From assembly GCF_022201045.2 (NCBI RefSeq), contig NC_068558.1, positions 47,719,501 to 47,783,500 on the forward strand: a stretch of 64,000 nucleotides of DNA, in the 5' to 3' direction. Position numbers and translations under genes: made by a program. Below the pieces are notes generated by a model. The model made no database searches. It was not told the origin of the DNA and was given only the letters and a program-made list of their open reading frames with translations. This DNA comes from Citrus sinensis. Taxonomy: Eukaryota; Streptophyta; Magnoliopsida; Sapindales; Rutaceae. Positions 1 through 64,000 of the stretch are shown here, piece by piece (the first letter of the stretch is position 1; each line of letters opens with the position of its first letter).

Positions 1-1490
1 GGTGGGACCCACGGATTCCCACTCCCACTCCCTCATTTTTTAAGCTAAGTAAACACTGGAGTGGGAGGAATCCACACTCCACACTCCCACTCCAGAAAGT
101 AAACACTGCCTACATGCATTTATTTCCATTCGTGCTTGCATTAAATCTTACGCATACTTTTCCATACATTAAGTTCTTTAGTGAGCATGCATTTAATAAT
201 GATACATGCTTATCAAAATGAGCCTCTTTAGCTTCTAATCCTTTATTTGTAGTTACTATATCCTTAAATTTTAATTAAAAATAAATAAAATAAATATTCA
301 ATGTATGTGAATCAGTAATGTATGTATGCATATTAGGATTTAGTGTTTTAGACTTGACTCATCTTTTAGAATGATTGGTACTCTACTAACTTGTTTCACA
401 AAACATTGAATTGCTGGCTAAAGTCTCCTAAGTAGGCCTAGCTAGCTAAGAATTCAATGCAAATTGAGTCGTACTTTAGTGTATTTATATTTTCTAAACC
501 GTAGTCCACAATGATTTTCCTAACACAATGGCTTGGGTCTACCATGAAATATGTTCCTTATTGGTTGATTGGACTTTTTGATTAATAAATGTAATTTATA
601 AAATAATATAATAATATTATTTAAATAAATATAATTTTATTTATTTTATTTAATTAAATATAATATAATATTATTTATTTTATGTTATTAAATATAAGGG
701 TAAAAAGTGAAGAGAGATGAGTGGATTCCCACTATGGATGGCAATGGGGTGGGGTGGGGGTAGGAAGACCTATCTCATTCCCCACCCCATTTAAAATTTC
801 GCCTCCATTCCTCACTTCATTCCTCATTTATTTATTTTATAATAGATATAGATTTATGATTTTAATAAACTAAAAATTAAAGACTCAAATAAAATCATTT
901 CTATATTATAAAGTATTTAAATTATTTTAAAAGAATCTCTAAATGTTTGAAATAATATTAAAATTGAAAAATGTTTATAGGAGAGCAGTATTTTAAGAGA
1001 GAAAAGAAAACACAACAATGTTTTAGGTTGAATAAAAATTATATTATAATGTTTTCTTTTAGTTATAGCTCATTTATGTCAAGTAAAAATAAAATAAAAT
1101 CTATTAACTAACATTGTAATTCATAAAATAAAAATTAAAAAAATATTTATATATAATGGAGATTGAGGTTGGGGTGGGGTGGAGAGTACAAAATCAATCC
1201 TCACCCCATTAAGAATTTGAAAATTATTTTTTCCATATCCCCCTCCTCATTCTCCAAAAATTATTTAAAATTCACCCCATTTGGGGTGGAGCCCCATAAG
1301 ACCCCAAACCCATGGAGAATTTTGCCATCCCTAATTCTCACTCCCACCTCTCTCATGGGAGTGAGAATCCAACTCTCCACTCCAAAATTATGTGGGGTCC
1401 ACGGAGTGAGATTCCCACTCTCTCCTTAAAATTTATAAGTAAATACCGGAATGTGAGGAATCCACACTTCATAAAGTAAACACAACATTA
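1..1490. repeat. MITE-like repeat remnants interrupted by a nested element
   Basis: About 100 bp at the left edge, ending in AAGTAAACACTG near 108, resembles the stretch at about 1395-1485, which ends in AAGTAAACACAA. Both contain purine/pyrimidine-skewed GGATTCCCACTC and GGAATCCACACT words. I read them as two remnants of one MITE-type family whose ends carry GTGTTTACTT. A separate hAT-like element sits between them at 733-1333. The left end of the first copy lies outside the window. No coding capacity was recognised. Confidence 0.45.
733..1333. mobile_element. hAT-type MITE with 8-bp target duplication
   Basis: The left end reads TATGGATGGCAATGGGG. The right end, read on the other strand, is TAGGGATGGCAAAATTC, giving a short imperfect terminal inverted repeat. 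The flanks are ATTCCCAC at 725-732 and ATTCTCAC at 1334-1341, a 7/8 match, consistent with the 8-bp duplication made by hAT transposases. The 601-bp body is AT-rich in the middle and G/C-skewed at both ends. The open frame at 1163-1429 is low complexity and is not taken as a gene. Confidence 0.7.
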
Positions 1491-4400
1491 ATTAAATATA
1501 GGAGGTTGGAAAATTGCGCTTGCGTCCATGCATGATTTGTGAAACTACAAAAGTGCATGATTGATAAATGTTAATGTTTATTGCTCTTTTCAATTTATTA
1601 TTCCAACTTCTTAATAATATATAATTAATTTACAAAAGAAATAATAATATGTATTAAGGCCTAAGATATATATAAACTATAAAAAGTTTAAGATGAAATA
1701 AATTTATTTTTCTAAATTTGTTTAGAACAATAGTTTATTCTTTAAACTTTCAATAATAAAATAAATTTGTCAATAATAATATGTACTTTTTGGTAATTTT
1801 AATGTACACCATATAATTAAGCATAATTTACCAAAACATGTATATCAAATTATTTGATAATGATTTCTTAAGAATTTAAATTTAGTAAACACATAATCAA
1901 ATTATTAATCTATGTTAAAAGTGACTTTTTGGGAATATGAAGCAAACCCCAAAAATAGTCTAAACCAAGCTGCTAGTGTCGATACTGAAATTGCCAATTA
2001 TTAATTAGAAGTATGAGCTGCATAAAGAGTTATCCTAGCATTTGAAGAAACATCAAAATTTTAAAATCAGAGTGTGGAGTAAAAACTTTTTTGCATCAAT
2101 GACACAGTATTTCACACAGTTGTATTCACATCTCAAATGTAACTAATTCAGAAGTTATAATAGGTGTGATTATTTGCAGTAATTTGCTTTTATTGAATAT
2201 GAAATCAATAATTTGACTGCATAAACATTAGTGCAAATCGTATTAAGTTGGGTTTTCAAATTGATCGTATTAATTTGGGTTTTTAAATTGATCCAATGAT
2301 AATAATCTTCTGTGATTAAAGTAGTTGAAGCAGTACCACAGATGATAAATGGCAATAAGCCTAAAAAATTAATCCTTAAACTACTAGCCATAAACGAATG
2401 GTGTCGATATATTATGAAGTACACCGCACACGTGTATGGAACGGTCAAGTTTCTTTAAGCTAAATGCTGTGAGAACAAAACTACGAGAGTTTTGTTACCT
2501 TACATAATAACTTACATAATAAAGTAACAAACATCAATAAATAACAAGCGTTAGATTTCAATCTAACGGCTATAAAAATATTAGGTAACAGTAATAAAAA
2601 TGACGAGGAAGTAGGAATGCTTGCCAAGTCTACGATGTTTGTTATCTTATAATATAAGGTAATAACGGCCAAACTATAAATGCATCATCCATTTATGCTT
2701 CCTTCAAATATCACGAACAAAAAGGTGTGTAGTATTAATTTTTATTTATTTAATATTAAAAAAATTTGTATTGAACCTTCTCTTTAGGCGAATTAATCCA
2801 TTCATCCTTCAAACAAGATCGCAACAGAGAATCGCAGACTTGCACTGTTAAAACTCAAGGCCCAAATCCAATCCACAAAAACCTAATGGGCCTCTGGCAC
2901 GAGTGGTTCGGCTTCTGGCATAAATTAGTAGTACGTGTGGATCTGTTCACACCCCATTCAAGGTCTTAAAAAACTCCTTTATCTGCAAGATTTCTATTTT
3001 AACGTTGGTTTGGCTCTGACTGGATTAAAACTTTAAAAACGAAAGGAAAAAGAAGACGAAGAAGATGAATAAGAAGAGGAGAGGGTTGAGATTTATTGGA
3101 ACTAATACACGACTTTCTCTTTACGGGAAACCTATCATTAATGGGGTTCATTTAGAAGTTTGTTTATGGAACCTTAATAGTTATATTTAAAAAAAAGGGG
3201 TTTCTTAAGATAAATTAAGGGGCAGCAACGCAACACCACTCTCAAAGAAAAGATAAATTATTGTAGTTAATGATTGAGCATTTCTATTAATACTAAATTC
3301 TTATTTATACACACTAGTAGCCTCGTGAAGTTTAAAAGTCACTTTCATGCCACAGATAAAATCGTCAGCAGACGAATTCAAATGAGTATATTTATAATTA
3401 GAGAGCTATTGGGACCAATTATATCATTTTTTTTTTGTTATAGTGCAGCTCATAATTCTATTCTATGATTGACGTGTATCATGTTTTAATACCACAAGAG
3501 AAATACCAAGAGATTAGTTAAACGGGTATAGACAATAAGATCGAGTTGACTTAAAAATGTAACATGTGTCGTATGTCTCTTGAATTTGCTGGCTTTTGAA
3601 TGGCTCAAAAGATAGAGCCGGGCGTAATACTTTAATCACAACTCCCTTATTACAGCTAAAGCTTATAATTATTAATTTTTTTTTTTTACACTTTAATTTT
3701 CTACAATCTCACTGAAAATAAGATAAAATCCCGAGAGACGAAAGTTATGTCTTTGGAACAATCGACAAATGTTTTGAAAACGAAACGACATCTCTTGACT
3801 CTTGCACACATGTGAACTAAAGGAAAAAGAAAAAAAAACACATGCTAAACATAGCATAGTAGATAGAGATGGATCAACCAGATGCAAAGGTTGTTGTTTG
3901 TGGATGGAAGAAAAAACTTAGAAAAATAAATAAATAAATAAGAGAAAATCCCTAACAATTGTTATTTTTTTGACTAATAATCTACGATTATTAAGTTATT
4001 TTACGGATAGCGAACGCCTTCCCAACCAACCCATTTCTTTAAGAATGCCACAGCCCGTTTCTTTAAGAATGCTACAACACAAACAATAGGAATCTGAAAT
4101 AATTCAAATAATGTTTTTTTAGTGCTCTTAAAAAGTGTACAAAGTTTAAATAATGTGTGTACATAATTTTTTTTTATTAAAAAAAACTAATATAAATTGT
4201 AACACCGGGGTGTCCGTACACCACCCTCTTCTTTTTAATGTATTGAAGTTTAGAGACCAAACGGCGGGTTGAGAGTAGAGACAAGTAAACCGAACAGAAT
4301 TAGTATTTAAAATCATTTTATTTAATTATTGGAGCACAATTTGTTTAATGATTCCTTGATTACGTCACAGATTTTATCACTTGACATTGTGGGAACCGAC

Positions 4401-5539
4401 TTGACTGTGTCTGGTTGCTTTGAATTAAAATCGCTTCGAATCTTGTTGACGGTGGCAAACCGTGTTGGACTATCGGACACCACACGGAACATGTTTTCAA
4501 TTCTCAAATCGCAACCAGAATCACGCCGCCCGCGTGTAAAGCCTCAGAGACCAGACAATAGCACGTGAATTTGTGGACTTCTCTCTATAATCTATTCTTT
4601 GCTCACACTGATCAAATCTTGCCCTTAAGTTTTGTCAATATTTTCGTTTTCAAAAGAAAAATAAATTTTGATGCCGTCATGAATACAAAGGCTTGAAACT
4701 CATAACGAAAAGTGTTGTAATGTGTACTCCCCCCGACTAATTAAAGGAGTGTTTTTTTTTTTTCTACGGTCTGGTAAAAATCAGATTCTTGAATTTTCCA
4801 CATTTTATTTAAATAAAAACCGGTCTTATTTAATTTATAATCTGCTCTCAGTGCTTCCTCAGTGAACCGTCCAGATTATTTTCATATATTGAACTTTGAT
4901 GTCACAAATAGCACGCAGAAAGCCTCTCTGGTACGTTCTACGGACGGTTTCTAGCATGTGAGTGACAGCATGTTACGCTAATTTATGTACACCATTTCAC
5001 TTGTGCTGTCAAAAATTTCAGTTTGCAGGTGCAGCACAGAACTCGTGTATGCTGAGATATAATGGTGCTTTTAATTTCACATTAGGAAATCGAAAATCCG
5101 ACGTCATAATAATGAATAGCGTTTATTTGTCAAAACGTAGGTGCCAAAATGTGAGTGAAATATATACAATCTACAAGTTTTTAGGATTAAGAAAGATTAA
5201 CGTAATTTTCATACGAATAGGGAATTAAACTTTCATTCCTTAAATTTTTTATTTTATACTATCTAAATTTAATAATTTATTGTTAATAATAACAACAACA
5301 ACAACAACACCACCGCCGCCAACAACAATAACAATAATAATAATCTTATTATTATAATAAATAATGATAATATTTAGTAGCTTGAATCCCAAAATAACAT
5401 AATTACATCACTAGTAATACTGCTTATTCTAATTTTGATTTATACTCCAAAATAAACAATTTATTTCAATTACTCGCATCATAAATGTTATGCATTTCAA
5501 GAGGAAAAGGACAAAATGAGGGAGAACAAATCATCAGCT
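1491..5539. other. Intergenic DNA, no gene recognised
   Basis: AT-rich sequence with short homopolymer runs. All open frames are short (under 93 codons), and none has a recognisable domain or splice structure. There is a small direct repeat around 4032-4070 (a TTTCTTTAAGAATGC unit occurring twice), an isolated CACGTG at 4562-4567, and an AAC-rich simple repeat near 5290-5335. Confidence 0.6.
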
Positions 5540-6110
5540 TCCACGTAATACATTGAGGCAAAATTAACGTGGAAATATCAAATACAGGGCACACACCAAA
5601 CACGTTACTCCCAAATTTTACGAAGCTCACTATTGAATGCTCATCACGTCCTTCTCAATTCTCATAACTCACCCTCGGTTCACGTTACTATCACGTGCTC
5701 TTCACGAGATGTAACAGTTGTCTTATTGTGGTGTTTACTTTTTTTTATGACTGTATTTTATTTTAGTAAGTTTATCGGTCGTTCGATTTGATCGAGGATG
5801 GATTGGATTTGGATGGCGAAAACGTGTTAAAAGTTTACTGTGGTGGACACGTGGCCTCGATTACTGTAATAAACGTGTATCATTTGCAGAGGTGTGAAAC
5901 AGCCGCCCAAAACGCGTGTCCAAGAGCTGGATCGCGTAATGATTCTCATTGGACGGTCGTATTCACGCCAGCATTACCACATGTAAGGCGTTTTTGATGT
6001 TAAATAAAAGTTCTACTTCAGGGACCATTGGAGGGTGCCTTACACGCGCCATTTACTGTTTGGGACTTTCAAAGATTTAATTTATGGATGTTTCACGTTG
6101 CATCACGTTG
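5540..6110. promoter_or_regulatory. Dense cluster of ACGT-core motifs (candidate distal regulatory region)
   Basis: By eye, about eleven ACGT-core words fall within about 570 bp: near 5542, 5576, 5601, 5645, 5681, 5692, 5821, 5848, 5871, 6093 and 6103. Two of them (5692-5697 and 5848-5853) are perfect CACGTG G-boxes. G-box and ACGT elements are bound by bZIP/ABF and MYC-type bHLH factors. The cluster lies 2.2-2.8 kb upstream of the bHLH13-like gene, the nearest recognised gene. Regulatory function is inferred; only the motif density is observed. Confidence 0.4.
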
Positions 6111-8307
6111 ATAATTTGTTTTACAATCTAAACCGTTAATCTCATGGTTAGTTTTGTCAATGCTCGGACCCACATCATTAATCAGAGGGAGGAAGATGTT
6201 AAATTATTTTATTTTACTTTTTTTTTTTTTAAATTATCATTTTATATTTTATAAATATATAATTTTTGTTATCACTTTCGATTTTTGTTTGCCTTAGATT
6301 CTACTCAATCTGGGGACCACGTTGTTCTATTATATTGCATTATGGCTCCTCAAAAATAAGTAATAATAATAATAACTATTCGGATTATAATATTTGATTA
6401 GCTTTCTAACCTCAAGCTTATCAAAAGTAATTGTAATGTCGTAGGAATTCTTTTTGTTTTTTTTTTAACTTTCAACATCTCATGATAAAAAATTTCAAAA
6501 AAAAAAAAATGATGATGATCAACGGATGGAACAAAATCGAATGGTTAATAATGCGTAATCGTGTTTCCTTTAATTAATCCAACGTGCTTGGCTTATGGGT
6601 AGGACCCATTCTTGCTCTACTGAACCCTCGTTTTACCCTTTTTCCTTTTTTTTTTCGCATACCTCACAAATTTACCAACTAAATTTACAATCTAAAACAC
6701 ACGATACATGGTACGATGGAATATGTAATAGGCTATTGGGTGGCTTGTATGTTAAGAAATAATTTGAAATTAAAAACGGATCCAATGCCCTATCAAACAT
6801 TTCCATCAAACATGTATTTCATCTCTCATAAATTTTTTTTAATGTAATTCTTTCCAAGAAAAAAGGATTCTAAGAGTGGGTTTAGAATTGAGGTTGGTCA
6901 GTTGTATTTTAAAAGTTACAGCACTAGAATTATATTGATATGAATTTTTATAGTGAAAAATCTATTATATCTTTAATAATTTTATTAAAATTATTATTTA
7001 AAATTTATATTTACTACATATTATTAATTTATATTTTATAATTATATTTTTTTTTATAATAATTGTACCTTAAAAATTACAGCACTTTAATTTTTAAAAA
7101 AAATCTAAATAAAAAATCAAACATGTCAGGAGGAGCATATTAGATTTAAGCAAAAATTGGAGTTGTGTTTAGTTTCGGGACATAACATTTATTACTATTT
7201 CAAATAGCCATCTGCACAACACCTTACCATATACCCCAACACAGTGTGCAGTGTGCAGCCTATTTAACACTCTTGGGTTATTTTTAATTTTTGGTTATAA
7301 TCAAAGATCTATAATCACTTTTAATTAACTATTAAAGACATGTAACGTATTAAATAAAATAAAAATAAGTGGAGTCACAAGGACTACGTGCATTCAAACT
7401 TAATGCGTGCCACTGTGAGACATGAGAATCACGCAAATTGATGATGGTCTTACTTTTCATTAAAATCATCAAATTTCTTATGGGAAAAAACAGTTGCTTT
7501 TAAAAGTCCCATGAATATGATAAGCGATCAAAGATGATGGGCAAGTGTAACGAACAGTGGACTCTCAAGCGTGTGAAAAAAGCCTCTTTTTTAAGTCATT
7601 AAAACATTTGAAAATCAACCAAAACAAAAACGTTGCCGACTGGTACCTCAACCTCCAACCATTGAGTTTGAGTTAACTCAAATGTCTTAACCATGGTTAC
7701 TTTTTTAACTCTTTAGTCTACTTACTTAACCACGGTCCAATTATGCAGTGATGTAGAGAGAGCGAGCGAAAACAAAACAAAACAAAACGAAATCACCTGC
7801 ATTTCTCTCTGGCACGCCCCTCTATTTCTCTCTCTTTCTGTTACCTTTTTCTTTTTCTTTATTTGGGAAAAAAATTCTTTAACCGATTGTGTGTTTGTTC
7901 TCCGGGAAAACTTGTTTCCGAAATTGAACTGTTAATTTTTTTCCGGGAAAATTTACAACTTCCTCAAGTCTCACCGCTCAGCTCTGCCTTTTGCTGTCTA
8001 TCACTATCCCAAATTGCTTCCCTTGACTGGTGTGTATAAGCTTTTACTCTTTCGATTGATTTTAGTGTATTTCCTTATTTGGGTTTTATTTATTACTTAG
8101 CTCTTATATATAGCTTGTGAGATCTGAAATCATAGGGATATCCTCTCATGTAACAATAGCCATGTGGGGTTTTCTTATTTATTTGAATGTGTCAAATTTC
8201 AGTGTATAGGTATTGGTTTGTTGGGTTTTAGAGTAGATTTGATCTGGGTTTTTGAAAATTGTTTAGCATTAAATTGTTTTGGGGCCTTTTTTTTTTAAGG
8301 TTTAGAT
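6111..8307 (+). promoter_or_regulatory. Upstream region and leader of the bHLH gene
   Basis: No gene is seen here. The last 500 bp become CT-rich (7800-8040), as is common in plant leaders. A GTGTGTATAAG donor-like site near 8030 and a poly-T tract ending in AAG just before 8300 could bound an intron in the 5' untranslated region; cDNA would be needed to confirm this. The stretch 6856-7110 has paired words at its ends, including GTTACAGCACT on the left and TTACAGCACT on the right, and may be a MITE remnant. Confidence 0.35.
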
Positions 8308-10149
8308 ATGAAAATAGAGTTTAATATGGGAGGTAATTTGTGGAATGATGAGGATAAGGCTATGGGAGCAGCTGTTTTGGGAACAAGAGCTTTTGATTAC
8401 TTACTGACGAGCTCAATTTCGAATGAGAACCTTTTAATGGCTGTTGGCAGTGATGAAGATTTACAAAATAAGCTTTCTGATCTCGTGGACAGGCCTAACG
8501 CGTCAAATTTTAGCTGGAATTATGCTATCTTTTGGCAAATTTCGCGGTCTAAGTCAGGTGATTGGGTTTTAGGATGGGGAGATGGGTCTTGTAGAGAGCC
8601 TAAAGAAGGTGAAGAATCAGAAGCTACGAGAATTCCTAATATCAGGCTTGAAGATGAAACTCAACAGAGGATGAGAAAAAGGGTTTTGCAGAAACTGCAT
8701 ACTTTATTTGGTGGATCAGATGAGGATAATTATGCTTTGGGATTGGATAGGGTTACTGATACTGAGATGTTCTTTTTGGCATCTATGTATTTCTCCTTTC
8801 CTCGTGGAGAAGGTGGCCCAGGCAAGTGTTTTGCCTCTGGGAAGCATGTGTGGTTATTGGATGCCTTGAAGTTGAGTTCTGATTACTGCGTGAGGTCTTT
8901 TCTTGCAAAGTCTGCCAGAATTCAGACCATCGTTTTGATCTCGACTGATGCTGGGGTTGTTGAATTGGGCTCTGTCAGATCAGTACCAGAAAGCTTGGAA
9001 TTGGTGCACTCAATTAGGGCTACCTTTTCTTCAAACTCTTCTTTAGCCACGGTTAAGCCAATGGCTGTTGCATTACCAGTTACAAGTGAGAAGAAAGATG
9101 AGAATGGTCTGTTTCCTAATTTGGGCATTTTGGACAGAGTTGAAGGAGTTCCAAAGATTTTCGGTCAGGAATTGAACAACTCGGGCCATGTTCATACCCC
9201 TTTTAGTAGGGAGAAACTTGCTGTTAGAAAGATGGAAGAAAGGCCTTCATGGGAAGCTTACACAAATGGAAATAGGACTGCATTTCCGGGTATTCGAAAT
9301 GGTGTTCATGGTTTTAGTTGGGGAAATGTTCAAGGAGTGAAACAAGGGATCGCAACTGAAATCTTTGGTTCACAAACTAACAATTTGCAAGAGCTGGTTA
9401 ATGGGGTTAGGGAAGATTTTCGGATTAACCACTATCAGTCACAAAAGCCAATGCAAATGCAGATTGATTTCTCTGGGGCTACTTCGAGGCCTAATGTGAT
9501 CGCCAGACCACTGAATGCTGATTCTGAGCATTCTGACGTGGAAGCTTCTTGCAGGGATGAGCGTACAGGCACAGTTGAGGAGAGAAGGCCTCGGAAAAGA
9601 GGTAGAAAGCCCGCAAATGGAAGAGAAGAGCCTCTCAACCACGTGGAGGCGGAGAGGCAACGGCGTGAGAAGCTAAACCAACGGTTCTATGCATTACGAG
9701 CTGTGGTACCTAACATATCCAAGATGGATAAAGCATCGTTGCTGGGAGATGCCATTGCTTACATCAATGAGCTTCAAGCAAAGCTAAAGGTCATGGAAGC
9801 AGAGAGGGAGAACCTAAGTGGCAACTCCAGAGACTTGTCTGCCTTTGAGTCGAATCCTAATGTGGAAAGTCAGAACCGAGCCCCTGATGTTGATATTCAA
9901 GCTGCCCATGATGAGGTGGTTGTAAGAGTGAGCTGTCCTCTTGATTCACATCCTGCATCAAGAGTCATCCAAGCTTTTAAAGACGCACAAATCACAGTTG
10001 TGGAGTCGAAACTTTCTACTGGAAATGATATGGTATTTCACACATTTGTAATCAAATCTCAGGGATCGGAGCAGTTGACAAAAGAGAAGTTGATTGCAGC
10101 ATTTTCCTGCGAATCAAGCTCAATACAGCCATTATCATCAGTTGGGTAG
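8308..10149 (+). CDS. bHLH13: bHLH13/JAM-type (MYC-family, subgroup IIId) transcription factor
   Basis: A single-exon gene of 613 codons. The N-terminal bHLH-MYC_N region (about residues 20-235) has the family words [23 protein letters not shown] and [16 protein letters not shown] basic [15 protein letters not shown] stretch precedes the bHLH domain at about 437-495, which has the DNA-contacting triad H445, E449, R453 in HVEAERQRR and so should bind E/G-boxes. The C-terminal region (about 525-605) is the ACT-like dimerisation segment with [10 protein letters not shown]. Length and word order match Arabidopsis bHLH13 (At1g01260), one of the JAM factors. As family knowledge, JAM proteins repress jasmonate responses by competing with MYC2 and lack its activation region. 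The start chosen is ATG at 8308. An in-frame ATG seven codons later (MGGNLWN) is an alternative start. Nuclear location is expected. Confidence 0.93.
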
Positions 10150-13100
10150 CGGCAGTAGCAGTAAGAATGGCATTTAACTTAGTGATAGCATAAAATGTAG
10201 AGAAGAACAATTCAAAAGTTTCTTCTTCGGTTTTGTTATACGGCAAAGGATTCTGAGTGGAAACAGCAGGTCCAGTTAGAATTAGAAAATAACTACTTAT
10301 TGACATTTAGGGCAGCAATTTTTCTGTGAATGTTTATATTATACATATTTTGTCATAAGGAAGTTTTTTGCAAGATGAATTAAATTTGTAAGTTTAACCA
10401 ACTCTATCATCGTTGGTTATTAAGAAACTGATATTACTATTATTGTTTTTTTTTTTTAAATGCATATTGCTCCTGTATTTTGTTCTTTGCCAATTAATGT
10501 GCATTATCGGTAATTCATTGATGAATTTGATGTAATTTGAGTTCTGTTTTTCATCTAAGGATAAAGTGCTTTAGGGATTTTCACTAGTTTGCTTCAGTAA
10601 TTGTCAGATTGAAGATGATAAAAGAATTGATACCTTTGGAAATATACAGTTATTGCGTTTGCCTTAAAAATCTTTTCTATCTATTCCCTATTGATTGACT
10701 CACCCACTAAATGGGTAATTGGTTGCTGGCTTGTTCCAAATTTCGGATCATCAGCTTCATGATTTATTTGTTAAGTTTCCAGAAATGTATCAACAGTTGG
10801 AATCAACAGGAGAAAGCAATTGGAGGGAGGCAAAAAATGGTGAGAAAGTTTTAGATATAGCGCATCTCTTGAACTGTACTTTCCAATGATGCGCGTCCCA
10901 TGATTTTTTTTTTTTTGGTTTGTGTAAGACGTCATTAGACATAAACTTGGGACTGTTTGGCACACTTACCAATGATTTCTCTTCTGAAATGTTGGTAACA
11001 CAAATCTTTCCTAATGGAAAGGGATGGAGATGCTTCATTTGATCATTTGACCTCAATAATGGAGCTAATTCATGCATGAAAATGGGTCATTGATTGTGCT
11101 TCGGGGTCGAATATTCTATTTGGTTGTGAGGAATTGCTGGATCTTTATTTGATTCTCAAGAGATCGAAAACCCCCGTTGGATAAAAATGTATAAAAGTTT
11201 CTGGCAAACAAACAAACAAACAAACAAACAAACAAGCAAGCAATAATAGAGTAAGATTCTCAAATCAAGTTCTTTAGCTTTTTCTGTCTCAGTAACCAAC
11301 GGAAAACGCCTTGAGAATTTAGATGCACATGGAAATGCGAAGGGAACCATTTTGCTGTTAAAATCTAAGCCATCCCTTTAAATTTCTCCTTTCTATAAAG
11401 AGGATTTGAGGTATCTCCACTCCAATCTCGGCAGAAAAAAAGATTGAAAGTAAAAGGTAAACGAATGAGAAAATCAGAGGGGAAAACCAAATGTGTCCGG
11501 AATAGCTTGTATAGCAATCAATGATTATTGATTTGCATAAACAAAATTGAAAACACTAACGAACACAAAAATTATGGTGTGGTCCATTGATCTCCGCGTT
11601 GCGCCCGTGAAGATATTTAACCAATGAACTAGCATTGACAAAATGTCATGTGGTACATGTGCAGTCTTCCAGAAAAGCTCTCAAGTCAAAACTTTGAAGA
11701 ACTACACCTAAATGGGAACGCCATGTTGATTGGTAACCAAACCAAAACCCAAGAAGCCCGTGCCCGCTGCCATGCCACTCAAAAGTCATTGCATGATTAT
11801 TTCTTTCCTTCCCATACCACAGTTTTAGGATGAATCTTTATCCTCAGTTATTCAATTATAACCACAAACTACTTGTTTATAACCCACAGTCACAGCATGG
11901 AAAATGGACAAAGGCTGATGAAAACATGCGGCCAAAACATGGCTCACAAAATTCCATATACTTTCATCTAATGTCCACCGACCCATTAAATCACATCTGG
12001 GTCCCCCTTATTTTTATTTTCTCTTCATTTATCTTGTTGAAATTTCTCTCTTTCCCTGAGACCCACATTGAGTTTCATGAGGATTACCAATGTGAGAAGT
12101 GAGAACGAGCACAAAGAGGCGCAAGAGCGTGCCATGTGATTGTTTAATTTGGCGCCTACGACTTTTAGTATAAATACAATTCTATCTCTATCCACGTCAA
12201 ACCTTTAATTTAGTTGTGTGAACGCCTGTACCAGTTTGGTGTCATCTTGACAAATAAGATATTATGAATTTCAAATTTCATGATTATATTATGAATTTCA
12301 AATTTCATGATTCACACTTGAAAATATATAATTTATTTATAGCATTGATCATTGTTAGAGATAAGAAAATTTAACATGGCCCGATTACCTAACATGAACG
12401 CAATACGAATAAAACATAATTATTAAATGGATCGGGTCTGAGTCGATAAATTTTTTCATGTTAGGTTAAGGTTAAAGTTCTTATTCCATTTATCCGATTA
12501 TTATCAATAACATGTTTATATTTTCTATTCTAAATTAATTTATAGATTTTTTTTATTAAAATTAAAAAATTGTACATAATTCTCTCTTTTTGTTTTTATT
12601 TTTTTTGAGGATGAATATATACGCAGTGTTCCATTTTTAAATTTTTATTTAGATTTAGAACTTCAATAGTATAAATATGTAAATTTTGATAGATGTGTAT
12701 AAATATTAAGCGGGTTATTAGATAATTCACTTATTTTCCGTATTAGGTTAGAGTCCCAATATTTGGACACGATTACTAAATCGTTTGGATTGATATAAAT
12801 TTGACACGATACAAAGCTAGCGCGACATGAACATGACCCAATGATCCATTTTGGCAGCTCAAGTTAGAGCGAGCTACCAGTATTTTAGTTTGTACTAAAT
12901 ATTGTTAATGTCGAGAATATTGAAGAATTTGATTATCTTCTTTTTCATGAGGAACAAGATTCACAAAGGAAACGTTCGGGGAGCACATTTCATTGCGGCA
13001 AAACAGATTTAATTTCTAATGTGAAAATCAGTTTGTTTGTGTAGGAATAATTCCAACACCAGGTTCCTCACCATGATAGGTAATATTAAATGTTTAGGCT

Positions 13101-14083
13101 GCAACTGTTTCTGGATTTTTCAATTTTTACTCCAACTTCAGTTTCAGCTTTCAATTGACCTCTCCATTAATCTCCCACTGAAGAGAAAAAGCGAGAGAGC
13201 TCTTTCTGTAAATGATAACTTGATTTACCTGTACACAAGCCACGGAGAATTTGACTATTAAATATTATTTTAATAACTGAATTAAGAAACAAACGAAAAA
13301 TGAATGTCCAGAAAAAACTCACAGATTGCCGAACACATCTTGGGACCGTTCGGCACTTGACATACAGAAGGCAGAAACAGAGCGTGGACTTCATGGAACT
13401 GTTTTCTTTCTTTAATTATAACTAATCATGTTGTTTTGTAACTCTGGTTTGAATATTTACAATAACAACAACAACAATAAAGTGTCGGTGGTAATGATCG
13501 GACTTTGGCTTAATTCCATTAATCGGATACAAATGATCATTAAGGTTACATCATTGCATCTTAATCAAATATTCATTGAACTCAATTCTAGCCAGACTAG
13601 TTGAGGACGAGCGAGGGTATCAACAGGCAAAAAAAAAAAAAAAAATCATGAAAATTTACAAAAAAGACTACGTTAGGCCAGCCAGGGAACAAAGTCAAGA
13701 AACCAAGATCCTTAGCAAGAATGATCAAAGCTTGGATAAAGAACAAAAGTATGCAAACCCAAGCCGAATACAATTGACAAAGACCATCCAAGGCTGATAG
13801 CTTGTCAAGACAAATAGGTTTGGCCATTGCAGTGGAATCTGCTATACAGTCTATTCATGTTCTTGGGTGAAAATTTTACAAGCAGCATTGCAGGATTTAC
13901 ATAAGATGAACACTTACTGAAAACTAGGGCTCAGCAGTCCAGCAATCTTCCTGTGGAAAATTATCCTGCAAAGCTTTGTACTCCCAACTCTAAATGAAAT
14001 CAAACAGCTACACTGAGTTGGTTTTAACCTGTTAGTGGAAATCAGCTATTCTCCTACTCTTATCAAACTTGTTAACCTTTGTA
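10150..14083. other. Intergenic DNA between the bHLH gene and the KELP locus
   Basis: This begins with the 3' untranslated region of the bHLH gene. It contains a (CAAA)n microsatellite at about 11204-11242 and a 26-bp unit repeated twice in tandem at 12261-12312. A stretch at about 12360-12860 carries words such as GGATCGGGTC and GACACGATAC that are typical of dispersed plant elements, but I could not define its ends. The short open frames at 11648-12102 and 13576-13827 have no recognisable domain. Confidence 0.5.
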
Positions 14084-16201
14084 TCAGCAGGGGCAGTTGT
14101 CGTTAATTTCCTGGTGTAGCCTCTTATTGTGACAATGTTTGGCCACATGCCCCTTCTTCCGACAATTGTAGCAGACTACAGTCTTGCTATCCATCTCTGA
14201 TTCTCGCCTCTTCTTGCTCATCTCTCTCATCCTTGGACCAAAATTTACAGCTGGAGATAACTCTACAAACTTGGAAGGCTCTTCTTGCTTGTTATGGCTA
14301 CGAGATTCTTCCTCTGCCTTTATATGATCCATCAACATTGTGAAAGTAAGGTATTCCATTCGCATCAACTTAATGCAGAAGTCCTTCCAAGACAGGGGAA
14401 GCTTGGAAAGGATGACGCTAACATGAAAATTCTCATAAATCATCATGCCAGCAGCAACAATGGAATCAGCAATCTTATTCAGTTCTAGAGCTTGCTCAAA
14501 GACTGATTTCTCATCAAACATCTGAAATTCAATGTACTTCTTAACTTGAGATCTCTTTGTTCCAAATTCCTCATCAAGGTAAACTAATTTCAGCTCTTCC
14601 CATAGTTCTTTGGCACTACTGGTTCTTTTTGAGTACTGATAATAAAGGTGATCAGATAGAAAGTTTAAAATGTGGTGGCGACATATGTTGTTGTCATTCA
14701 ACCACTTTCTTTCAGCAGCCTTGACTCTTGTTACTTCTTCAGAGCTAGCTTGAGGGCATAGAGTAACAATAGGGCATGGGTCAGTGAGGACATATGCAAC
14801 CTTTAATTGCTTTAAAAGAAGTTCTATCTGTTGCGCCCAGACCCGGTAATTCTTCCCATTGAAACGGTGGAGTTCAGTGGGAAAAAGTTCAAGAGGTGAA
14901 GTCATTGAATTTGCCACATCTTTGTTTTGTTCACCACTGGATTCAGATCTACAGTATATCGATTACATGGTTGAAGTCAGAATCATTTTGTTACCTGCTT
15001 TATAGGCAGAAAGTGATTATAAAAAAAAAGCCTTTAAAATGAGGACATGCTCAAGTACATACTAGAACATCATTGCGTCCACTTGAATGTTTATTTCCAT
15101 TTTAAAGCCAAGAAAACCCGCATACTTGATATCAAAAAATGACTTCAAACATCAATGCAGTATCTCTCACCTTAACTTAGATTGCATCTTCACAACAGCT
15201 TCATCTATTGCAGGGAGACTTTTACTGAAGGCTCTCCATTGTTCACTAGTCAACGCAATTCCTAATGTAGAGGGAGGAAAAATGCTTTTAGAAGTAAAAC
15301 GTTAGTGTGATTAAAAAAAAAAAAGGATAGTTGATGATAGGCCCCAATAACTTCAAAGTTTATGACAAAATTAATATTATAAAAGAACGTAAATTGTCGA
15401 AGAAATGTACTGTATAGACAGCATACGGAAGGCCTCAAAACTTGAAAAGTATCATTGTAGCAAGGGTTCCAAGCCTGTGAGTGCAAGGTTAAATACAAGC
15501 TAACAAAATTTCTCATTCATAACAGGTGACGGGTAATTCTTGGAATACTGAGTACTAGTGGTACGGAGATTGTTAAGGCACCTACATGACAAACTCATAA
15601 GCGCACACTTTAAATATAAATGCATCAATAAATTATTTCTCAATGTCGCAGAGTTGTTGCAATTAAATATAACAGGAAATGTATAGTTCACCTTTAGCTG
15701 TAGGAACCAGCTTTCCGTCTCTTCGAAAATATTCCCTAATTGATACAAAAGCTCTCCCTTTGAATTCTTGAATTGCAACGGTCCTCTTGTTTGAGAGCTA
15801 AAGAAAATTTAAAAGAACAGCATATCTCTAATATATATAAAGGGGGAAAAAGAACCCAAAAAAATTATAAAATATGTCAAATATTTTAATTTTATATATG
15901 TTTTGTTTACCTTGCAAATAATCGAATCGCCGTCATCGTTAATGCGTTTCCCGATCTGGGCTCGTTGCTCTTCAACTTCCAAATCCGGTTCTATACGATT
16001 GTCTGTGCTTTCGGTGGTGGAGAGCAAAAACGACTCAACAACTCCTCTGATAAACCTCTTGTGATTGGCGTCAGAGAGGTCTATTCCCAGTCGCTCAGAG
16101 GCCTCAACACGGACTTTGAACTCAGTCATCTCCTCCATGTCGGAATTTTTCAGTACTTCCATCACTGTTTGTCGGATTCTTCCTTCATTTACTGTTTCCA
16201 T
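14084..16201 (-). CDS. KELP (PC4-like) coactivator fused in frame to a copia-type Gag/CCHC domain
   Basis: Four coding exons on the minus strand: 16201-15911, 15797-15692, 15261-15171 and 14948-14084 (450 aa). Residues 1-97 form the DEK_C/KELP N-terminal domain (MTEFKVRVEASERLGIDL). Residues 98-162 form the PC4/p15 single-stranded-DNA-binding domain (NKRTVAIQEFKGRAFVSIRE, then LTSEQWRAF). Exon 3 ends AAG|GTGAG and exon 4 starts after CTGTAG. The phases fit exactly (AG+A gives Arg163) and exon 4 is open from its first base. Residues about 185-385 are a Gag UBN2-like region (FNGKNYRVWAQQIELLL). Residues 422-435 are a CCHC zinc knuckle (CYNCRKKGHVAKHC), and a stop follows 15 residues later. No protease, integrase, reverse transcriptase or LTR adjoins it. 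PC4-family proteins bind melted DNA and assist RNA polymerase II. The role of the Gag part is unknown. From memory, Arabidopsis At4g00980 has a comparable KELP plus zinc-knuckle annotation. Confidence 0.75.
15167..16201 (-). CDS. KELP: KELP, short isoform (unspliced third intron)
   Basis: If the intron starting at 15170 is retained, exon 3 reads through ...QSKLR to TGA at 15169-15167. This gives exons 16201-15911, 15797-15692 and 15261-15167 and a 163-aa protein, close to the length I recall for Arabidopsis KELP (165 aa). The KELP/DEK_C domain and the full PC4 domain are both present, so this form alone should be a working coactivator. The stop lies two bases inside the putative intron, so one splice choice decides between this protein and the 450-aa Gag fusion. 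The last residue, Arg163, is the same in both. Which form dominates cannot be read from DNA. Confidence 0.7.
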
Positions 16202-16247
16202 CTTCCAGCAAGCGAAACGAATAGCTAAAGTAATAGAATTCCTAGTT

Positions 16248-16330
16248 GTAATTAATGTTTTGAAAGCAATTAGCAGCTAAAAGCAAAATATTAAAGCTAG
16301 GCCTGGGGTTTGAATCCCCCCCAATTTTAC
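16248..16330 (-). repeat. Decayed tandem duplicate of the tRNA-Gln 3' side and flank
   Basis: The block at 16248-16330 repeats the layout of 16359-16436. An AATTAATGT word is followed by CTAAAAGCAAAATA-TTAA and then a tRNA-like GGTTTGAATCC box, which corresponds to the T-arm of the tRNA on the minus strand. The T-stem of this copy no longer pairs well and no acceptor stem or anticodon arm can be found. I take it as a truncated tRNA relic made by local duplication, not a functional tRNA. Confidence 0.5.
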
Positions 16331-16409
16331 TTGCTAGGCTGGTTTATCACCCCCATGCAATTAATGTCTTGACTTTTGAGAGTAATTAACATCTAAAAGC
16401 AAAATAATA

Positions 16410-16481
16410 AGGTTCCACCGAGATTTGAACTCGGGTTACTGGATTCAGAGTCCAATGTCCTAACCACTAGACCATGGAACC
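16410..16481 (-). tRNA. tRNA-Gln (anticodon CTG)
   Basis: On the minus strand the sequence folds as a full cloverleaf. A perfect 7-bp acceptor stem pairs GGTTCCA with TGGAACC. The D-arm contains the A-box-like TGGTCTAGTGGTTAGGA. The anticodon loop CTCTGAA lies between the TTGGA/TCCAG strands, giving anticodon CTG (glutamine). The T-arm is CCGAG-TTCAAAT-CTCGG. There is no intron. A TTTT run a few bases past the 3' end, within TTATTATTTTGC, can serve as the RNA polymerase III terminator. The gene lies between the KELP and CYP703A genes. Confidence 0.95.
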
Positions 16482-16769
16482 GATTGTTGGTTAGGCTTTA
16501 AAATGTTTTTATCAACTTCTTTCTTGCCCGGGTTAGGATTGCATTTCAAGCGGGCGGGGTCGCGGGGGTATCATGTACTTTGAACTAGGGGTGGGCATAA
16601 ACATGCAAACGCCATTTCTTTGAAGTTGGAGACCATTAAGTATCACCACTCATTGCATGTTCTACCAACCAATAAAATTTGAATCGATTTTTTACTTTTC
16701 TTCTTTTCTTTAATCAACCATTATCTATGGATAAAACACTGCATTTAAAGATTGTGGATGTTAATAATC

Positions 16770-16812
16770 TATATATATACAGACACTCACACAAACACAC
16801 ACACACACACAG
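16770..16812 (+). promoter_or_regulatory. Candidate TATA box and CA microsatellite upstream of CYP703A
   Basis: A TATATATA run at 16770-16779 lies 160 bp before the CYP703A start codon and is the best-placed TATA box. It is followed by a CA-dinucleotide tract at about 16788-16812 that would fall in the 5' leader. This assignment rests on position only. Confidence 0.35.
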
Positions 16813-16939
16813 GAGCAAATATTTGAGATGAAAATTGTGACATCATGTTAGGCTTATGACTGAAACACATTTTGCCAATAGATGAATGAACTAGACAAAA
16901 ATATCTAGTTTTTATTAGCTCAATAAATCGGTAGTAGTC

Positions 16940-17911
16940 ATGGACTTCGCTACATTTGCATTAATTCTTCTATTTTCATCTATCATTGCCGACATTATAC
17001 GCCGTTTCCAAAACCAGAAGTTCTTTCACCAGACGAAAAGGCTTCCTCCAGGCCCACCAAAATTGCCCATCGTTGGCAACCTTCTCCAGTTGAGCCAACT
17101 GCCACACAGAGATTTAGCTTCATTGTGTGACAAATATGGTCCATTGGTCTACCTTCGTCTAGGTAGCGTCGATGCCATCACCACTAACGACCCCGACATC
17201 ATACGTGAAATACTTCTCCGGCAAGATGAAGTGTTTGCTTCCCGGCCACGGACACTTGCGGCCGTCCATCTCGCCTACGGCTGCGGAGATGTGGCCTTGG
17301 CCCCGTTAGGCCCGCATTGGAAGAGGATGCGAAGAATTTGCATGGAGAACCTCTTAACAACCAAGAGACTGGAGTCGTTTGTGAGACACCGGGCCGATGA
17401 GGCCAAACATCTTGTTCAAGATGTTTGGGGCCGGGCCCAGAGTGGGAAGGCCCTGAATTTGAGGGACGTGTTGGGTGCATTTTCTATGAATAATGTGACC
17501 AGAATGCTGCTCGGGAAGCAATATTTTGGAGGCGGATCTGCCGGCCCAGAAGAAGCCATGGAGTTCATGCACATAACTCACGAGTTGTTTAGGCTTTTGG
17601 GAGTGATTTATTTGGGTGATTATTTGCCAATTTGGAGGTGGGTTGATCCTCATGGATGTGAAAAGAAAATGCGGGAAGTTGAAAAGAGAGTGGATGATTT
17701 TCACACCAAGATTATTGAAGAACATAGAAAGGCGAGAAAGGACAAGAGAAATTCAGTTAATGAAGAAGATGGTGAAGCGATGGATTTTGTGGACGTTTTG
17801 TTGTCTTTGCCCGGTGAAAATGGAAAAGAGCACATGGATGATGTCGAAATTAAAGCTCTAATTCAGGTCATTTATTTCTTACAACTTCTAATAATGTATA
17901 TAATTGAGTGG

Positions 17912-17946
<35 letters not shown>

Positions 17947-18758
17947 ATGATTTTATGCGCACTATTACTTATAGTGTGCAATAAGATCCATGTCGAGAAT
18001 TTAATAGTAGAATTGTGAGACCGATAAAATATCTCCTACTAATAAATTTTAACACCCATAGTGTATGTTGGCAGATATATATATTTTGAATTATATGTGT
18101 AATTTTGTGGCGTTTTTAGGATATGATAGCGGCCGCAACTGACACTTCAGCTGTGACGAATGAGTGGGCAATGGCAGAAGTGATCAAGCACCCACGTATT
18201 CTTCGCAAGATTCAGGAAGAGCTTGATTCTGTTGTAGGTCCAAATCGAATGGTCAATGAACAAGACTTGCCCCACCTTAATTACCTACGATGTGTAGTGC
18301 GTGAAACATTCCGCATGCACCCTGCCGGCCCCTTTCTCATCCTCCACGAATCTTTACGCGCCACAACAATTAACGGCTATCACATTCCAGCTAAGACACG
18401 TGTCTTCATCAATACACACGGGCTGGGTCGAAACACCAGGATATGGAACGACATTGAACAGTTTCGGCCCGAGAGGCACTGGTTGGCTGACGGGAGCCGA
18501 GTCGAGATAAGCCATGGAGCCGATTTCAAGATACTGCCATTTAGTGCTGGTAAGAGAAAGTGTCCGGGCGCGCCGCTTGGGATTACTTTGGTGCTAATGG
18601 CTTTGGCTCGGCTTTTTCACTGTTTTGATTGGACACCCCCGGAGGGTTTGAGGCCTGAAGATATTGATACAAGTGAGGTTTATGGGATGACCATGCCAAA
18701 AGCCCAGCCATTATTGGCCCTTCCAAGGCCGCGTTTGGCAGATCACATGTACCACTGA
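16940..18758 (+). CDS. CYP703A2: Cytochrome P450 CYP703A (in-chain fatty-acid hydroxylase)
   Basis: Two exons: 16940-17866 ending ATTCAG|GTCA, and 18120-18758 after TTTTTAG|GAT, giving 521 aa. Residues 1-20 form the N-terminal membrane anchor, followed by the hinge LPPGPPKLPIVGN. Family landmarks are the I-helix oxygen-activation motif AATDTS just after the junction, the K-helix ETFR, and the heme-binding PFSAGKRKCPG with the iron-ligand cysteine at about residue 457. The segment at the junction (IQDMIAAATDTSAVTNEWA) is characteristic of CYP703. CYP703A enzymes hydroxylate medium-chain fatty acids, notably lauric acid, in the endoplasmic reticulum of anther tapetum cells to make sporopollenin precursors. 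One member per genome is usual. The 253-bp intron contains a (TA)n microsatellite at 17917-17943. All key residues are present, so it should be functional. Confidence 0.94.
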
Positions 18759-18983
18759 TTGGTCCTCCAAATAAATAACACTAGACTTAAAAACCAGATT
18801 GGAGGCGATTTCACTTCTTTTGTTTTTTTAGGTCACTGAAGCTCACTTTTGACTTGTAGTTAGATTGCATCGTTATTTCCCTCGAAATTTAAACAAATCA
18901 GGACTCAGGAGAGCTTTTCGCGCAAGTGAGTTAAAGGGTGTGTTTGCCAGACAACTCAGAATAATGTATTAGAACCATGTGTA

Positions 18984-19016
<33 letters not shown>

Positions 19017-19316
19017 TCACGTTCGGTTTCCATACACATTGCATAAGTAAAAATTTAATGCAAACCCATATAATCTAAACGGGAATGGGGTCGGGTTTAG
19101 TAAAATCAGCATAAAAGTAAACATTTACATAGAAATTATTAAAATGGACTAATGTTATTATTTTGTTACACTAAAAATAATTAGAATTCATTTTAAAGCC
19201 AATTATTCAATAAAGGAATAGTTTTATTTTATTTTTTTCAACTTTCTATTTGTATGTTCCATAAATCATTAGCATTAAATACCAATTAAAATTGTTAAGA
19301 TTTTGTTTAACAGATA
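18759..19316. other. Intergenic DNA downstream of CYP703A
   Basis: Contains the 3' untranslated region and a (TA)n microsatellite at about 18986-19009. The words around it (GGGTGTGTTTGCC, then TCACGTTCGGTTTCC) resemble MITE ends, but no matching pair with a target duplication was found. Confidence 0.4.
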
Positions 19317-19631
19317 AAAGTAGAAAGTCATTGTTCTGTTGTCGTAATCAGTGCTCTTGCCAGTGATCACGCAAGTATATCATCGGATTGGAAATTTAAT
19401 GATCTACCCAACGGGGTTCATTTCATCGGCATTGGATGGGTGATAGAGGAGCACAAGTCTCTTGAAGAGTACGTGAAACTGTCATTCAATCGTCAAACAG
19501 CAGCTGGCACGGTGCACAATTACAGGAGCATTGGTCATCGTTGGCCAATCTATCATAAGAATGTATTGCTGCATCCCAGTTTGCTTCGCCGGCGTTTTGG
19601 CGGCCACCAAACTTTGGAGGCGCATGCGTAG
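19317..19631 (+). pseudogene. Orphan exon-like open frame of unknown origin
   Basis: A frame of 105 codons is open directly after TTTAACAG, which looks like a splice acceptor, and runs to TAG at 19631. The base composition is clearly richer in G+C than the flanks, and the residue composition looks like a real protein (for example DWKFNDLPNGVHFIGIGWV followed by EEHKSLEE). No upstream partner exon, start codon context or second exon was found before CNX3. I do not recognise the family with confidence; the hydrophobic WV pattern is faintly like the end of a BRCT domain. It may be a stranded exon of a lost gene or a captured gene fragment. Confidence 0.35.
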
Positions 19632-20755
19632 CCACTACTTCCCATTTGCCCCTCGTAAAATCATCATTTTGCTGGGCGAAACATTTGGAGTTTGATCATT
19701 TGGGGTGTGTCGCAATAAGAACAGTTCATCGGTTGTTGTCATTGCGCCGGAGACAGTGCCGGTTTCCGACGATAATTTTCTTTTCTTTTTTTTTTATATT
19801 CTGGTTAAATTCAAAAATCAAAATATTACTAAATTTCCTTATTTCAGTCCAGGGGTATATTTGAAAATATATTATTAAGTTGAGGATAATATTGGGATTA
19901 TGCATTACAAAAATCAAATTGTTAAAAAGCCTAATTTCTAAAAGCAACTCCAATTAACTTTCAACATTTAGTACAAAAAGAGATTATTTGAGAATTAAAT
20001 TTTTTATTATCTGATAATTTAAAACAATCTCAACCATGCTCTAACTTTGATTATATGAATAAAAATTAATAGAAGCACAGAGGTATGCTTCTCCCCCTCT
20101 CTCACTCTTTTTTTTTTTTTAATTAAAAAAAAATCTTTTAGAATATCACATTGTAATTATAATTTTCTTGCACCGGGGCGGGCATGGTTAGCAGCATAAC
20201 AGCAAAACAAGAAAGGACTTGAAAGAAACATTAGGCTGCTGGCTGATGGTGGTGGAAGTGTGAGATAAAATCTCTCTTTTGTTTGGGTGCTTCTTCCTAA
20301 ATTCTCATGGTTCTGTCGTACGAAAAGTATTTCCTGTCCATGAAACGGCGTCGTACTACTGATTATAATATAGTTGCTTAATTCTCCTCTTAGCTGCTTT
20401 GTTTGGTGATGGTGGAGGAATTACAATTTACACAGGTCCTCGAGTCTCAAGCCTTCATCAACCTTCAGCCTCATTGATCGTTTCTTTTATCGTAAAACAT
20501 TTTTTATAATCGCAATCGAATAACGTTGTTTTTTGCTTTCTCGCTGTTCTTGTAATTTCGTAGGTTGAGCTCCTCGTTTCTGACTCAATGACCTTAAGGT
20601 GTTCGCGAAAACGCCTAAATGAAAGCAGAGTTTAAAATGAAAATCTAATTAATACAGCAGCGATTCATCTCTTTCTTTCTTCAAAGTTCGCAGTTGATAA
20701 CAGAACTTTCTTCGAGAGTAATGATGTTTTTCTCAAATTGCTTGCAGTTGCCATC
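19632..20755. other. Intergenic DNA and 5' region of CNX3
   Basis: No gene is recognised here. The stretch at about 19930-20060 has words common in plant MITEs (AAAAGCAACTCCAATTAA), but its ends are not defined. A TTGCTTGCAG word just before the CNX3 start could be the acceptor of an intron in the 5' untranslated region. Confidence 0.4.
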
Positions 20756-21849
20756 ATGATTCTTCGTCGACTTGCAGCTGCATTTCCTCACTCAAGAAGG
20801 TTCTTTAGTAGTAACAGTAACCATGATTTTGCAAGTGCAATTGTGGATCTCAACAAGGTAAGGCACTGTTCTATATTTTATCGAAGTTGATTCACAAAGT
20901 TTATTCTCGTAGTTGTTGATATATAATTTGATAAAGGTCATCACGTGCACACATCGCGCCAGCAACTTTGTCGCTGAATAAAAAGCATAATGAATCTTGA
21001 AGAGTTCCCTTGTGATTGATTTGAATGAATGATTGAAATATAGGATCCGAGAACTCAATTTGAAAATTAGTTAGTTAGATCCATTTAAGATAACAATAAT
21101 GTTGGGGATCCCAGCAGCTTTGTCCCAACTTGAGTTCCAACTGTCATGTGTCAAGATTCTTCAAGTTATTATTTTCTTTTATGTATCTCGTTCAATTTCT
21201 GAGGTAGATTCTAATGTCAAGACTCTTTGAATTTATATGATAACCGGGGCCTCAGGAGATGGAATCAATCTTTGGTGAACCTCCTACTTCAAATGGGTTT
21301 TCTGGTTCTGTAAGTAATGATTTCATGGCTCAAGAAGCTCAGTTGACATCTCAAAAGATTTGTGATAGCACACCTGGCCTGACCCACATTGGCCGGACAG
21401 GAGAAGCACAAATGGTGGATGTCTCTCTAAAAGAAAATAGTCAAAGAACTGCCATTGCTAATTGCAAGGTAATTCTGGGCAAAAAGGTGTTTGATCTGGT
21501 CTTAGCAAACCAATTGGCCAAGGGGGACGTCCTTAGTGTAGCAAAAATAGCAGGCATTAGTGGAGCAAAGCATACCAGCAGTCTCATCCCACTATGTCAC
21601 AATATCACCTTAACTCATGTTCGCGTTGATCTTATGCTGAACTCTAAGGATTTTAGTGTAGACATTGAAGGGGAAGCAGTGTCATCAGGGAAAACTGGGG
21701 TTGAAATGGAAGCTATGACGGCTGTAACTGTTGCCGGTCTAACAGTCTATGATATGTGCAAGGCTGCTTCAAAGGATATTCAGATTACAGATGTAAGGCT
21801 TGATAGAAAAACTGGTGGTAAAAGTGGGGATTGGTGCAGGGAGAAGTAA
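20756..21849 (+). CDS. CNX3: CNX3, mitochondrial cyclic pyranopterin monophosphate synthase (MoaC family)
   Basis: Two exons: 20756-20857 ending AACAAG|GTAAGG, and 21256-21849 after CCTCAG|GAGATGG, giving 231 aa. Residues 1-20 (MILRRLAAAFPHSRRFFSS) are Arg/Ser-rich without acids, as expected for a mitochondrial presequence. The MoaC domain fills residues about 85-231. It contains HIGRTGEAQMVDVS, the pocket motif SLIPLCHN, TGVEMEAMTA, YDMCKA, and the C-terminal KTGGKSG carrying conserved lysines. MoaC/CNX3 converts 3',8-cyclo-GTP made by CNX2 into cPMP, the first stable intermediate of molybdenum cofactor. This supports nitrate reductase, aldehyde oxidase and xanthine dehydrogenase. The exon-1 start is chosen because it is the only one giving a targeting sequence; starting at the ATG at 21259 would remove it. 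Confidence 0.92.
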
Positions 21850-22473
21850 TGATATGTTTGGTGGAAGAATTCAATGTTAATACTGTCAAAAATCATGGAT
21901 GCCCATACTTATATGAGCTTCTAGGCTTCAGAATCAGAAGTAACATGGTTTATTTTTAATGAACTTTCATGGCAGAATTCATGCTTGAAGTGAATATTTG
22001 TTACGGTCAATTTAGTTTCTTCACCTGAAGCAAATATGAAAATTAATGGATTGCCATCCTCTCATTTATGTATCTTAAACTGATCTGATCCATGCTTCAA
22101 GATAGGTTTTTCCCACTTGCTTCTCTTTTATACATGTGTTGCCTACACAAGGCATAAGTAAATGATTTATTTTAGCTGGGTTGTATTAATTGAGGTAGAA
22201 GGGACTTCATAGTGGTGTAGCTATGATTTGCTTGGGGACTGATGAGCCCCAAATTTGTTTGCTTGAGTATTAACCAATCTACTCCACATTTTACTTCGCT
22301 TTACGGTAGATATTGTCTTCTGGATTCTATAGCAGAGAAAATGAGTTAGTTTCTTCCCGTGATAGATTTGTTTTTCAACCACCACATTAGCTTTTTTCTC
22401 TCTTATTTTTTTTAATTATATGAGACTAATGCTCGTATTACAACTCATATTACATGAAACTATTACTGAGTAT

Positions 22474-22617
22474 ATTTACAATTATACAATTCCTGCGATT
22501 AGAGCTCAGGTTTTTACCGATTTACAATTAGACAATTCCTGGGCTCTAGAACCTATATTTTTTTACCCATTTACAATTAGATAATTCTTAAGCTCTAGAG
22601 TCTAAATTTTTACCCTT
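22474..22617. repeat. Three-copy tandem repeat, unit 46-49 bp
   Basis: The units begin at about 22474, 22520 and 22569. Each opens with ATTTACAATTA and contains ACAATTC or ATAATTC, GAGCTC or GCTCTAGA, and TTTTTACC. The copies are diverged by several substitutions each. The repeat lies in non-coding DNA after CNX3. Confidence 0.7.
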
Positions 22618-23169
22618 TAGTATTTAAGGGACGTTTACTCCACTTTCATTTTGAGAAGGAGAATATTGTTTTCATTCAAATTTTTTGAAAAAAATTTAGT
22701 CCCTACAATGCTTTTGTGAGGCTCGAACAACGACTCTAACAATTGTGAGGACTCTGCCACTTGTCCAAAGGTCAAGTCGCTCACCACATTAGCTTTAATA
22801 CTTAATTGAGGAGGAGTTCTGCTATTTGAACTCCGCGAAGACAAAAGGATGACAGAAAAAATTACCACGTGAATCAACTGAGTTGTTTGCAACTGCTAGA
22901 GAGAGGACCTATTTATTTATTACGTTAATGGAAACCAAAAATTGGCACGTGAATCAAGCAGCTTTTGTCCCTTTGTCTATTACTTTTTGAGTTTAAAAAA
23001 TAAAATAATCAAAAGAAAGGAAAAACTTCTCAGGCACTTTTTGAGTTCTGTAGTCTCTCTCTATTTCTCTCATTTACTTGAGCTCTCTGCGTTCAGGAAG
23101 GAAAAACTCAAACGAGTTCTGTCTCTGCATCTCAGAAAAAAAAGGGGCTCGGCGAGAACAAGAAGCGGC

Positions 23170-23312
23170 TGTCGTCCAGGGGGAGTCCGGTAACGAAGCA
23201 AATGGAGGGGGAGTCTGGTAACGAACGAAGCAAATGGAGGGGAGTCTGGTAACGAACGAAGCAAACTCAATGGAGGGGAGTCTGGCAACGAAACAAACTC
23301 AATGGAGGGGGA
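23170..23312. repeat. Minisatellite, four to five units of about 30-36 bp
   Basis: The motif GGGGAGTCTGGTAACGAA, followed by GCAAATGGAG or CAAACTCAATGGAG, recurs four to five times with small length differences. It lies downstream of a short open frame (22942-23193) that is not supported as a gene. The neighbouring stretch at 22860-22960 carries ACGTGAATCAA twice. Confidence 0.75.
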
Positions 23313-24399
23313 GTAAAATGAGTGGTTGGGGAGAGGGCAGAAATGACCATCGTTTTCTCATTTTTTTTTTATTTCTTGTGGATCCACGCAATATTAAAAA
23401 AAGCAGAAATTAACGCTTGAAACGAGTGAAACGGCAATTCAAAGTTGCGTTTCTATCGTCCCTTTGTCTTCATTGAGTTCGTTTATCATTTTCTATTGAT
23501 GAGAACGTATTACATGGCATCTTCTTCATTATATACATTCCCCAGTCCCCACTTCAAAGTCAAATATCTTTATCAATTTACCATTACAAGCTAGTGAGCA
23601 AAACTTCAAACTTTTTGAGTAACTCATTCTACTAATTGATTATCCATGGTTTCTTAGAAGACTGAAAATGCAAGGTTAAACTGTTGAATTCCTTGCCTGA
23701 TATTTTATGTAGGTACCAGAGATGCTGAGTTGGTTGACGTATTAGGAGTGGTACTAAAATCATATTATATAATTCCGCAAAGCATCATTTAACTTTAAAG
23801 CTTTAATCTGGATAAAAGCTTGTTTACTTAGGCACATCTCTCTACTATTTTGTTTTAACTTAAAAGTAAGTCTCAACGCTCATGCTTATTTCTAATGCTC
23901 CTTCGGTTGGTGATTCATCTTTTTCTCTGTTGCTCTTTTTTGCTTTCGAGATTCGTTTACCCCACACGGTCGATGAAACAGGCTTCAATTATAATTTTGG
24001 TTAACAGGCAAGAAAGTGCACATCTCTTCTGCCAGCGGCCTTTGCGCTGAGCCCACCTTCCAAGGAGACCTCTGTTCTATGAAGTGGAGGCTTTACCCCG
24101 CATTTTAAATTTGCCTGTGAGCTTCTATTATCACCTGAAAAAAGAAAAAAAATTAATTCACCCAATTTTTATCTTTAGGGAGCGCTTATAGTGAAAGAAT
24201 GGTGATGGATAAAGGAGACCATGACCAATGGCAGTTCTATTATTATATCCCACACATTTATGTACAACCTAACTCACCTAGAATGTTGGTAATAAATGCG
24301 ATGGGCTGAGAGGATTATACCTGCAGTTTTGAAGAGTGGTGGTCTATATAAATGCATTGATGAGTAAACTTGCAGTAGATTTTGTGGCCTATTCGGCAT

Positions 24400-24861
24400 G
24401 AGAAATTTTACAGTACTTCCAAGTTATAATCTATTGTGGAATCACCCACTAATGGCTGAGAGATATGTGGCACTGTATGTTAAAAAATTTAATATCAGAT
24501 AAATGTAATATTTTCAGATTTCTAATGTAAAAGATGAGCAATTAGTTAGTGTTCTCTCACTTCATTACTTTTGATTATATTCTTTATCTTTCTCTCAGTT
24601 TTCATCCAAATTCTTGCCCACTAATTAATTGCAGTAATGAAGTGAGAGAGCACTAATTAATTGCTTGTCTTTCACACTTAGAAATTTGAAATATTGCGCA
24701 AAAGAAAAGTGAGAAATTTAATTTAATTTGATTTAAATTTTTAACTATATTTAATTTGCTTTAAATTTTTTAACATATGCCGTCACATGTCTCTCAATTA
24801 TTAGTTAGTAGTTCCACATTAGAATATGACATGAAACATCTAATATTCTGTAGAATTTCTT
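24400..24861. mobile_element. MITE with about 100-bp imperfect terminal inverted repeats
   Basis: The left arm starts GAGAAATTTTACAGTA and runs to TGTTAAAAAATTT near 24493. The right arm on the opposite strand starts AAGAAATTCTACAGAATA and also reaches TGTTAAAAAATTT. A second inner inverted repeat of about 31 bp (GCAATTAGTTAGTGTTCTCT at 24539, mirrored at 24632-24663) strengthens the fold-back structure. There is no coding sequence. Superfamily is uncertain because no clean target duplication was found. Confidence 0.65.
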
Positions 24862-24886
24862 GTTTGGTTTTTACTTTCTTTCTCTT

Positions 24887-25144
24887 GAGAAATTTTATAA
24901 TATGTCAAAGATAATATAATCGACTAATGTATGTATGATGTGTGTAATTAAATTTAATAAAACTATCACTTGTATGGTTATTTTTTAAAATAAATGTACA
25001 CATATTACAATATTATTTACTTACACTTACATGTATGATGTGTTTAATTAAATTTAATAAAACTACCACTTACATAATTATTTTTTAAAATAAATACACA
25101 TATTACAACGTCATAATACCTCATTTGTATCTTAAAATTTCTCA
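24887..25144. mobile_element. Small MITE with internal 80-90-bp tandem repeat
   Basis: The ends are GAGAAATTTTA on the left and TAAAATTTCTC on the right, so the outermost 11 bases are a perfect inverted repeat. Their first ten bases are also shared with the neighbouring element at 24400. Inside, a unit beginning TGTATGATGTGT and containing AATTAAATTTAATAAAACTA and ATTTTTTAAAATAAAT occurs twice. The shared end sequence suggests the two neighbours are relatives. Confidence 0.6.
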
Positions 25145-26090
25145 TCATTTCTCTTCTCCCTCGCCTATGCCTAACCAAATTATTTTATTGGGCAATGCAA
25201 TTTAAACGTTGCCTGTTAACTCTTCCCTCTTGTATGACAGTACGACATCAACATTTTTTTTTCATTACCTAATGTTTGATGTTTCTTGAATTGCATGCAT
25301 CACTGACATTTACCTATTTGTCTCACTTATCTTGCTTTTTAAATCATCAACTCCTAACAATCTTCACCGATGCTTTAATGGTTAAACACATAAAACCAAA
25401 TGGCGATGCCTGCATTTCTCGTACTTTTAATAATCATCGTGCTAGAAGATGAAAATAGTTGTTCAGATCCACGGTTCAATGCACAAATCAAGCTAGTTGG
25501 TTGGGTGAGTGGGTCATCCAATTAGCTACAGTCTCTTAATGATGGGACCTACGAACATGTGCCTCGTGAGCTTTTCTGAAACAAGGCATGACAAGCATGT
25601 GTCGCTTTCTAATGAAAGAAATTTTGACAAATTGGCCATCATGTCATGTTCACAAACCTTATATATCCCTTGAACCATTTCGACGAATGTATTCTTCACG
25701 GTCCTTGCTGTACCTACAGCAACAAATATTAATTACCGTATCACTCAACGGCCAGTCCAAAAGCAAAACCATGGTGGCAGTTGTGTGCTTTCTTTTAATG
25801 GAAAAGGAAAATAAAGAGTAAAGAAAATGAGGGGAGATTACACGACAGGAATCAGCGGAAGGTCAAGCCAGACCAGCTAGCTGGAGAGAGAGAATCACGA
25901 GGAAATTTCAATAATACACAAAGAAAGGCTTCGAAGAACATGAAAAGCATGAAATTACATCTTGGTCTTTCATCGGTGGATCTCACTTTATTAATTAGAG
26001 TTCAACTATGTTGAAACTCTTCCAAATAGGATTACTGTTGGATGATCCTATGATCATACAAACAAATATTAAATATTTATTATTATTGCA

Positions 26091-26445
26091 ATCTAACGAT
26101 CATTATCAATCAATTCTTTATGGTGAAACGAATCCACCATAGCTGCTACCTATTAATTATTTTATTCTGTGAAGTCACTGCTATTATCATCAGTGGGAAC
26201 ATGGGAATGTCATTTTGCCATAAAGTAAAAACCAAGTGATGATAGATTAGGCGTTGAAACTTACTGTTACGATCTAACGATCATCATTAATCAATGTTTT
26301 ACGGTGAAACAGCTCCACCATAGTTACTGCCTATTAATTATTATATACTTTGAAGTCACTGCTATTATCATCAGTGGGAACATGGGAGTATGTTTTGCCA
26401 TAAAGTCAAAACCAAGCGATGATATATTAGGCATTGAAACTTATG
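26091..26445. repeat. Tandem duplication, unit about 181 bp
   Basis: The copies start at 26091 and 26272, each beginning ATCTAACGATCAT. Both contain CCACCATAG, CCTATTAATTAT, the near-identical block TGAAGTCACTGCTATTATCA, and CCATAAAGT. They differ by scattered substitutions, so the duplication is moderately old. No coding sequence is present. Confidence 0.8.
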
Positions 26446-26917
26446 TGCATGTACTTGGCGTTTTAACACTTCTACACTAAGAATGTTATACTTACCTTTT
26501 ATTCCAACTAATATTACAAATGGTATATTACTATAAGATTAGTTCAAGTGATAGATAATTATTAAATTTTATTATTTTTAATTTAAATAGTAAATTTTTA
26601 TTGGTAACACATCAATTGAGATACAAACTAAGTATCCTAATTAAGTAAGCATAGCCTTAATCTTCTACGCTACACTTACTAAGATTTCGTTTTCTTTGTT
26701 AAATAGCTAACAGTTACGGGTGATCAAGGGCCATCAAATCATGTTTTATTGATAAAGATATTTTACAATTGTCCATGTGTATATTGTATACTATATGTTT
26801 TAGGTTTATATATCCGTGGATCTTACTCTAATACATAAATCATGCATTTCCCAATCAACAATCAAATTAGACTAGAATCATAATGAGTTAGAGTGATATA
26901 TGTTGTATTACTATTGA

Positions 26918-27682
26918 TGTGTTTATTTTGTTTTGAAATCAGAATGGAATAGTTCAAGTTGTTAGAATGTCTTTAGTTAATTGTTGTTGTTGTTGTTATT
27001 AGTTTGTATTATGGTAATTGTGATTATTATTGTTAAAAAACTATTGTTTACAATAATAATAACAATCACAATAACAGTAATGATAACGACAACAAATATT
27101 ACAAAAAATAAAATATATAACAAATTATCAATAATAACAAAACAAAAATGATGATGATGATTGTGATGATATGGCAATCTCCATGGCATGGGAGTCGGCA
27201 ACAGTAGTAGCACGGGATAGTCAACGACAATAGTGACGAATGGGCAATAGCAGCGATGTCTGCGACAAGTGGCATGTGACACTTACGGTGTGAGGTTAAC
27301 AAGGTTGATGGCGTGCGACATTCAACAATGTGCTGCACAACGACCTGTGATGCGAATCTGATGGTTTGACAAGATTAATGTTGCTGGTGGTGGTTAGAAT
27401 TTCTAACGAAAGGAAATTAGGGATTTTTTTATTTTCATTGTTTTTTGAATATTCAAATTCAAGACAAAAGTGGAATTAAAAAATTTTGGTGAGAGTAAAA
27501 GAGTTGATCCTAGGAATGGAAACTTGATTCCTAACCCCTCATAGGAATCAAGTTCTCATTTGTCATTTCAATTTCACATGGGCCTTACAATTTCCATTCT
27601 ACTCTCCTTTCAATTTTTGTAAGTAAATAACATGTATGATTATGATTTTGTTCACATTCCTTAAGTCTATAGGTAAACACAC
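26918..27682. mobile_element. Candidate MITE with GTGTTTA ends
   Basis: The left end ATGTGTTTATTTTG and the right end TAGGTAAACACACCC (GGGTGTGTTTACCTA on the other strand) form an imperfect inverted repeat. The interior holds TTG/AAT-type simple repeats at 26980-27160. The open frames there (26977-27338, minus) are low-complexity His/Ile/Val-rich translations of those repeats. No target duplication was identified. Confidence 0.45.
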
Positions 27683-28645
27683 CCAAAGTTTCTAGATATA
27701 GTAATAATGGATGATGGAAAGAAGACAAGAGTAAAGACTCAAGAAAGAAAAATGAGTTTGTGATTAAGAGTACCTATAAGCATAATAAATGACTGTTGAA
27801 CCAGAATGTCGAGAATACTATGGACACATTACATAAATTAATAATCATATGAAATTTCTTGTTGCATGTGCTCGATAATACAAGATGATATAAGTCTAGT
27901 AAGCTAACCCACAGTCTTGTGCAAGATAATCACTCTGTAAAATCAAAATGAAACTAATGTTATGATAAAATAAGGAAATCATACTTAACCATACATATTT
28001 TAACAAACGGAATGGATCATTGCTTGCTCTATCCAAAATAGCAGCTAAGCTCAACTCCCCAAAATGTCCACTAGATTATCTAATTCAGATTCAGTATTCG
28101 CATAATAACAATACATTTGTATTAATTAACATCAATTAAAATTCAAATATCCAACATATTATTTAACCCTATCTTTACTTTATTGCATTCGAAAGAATAT
28201 TTTTGTCATCTCACCCTCTTTCTTTCTTTCACTTTATCCCCAATGAGTAAAATTTAGAAGGTTTAATTCAAATTATCCCATTATGAATTGATTATCTTTA
28301 AATTATTTCCTTACTTTTAGAAACTTCAATTTATCCCCTATTTAGTTAAGAAAAAAAAAAAATCAACACACCCTTATTTTTACCTTTAGCTTTTGAACAA
28401 AAATGGAGGTAATTTGTAATTTTTAAAAGTAAAGGGGTTAATTTAAATGTAGTCAATTTACAATGAGAATAATCCAAAATTTACCAAATTTAGGGTAAGA
28501 ACTTGCTAAACCCCGTCACCCCCTACTAGGAAAAATAACCTCTCGTCATGTTGGAAGCTCTCATATGGCGGGAATATTTCCCCTTTTCCTTTCTTTTTGG
28601 CTTCCCTTGATTCCTCCTTCCTTAGAGAGGTTTCTCTCTCTTCCC

Positions 28646-29706
28646 TAGGGATGTCAATGGTCCCCGCCTTGAACCCGATTTCGGAAGCCATCCCCAAACC
28701 TACCTCATACCCGAAAAAGTTATAATTAGACAATTCAGGTATGTCTCCCAAAATCTCCGAATTGAGTGGGGTTTAAAGTGGGGAAGCAATCGCCATTTAT
28801 TTTTTTCCAACAAAATATTAAGTATTGAATATTCGTCTCTTTTTCTCAAAAGAAGAAAAAAAATTAAATTTTAATATATAGATTTAAAAATTTAATTACA
28901 AATGATCAAATTTTAACAACCTCCAAAAAGTGAGAATATAATAATTTTAAGTCTTCAATATAATTATAAATGATCAAATTTTACAAAACAAATCAAAATA
29001 ATGCTATACCTTCAACATAAACTTGCAGTAGCCTCTCAGTAATCATCACCGTTCATGCACATTCTAAAATTCTTCATAAACACACAACAAGATAAAAATA
29101 AATATAAATAAAAATATGTTTTAACAATTTTAACTTAACAAATACTTGATAAAATAATATAAATTAAAACGATATACCTTTACTACCTCTACATCTGTTT
29201 CATTTCAATTTTTAGATTTCCAAATAAATATAGACTTTTACAAATCATCATTTCAACAGTAGCCTCATGAATACAACCACACCCAAAATTAAGAAAATTT
29301 GACCTGCGCAATTAACAAAAAATTACTTTGATTGATCAAATGTCAGGGAAGGCCATGATGGGTGGTTGAGTCCAATGAGAAATGATAGTCCCAGTAAGAA
29401 AGGTTTAGCGGCTTACGGCAAGAGAGGAAAGTGACGTTCATAGCGAAGCTTGGTCTTTTTGCGTCAGACGTGACAGCCAGGAAAGGGAAGCTCTGTTGGA
29501 GACTTCGAGGTGGTGATGGGTAGAGAGCAGAGTTTTTGAGAGTAAGCTGAGAGTTTAAATCTAGGGTTTTGCTGTTTTGTTAAATTTTTGTAATTATTTA
29601 ATTAAAATTGAAAATTTATTTTGATTTAAGAAAAATAAAAATATTTTCGGGTCAAGTTTGGGGTCCGATAAAATCTCCGAACCCAAACCTAAAATTTATT
29701 TTGTAT
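28646..29706. mobile_element. Repeat starting TAGGGATGTCAATGG, right end unresolved
   Basis: The left edge resembles hAT-type MITE ends seen elsewhere in this window (TAGGGATGGCAA). The right part, at about 29640-29700, has the GGGTCAAGTTTGGGGTCCG composition typical of the far end. The 693-bp element at 29716-30408 inserted next to or into that end, so the boundary cannot be fixed. No coding region was recognised. Confidence 0.4.
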
Positions 29707-29715
29707 TTAGACTTA

Positions 29716-30408
29716 GACCGAGACTATTGGCACCCCTTTAAAATTTTAATGAAACTCCTCTTCTAAAAAAACCTCATTAATTAATTAGAAGAATTCATAA
29801 TTTATAAGAATATATATGTTCTTCCAAAATTATCCCTAATTCAATCTTTTTCCATCTTCTTTCTTTATGAAAGATGTATTTTTCAAAAAAGAAAAAAAGT
29901 AATGCTGCATTAACACAAAAAATATTACGAGAGAGAACTACAAATTGCATAAGCTCATCCCCTAGCCAAATACACGATTAGCTATCATTTCAAACACCCC
30001 AAATTTCTTATCAACCTTTTCCTTAACAAAAGCAATGAGATTAAGCATGTTTCCAGAAGTCGAGTCACCGACATCTACCGAGAAATTGGCATGAACATTT
30101 GAAATCTCCTCTAAAATCTTGATGAAATTGAGCATAGGTTGAAAAGATGACTCCCTAATTGGCTGGAGCATCCCCTTAGGGAAAATTTAGTTTTCTTATA
30201 ATGTTCTTTTTATTTTTTTGATGAATTATTAATTAAAAAAAAGAATTTGTTCGCAAAGAGAAAGAATCAATTTACTGGAATTGATATAGGGGCAATTTTG
30301 AAAGAATATAGATATACTTATAAATAATGAATTTTTTCCATCAGTAATGGGGTTCGTTTAAAAGAGGGGTTTTATTAGGACATTAGAGGGGTGCCAATAG
30401 TCCAACTC
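29716..30408. mobile_element. MULE-like element with perfect 9-bp target duplication and an internal ORF
   Basis: TTAGACTTA flanks both sides (29707-29715 and 30409-30417), the 9-bp duplication typical of Mutator-like elements. The arms share GACTATTGGCACCCC near the tips and then an imperfect inverted repeat about 100 bp long (CATTATTTATAAG-type words). Between the arms, a minus-strand open frame at 29962-30171 encodes 69 residues of normal-looking protein sequence (for example FQPMLNFIKILEEISNV and NLIAFVKEKVDKKFG). It resembles no transposase I know. A non-autonomous MULE carrying a host gene fragment (Pack-MULE) is the simplest reading. Protein family unknown. Confidence 0.7.
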
Positions 30409-30417
30409 TTAGACTTA

Positions 30418-31779
30418 TCCTCGAAATTGACCTATTTTTAATTTTAAAGTTTTTAAGGAGCTTATACCCTACACGAATTAATTAGGTCCCTACTCTTCTT
30501 AAGTGGAGGTTATCTTTTCCACCTATTTGGTGGTGGTGGTGCTAGGATTGGTGGGTTTTGATGGCGGTGGTGGACTTGAATCTTGGTGGCCTATGCAAAT
30601 TTGGTTCACATCTAATTATGGACACGAAAGGGCTCCTTGCTACTACCATTGTTCTTCCCACCCATGCAAGCGGTCGTTGTTCTTTTTTTTTTTTTTTTTT
30701 TTTTATGTTGTTAGTGGAGGTGCCAGATTGGTGGATGTGCTTGCAAAATCTTGGTGGATGTTGCAGCTTTGCTGGCGAAAAAGAAATTAGGGGTGAAAAT
30801 AGTGTTGCTGCTAATCCTGTGACTAGGTGGGCTTGCTGCCCCTATTCTACCCCAGTTTTATTGCTCAACCACCGTATTTGCTAGGTTTATTGGTGTGGGG
30901 GGAGTTGCTATTGCTGTTGTTTTTTGTTTAATATTATGTTGTTTGTGCAATTTTGTATTGTTATGTATAACTAGATATTTTGATTTCTTTTCCCGATTGG
31001 TAAGGGATTTCACATACAGTTGTCGGGGGTAAGTATAATTGACCAATTCCATAATTTTCCTTCCACTTGATTTTAGTACATTTAATAGGTGCAATATTTC
31101 CTCTCTGTCGAAATTAGAAATTTTTAGTGTTTAGTGATTTTTTAATATTTTAATATTTTATTGTTTGAGGCTGCATTAAATTAAGCCAGTCTTAAGTGTT
31201 TTATCATATTTGTAGTACTTAAGTCGAATGTAACCTTGTATTCATTGTGCAGTGACGTTTGTCTTGTGGCCTTTTTTATTTCACACCCTGTAGCATTAGT
31301 GCTGCCTGCCTTTTGGCACCATATCATTTGTGTGCACATTCAATATTACATTTATTAATGATTCATTATCTCATGTAAGTTTTTCTTAAAATCAAAGAAA
31401 ATGGACTCAATTTAAAGCGAAGATTCTTTTGCATTATTCTAAATTATATGATTGTTTGTACCATTCAAATACTATAATATTGACAATTATAAATCTATTA
31501 TAATGTTCTAGATCAATTATTTGATGGCATAATTTGAATATTTCAATTCAAAATAAATCGGCCTATCGTTAAATTAATTCGTCCGATATAAATGAAACTC
31601 AAAATCTCTCTCTGGCCACCAATGCCAAGAGAAGAAAAGAAGACTTATTGTTCAGTTATGGTAAATATACAAATCATCAAATGAGAATTTATATCAAAAT
31701 TTGAAGGAAAACTTTTAGATGCATGCTCCTCAAGCGTATATAAATACATGCTTCTCAAACATATGTAAGTACATGATCA
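30418..31779. other. Intergenic DNA, no gene recognised
   Basis: AT-rich sequence with a poly-T run at about 30681-30703. Overlapping short frames at 30503-30884 run through this tract and are not supported by any domain or splice evidence. Confidence 0.5.
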
Positions 31780-32155
31780 GACTTAGTGCCTGTTTGGTAT
31801 GCCTTATTTAAGAGCCATAAGTGCTTATTTAATCGTATAAGCACTTTTTTAAAATTTTTATGGTGTTTGGTTATTTTTTTAGTAAAGTTTTTTTAGCTTA
31901 AATAAGCTAATTTACCTCTATTAGTAAAAGCCCAAAATTTGAGCTTTTGGGAGTAGAGATTATAGAGCTTTTCTAAAAATAGATAATATAAAAAATATCA
32001 CATAGTTTAATGATTCAAAAATACTTTTTTTATTGACAACCAAACACCCAATGATTTTTTATGCAAAAGCTCTATTGGTATAAGCTCTACTGCTATAAGC
32101 TCTACTGTTATAAGCTCTATTTAATAAGCTGTACCAAACGGAGTCTTAGGCACTT
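31780..32155. mobile_element. Candidate MITE with GTGCCT-GTTTGGTA ends
   Basis: The left edge GTGCCTGTTTGGTA and the right edge, read on the other strand, AGTGCCTAAGACTCCGTTTG match apart from a gap. ACTTAG is found beside both edges. The right part holds four copies of an ATAAGCTCTA unit (32080-32135). The structure fits a small hAT-type MITE, with uncertain edges. Confidence 0.45.
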
Positions 32156-32179
32156 AGCATTAGTTTTTTTTTGGTGGGA

Positions 32180-32600
32180 TAGAGGTGGTAAAAATATCCT
32201 CCCGGTCCGGACTCAAACCGTACCTGGGCGTTGTGGGTCAGGTATTATCCAATCCGGGTATAAAACCGGATCGGTCTTGGACATCACTTGATAAACCCGG
32301 ATCGTGTCAAAATAATATATATTATTTTAAATATTTATATTTATTTGACTCATTTATTATACATATATAAAGTTTTAAACACTTAAAGTTTATATTTTCA
32401 TGTCAAATTTTATTGAAATAAATTTAAAACTTATAAAATTAACAAAAAATAAAAAAAAATATACACATATAATATTAAAAAATATAAAATTCGAGTACCC
32501 AGATTAAAACCCAGCCCGAACCCGGACCCAGATCGATTGCATCCGGGCAGGATCTGGTCATTGCAATACCCAGACATGGCCCAAAGTTTTGCCATCCCGA
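32180..32600. mobile_element. hAT-type MITE, copy 1 of a side-by-side pair
   Basis: This about 420-bp element starts AGAGGTGGTAAAAATA and ends GCCATCCCGA. Its whole length is colinear with the element at 32797-33232, sharing GGTCCGGAC near the left, the central TTTAAATATTTATATTTATT and TTAAACACTTAAA, and the GGCAGRATC region on the right. GGTGGG flanks both sides as a partial 8-bp duplication. Confidence 0.6.
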
Positions 32601-32796
32601 GGTGGGGGGAGGGGAACAAGCTGAATTTCCATTAAATCAAAGAACGCACGAAACAATCGTGCATTGAGTACATTCATCATACTAGACCAAGTAGAAATAA
32701 CTTATTACTAGAGATTTTAACGCTATTACGTATTTTACAATAAGAAAAAGAGTCTACTGCTACATTTCCGTCATTAATCCATTCTATCGTAAAGAG

Positions 32797-33232
32797 TAGA
32801 GTTGGCAAAAATACTCGTCCGGTCCGGACCCGGACCGTACTCGGGCGTTGTGGGCCGGGTATTACTCGGTCCAAGTATAAAATCGGGTCGATCTTGGACA
32901 TCACTTGATAAATCCAAAACCCGAATTTTATTAAAAAAATATTATAAAATATATATTATTTTAAATATTTATATTTATTTGACTCATTTATTATGCATAT
33001 ATAAAGTTTTAAACACTTAAAATTTATATTTTCAAGTTAAATTTTATTAAAATAAATTTAAAACTTATAAAATTACCAAAAAATAAAAACATATACACAT
33101 ATAATATTAAACAATATAAAATTTGGGTATCCAAATTAAAATCTGGTCCGAACTCGGATCCGGACCAGTTATATCCAGGCAGAATCCGATCATTACAATA
33201 TCCAGATCCGGCCCGGGATTTTACCATCCCCA
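32797..33232. mobile_element. hAT-type MITE, copy 2, with perfect 8-bp target duplication
   Basis: GTAAAGAG lies immediately on both sides (32789-32796 and 33233-33240), as expected for hAT transposition. The ends are TAGAGTTGGCAAAAATA and TTTTACCATCCCCA. The 436-bp body is a diverged direct copy of the element at 32180-32600 and carries no transposase. Two independent insertions 200 bp apart are implied by the different flanks. It ends about 270 bp before the aspartic protease start codon, so it lies in that gene's proximal promoter. Confidence 0.8.
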
Positions 33233-33503
33233 GTAAAGAGAGAGCACCGCACATAATAAATCCAAATGTAAAAAAAAAAAAAAGGTTATTGACCCAAACC
33301 CCACCAACGGCCAACGGCCCACCCCTCAAAACGTGATAAGTGATAACGGGACTTTGAATCTTTGATTACCAGTATACCTCCTCCACCACTGTTTCTTTCA
33401 ACAGTTATAAGTAACAATAATAATATTGTATCACCCTCATCAGTCTCTCTCGCACTCCAAAAGCAAAACACTCTGCTGTCCCTCAACTCTCCCTTCAATT
33501 TCA

Positions 33504-34946
33504 ATGGAAGGGAAAGCAAGAAACCATCTTCTCCTTCTCTTCTCCTTCTTCTTCACCGCCGCTGCCTCTCTCCAGTATCAAACCTTCGTCCTTAACTCTC
33601 TCCCTACCCCATCCACTCTCTCTTGGCCTGAATCCGTATCCGTTTCCGAATCCGAATCTTCACTCCCTCTACCAGCACCTGACGCAGAATCCTCGCTCTC
33701 CCTACGTTTACATCACGTAGACTCTCTGTCCTTCAACAGAACTCCAGAGCACCTCTTCAACCTCCGCATCCAACGCGACGTCTTACGTGTCAAATCCTTA
33801 ACCGCCTTCGCTGAATCTGCCGTTCGTGTTCCCCCGCGCAACCGCTCCCGCGGGCGTGCCAACGGAGGCTTTAGTAGCTCCGTCATATCAGGGCTCGCAC
33901 AAGGCAGCGGCGAGTACTTCACGCGCCTCGGAGTTGGCACACCCCCTAGGTATGTCTACATGGTCTTAGACACCGGTAGCGACGTCGTTTGGATACAGTG
34001 CGCTCCGTGCAAGAAATGCTACTCTCAAACCGACCCTGTCTTCGACCCTGCCAAGTCCCGCTCGTTTGCTACCGTACCCTGTCGGTCCCCTTTGTGCCGC
34101 AAGCTCGACTCTTCTGGCTGTAACCGCAGGAACACGTGTCTTTACCAAGTCTCCTACGGAGACGGTTCTATCACCGTCGGTGATTTTTCCACTGAAACGC
34201 TGACGTTTCGTGGCACCAGAGTTGCGCGCGTGGCCCTCGGTTGTGGACACGACAATGAGGGCCTCTTCGTTGCTGCTGCGGGCTTATTGGGGCTCGGTCG
34301 TGGGAGGTTGTCATTTCCAACTCAAACCGGTCGCCGGTTCAACCGTAAGTTTTCTTACTGTTTAGTGGACCGATCCACTTCTGCTAAACCTTCATCGATG
34401 GTATTCGGTGACTCGGCCGTTTCACGAACCGCCCGGTTCACTCCGTTACTCGCAAACCCTAAGCTCGACACATTCTACTATGTTGAACTAGTTGGAATCA
34501 GCGTCGGCGGTGCTCATGTCCGCGGCATCACTGCTTCTTTGTTCAAACTCGATCCGGCCGGTAACGGTGGGGTCATCATAGACTCGGGTACGTCTGTGAC
34601 CCGTTTGACCCGACCCGCTTACATCGCATTGCGTGATGCTTTCCGAGCTGGAGCATCCTCCTTGAAGCGTGCGCCAGACTTTTCGCTGTTTGATACGTGC
34701 TTCGATTTGTCGGGAAAGACGGAAGTGAAGGTGCCCACGGTGGTGTTGCATTTCAGAGGTGCAGATGTGTCGTTGCCGGCGACTAATTATCTAATACCCG
34801 TGGATAGTAGCGGAACATTTTGCTTTGCATTTGCAGGAACCATGAGCGGGTTGTCGATAATTGGAAATATTCAGCAACAGGGCTTCCGGGTTGTTTATGA
34901 CTTGGCCGCTTCACGGATCGGGTTTGCTCCGCGCGGGTGCGCTTGA
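33504..34946 (+). CDS. APF2: Pepsin-like aspartic protease, APF2 type (family A1)
   Basis: A single-exon gene of 480 aa. Residues 1-22 form a signal peptide (hydrophobic LLLLFSFFFTAAA) after MEGKARNH. A Pro/Ser-rich propeptide runs to about residue 130. The first lobe has the catalytic VLDTGSDVVWIQC with Asp156, and the second has IIDSGTSVTRL with Asp360. The Cys-rich insert after the first motif (CAPCKKCYSQTDPVFDP and CRSPLCRKLDSSGC) is typical of plant nepenthesin-like proteases, as is the closing IIGNIQQQGFRVVYD. The protein is probably secreted or apoplastic. The in-frame ATG at 33426 would put 26 residues before the signal peptide, so ATG 33504 is preferred. Arabidopsis At1g01300 (APF2) is the likely orthologue. 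The coding region is strikingly GC-rich for this window and intronless. Confidence 0.93.
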   Translation: MEGKARNHLLLLFSFFFTAAASLQYQTFVLNSLPTPSTLSWPESVSVSESESSLPLPAPDAESSLSLRLHHVDSLSFNRTPEHLFNLRIQRDVLRVKSLTAFAESAVRVPPRNRSRGRANGGFSSSVISGLAQGSGEYFTRLGVGTPPRYVYMVLDTGSDVVWIQCAPCKKCYSQTDPVFDPAKSRSFATVPCRSPLCRKLDSSGCNRRNTCLYQVSYGDGSITVGDFSTETLTFRGTRVARVALGCGHDNEGLFVAAAGLLGLGRGRLSFPTQTGRRFNRKFSYCLVDRSTSAKPSSMVFGDSAVSRTARFTPLLANPKLDTFYYVELVGISVGGAHVRGITASLFKLDPAGNGGVIIDSGTSVTRLTRPAYIALRDAFRAGASSLKRAPDFSLFDTCFDLSGKTEVKVPTVVLHFRGADVSLPATNYLIPVDSSGTFCFAFAGTMSGLSIIGNIQQQGFRVVYDLAASRIGFAPRGCA

Positions 34947-37715
34947 GGTTGCATTGCGCGTGGGTGTAGTTGTAAGGGAAAAACTCTCTTTTCCTGTTAA
35001 TTATTCTGTCTCTGCGTGTTTTGTTTTATTTTATTTCTTTTTTTTTTGGGGAATATGAAAAAAATCTTTCCTGGATATGAGTCTGAGAAAGGAGATGGAG
35101 AAGAGAAGGGGGAAAAATGATAAAATAATCAGAGTGCAGGTGATAAGGTTTATAATTCACATATTTGTCTCTGTTAAATTATGAAATGCTTTTAATCAGT
35201 CTTCTAAAAGAAAAAAAAAATCATAACTCTAGTACAAGGGTAAGATGGTTAATTTAAAAAAAAATTGTCAAATTGAACTTTTAATAATAAAATACTATTC
35301 ACAGTTTTTTTTTTTTTTCCTTTGCTTTGATTTGGAAGTGTACACCGTTTATTTGCAATTTAACTGACGTTTAGTTCAGCAATCATCGGAGATTTAACTC
35401 CTGAGGATAGGCATTGATATTTGCTGCGTATGCTTTTAGGACGACCCACTACCCCCATTACACTATATATCATTTGGAGGGCAGTCGGTGGTGCCATCGC
35501 CACCCGGTCTGGCCGGTTAAATAAACGGCTGGAATGTCATTATATGTTTTCCTCCCCTCCCAGGAAGCAAATGAAATTAGTTGGTCCTTATTCACAGTTA
35601 CATGGTGGCAAATTTCATTTGCTTTACATGTTTTGAAGTTCATTTGGTTGTGAAGCCTCTGTAAAGTGCCACCGCCCTGTGTTGCCTTCTTAATGATCTA
35701 TTCAAAATATTAACCAAATTTTGGCAGCCTGAGGAATCTAATGTTGATTTACCATAAACAAATAGCCTTACTGTTGTGGACCTGTCTATGTTACAGATTC
35801 TGTAACAAACATCTCCCGTTATCCCACATCCGATCATCTATTGTTTAGTTTCTCACTCCACATCCAACCACATCCAACGGCTGATGCTGCAGTCTGTGGC
35901 TTACAGATTCTGTAAGCTAGTCAAGTCCTACTGTTGTTACCTGTTAGCCGCAGCTATACAGTTAATGGTCAGGCCGTGTCGGTGGTCCCTACAACTTTCG
36001 TTTCATTGTGTATTAATTTGTACTGGTATCGTCCACATGCTTTTACCTTCTTTAATGCCCAAAGACAAAGCATTTGAGTGCATGCAGATCCAAGGGCCAC
36101 TGGCAGTGTAACAAAACAGTTTTCCTTCTTTTTTTTTTTTTACCTTGTTTTTTTCCTTCTTTATGGAAGCAATTGAACAAAATTCAAGTCACACAAGCAT
36201 CACAATAAAGTATGAAAAACTAGTCCATAAATCACATGCCTTTGCCATTTGCCGCCTTATGATTTTTCTTAGTGCCCATATGGAACTTGGCAGAAACAAA
36301 GTCAAAAGAAGTTAGCGTGCACCGAACTCTCACCTATGTGGCGTTAACAGATGTGATATTGTTAAATAATGTGTTTTTTTTCCCAATTTATGAGTAGTTT
36401 AATAATAAGCCTTATGATCAAAGACCGAAGTGGTGCTGCCTTTGGAAAGAGCTGTCGATTGCCTATGTTAGGCATAGTTGGACTCTAGCTGGTGACCACG
36501 GTATAAAAGTGAATGTGAACTACACAGTCACTATAAGATAATGCCCTTCATGTGGCTGTAATTATTGCTGTTGAAGCAGCACTGCTTACAATGAGGTTTT
36601 GGATATCACTTTTGATGCGATTTTTCAAAAAATAATTTTCAATACTGTTATCATAATATATTTTGACCAAGTGCAAGTAATGGTAGCGTTTACGTAATTG
36701 TAAGCAGCATCAGATTTCATTGTGTTCCTGTTTTTTGGATCTAAATTCTGTAATTTAGCACTTAAATTATCATCGTCGCCAATAATAAAGAGGTTGGATT
36801 ATTATTATTTAGCAGCTGGTTAGATGTATTTAAATTTATTGAGAGGCTCAGATTTTCTCCAATTAACCTATTTTATTTATTATTTCTTATTTCTTTTTGT
36901 TTTTGTTACAAACTATTTGTGTATGTCACATCTTGCATCAAAGTTGGGTTACGTTGGGTTACTATTCATAAAATCAACGCCTACTCTCTCTTTCCATAGT
37001 TTGGTTTTCAAAAAGTGAAAAAATGATATGATCATTGGAAACGAAGTCCATTGTTGGTAATTGGCTACTGGAAGAGAACGACGAAAAGGTGATGGCATCG
37101 CAATGAGAATCAAGCTGGAAAAAAATGGTTGGATTGATTCCACTGAATGGATGCCGTGCTGGAGAGATCTAAATTTGGTGATGGGAAAATGCAATGATTA
37201 AAGGCAGACGATAAGACTTTTGCTTTAAAAATTTTACCCTCAAGGGAAAGAGTATTATCTAAGGGAAAAGTGAACGATTCGATCTTCTAAAAAATAATTT
37301 TTAAATAATTTTATTCATAAATTATCTTTCTCTTTTTTAGACTTTGAGTTGTTATCATAATATATCTTTATAATGTAAAAGTAATACTATAGTTTTTAGA
37401 TCAGTTTGGTAATTCTATAGTTTTTAAAATAATTGGTGTTATTTGTACCGTAGAAATAAATAAATTAAATATTTTGTAAAATTTATTTTTAAAAGTATTG
37501 TGAGTTTTAAAATTAATCGTATGTATTGGTAAATTTTATTGTTAAATTATTATAAAAATACAAATAATCGAGTTAGATATAATATTGAATAAAATTTATC
37601 TACCCATTTATAGATATGTATATAAAAAAATTTTATTGTGTATATAATAATAATAATTGATAATTAAAATAAATATTTTAAATTTTTATTTTTATTTTTT
37701 ATTTTGTTGTTTCAA
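34947..37715. other. Intergenic DNA downstream of the aspartic protease
   Basis: Includes the 3' untranslated region of the protease. The short frames at 35421-36111 and 36824-37194 show no domain. Two TTACAGATTCTGTAA-type palindromic words occur at about 35792 and 35900. Nothing else is recognised. Confidence 0.5.
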
Positions 37716-38132
37716 GGGAAATTATCATTCATATACCCTATATTTATTCTGTTATAAAAAATACTACAATACTTTGAGGGTGTATCAATCGTCCACCCTT
37801 AGTTAACAAAATGTATCAGTTGACCACCAAACTGTTAGTTGTCGTTTGAAAGTTAACGGAGTTACACTGAATTGACGATTTTACCCTTAAAAATTATCAC
37901 TTGTATACCCTTAAATTCTCTTTTTATCACTTGTATACCTTTAAATTATCACTTGTATCATATGAAAAGACCAAATTACCCTTCTGACGTCATCATACGT
38001 AAACGGCAACTAACGGTTTGGTGGTCAGCTGATATATTTTGTCAACTTAGGGTGGACGATTGATACACCCTCAAAGTGTTGTAGTATTTTTGATAATGGA
38101 GTAAACTAAGGGTATACAAATGATAATTTCCC
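37716..38132. mobile_element. MULE-type MITE with long inverted repeats and perfect 9-bp target duplication (copy 1)
   Basis: TTGTTTCAA flanks both ends (37707-37715 and 38133-38141). The arms start GGGAAATTATCATTCATA and GGGAAATTATCATTTGTA and stay nearly identical past AAAAATACTACAA and TTTGAGGGTGTAT, about 75 bp or more. The middle (37820-38040) is also partly symmetric. The 417-bp size, long terminal inverted repeats and 9-bp duplication indicate a Mutator-like non-autonomous element. Confidence 0.85.
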
Positions 38133-38242
38133 TTGTTTCAATAAAATTGATAATAATGATAATTTTTTAAAGTTAATTATTTATTTTCTAATTAGTTTTA
38201 GATTTTTATAATGTATATGAGATATAAATGGAATTGTATAAA

Positions 38243-39008
38243 GGGAAATTATCTGTCATATACCCTTAAATGACACTAGTATCAAATGTGCTACAACACT
38301 TTTCGCTTATATCACTCGTATAACCTAAGTTGACAAAAGAGTTCTGGCATCCACCTTTTCGTTTACTACCGTTAAGAACTTAACAGAATTTGAGCAAAAT
38401 AACTATTTTACCCTTTAAACTCAAAATGAAGTAAAAATACAAATTTTCCTTGAAAATTAATGTAAATTTTCAATACACAATTTTTTAATTTTGTTATTAA
38501 CAATACATTTTTTTATTAAAAAAATGAATTATTAATGGTACATATTATTAACAATTATCCATAAAAAATATTCATCTTATACCATAAAAAATTATTAACA
38601 ACATATTATTTACAATTATACATATTATACCATAAAAAATTCAAGTTAGAGCTTGGAGGAGTAGATCTTCAATAATTTAGGTTAAATTTTGGAGGAATAG
38701 ATTTGGTTGTAAAGTAGCCTTTTTTTTTAGCAATTATTAACAATTATCCGATAAATGGGATGACATGTCATTTTTATCAAAATATATCATATGAAATGTC
38801 GTTTTTTACTAGGTAAATGGGATGACATGTCTTTTTTTTAAAAAGAATAGATTACTCTTACGATATCAGCGCTCGCAAACGACAGTTAACGGATTGGTGG
38901 ACGGCAGAAGTGTTTTGTCAACTTAGGGTATACGAGTGATACACTTGAAAAGTATTGTAGCACGTTTGATATTAGTGTCATTTAAGGGTATATAACTGAT
39001 AATTTCCC
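38243..39008. mobile_element. MULE-type MITE, same family, perfect 9-bp target duplication (copy 2)
   Basis: TTGTATAAA flanks both ends (38234-38242 and 39009-39017). The arms start GGGAAATTATCTGTCATA and GGGAAATTATCAGTTATA. They share ACCCTTAAATGACACTA and CTACAA-ACTTTTC and extend roughly 100-120 bp. The end sequence and the TTGACAAAA/GGTGGACG interior words match the element at 37716, so the two belong to one family although this one is larger (766 bp). No transposase. Confidence 0.85.
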
Positions 39009-39017
39009 TTGTATAAA

Positions 39018-41185
39018 ATATAAATCAACACAAGATAAACACTGCAGTTCAACTGTCGGTGAGATAAACACAGCGAGAGGAGAGCGAGGCAATAATGCTA
39101 TGATTAAATGATAGATCACATGGGGATGAATAAGCACTTACGGAAAACATAAGAAAAGGCAAAGGCAAAAGATAATTAAAATGAAAAAAAAAATAATAAT
39201 CTGTGATTTAAACATAACTCATGACTCGTTCAAGAGTGCTTGCGGAAAGCCAGAACAAAGGTCCAAAACAGAACACGGTTCCTTTTTGTAGTCAATGTTT
39301 ATTATTTCTGTTCAGATCGTCAAAACTTTGGAAACAAGCACATGATAGAGTAAATGGCCTCAATCATCGAAATAGTTACTATTAATCAAGAAGCTTCTGA
39401 GTACTTGAAATTTTATATATAAAATTATCAACTCACATGGCAGATTATTATTTTACTTCTCTATTGTATATATAACCCTTGGACAATGTTGAAATTTTCA
39501 AAGATTTGCAGCAATATTTTCTTTTGTTCTTGTGAAAAGTCAGACCAAGTGTAGCTTTGTTTGTTTTATTCATTGATCTCGGGTATTAGTGTTACCTACT
39601 CTCTCACATTTACATAGGTATTATGTTGGGTATCCAAGGAAAAAAGTAACTCAGATAGAAAAAGAATAATTTTTTTAATACACCAACATTCATACATAGA
39701 AGGATTGGACTTTATTCATCATAGTAAAGTGCGACATGGACTTAAGGTCGGTTTTAGATTATTTGGGGTCTTAAGATTTTTTTTTTCGGTTGAACCTTTT
39801 TATACATTTAATAACTTCAACACTTGAAGAAAAATAAAAGAGCTCAAAATTCATCACATCTATAATTATATTTTGAATTTTAACAATAATAAAAAAGATC
39901 TTAAAAATTTTTGAAATATAAATGTTAAGAAGAGAGCAATAAATTTTTCGAAAATTGTCGATTCTTTGTCTACTAAATTTTTTCAAATTATGGGGTTTTG
40001 AATAAAAATTAAAAGGAAAGTAAAAGATTATAACATAAATAAGTATTTAAAAAAATGAAAAGGCAAAACTTTTTTTTTTTTTTTTTTGCGTTTGAAAGAC
40101 TAATGAGGAATGAATTAATGCTTAGAGAATATTATTAGTAATAGCTATTTAACATCAACGAATATACAATTTGTATGAAAAATAAATATTAATTGTATGA
40201 TAATAATTTTTTATTTGAAAGTTGTTTAAAAATAAATTTTCCTAGTACCTTAATAAAAAACATAAAATATTATTAAAAAATAGGGTCTCTCTAAAATATG
40301 TGTCCTAGGCGACAATCTTGTTCACATATACTTAAAAAATGTCCTAGGTTGGACCATTGACAACCATTTATTAATCTCATAAAGTCCTTATTTTATTGAA
40401 AATTGCATTTAAAGAAAATTACAAATAGAATTAACCCACTCTATTCGTTTTCTCTTCAATCTATTTTGCTTGCACTTTTTTTTTTCCTTTCTTCTTTCAA
40501 TCTATATAATTATATATTATATTGGTTTGTAATTTTGCACAAACTTAAAACATTAGTATTTCTTTTTTCTCTTTCTTTCTATTTTCGTATATATTATTTT
40601 TATCTTTGAAAAACCATTTTTTTTTGTTTGTAGACAGAAAAAGTTCAAATAAATGGATAGAGATGTTAAAATTAAAAAAAGAAAAATATAAGAGTGAATT
40701 TAAAAAAAATTAAAGATTCATAATTAAAAAGAGTGTTTATTAAAAAGATATTTTTAATATTGAATAAAATATAATTAAAAAATAAATTTTAAAATGATTC
40801 TGGAGAGACGCGGATAGTCCAACTCTTTTAGCATGGAAGAGATCCAACACACGGTGGGCTCAGAATTGGCGGAAGCCCATTCAAATAAATATTCAAGCGG
40901 TGAGGATGAAATAGAGGGAGCGGTGTTTGTATTGTCAGTATTGATCTATCAATCGGCAAGGGGATAAGATACTTTTAGGCTGTATGTATTCTCTTGCCGT
41001 CGTGTTCAATAGTGGCTCTTATGTAAATTGATGGTACTAGGAGGCTAGAACTTGAAGAAGAAAACACCCAACCGACATCGTCATCGTGACGCTGCGGTAG
41101 CGCGCGTTGACCTGAGATTAGGGATTTGGATTTTGAAATTAAAATTAATATATCATGTTCGCGTTGGACTGATTGGCAAGCGAAA
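39018..41185. other. Intergenic AT-rich DNA upstream of UVSSA
   Basis: No gene is recognised. The words near 39750 (TTTGGGGTCTTAAGATTT) and 40287 (GGGTCTCTCTAAAATATGTG) look like fragments of dispersed repeats. The frames at 39771-39986 and 40403-40609 are AT-driven and unsupported. Confidence 0.5.
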
Positions 41186-43429
41186 ATGGAAGAGCAAGGA
41201 GGGAAGGTGAGGGCCTTGATAGACAAGGCGACGAACTCGACGGAACGAGAGGTGGACCCACGTCTCCTCAAGGCCATTAAATGGGTAGTTCGAAATTCGG
41301 ATTCGGAGCTGCGACTCGCCGCTCAAACCCTCATGGACCTTATGAAACGCGACCATTCTCAGGTCCTTTAATTGTTTTCCTTTTATTATTTTCCTCCGTT
41401 TATTTATTAGTTTAATTGAATGACTATTTTTTATTCAATTTGGTGTTGTCGTATCTATTAAAATCTCTGATTTCGGGTTCTCTATATTATTCTCTTTAAT
41501 AGCTTTCCAATTGATAATTTGCATAAAATTTAGTGTTTTTTTATTTTTTATTTTTTCACTTTCAATGATATACTAGGATTCTTATAAGGGGAACAAATTA
41601 GGGATTATTATGATTTTGTTTTGTGATTGGTCTTGCAGGTCCGATATCTCACACTTCTCATAATTGATGAACTCTTCATGCGATCAAAGCTTTTTAGGAC
41701 CATTCTTGTTGAGAACATGGATCAGTTATTGAGTTTAAGTATTGGATTCAGAAGAAATTTACCACTTCCTGCGCCTCCAGCTATTGCATCTATTTTGCGA
41801 TCAAAGGCTTTTGAATTTTTGGAGAAATGGAATGCTTCTTTTGGGGTTCACTACAGACAAATTAGATTAGGCTTTGATTACCTTAAAAATACTCTCAGGC
41901 TCCAGTTTCCTAATTTACAAGCAAATGCAGCTCGGATTCAGCGGGAGAGACGGGAAAGAGAGATGAGGACAAAAGAGATTTTACGAAACAAGTTTGAAAT
42001 GCTGCGGCAAAATCTTTCTTCGATAAAGGAAGAAATACAGTCGACAATAGATGAGATTGGAGAGTGTTTAGACATCATTCGTGCCAAGGAAGAAATTATG
42101 CTGCTTGATCCCTTGGATGATGAAGATTTTGAGGAGTTCCATTCTTCTGAATTGAGGCAGATTCGCCTTGATTCATTGAAAGAAGGGGAAAAGGTTCACG
42201 AGGATGAAGATAATAAAGTAGTTTTTGATGCACTGAGGGAGTTGTACAAGCTTCTAGTGACAAAGCATTTGGTTTTGGTCCAAGAATGGATTTCTGTTCT
42301 TATTAGGGTGGAAGTGTCAGACAATAGGTCTAGAGATAAAATGCTGAAGGAGTTCATTGATATTCAAAATCGCCTCCAATTGGTGAAGAAGAAATGTGAA
42401 GACTCTGGCTGTGGTCTTATAAACAATGTGAAACCTCTCATAGAAGATGAATTAGAGGAAGATTTTTGGGAAGAGGGTAAGATTGGGTCTAGTGAGAGTG
42501 GGAGTTCGAATGCATCTAGTAAGCACAATAGTAATCTGTCCATGGTATTGGCCTCCAGTGAGGTCATAGGTAAGGCTTCTGAAGTCCCCAAACAGAAGTC
42601 TGATGGGAATGATTCTCTGGATAATGAAGGTAGTAAAATTGATTCAACATTGCTCAGAAGTAAGCTTCTGGCAGAAGCTCCAGTGATTGTATGTGGTTCT
42701 TTCTCAGATAATTTGAAAAGGGATGTTTTGGTTAATCAAAGGGGCATGGAGTTTGACAATCACTGGGGTAGGGTAGACTATGATGCAGTTATTCCAGCGG
42801 AGAAGATAGCAGAATTGAACCTTAGGGCAACTCTTTACAAAGAAGAGCAAGTAGAAATCCAACCATGCCGTGCTCCTTTGAGGAAAGGAGGCCTTTGTCA
42901 GAGAAGGGATTTAGAAGTCTGCCCATTTCATGGACCCATCATTCCCCGAGATGACGAAGGAAATCCTATCAATCAGAGCACATCATCGATAGAAAAGAGC
43001 TCTTTAACGGATGAGACTTTAACAGATTTGGGGTCTGATTTAGTGGAGCAATTAGCAAAACACGCTATAAAGAATGTAAGGGAGAGAGATAAAGAGGAAG
43101 CTAGGAAGAGGAAAATTGATAAACAGTTGCTGAATCGAGCAAAACTTGCAAAAGTACGGGAACACAATGAAGCAGTTTTACGGGATGCTGCCTTGGCTTC
43201 AACTTCAAGGTCTGCAACTGCAGGAGACGAGGCAGAAGATACAAATGGGAGGAGATCGTCATCAAGAAACAAGAAGCAAACTCTAGCTTCCATGCTGCGA
43301 AAGAAAGTAACTCCAAGAGATAGGTTAACTCGCAGACTTCTGAATACCCGAGCAAGGGATGCAACAATAAGACGGCTGAGAATGGGTGAGGATGCAATTT
43401 ACAGAGAGTCCTTTCCAAATCAGTGGTAA
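41186..43429 (+). CDS. UVSSA: UVSSA homologue (UV-stimulated scaffold protein A)
   Basis: Two exons: 41186-41362 ending CATTCTCAG|GTCC, and 41639-43429 after TCTTGCAG|GTCC, giving 655 aa. Residues about 1-160 form a VHS/ENTH-like helical domain (LLKAIKWVVRNSDSELRLAAQTL). A charged, partly coiled-coil middle follows (ERREREMRTKEILRNKFEML). The C-terminal DUF2043 region, from about residue 469, has the zinc-binding pattern C-x7-C-x7-C-x2-H in CRAPLRKGGLC...CPFHGP. A basic tail ends the protein. UVSSA acts in transcription-coupled nucleotide excision repair, binding RNA polymerase II stalled at DNA lesions and recruiting TFIIH. In Arabidopsis the gene is At3g61800 as I recall. The ATG at 41186 is preferred over one 60 bases upstream because MEEQGGKVRALI begins the conserved domain. 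Confidence 0.9.
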
Positions 43430-43837
43430 ATGTTTTGTAGTAAGGCTCTGGGATTATGGCGTGCACTCAGCACTGTGTTGATGAATAGACAGTTTCATTT
43501 TTCATTTGTATAAAGGGGAACAAGAACCATTTCATGTTGATCTCTCAACAGATTGTGTGATTTTGAAGAGCATTGCTGTTATCCAAGAAGTTGGAAATCT
43601 TTTGGATGCTGTTAGGCGTCCCTAGATATAGAATGAATAAGGAGCTTGCTTGTTAGCAAATTTTGTAAAATATGCGGTTGCTAGTTATTCTTTAAATGTT
43701 GTCACAGGTCTCATTTATTGGACATAAATAAAGATTTCAATTGCGTGGTAAAACCACGGCTTTACTCTGATATGTGAACTTGGTTTAACTTGCTCGTAGT
43801 GTATGTCAGACTCAAATTGTGTACTAGATGGATGGTG
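43430..43837. other. 3' flank of UVSSA
   Basis: Contains the likely 3' untranslated region, with AATAAAG at about 43728. No other feature is recognised. Confidence 0.4.
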
Positions 43838-44604
43838 TTAAGGGGTGGGCAATTTTGGATTCGGATTTCGGATAATTCATACAGGAAAAAAATCCATCTG
43901 ATTTCAATCTGAACTTCAAATCCGATTTGATCCGGATTATTTTGGATCGGATGAATATTTTGAATTTGGGATTTTTTTTTACAATTTTCACAAAAATTCA
44001 TTAAATTTATAATTAATGAAAACATAAAACACAAGTAAAACCACCAAAAAGCATGTGGGTGAGTAATGTAAACCCTACAATTGTTAGTTGCTCGTCTCAA
44101 AATTGTAATTGGTGGCGTGCACGAGTCGTCTAGAACTTCAATGGTGTGCAGCATGCAACTGGTTGGCTGGACGTTGACATCGATCAAGACACGGCTGGAA
44201 TCGATGGCTTGGGTCTTCACGGCATCGTGGGTATGGAGGAGGTTAAATGTTGTGGCGACTGGACGTGGATCAAGATATGGTTGATTTTGTTTGGTTTGTG
44301 TAGTCGACGGTGTGGGTCACAGTAGTTTGTGCTGGTTTGTGGTTGCTGCTATGTTGGTTTAGGAAGAGATGGAATTAGAGATTTTGTGCTAGTTTAGGAC
44401 GAGATGGAATTAGGGATTTTGTGTTTTTTTTTAAAAGAATGACACAAATCTTATCCAAATCTGATCCGATCCGAATCAAATCCAATCGAATGACACAAAT
44501 CTTATCCGATCAGATTTGAGGCCAAATTCAAATCTGATCTAAATTTATACAAATCAAATTGGATTGAATCAAATCTATCCAAATCCAATCCAATGTCTAG
44601 CCCT
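43838..44604. mobile_element. hAT-type non-autonomous element
   Basis: The left end is TTAAGGGGTGGGCAATTTTG. The right end on the other strand is TAGGGCTAGACATTGGATTG. Near-identical 8-bp flanks, GGATGGTG at 43830-43837 and AGATGGTG at 44605-44612, fit a hAT target duplication. Both subterminal regions are arrays of the short word ATCCGAAT/AATCCGAT or close variants (43857-43950 and 44450-44600), the kind of subterminal repeats hAT transposases bind. The body has no transposase. Confidence 0.7.
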
Positions 44605-44757
44605 AGATGGTGCATTGCCTTACAACATGTTGCCTAACCATATAACTAATTTGGGCAATTGGCAAGCACAACTGATATTTTCAAAGTAATGCAAACTTAG
44701 ATAAGATAAAAGTGTGAGACTGTCTTAGAATAAGAAACTCTTATCTTTGATGCCTTT

Positions 44758-44894
44758 ATGGTATGTTTATTAATTAGTAATCGAAATGAGAAATGAGAAA
44801 CAAAATAAATTATTTATTTTAGTTGTAGGAATCAGAATCGGAACAGACTGTTACAAGTTACTAAACTGATTTTAGTTGATTATTGTAATTATTT

Positions 44895-44937
<43 letters not shown>

Positions 44938-45153
44938 TAAGGAATGATAAAATGAGAATTTTAAGATTTAAGTAGAGAAAATGTAATCACTTTAAGGAAT
45001 GAGATTTATGTTCCCACCTCTTCCATGAGAATGGGAACTCTAGTACTCATTCTCAATTTTAGGTGAGAGCCACCACTTTCATCCCTATTCTACCTCTTAT
45101 TTAAGTAAGTAAATATATCATTCATTCACATTCTCAATAAGTAAATATACCAT
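44758..45153. mobile_element. MITE with ATGGTATGTTTA ends
   Basis: ATGGTATGTTTATTAATTAG on the left pairs with ATGGTATATTTACTTATTGA on the opposite strand at the right end, giving an imperfect inverted repeat of about 20 bp. A (AAT)n microsatellite lies at about 44897-44936. The subterminal words TCCCACCTCTTCCATGAGAA and GGAACTC resemble the repeats at 1-110 and 1310-1490, suggesting one family. Confidence 0.6.
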
Positions 45154-47910
45154 TAGATGTATGTATTTTGAATAGTAAGAACCAGATCCTAATCCATGTT
45201 ATAGAAGAAATTAAGGTAAAATGAGACACAAGGCTGCGATTATAATAACAAATGAGGTGTAAAAATAGGACAAAATGCCAACATGTTATTAGCTGACAAA
45301 TGACATGAAGAAAAAAGAATTGGCAACTCTTAGCGTTTGGAAAAAAGACATAAAACCTTTTAATATTTTAAAAAGATTTTTAACCTCTTTTCATTAATTA
45401 ATTCCATTTATTTTAATTGAAAAAAGGATAATACTATATATTTATACAAAAATACATGAAAAAAATTGTTAACCTCTTAACATTTGAAAAAAATATATAA
45501 AACTCCATAATATTTTAAAAAAGACATGAAAGACTAACAAAATTTTGAAAAATTTTTAAATGCCAACAAAAAAATTTACAGGCCATAGTACACCGTAGCC
45601 TTGTCTTCCTCTTCGTCATTTTTTTTCTTTTGGTTGGAAATGCATAGCCTTATCTACTGTATTTGCCCAAAATTTCTCACCCATAAACGAAAATTGAAGT
45701 TGAAATTCAAACTCTGAGTTAGCACCAGCATCAAACCTATCTTAACCCATCATCATTTGAGCTTCAAGACAATCATAGCTTAATAGACTCACCAATTTCT
45801 ATTTTTCTAATTTTTTTTTCTGAATTTAAGTTTTTTTACCGCAAATAAACCCATACCAAATACTCAGGCACAAGCATGACCAACTATCAACAAACCCATT
45901 CTACATGTTTTTAGTAAAGGCAGCATAAATATACACTAAATGAACCCAAACAAGACTTGATTTTGATACTGACCTGTTATAATTGATTTCCCAAAAACAT
46001 TTTGAAAGAAATAAAATATTATGCTTAAATTACCAAGCAAACAACTCAAACTAACTGAATAAGTTTTATAAATTTATACATCGCAGCTGTTGCTACTTTG
46101 AAAATTAATAAGATTTGAGAATTTTACACGTCATTTCTTAAAAATGTAAGTTTTTTTTGTTCGTAAAGATAAAATATTATTTTTTCTCAGTTAAAATAAA
46201 TAAAATTGATTGATAGCAAGGAAGTTATATGTATTTTTTTTTTTATTTTTTTTACATTAAGTGAATTAATAGTCCTTTTTCCTAATATAAAACAACTAGA
46301 ATCTGTTATCCTCTATTTGTTCGAGCAATCCAGAGATAGGTTCAGTTCTAATCAACCTCTTTTTGATTCGTTACTTACGGCACAACAAATGAATCCCAGC
46401 AGATGAATCAAAGTCGTTATTATAGAGTGTGACATTCCTTCTTAAGCAAGGTTATAAAAGTAGTAAAATAGATGGTAAGATTCTTATGCACTAATAGCTT
46501 ACATTGAAGTAACGTCGAACTCAAGTTTTCTTTTATATATCATCATAAATCTTCCTTGTAATCTCGACGGCGATAAAATAAAGTAAAAGCCCCATCCCAT
46601 ATTCATATTCCACAAACCACAAACACATTATCTTTTTGATAGCAACACTGATGATGATTTTATACCTGGACAGATCATCACATTAATAACCATGTGTCTA
46701 ACTACGCTAAGGTTTATTCTTTTGTACGAATAATTAACCTTTCTTATTTGGCATTTTGGGTAATTGGGTTGTGGCCTGAATTTTTTTTTTAAATTTTATT
46801 ATACACAGTTATACATATGGAACATTGATCTTTTTAAGATTTGAGGAGTTTACTTAATTATTTGATAATTGCAACTAATTTTTGTAAGAGCTATCTTATG
46901 AAAATTCGAATATTTGCTCTCACCAAAGTAAGTGTAGAAATTTTCTAATAGAACTAAAAGTTTATTGGTGTGGCCTGGACTTGAATAGGGACTAAATGCC
47001 CCGAATAATGGAAACATCGTACAGTAAAATTGTACGGAGAAAACTGTAGTATGAAACCACAAAATGCTGCCAAGAATTGAAATGGGCAATTGGCTGCCCG
47101 ATTGAGTTAATGTAATAATTAGGGATGGCATAAGAATGCGCTCAGCCCAGAATAAATGGGAACAAACTACAAAGAAAATAAAAATTAAGAAAAAAAATCT
47201 TGTCCTTTCTTTAATAATGCCTCGTGTAGACTAATAATGCACACCACAGTGCCACACACATCCGAGAAACATCCTAATGTCTCTCCCTTTCGGTCCCATC
47301 CGCACCAATTAAAAAAAAAAAAAAATTTAAAGAAAAGGAAGGAAAAGGAAACAGTAACAGCTAACAACAACAACAACAACCAAGTGACCAACAGAAAGGA
47401 TAGTTTAAATTAAAAAAGAAAAAAGAAAAAAAAAATTATTACAGATATCCTTTTCATTATTCCACCTAATCACTTCTCAGTACATCAGAAACTTCGCTTA
47501 TATTTTAAACTGAACCTCTTTTCCTGAAAACCGTTTGATGTTAATCAACTGACTCAAAACAATTTCAACGGTGCTTCGCTTTCTCTTTCTTCGAAACGAT
47601 GAAGAAGAAAGGCACCTCTCTTAAATTAAACTCTTTCCTATATGCAGATTCAAATTGATCTTGTATCCTTTGTCTTCAAATTCCTTGTTTATTTTTCACT
47701 CCCCCCCCCCCCCCCCCCCCCAAAAAAAAGGACTCATCATTCACTCGCAATTTTACATGTAACAATCATACCCATCAAGCAAAATTGCCCTCTTTGTTCA
47801 TAAATTCATCTTCGTCTGCGTTTTGTGCTTTCAACAGCCCCAATAGAATCATATCCTTGTACGAATTTGCCATAAACTTGGTGAATTTTGGTTCTCTTTC
47901 TGTTATATGA
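45154..47910. other. Intergenic DNA and SINAT leader, with a long poly-C run
   Basis: AT-rich with no recognisable gene; frames at 46206-46406 and 46850-47131 are unsupported. A run of about 21 C residues starts at 47701, followed directly by a run of A. It lies 190 bp before the SINAT start codon, so it is in the promoter or 5' leader. Such a tract may be unreliable in sequencing. Confidence 0.5.
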
Positions 47911-50616
47911 ATGGAACTGCATAGCATTGAATGTGTGCCATCCTCAGATTTGACTGATGAGGATGAGATCCATCACCATCGCCCCCATCAGTTTCCTTCT
48001 ATTTCAAAGCCTCACAATAACTGCAATAATAATAACACTAGTCTCGCTTCTGTTATTAATCCTGGCACCACCAGTGTCCATGAACTTCTTGAATGTCCAG
48101 TTTGTACTAATTCAATGTATCCTCCTATTCATCAGGTTTGTTCTTTTTCTGAAATTGGTTTGATGGGTTCCTTTACTTATTATTGTTTTTTTTTTCTCTT
48201 TCCGGATTTGTTATTATTTTCATGTTTTGTCTTTTTCCACCCTTTTTTGATGATACGGATGCATTTTTGGCGTTTCATAATTGGTATCTAGAATTAGGTA
48301 ATTGTCGTTGACCTAGTTTTAGATTTTGGTGCTGAACCTGTTTTAGTAGTTAAACTATAAGAATTTGTCAGATAATTGTAGCTGGATTGCAGCTGGGGGA
48401 TGCTAGTTTGGATTGTGTGTGTTTTGTTGCAGGAATTTTTGCAGTCATGAAGGTACATTTATTCTTGGAGGATATTAAGAATTATTGGTTGGTTCTAGCA
48501 AGATTTATGAATTAGGATTTTTCGATGCATGAAATTTGGGTTTTTTTTGGCTTAATTTATGAATATTTGGTCACTCAGTTTTTAGTCATTGGAAAACAAG
48601 GATCAAATCAAAGCCTTGTATGAGTGAAGCAGGCTCTAATTTAGTAATTTATAGTGATAATGTCCGAAGTGGTAGAGGACCAACTGTAACACATTGTGTA
48701 ACTGCAAGAAATCTAAACGAGCTTTCTTCAAGTGAAGTTCCCTTCATTGGTGATGAAAACAGCATCCTAACAGCAACCATTAAGAATTGTGAAAATGGTT
48801 ACTCTAATATTTTTCCTATGTTCTTTATTACCACTCAATATTAACCATGTAATTATTGGTCTGTTTCATTTTGCCATGAAAAGTTCCATATTTACCTTGT
48901 GGTTGTGGATTGGTCATTTTCCATCTGTGAGTAATTATTTCATTTTTGCCTATTTTTGGAAAATTTGCTTGTGGTTGTTTATGCATTTTCTTAACCTCTT
49001 GCATTGTCTTTATAGTTAGTAATCCTCTTTGGTCAATATGTTACAAGTTGGCTACTTGCTGATGGGATGCTTTTAAATTATTTTTACTTGGTATGAGAAT
49101 GAGCAAAATTTCATATAAGTTTTGATATTTAAGAATTTTATCTTCACTTTTCAAATAAAAGTCTAAAGATTAGAGCTGATATTCCTTTTTCGCTGCAGTG
49201 CCACAATGGGCATACGCTCTGTTCAACCTGTAAAACAAGAGTACATAATCGGTGCCCCACTTGTAGGCAGGAGCTTGGTGATATAAGGTGTCTAGCATTA
49301 GAGAAGGTGGCTGAATCACTTGAACTACCCTGCAAATACATGTCGCTTGGATGCCCAGAGATCTTCCCTTATTACAGCAAACTTAAGCATGAGGCTATAT
49401 GTAACTTCAGACCTTACAATTGTCCATATGCTGGATCAGAGTGCTCCATAGTTGGTGATATTCCCTTCCTTGTTGCTCATCTGAGGGATGATCACAAAGT
49501 AGATATGCATTCTGGGTGCACTTTCAACCATCGCTATGTCAAGTCTAATCCTCATGAAGTAGAAAATGCCACATGGATGTTAACTGTATGTACTCGTTTC
49601 TGTTATCTAAATTCCTTTAGACTGGGGACAGCATCATATATAATTTAGCATGGAACTATGAAATTGAATCCTTCTGGTTTTTGGTAAGCTCATGCTAAGA
49701 CATGGAACTCTGGCATCGCGTAAATCATATGTGGTGGCCTAAAGTTTATTAATTAACCACAAATATGAACCTCAACATAAAATGCTGTGAGAGGATGATG
49801 GCATGGGTCAATGGTTAACCTTTGGTTTTATTATAACAACATTGTCACCAAAGGTCTTTCTTTCTTTTTCTCTTCTTTAACCTCTCTCTGTCGCACTTTA
49901 TGTTTACTTTTGTTGTTACTAGTAACAGTTTACTAGTGTTCTGATGTTGTTGAAGTACATCTACAAATTTAGAATTGGAAATTATAGATGGTTGAGTAAA
50001 TTATCAGCAGTTATTGGATTTTTCCTGCATCTGGGCGGTTGATTGGTATGTGGTCTACATGAAGGTGGGATTTTATTAATCTCTTCGTAGACCATAGGAG
50101 TTGCTTACCACCTAACTCATGTAAAAGTTCACTTTTGTACAATACCCTGAACATATTATTCCTTCATCTCCCCATTCTTGCACACAATCGTGGTTCTCAT
50201 GACTTCCAATTTTCAGAAATGCTGAATTGTTTCATTTTGATGATATTTCTTAGGTTTTCCACTGTTTTGGCCAGTACTTCTGCCTACATTTTGAAGCTTT
50301 CCAGCTGGGGATGGCTCCAGTGTACATGGCATTCCTCCGATTCATGGGTGATGAGACAGAAGCCAGGAATTACACCTACAGTCTAGAGGTTGGAGGAAAT
50401 GGACGGAAGCTTACTTGGGAAGGCACCCCACGGAGCATCAGAGACAGTCACAAGAAGGTTAGAGACAGTCATGATGGTCTAATTATACAGCGTAATATGG
50501 CTCTTTTTTTCTCTGGAGGGGACCGGAAAGAGTTGAAGCTGCGAGTTACCGGACGGATATGGAAAGAACAGCAGAGCCCAGAAGGCGGCGCCTGCATACC
50601 CAACCTCTGTAGTTAG
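47911..50616 (+). CDS. SINAT3: SINAT-type RING E3 ubiquitin ligase (SEVEN IN ABSENTIA family)
   Basis: Three exons: 47911-48135 ending ATTCATCAG|GTTTG, 49199-49585 (TGTTAACT|GTATG), and 50254-50616 after TTTCTTAG, giving 324 aa, the normal SINAT length. The N-terminus is acidic and His/Asn-rich. The RING finger starts at Cys62-Cys65 (LLECPVCTNSMYPPIHQ) and is completed in exon 2 by CHNGHTLCSTCKTRVHNRCP. The SINA zinc finger (GCPEIFPYYSKLKHE, NFRPYNCPYAGSEC) and the TRAF-like substrate-binding domain follow (FHCFGQYFCLHFEAFQLG, then SLEVGGNGRKLTWEGTPRSI). SINATs ubiquitinate targets such as transcription and autophagy factors. The specific paralogue is assigned mainly from its position between UVSSA and EMB1703, as in Arabidopsis At3g61790. 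All cysteine and histidine ligands appear intact. Confidence 0.92.
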
Positions 50617-51628
50617 CGACCGTTGGATCTCATGCATGTCCAGGCCCACTTGCAGAATTTGTTGTAATATTATTAGCAGATGCAGAAATTACTGAGGATA
50701 TCTGAAATATGTATGGATGCTGGAGGCTTAAAGCTGTTATAAATTGTGAATAAGCTTCCTTTTTCATTGCAGAAATTGGAGTTCTTCTGGCTATATGGCT
50801 TCATCAGTGTTGGATGCTGCAGTCATGATCCTAGGCTATCATTTTTCTGACTAAGACCAACTTTTCTTGATGAGAAATTGCTCTGCTGGTTTCCAGTCAA
50901 ACGTAATATAAAATGTTGGCAGGATTCCAAGCTGATAGCTAGCTTTAGTTAGTTTGTTTCAATCTATGATCCAAATAAATTTAGGTATTTTTGGAAGTCA
51001 AGATGCTGGTGGAGCTTTGAAGTCAAGTGCTGCCCTGGTTTTGACATTCGAATACAATCCCTTCAGTTTTGCGAGGTTGAACCAAACAGATTACCTGACA
51101 ACATGAAGGGATTCAAATCATGGCTGAGCAAAAGACCTAGGTGGATGTTGAGTTCAATCTAAGTTTGTCACCTCAGTTTTTGTGCATGGGCGAAGATTTC
51201 AGTTTTGAGTGTCAAATGCATTTCAATTTAGTTTAGAGCGAGGAAAATGATTTCCGTTGTTGAGAATACGAAGAGAGAAATGAAAAACATCAATATATGA
51301 GATTTACACACTTTTTATTCTCGGTACAATAATTATTTATCGGCATGTTATAAAATTTTCATAGTAGTAACTAAATTAACCGGGATCTAGCTCATGCGAT
51401 GGAAAAAATGGATGTAGTTGTGAACTCTAATAAAATTTTCCCTCAAGAGATTAAAAGGGGAGGAGGAAAAAAAAAGAAAAAAAAAGCCCACTTTATCAGT
51501 TTACATCATGCTTTGTACTTGCTCAGTTGCTTGGTACTGACTACGGGAACGACGTCGTTTTACTTATCATTTCCAAATTATACGTCATTGATAAAACCCC
51601 ACTAAAAACTCTCAAGTCTTCATCATCC
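50617..51628. other. SINAT 3' region and EMB1703 upstream DNA
   Basis: Transcribed-looking 3' untranslated sequence to about 51000, then AT-rich DNA. The open frame at 51399-51605 is unsupported. No TATA box could be placed with confidence. Confidence 0.4.
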
Positions 51629-53954
51629 ATGGAGTTCCTCAATCCTCCAACGTTATCAACTGTCTCTCCCTTCACTCCCAAATTTTCTGCCAGAACCTGC
51701 AACAGCAAAAACTCATACATATTCCGAATACCAACTTCCAACTTTCTTAAAACACGCCCATTTCCAAGCTATTTATTCTTCTCTAACACCAGGAGTACGC
51801 AAATTTCCGCTCATTTTGGACGACCGACCCACCGCCGCAACTCGCTCAGAGAAAAGCTCGTTAATGATCAACAGGTGCATCCAAAAAATCCCATTTCTTT
51901 GAACCCAAGTTCTAGTGAGAATTTAAATTATGATAGTGTAAGAGAGAGTGATCTTAATTATGGGTTTGTTAATGATAGTGTTGTTGAGACAAGTAGTAGC
52001 GTTGAGGAATCAAAGTTGAAACCCTTAGGTAAATCTGTTTTGTCGAGTAAATTAGAGAACTGGACTGATCAATACAAGAAGGATGTTGATTACTGGGGTA
52101 TTGGGTCAGGTCCTATTTTTACAGTTTTTCAAGATTCAGAAGGGACTGTGAAGAAAGTTTTGGTTGATGAAAATGAAATTTTGAAAAGAACCCTAGTCAA
52201 GAGACATGAATTTGAGGACTTGAGTAAAATCAATTCTAGAATTCTGTATGCTAAGAGTTTGGCCAGGGAGATGGAGAGTGGGGAAAATGTGATTCCGAGG
52301 AATAGTTCAGTGGCTAAGTTTGTGGTTTCAGGCGAGGAGTCTGGTTTTGTTGACATTGTTCGTGGTGTTATTCCTGGCCCTGAGTTTGTTCCGAAACTCT
52401 CTACACTTGGAAGGGTAGTGTTGTGTGGTTTGGTTGTATTTTGGGTGGGTAGGAAATTATTCTCTTTTAAAAAAAAGAGGGGGCATTACACTGAATTGGA
52501 GAAGGAAATGATGAGGAGGAAGATAAATTCAAGAAAGGAGAAGGAGATGTTGGAGAAGGGAAGTGTGCAAGTTGTTCAAGGAAATACAGAACCAGAAGGT
52601 GTAACATTTGAAAAGCCTAAGATAAATGAGGAAGAACTTATGAAGAATATTATGGAAGCAAATGGTTCCGAGGATAGGTTAGCACTGGAGAATTCTTCTT
52701 GTTCACAAACAAGGGGATCCAAGGGTTTTGATGATAAAATCCTGGAAATTAGAGAAATGGCCAGGAGAGCCCGTGCAGTTGAGGCTGAAGAGCTATCCCA
52801 GGCTGATGTCGTTGAAGAAGAATGGGTGGCTGTGGATGATGAATTATCTGATGAGATTGAAGAGGTCAAACAGAAAAATGAAGAATATGCGAGTCTTTTG
52901 AGTAATCTTTCAACTGGAGGTCTAGAACAAGGAAGTGACACTGATGTAACCGTAGTGACAACATTTTTGGATGAAGCAAAAAGTTTAAATACTGAATCTT
53001 CCAACAAGGTACCTTCTTCTAAGAAAGAGATCGTGCAAGCTTCCGGTGCGTCTAGTTTGGAAGTTTCAAGAGAATGGCCAAAAACCAACCTGGATAATGG
53101 GAGTACTTTAGGCTTAGCTGTCCAGTCTTCTGGTACTCTTCGAAGTGAATCATGTAAGGCAGAGACTAATTATGAAAAAAGAAAACCAAAGGTGATAAGG
53201 TCAGTGAAAGAAGCTAGGGAGTTTCTTTCTAATATTCGTAACAAACCAGAATTTCATCAACCCCTAGTTAAAACTTTTTCAGAAAGTGGCAATGTTTTAA
53301 CACAACCAAGTGATATAGATTGTGACAGAAATACAAGCCAGATATTGGATGTGGACAATGTTGGATCTACCACTTCTGGTGGAGCATCAGACTCTAAGCC
53401 TGCTCCAGATGCTAGTGAAGATTCAACTTGGAAGAATATGGAGCATGTTCCTATGAAGAAACATGATCCTGAATATGCTGATGAAGTGAATGGAGGGGTG
53501 GATGATCAAAAGTCCCCAATTTCCTTTGATCATGAATTTATTAGTGGGAGTACAAAGACAGGACCATCTTTGAAGATGGAAAACTGGGTAGAAAAGAATT
53601 TTCATGAAATTGAACCCATGGTTAAAAAGATAGGAGTTGGCTTCAGAGATAATTTCATGGCGGCAAGGGAGAAAGTAAATCAACATTTAGATACATGTGA
53701 TGATATTGCGCAGCTTATCTCTGGAGAAGATGATCGTGAATTCGAGTGGATGAAAGATGATAGGCTTAGAGAAATTGTTTTTCAAGTCCGTGATAATGAG
53801 TTGTCAGGGCGTGATCCATTTCATTTGATGGACGCTGAAGATAAACTTGCATTCTTCAAGGGCCTTGAGAAGAAAGTTGAGAAAGAGAATGAGAAATTAT
53901 TACAGTTGCATGAATATCTCCATTCAAACATTGAAAATCTTGATTATGGAGCAG
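51629..53954 (+). CDS. EMB1703: EMB1703-like plastid protein, first coding exon; downstream exons not found
   Basis: The exon encodes 775 codons plus one base and ends GGAGCAG|GTAGG, a good donor. Residues 1-60 are Ser/Thr/Arg-rich with few acids, a plausible chloroplast transit peptide. One membrane segment (VVLCGLVVFWVG) lies at about residue 270. Charged coiled-coil stretches follow (ELEKEMMRRKINSRKEKEML) and then an acidic middle. The conserved MENWVEKNFHEIEPMVKKIG and DPFHLMDAEDKLAFFKGLEK come near the exon end. It matches Arabidopsis At3g61780 (EMB1703, required for embryo development, molecular role unknown), which from memory is about 1,100 aa, so some 300 C-terminal residues are missing here. 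A 5.3-kb copia element sits 730 bp past the donor. No continuation exon was recognised up to 64000. Either the intron is very long or the gene is broken. Confidence 0.85.
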
Positions 53955-54683
53955 GTAGGTCTTTATATCATAACTATAGCAAATGGTCTCTTCTGTTTTC
54001 TTTTTCTTTTTGGAAATTTACTCAGATAAATTTGATTTTTTAGCAGTGCCGCACAGCGATTTTCATGCTTGTTTATCCTAGCATGAGCTATTGAAAACTG
54101 ATAATTAGACTGGTTCAAAATGGACTGTTATCTGTCACCTGGTTAACTGCATAATGAATATATGCAGAATTCTGAATAGGTCTGAATATCTGAATCTGAA
54201 TATTATTTTTTTTTTTCGTCTGAATCTCGAAAAATAAGTATTAAGTTGTTTGTTTTTTTCAACTTAAAAAGTTGAAAATATGTACTTTTACATTTGTATC
54301 CTTATTAAATTTGAATGTCAAATAAATAATATATTAAATACCACAATATTTTAACACTTATAAGTAAAACTATATTCAAGTGAATACATAATTATTTTAG
54401 AATTTTAATATATAAAAGACCATAAATTTCAAATTTTATCGTATATAATATAAGAAAGAAAAAATAGAGATATTTTTATGTGGGGTAAATATCTATGGGT
54501 GAGTTTTGGGATAGACATGAAAAATAAATTATAAAACAGGGATATTTTTGACATTAGCCAGTAATTGACTTAATTCATATTTATCCATTAAGTAAAAAGC
54601 CAAAAAAATTAGCTTATTTTATTAAGTCAAAATTATCTAAAAATTCTCATTAAGTTATAAAAACAAACACCTCTAATCAACTT
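53955..54683 (+). other. Intron sequence of EMB1703 before the retrotransposon
   Basis: AT-rich DNA following the GTAGG donor. The frame stays open for 89 bases past the donor and then stops. No alternative exon was seen. Confidence 0.5.
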
Positions 54684-55310
54684 TGTTGTAATTAAGAGTA
54701 AGAAACCTTAATTCTTATACCCAAGAAATCACCACACACTGATCTTGATAAGGCAAGAATGAAGGATCAATATAGAAGTCAGATTAAGAATAATGGTATT
54801 TAGCAGAGATAGGATTTAAGATAGAGTAAAGCAAGAAACAAAATGCAAAGGGGATTATAGAGGTTCGGCTTTGCAGCTTACATCCTCTTGAGAAACAGAA
54901 GCCATAGCTTTTCTTTATGCTTTAACAGATTACAAGTTTTTGAGTAATTGCTACAAGGAACGATTTATCACTGAGTGTAGCCCTCAAGGCTTTATATACA
55001 CCTCGGAAGGGATGCAGATATGTAAGCTGTATACCAGCTCTCGTTCTGGGTTTGTTTCAACAAACCCAGCAAACTCCCGCCAATCTTAACTGTCAGTAAC
55101 AGCTCTTCAAATTGAAACGGCATCAACAACTGCCGTTTAACTTAAGCTTGATTGTGCAAGTCACGTGCGTTACTTAAGCCTTTCGTATGATAGATGCTGA
55201 TTGTCATACGGCAGTGTTATCTGTATGTTTGCTTTGTCGTTTCTTATCCAATTCCCGAAACGACAAAGTCGTCTCCTTCAGAAGGTTCTGATTCAGGTTC
55301 ACATTTAACA
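54684..55310 (-). repeat. 3' LTR of the copia element
   Basis: 627 bp. By eye it differs from the other LTR at four sites, all in the first 220 bases of the + strand reading. CACGTG is at 55162-55167 and the minus-strand TATATAAAG at about 54990-54998. Confidence 0.95.
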
Positions 55311-55373
55311 ATCTCCACCTTAAATCTGAATCACAGCACTCATATGACTTCTTCTTCTCGAGTTTCTGTATCT

Positions 55374-58300
55374 TCATATTCTACAGATGCCAGCTAAGTC
55401 TAAGCAGTGCTCAAACTTAGCCATTGGAACTGGCTTTGTTAACATATCAGCAACATTGTTACTGGTATGAACCTTCACAAGCTTCACAGTGCCTTTAGAG
55501 ACTTCAAGCCTTATGAAATGGAGCTTGATGTCGATGTGCTTGGTCTTTTCATGATGGACTTGATTTTTGCTCAGACTGATAGCACTTTGACTGTCACATA
55601 GAATTGCTATGGATGATTGCTCATACCCCAATTCATTTATCATGCCCCTTAACCATATTGCTTATTTGAAGGCCTCTGCAGCAGCTGTGTACTCTGCCTC
55701 TGTTGTAGATAGGGCCACTACACTTTGAAGTGATGCTTTCCAACTGATTATGCAGTTATTAAGGGTGAAAAGAAAACCAGTGAGTGATCTTTTGTTATCT
55801 AGATCTCCTGCATAGTCAGAGTCAACAGAACCCTCAACCAGATTGTAGTTAGCTCTCTCCCCTCCATACAGCAGACCATAGCTTGTAGTCCCTCTTAGAT
55901 ATCTCAGTATCCATTTCACAGCCCTCCAGTGTTCCTTCCCTGGATTTGACATAAACCTGCTGACCAGGCTTACAGCATATGACAAATCAGGTCTTGTTAA
56001 GACCATTGCATACATTAGGCAGCCCACTGAGTTAGCATATGGTGTTTTCAACATTTCAGTTTGTTCTGATTCAGTGCTAGGGCACTGCTGACTTGATAAC
56101 CTGAAATGAGTTGCCATTGGAGTGGACACTGGTTTACAGTTCAGCATTCCAAACTTCTCTAAAACTTTGTTGGCATATTTTTCTTGTGATAGAAACAATG
56201 TCCTGGCTGTTCTGTTCCTTATCATTTCCACACCTAAGATCCTTTTTGCTGGGCCAAGATCTTTCATGTCAAACTTATCTTTGAGTTGTTGCTTCAGCAG
56301 ATCAATCAACTTCATGCTTTTACTGGCCAGAAGCATGTCATCAACATACAAGACAAGATAGATCACCTCCTCCCCATAGGTCTTTCTGAGATATACACAG
56401 TAATCATAACTGGATTTCTGAAAGTTCAGTTCTTGCATGTAGCTGTCAAATTTCAAGTACCACTGTCTGGGAGACTGCTTGAGCCCATAAAGAGATTTTT
56501 GAAGTAAGCAAACCCAATCAGGATGTTGAGTATTCACAAAACCCTCAGGTTGTGACATTACAATCTCCTCTTGTAGATCACCATGTAGGAAGGCTGTTTT
56601 AACATCTAATTGTTCAAGATGCATATCATAAACAGCTACCAATGACAGAATAATTCTTATTGATGTGTGTCTAACTACATGTGAGAAGACTTCAGTGTAA
56701 TCAACCCCTTCCCTTTGGGTAAAGCCCTTTGCTACCAACCTTGCTTTGAATCTCTTGGGTTCAACATCAGGGATTCCATCTTTTATTTTGTAGACCCATT
56801 TGCAGCCCACAACTTTCCTCCCTTCTGGTTTTTGAATCAATTTCCAGGTGCCATTTTTATTTAGAGAGTCCATCTCATCTTCCATGGCCTTGATCCATTG
56901 AGCTGATTCTTTACTTGCTACAGCTTCTACATAAGTTTTTGGCTCCTCTTGATCAACCTCTTGTGCTGCTGTCAAGGCATATGCTATTAAGTCAGCATAT
57001 CCCAATCTCTCTGGTGCTCTAACTTGTCTCTTCTGTCTGTCTCTGGTAAGCTGATAATCTTGTATTGAGATGTGCTCTTGTGATTAAGCACTAGTCTCAT
57101 CTAAGCCTTGAGTTTCTCCAGTGTGACTTGTGTTCTTACCATCCTCAGTTTTTGACAGCTCCACCTCAAAGTGAGGTGTCTCTGCACCTAGGATTTTCTG
57201 AATTGTGCCTTGAGTAGAAGTCTGATTTTTTTGCATCTCAGACTCATTGAAAATCACATCCCTGCTTATTATGCACTTAGGTGGTTTAAGGTCTACACAC
57301 CACAGCTTGTAACCCTTAGTTCCACTAGAATACCCTAGGAAAGCACATTTCAATGCCCTTAGTTCAAGCTTGCCCTGCTTAATATGTGCATAAGCAGTGC
57401 AGCCAAAGATTCTCAACTTGGTGTAGTCAGCTAATTTCCCTGACCATACTTCATAAGGTGTTTTAAGTTCTATTGCAGTTGAGGGGCATCTATTTATCAG
57501 ATAACAAGCTGTACACAGAGCTTCAGCCCACAATGTCTTTGGCAGCCTTGAATGAAATAGCATGCATCTAACTCTTTCCATTAATGTTTTATTCATTCTT
57601 TCTGCCAAACCATTTTGTTGTGGTGTGTGCCTAACAGTTTTGTGTCTCTGGATTCCACTCTTTTCACACAAATCATCAAACTGTTTATTGCAAAACTCAA
57701 GTCCATTATCAGTTCTAACCCTTCTAACTTTCCTATTAGTTTGAGTTTCAATCAAGGTTTTCCAGGCTTTGAATTTATCAAAAGCTTGATCTTTGCTCCT
57801 TATTGGATACACCCATACCATCCTAGAGAAGTCATCTATCATAGACAAGAAATAACAAGCTCCACCTAGAGATTCAATCTGTGCTGGTCCCCATAAATCC
57901 GAGTGAATATAATCTAAAGTACCCTTAGTATTATGCACTGCAGTTTTAAACCTGGTTCTTGAGGACTTTCCTAGGACACACTCCTCACAGAATCCAACAG
58001 TACTTATCTTATCACTCCCTAGAGCTCCCTGTTTTTCTAGTTCTTTCAACCCACTTTCACTTACATGACCCAACCTGAAATGCCACAGTAATGTTTTGTC
58101 TTGATCATGTTTTATCACTACCCCAGCATCCCCAGTTATTGCTGTTCCTTGCAGTATGTATAAACCATGCTGCATTACACCTTTCATCAGTATCAGAGAC
58201 CCTTTAATAACCGTTAAGGAGCTTGATTCAAGTCTGATACAACACTCTGCCTTATCTAACATGCTTAAAGAAATTAGGTTTCTTTTAAGCTATGGAATAT

Positions 58301-59336
58301 GCCTTACATTATCAAGTTCTCTAATTATACCATCAGACATTTTCAATCTAACAGAGCCTATACCAATGACTTTACAGGAAGCATTGTTACCCATCAAGAC
58401 TTTACCTCATTCAAAGGGTTGATAGCTACTGAATAAGTGTTTATGGAGGCACATGTGATAGGTGCAGCCAGAGTCAAGAACCCATTTACCTTCAGTTTCT
58501 ATGTTTGAGGCTACCAGAACACCAGCAGAGTCATATCCCTCATCTGAATCTTCAGAAGCAACAGCATTATTTCCATTTCTGTTGTTAGCATCCTTAGGCT
58601 TAATTTTTCTCTCAGGGCAGTCCCTTTTGAAGTGACCTTCCTTGTGGCAGTGGAAGCACTTCAAGGTTCTGTTCTTAGATTTTGATCTTTCTTTCTTTTT
58701 GCCTTTCCAGCCATCTCTCTTATCTGATCTCCCTCTTACTGTCAACCCCTCACCATCTTTTGTTTCTGATTTCTTAGAGCTTTCTTTGGAACTCAAAGCT
58801 TCCTTGACATCCTGCATAGCCAGAGATTGTCTACTATACAAGAGAGTGTCAACAAAATGTTTATAAGAGGGTGGTAATGAAGATAACAAAATAATGGCTT
58901 TATCATCATCTTCAATTTTCACATTAATGTCTTCTAGATCTAAAATGATCATATTGAAGGCATCAATGTGAGTAGTTAAAGAGCTGTCTTCTTCCATCTG
59001 GAGTGTGTAGAGCCTTTTCTTTGTACTCAATCTTTTTGTCAAAGATTTCTTTGTGTACAAATCCTCTAGCTTCTTCCAAAGGCTTGCAGCTGTTGTTTGG
59101 TCTCCCACTTCTCTAAGTACTCCATCTCCTAGACTTAGGATTATAGTGCTGTGAGCTTTGTCCATGGCTTCTTACATGTCTTCATCTTTGACTTTGCTGA
59201 TCTTTTTCGAGGTTCTTGGATCTTCCAGCACTTCTTCAATTCCCTGGTGAACCAGCAATGCTCTCATCTTCAGCCTCCAAAGATGGAAGTCATTTTCTCC
59301 CGTGAATTTCTCCACATCAAGCCTCGGTGTTGCCAT
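55374..59336 (-). pseudogene. copia Gag-Pol polyprotein with five in-frame stop codons
   Basis: From ATG at 59336 to the final stop at 55374, the minus strand is one continuous frame of 1,321 codons with no frameshift. It is broken by five stops: TAA at 59175-59173, TGA at 58409-58407, TAG at 58292-58290, TAA at 57086-57084 and TAA at 55664-55662. In order the frame shows Gag UBN2, the zinc knuckle CFHCHKEGHFKRDC, the aspartic protease LDSG, GAG-pre-integrase, the integrase catalytic core (HSDLWGP, RTDNGLEF, NGLAERMNKT), reverse transcriptase with YVDD, and RNase H (SDYAGD). Every catalytic landmark I looked for is present, so the only visible defects are the nonsense codons. This copy should not make a full polyprotein and depends on other copies to move. 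Confidence 0.93.
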
Positions 59337-59363
59337 TTTTGCTCGCAAGATTCAGAGATGTGA

Positions 59364-59375
59364 GCTCTGATACCA
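59364..59375 (-). other. Primer-binding site (initiator tRNA-Met)
   Basis: TGGTATCAGAGC on the minus strand, three bases inside the 5' LTR. It is complementary to the 3' end of plant initiator tRNA-Met, the usual primer for copia reverse transcription. Confidence 0.9.
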
Positions 59376-59378
59376 ATT

Positions 59379-60005
59379 TGTTGTAATTAAGAGTAAGAAA
59401 CCTTAATTCTTATACCCAAGAAATCACCACACACTGATCTTGATAAGGCAAGAATAAAGGATCAATATAGAAGTCAGATTAAGAATAAGGATATTTAGCA
59501 GAGATAGGATTTAAGATAGAGTAAAGCAAGAAACAAAATGCAAAGGGGATTATAGAGGTTCGGCTTTGCAGCCTACATCCTCTTGAGAAACAGAAGCCAT
59601 AGCTTTTCTTTATGCTTTAACAGATTACAAGTTTTTGAGTAATTGCTACAAGGAACGATTTATCACTGAGTGTAGCCCTCAAGGCTTTATATACACCTCG
59701 GAAGGGATGCAGATATGTAAGCTGTATACCAGCTCTCGTTCTGGGTTTGTTTCAACAAACCCAGCAAACTCCCGCCAATCTTAACTGTCAGTAACAGCTC
59801 TTCAAATTGAAACGGCATCAACAACTGCCGTTTAACTTAAGCTTGATTGTGCAAGTCACGTGCGTTACTTAAGCCTTTCGTATGATAGATGCTGATTGTC
59901 ATACGGCAGTGTTATCTGTATGTTTGCTTTGTCGTTTCTTATCCAATTCCCGAAACGACAAAGTCGTCTCCTTCAGAAGGTTCTGATTCAGGTTCACATT
60001 TAACA
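59379..60005 (-). repeat. 5' LTR of the copia element
   Basis: 627 bp, the same length as its partner. The CACGTG copy is at 59857-59862. The left edge on the + strand is immediately preceded by AATT and then the tRNA-Met primer-binding site. Confidence 0.95.
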
Positions 60006-60010
60006 AACTT

Positions 60011-60905
60011 AATTAATTAAGTTAAGTCACTTTAAGTTATTAAGTTAAAAAACAAATGTCACCTAAGTCTCCATCTTTCCGCATATTGAAGAATTACTAA
60101 TATAGATACAACCGCATTCTCAAGTCTGCTGCTCAATCTTCAGCCAAGAAAATTGGATATGAGACTAGTTTGTTAAATTTTTAATCAACGGATTCTATCA
60201 GAATCAATTCCTTTTTATCAATCAAATAAAAATGTTTTTCAGGCATCCGTTACATATTTTTATGTAAATAATTACAAGATAACCTACCAGTTTATCTGAA
60301 TTATGACCCCTTACTTAGAGAATATAGCGTCGAATTGTTATATTCAGTACGTGAACTGCAACATTATTATCTATCATAGTGGTTCATCTTTGATACTGCT
60401 ACTTTATTTGAGATATAATAAACAAAACAAAACAAAAAATCATAAAGAACAGGGTCTTGTCATTTCATGTCAATGAAATGATTTATTTATTTTAATGCAG
60501 GGCAAAAAAAGATTAAAATATATCAATCTTTGTCAGAATAATGACATTATATTATTCGCATATGAAGACTCTTTCTGTAATGGGAAATTTATCATACAAT
60601 AGACGAATTACATTATTTAATATTTATCATCAGGACTCTTGGTGAGAAAAACTGGCATCCTAATAAACGACACCTTATTACATCACATCCCCATTCTTGC
60701 ATATTTCTCACACTGGTCACAGAGCATGGCACAGTCTTCATTGCATCACACAGAAGGTGGAATATAACAATGAGGAATCAGTTCCATGCTCTCTTTCTAT
60801 CATCACTCAATCACTCCCATAGAATCATTTATTTTGGCCTAAAATAACTGAAACGCAAAAGCAGAACTTTTAAATTTTCTTGCTCGCAACTTGCAATGGT
60901 TCTCT
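60011..60905. other. DNA between the retrotransposon and the proline-rich gene
   Basis: AT-rich, with no recognisable EMB1703 exon and no other gene. The last 100 bases are probably the 3' untranslated region of the minus-strand proline-rich gene. Confidence 0.5.
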
Positions 60906-62359
60906 CTAGCTGTGATGGCCATTGCCTTTGTCTTTGACGTGGAATCCATTACCAGAAGGCTTTCTTGAAAGAGAAAGATGCACACCAGGATCATGATGAG
61001 AGCATGAAGAATGGAATACAATCGAGTTGTTAACACCTTGCACGTTACTATTCATGAATGCACCCATTGGAGGAGGAAGCATTGCCGCCTTTGCTTTGTA
61101 ATTCTTGTCCTTCTTGGACTTCTCTTCATCACTGCTGCTGCTAAAGCTGTGCCATCCGGTGCCATCGCTCTGAGTTTTAAGGCTTCCCTTGTTGTGGAGA
61201 GTATGAGGGGTGCCATCAAAAGTATGTTTCAGGGGAGACCTGATCACTTCCATGAAAGCACCTTTGTTCTCCCCTGCAATTGTTATAACCCTCATGCCAA
61301 CCTCATCGGAATCTGAAGAGAACTGCTTGCGGTGAACTTTCCCATTTTTCGCAACTTCCTTGTGCACCTCGTGATTCCCACGATGTGCATAGCTGCTAGG
61401 CTTGTGAGTCTCATCGAAATGGTTTCCAGTACCATTAAACCAAGACTTGGGCTTTTCACTCCTAGTTTGAACAAGCACGGTCTTTTGCTCTGTCTCAGCA
61501 GGGATTGTAGGCTGAGTCTCGGCTTTGGATGTAAACTGAGGAGGTGGTAGGGTCAAAGGAGATGGTGGTGGGGCGGTAGCTTTTTTATAAGGCGACTGAG
61601 GTGGGGTCCCGTCAGACAGTAGAGTTCGAGGACCAACTGGTGCTGGACTAGGCACACGAGGAGGAGAAGTAGTAGTACTTATGGCAGCTGTCACCGCAGG
61701 CTTTGGTTTGGCTGGAGAAGTTGGAACAGAAAATGTACTTGGCGCCGTTTGGGCGGAGATGTTGGAACACGAAAGGTAGTTGGCGCCGGTTTGGGTGGAG
61801 ATGTTGTTATAACAGGAAAGACAGTTGGCGCCGGTTTGGGTGGAGATCTTGTTATACCAGGAAAGGTGGTTGGCGCCGGTTTGGGTGGAGATGTTGTTAT
61901 AACAGGAAAGGTTGTTGGCGCCGGTTTGGCTGGAGATGTTGGAACAGAGAATGTAGTTGCCAATGGTTTGGGTGGAGAAGTAGTGACCGCTGGTTTTGGC
62001 GGAGATGTTGGCATTGAAGAGGTGCTAGGTAGCTTTGTGGGAGAAGGAGATGATACTTGAGGTTTAGGAGGTGATGTAGTGGCTGGAGGAGATGGGGGAC
62101 TCGGTGATTCTCTGGGGACCGGAGAAGACGGAACGGAAGTTCTTCTGATTGGAGATGTTGGAACTGAGGAGACCCCAACAGCTGCTGGTGCTGGGATAGA
62201 TTCTAGAGGAGGCTGCCCCATTGGCCTAAAAGGGGCACGAATCATTGGCGGCCGTGGCTGGGGAGCGGGGGGCTCAGGGGTTGGTGTAACCGGTGGGGCT
62301 GGGCGACCTATGGATGGTAAACGGAACCATTGACGGGGTGCTGGTGGTTGGGTTGCCAT
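60906..62359 (-). pseudogene. Proline-rich protein gene with a one-base frameshift in its repeat region
   Basis: Two minus-strand frames join into one gene of about 484 codons if one base is allowed at about 61746. The N-terminus is MATQPPAPRQWFRLPSIGRP, followed by long Pro/Ser/Thr-rich stretches (SPPKPAPTTF-type units). The C-terminal 110 residues are not proline-rich and look conserved: GMRVITIAGENKGAFMEVIR, FSSSSDEEKSKKDK, and HHDPGVHLSLSR near the end. There is no signal peptide, so it may be intracellular despite its extensin-like composition. I do not recognise a named family. The apparent defect is a GGCGCCG-TTTGGG repeat unit lacking one G found in its neighbours. It could be a real allele or a sequencing slip, so the gene may be intact. 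The start chosen is ATG at 62359. Confidence 0.7.
61740..61965 (-). repeat. 45-bp minisatellite inside the proline-rich gene
   Basis: About five units, each starting GGCGCCGGTTTGGGTGGAGAT on the + strand apart from small changes, with spacings of 42-45 bp. The central 45-bp units encode the 15-residue repeat TTSPPKPAPTTFPVI. The outermost unit lacks one G and causes the frameshift. Confidence 0.85.
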
Positions 62360-64000
62360 GACCAAAGAGAGAGTTTGTGCTAATACTTGTTATAGGTAAC
62401 TACAACTTTAAATCGAACAAATGCATACAAATGCGGCCCATGCTAGTTGTTATTTATAATATGGTTTATGAGCAATGAAGCTTCAACTTGGTTGAAATTG
62501 AAACTACTGATAGAGAGCCATGAAAATCACACGCTATTACGATGAAAAGAAAAGCATCGGATTCAGCTAGCACCAACAGCTGACAAAAGTTCACAAAGCA
62601 AGATTGGTATCAAACTGTCCTCAATTAAAATAGTTTGCTGCTTTTTTCTTTTCCTTTTTTTGTCAGCCATGATGTGGTCTGCGGTCTCAGTAAGACCTAC
62701 CTCAATTGAATTTCAACTAGTTGCCCTTAAAAATTGTGAGGCTACTAGATCCTCGTCATTTCGATTCTTTAATCAAGAAGCAAGTTAGCAAGAATATTTA
62801 ATCTTTTTTTTTTCAGTTTCTATTCACACGTTTAACAATTGGTTAATCAAAAGTACATGGTAGTGCTATCAAGGTGTCATATTCTGCTAAATAGTGGCTG
62901 CTCTTGATCTTGTCCCAAAGGAAAAAAGAAAAAAGAAAACGAGTACAATTAACAGCCATGGATCCGCTGCATATTACTGGACGACTGCCTGGCATAATCA
63001 TGCTGTCATTTCTCTTCTTTCATGCACCACAATTCATGATCATGCTTGAACTTCACATAACTGACTGTTATAAGATTCCTGCAATCGAAGAAAGATGTTG
63101 TTAGTGTCGTCCTGTTGACTTTGCTTGTTGAGATTGTGATGCTGTCTGGTGTCCACTTTCCCTTTTTCTGCCATTTTCTCTTTAGAATGACTTGAATGTA
63201 CGGAAGAGTGATTTTCAGCTTTAATTAATCAGTAGTTAAGGTTTTAATTTCCAGCTATAACATTCAACTGTTGTGCTAGTGAAAAGGAAATCTAGCGAAT
63301 GAGAGAGGCAGCAGCAATGTTGATTGCGACGAAAGATTCTAAAGCATACCTATTGCTAGGTAAGAGAAGAAAAGAATATAAAATGTGGGGCCTTGAGAGA
63401 TTCTGTATTTCTTACTCTTGTGTCGGTACTAGAAACCGAACGCTAAATTTGAAGCTGCCAACGACCCAGTGGCAAAAAGCCAATGCGATGTTGCTTACTG
63501 CTTAGCCGAGAAATTCTAGAATATAGGGTAAGTCTAGAATCTGTGTTCACGAAGTAGCCTCCCCAAAATTTCTCTGATATCTTGTGGCTCAGCACTTTGC
63601 TGCTTCATTGTACACAACATTTTTGCAAGAAGGGAAGGGCAGACAAAAATACAATACAATTTTGTGATTGTGCATGTATCAATCCAGCTAAAACTGTCGT
63701 TGATCAACTATTTTTTTAATATTTTGTTTTGTTACACAGCAAAACATGTCCGTACTGGTCTTATGGTGTATGAGAACATTAAGAATGAAGTATCCAGATA
63801 TCAAATAACATAGCCTAAAATGTGGTGGAGATAAATCAAACACAAGTGTTGGCTTAAAGAGTAATATAATCTTGATTTTGATGATAACAAAAAATATGGT
63901 AAGTGGTAATTTAGGAAAAATATTTTTGAATCTCATTAGTTCTCAAAGGTTAATAATCATTAATGTGAGATCAGTTTTAAACGATACAAGGATATGCTAT
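62360..64000. other. Right-edge DNA, no gene recognised
   Basis: Starts with the promoter side of the proline-rich gene. The short frames at 62904-63104, 63299-63505 and 63688-63936 show no domain. No EMB1703 C-terminal exon was found. The words at about 63866-63895 (AATCTTGATTTTGATGATAACA) are common near ends of plant retroelements, but no boundary can be set. Confidence 0.45.

Follow-up and report, generated by a model that had tools for sequence, protein, structure and literature searches.

Does a gene for the coactivator KELP in Citrus sinensis run on into a captured retrotransposon Gag, or do a host gene and a piece of a copia element lie side by side? The question was raised by a 64,000-nucleotide stretch of NC_068558.1 (hereafter the window), for which an earlier note had proposed a domesticated copia Gag fused to KELP. 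We examined the gene model, its second copy, the relatives of its Gag and KELP parts and the published record, and consider it very probable that the locus represents an old co-option of a copia Gag by a KELP gene duplicate.

Gene model and duplicated surroundings

Four minus-strand exons with GT/AG borders join in phase to encode 450 aa, according to the translation of the spliced model (Table 1). The exon-3 donor reads AAG/GTGAGA after 15171 (the slash marks the exon border) and the corresponding acceptor reads CTGTAG before 14948, while the unspliced reading frame meets a stop directly past exon 3. The exons, splice sites, phase, length and 222 bp third intron were as the earlier note had described them, including the consensus donor, the CTGTAG acceptor 222 bp on, and a Gag UBN2-CCHC frame that is in phase and open to a stop just beyond the knuckle. 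Pfam matches to DEK_C (E 2.5e-12), PC4 (E 2.1e-18) and Retrotran_gag_2 (E 3.4e-22) were all above their own cut-offs. The zf-CCHC match fell below its threshold (E 0.012, 16.1 bits against 20.8), with the C-x2-C-x4-H-x4-C spacing exact in the translation, and DUF4219 was likewise found below cut-off in the 450-aa protein (E 0.051). Two neighbouring features were also noted: a tRNA-Gln gene (anticodon CTG) at 16410-16481 on the same minus strand, some 209 bp ahead of the start codon of KELP-Gag, and what looks from its sequence like a cytochrome P450 gene, with two open frames at 16919-18758 on the plus strand and thus divergent from the KELP-Gag gene.

Table 1. Features of the KELP-Gag gene, in window coordinates.
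Feature	Position	Strand	Evidence
Exon 1: start codon and DEK_C domain (aa 6-59)	15911..16201	-	Frame translation, Pfam
Exon 2: part of PC4 domain	15692..15797	-	Frame translation, Pfam
Exon 3: end of PC4 domain (PC4, aa 96-146)	15171..15261	-	Frame translation, Pfam
In-frame TGA within intron-3 donor, at the stop-codon position of the unfused KELP paralogue	15167..15169	-	Comparison with paralogue L006
Intron 3, 222 bp, GTGAGA...CTGTAG	14949..15170	-	Sequence
Exon 4: copia-type Gag, reaching from close to the Gag start as far as the knuckle; stop codon 14086-14084	14084..14948	-	Translation, Pfam, Gag alignments
Retrotran_gag_2 (PF14223), aa 231-383	14288..14746	-	Pfam match converted to window coordinates
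CCHC zinc knuckle, aa 421-435	14132..14176	-	Pfam below cut-off and motif in translation

The whole gene recurs, intact, 253,785 bp further along C3. Only two nucleotides differ between the two coding sequences of 1353 nt, so the pair is unusable for dN/dS; exons 1-3 are identical over 488 positions, both differences lie in exon 4 (one of them altering aa 178 from M to V), and the introns differ at one of 765 positions. The duplication extends well beyond the gene, as approximately 276-54,166 of the window is collinear with C3:47973286-48027763 in pieces of 97.4-100% identity separated by unmatched gaps (eight best matches each), a comparison from which four off-register matches at 81-87% were omitted and which excludes the 2.2 kb between L020 and L005. 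Identity to the second copy is 99.36% over 9,525 bp around the gene and 99.25% over the 5.8 kb preceding the window. A separate segment, 60,500-62,500 of the window, is repeated almost identically 276 kb upstream, on the opposite side from the second copy (C3:47504007-47506008). This duplicated patchwork may represent a recent segmental duplication or two haplotypes retained in the assembly.

The Gag exon and published Gag-KELP fusions

When the 287-residue exon-4 protein was compared with the whole genome, 136 places were found at E <= 1e-3 (136 scored of 2112 candidates). Two of these are the KELP-Gag gene and its second copy; the other 134 share 23-45% aa identity with exon 4, and their number indicates that the Gag match is more than chance. 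Of the 134 matches, 19 (counted from the table of those listed) sit in open frames at least 1,300 aa long, which is about the length of a copia polyprotein. The best-scoring full-length copia Gags among the scored places are 38% identical to exon 4 at the amino acid level. In an alignment of nine copia Gag copies (L014 was omitted because of its stop), similarity to exon 4 starts beside the copia start Met, which lies 1-3 residues ahead in eight of the nine, and extends through the CCHC knuckle; exon 4 is thus nearly a whole Gag that ends just past the knuckle. It differs from the homologous Ty1/copia Gags of the same genome in having no copia pol match after Gag and in being part of a host gene model. 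Judged by sequence similarity only, the Gag part would have a capsid fold: its nearest sequence relative in the Protein Data Bank is the Copia VLP protein 8vvw (E 2.8e-7), which we take to come from the Drosophila element. A single-sequence AlphaFold model of the Gag part was of low confidence (mean pLDDT 40.1) and gave no such fold.

Fusions of this kind are already known as a family. Wang and Han reportedly described the plant Gag-KELP fusion in 2021, under the name Ctrg10. The sunflower gene HadGAG2 is such a fusion and was recovered from long-read cDNA; according to the passages of that study covered here, Ctrg10/HadGAG2 homologues occur in 24 plant families and carry DEK_C (PF08766), PC4 (PF02229), copia Gag (PF14223) and zinc knuckle (PF00098) domains, HadGAG genes have 4-10 exons and are without LTRs, and published fusions contain one, two, five or six knuckles (PMC9784723). 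The citrus protein has the same four domains, its knuckle at 16.1 of 20.8 bits but with an exact motif, and the citrus gene is likewise multi-exon, with four exons, and without LTRs as far as direct repeats of at least 60 bp at 8-22 kb are concerned (degenerate ones could escape). At the level of domain set, exon structure and absence of LTRs, we saw no difference between the citrus gene, which has one knuckle, and Ctrg10/HadGAG2. The agreement with the domain set in those passages (PMC9784723) supports the proposal that KELP is joined here to a domesticated copia Gag.

The earlier note had also suggested that the joining might be ancient and known in other plants, with At4g00980 as an example. 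The general suggestion is borne out by the 24 families; the example is unconfirmed, since the passages concerned mention neither DEK_C nor PC4 in AT4G00980, which they describe as a protein with DUF4219, UBN2_2 and zf-CCHC_4 domains that interacts with the ATR1 effector group (PMC4759884), as a zinc knuckle (CCHC-type) family protein (PMC2837038) and as an entry in a list of interacting proteins (PMC3633942). Among the passages covered, which also included PMC9039731, PMC6804339, PMC11861069, PMC8700633 and PMC10799480, the fusion is described only in PMC9784723; those of PMC8700633 and PMC10799480 cite Wang and Han and say nothing more.

The splice donor and the KELP stop codon

A PC4 search of the genome returned two further places besides the fusion and its copy. 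One of them (L007) is presumably KIWI-like. The other (L006, at about C3:805.2-807.2 kb) is an unfused KELP-like gene, named KELP from its domains. It has DEK_C-like and PC4 stretches like those of the fusion, with tblastn identities of 34% and 56% aa over the two stretches aligned, and the four ends of its introns 1 and 2 correspond in position to those of the fused gene. No Gag match was found in a 9 kb stretch around this paralogue at E up to 1.

Comparison of the two genes places the exon-3 donor on the KELP stop codon. After a common KMQS the unfused gene reads CGG ATC ATG TGA GAG ATC (R I M stop) and the fused gene AAG TTA AGG TGA GAG ATA (K L R stop), so that the two stop codons coincide and both genes share the nine bases GTGAGAGAT. 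These bases form the donor in the fusion; they follow CAT in the unfused gene (CAT/GTGAGAGAT) and AAG in the fused one (AAG/GTGAGAGAT). The GT core of the donor thus appears to have been present already in the stop context of KELP, the exon side differing so as to give the usual AAG in the fusion, with the ancestral state read from this one paralogue.

Because the donor falls on the stop codon, a transcript that keeps intron 3 would still encode a KELP of 163 aa, which would be of ordinary length. The fusion could therefore have started out as an alternative splice product, which it may be to this day, although a transcript retaining the intron might instead be degraded rather than translated. 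We also considered a stronger version, in which the stop context GTGAGA was a latent donor that became consensus (CAT/GTGAGA to AAG/GTGAGA) and the gene still acts as a two-product switch, giving plain KELP when the intron is kept and KELP-Gag when it is removed, in proportions under regulation, for instance during attack by viruses or retroelements; this we regard as possible and rather doubtful. The published passages covered here, to which Wang and Han (2021) and the sunflower figures do not belong, make no mention of a donor on the stop codon, and we do not claim that it is unpublished.

Age of the capture, alternatives and putative role

The Gag capture looks old, because the Gag exon is open and yet only 38% identical in aa to those full-length copia Gags that score best (136 scored of 2112 candidates). 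No direct repeats of at least 60 bp (exact seed of 14) were found at 8-22 kb of the window, a search that old degenerate LTRs could escape, and among the 15 best matches per query the pol pieces of three copia copies matched the window only at 55434-58658 on the minus strand, 39 kb from the gene. Within these searches, in which copia pol pieces were used without Ty3/gypsy pol, the functional copia layout of Gag followed by protease, integrase and reverse transcriptase between LTRs was not found at the gene. The claim that no protease, integrase or reverse transcriptase lies nearby accordingly holds for copia, and the claims that no LTR is nearby and that the insertion is not fresh agree with the missing repeat pair and with a Gag exon that is open yet divergent. 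The pol similarity at 55434-58658 starts about 1.3 kb past the end of the second-copy match (54166). A possible LTR remnant at 12.41-12.86 kb, from a match to L010, was rejected; it is shared by one of ten copia loci tested and is a dispersed genome repeat. Within it, at 12640-12860, lies a non-coding repeat of about 190 bp that is 75-78% alike at 38 places (40 scored of 316 candidates).

When neutral drift was simulated from the present letters of exon 4 (4000 runs at each distance), the frame survived intact in 47% of the runs for 0.02 substitutions per site, in 3.3% for 0.1, in 0.15% for 0.2 and in none of 4000 for 0.3. Given an origin old enough to be common to 24 plant families, according to the passages covered (PMC9784723), the open frame would speak for selection.

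Two other readings of the locus were weighed against co-option. A copia fragment could have been inserted recently and be included in the gene model yet remain unused, as copia Gags are common in this genome and copia pol similarity occurs at a distance of 39 kb; apart from the second copy, however, exon 4 has no relative closer than 45% aa among the scored places, no LTR pair was found, the sole downstream repeat shared with a copia locus is the dispersed one, and the Gag frame is open, so that we consider this reading very improbable. Somewhat less remote, but still improbable, is an arrangement of two separate genes, in which KELP ends at the TGA and the downstream Gag, either a remnant or a domesticated gene standing alone, starts at the first Met of exon 4. 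The TGA is indeed in frame at the stop position of the unfused paralogue, and exon 4 has its own Met near the copia Gag start; against this, a donor and an acceptor link the frames in phase, and fused proteins with all four domains are reported from 24 plant families, the gene being transcribed in sunflower, in the passages covered (PMC9784723).

In the co-option that we favour, a duplicate of the KELP coactivator gene would have gained a copia Gag situated just downstream, when a donor on KELP's own stop (AGG TGA, read as AG/GTGA) joined the Gag in phase by way of an acceptor a short distance ahead of where the Gag starts. We infer the use of this splice and the order of these events, and the function proposed below is similarly conditional. 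Gag-family domains self-associate and Gag knuckles bind RNA. The product would be a KELP that binds single-stranded DNA in the nucleus and whose Gag tail self-associates and, by its knuckle, binds RNA. Such a tail could allow KELP-Gag to bring the partners of KELP together on transcripts or templates, or to poison retroelement particles or viral movement complexes as they assemble. With intron 3 retained, the gene would give the plain 163-aa KELP, and the balance between the two proteins could thus be set by splicing. That putative RNA binding or assembly was added to a Pol II coactivator, as the earlier note had proposed, is plausible; any single functional step is put forward tentatively and is, taken alone, somewhat unlikely. 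The most likely role is that of a putative nuclear nucleic-acid-binding scaffold, followed by interference with copia or viral assembly. In the passages covered, KELP is described as an in vitro partner of the movement protein of tomato mosaic virus; its over-expression restricts cell-to-cell movement of the virus, the movement protein being drawn to the nucleus and to cytosolic structures (PMC11861069). The Arabidopsis PC4-like protein AtNMDM1 is reported to interact, both in nuclei and in the cytoplasm, with AtNMDM2, which is equated with the partner of the movement protein (PMC9039731).

The citrus locus extends by one plant genome the published record of a Pol II coactivator gene fused to that of a retroelement capsid. 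What the present analysis adds to this known fusion is the placement of the donor on the stop codon, which offers a concrete, testable route by which such a fusion could start without loss of the parent protein.
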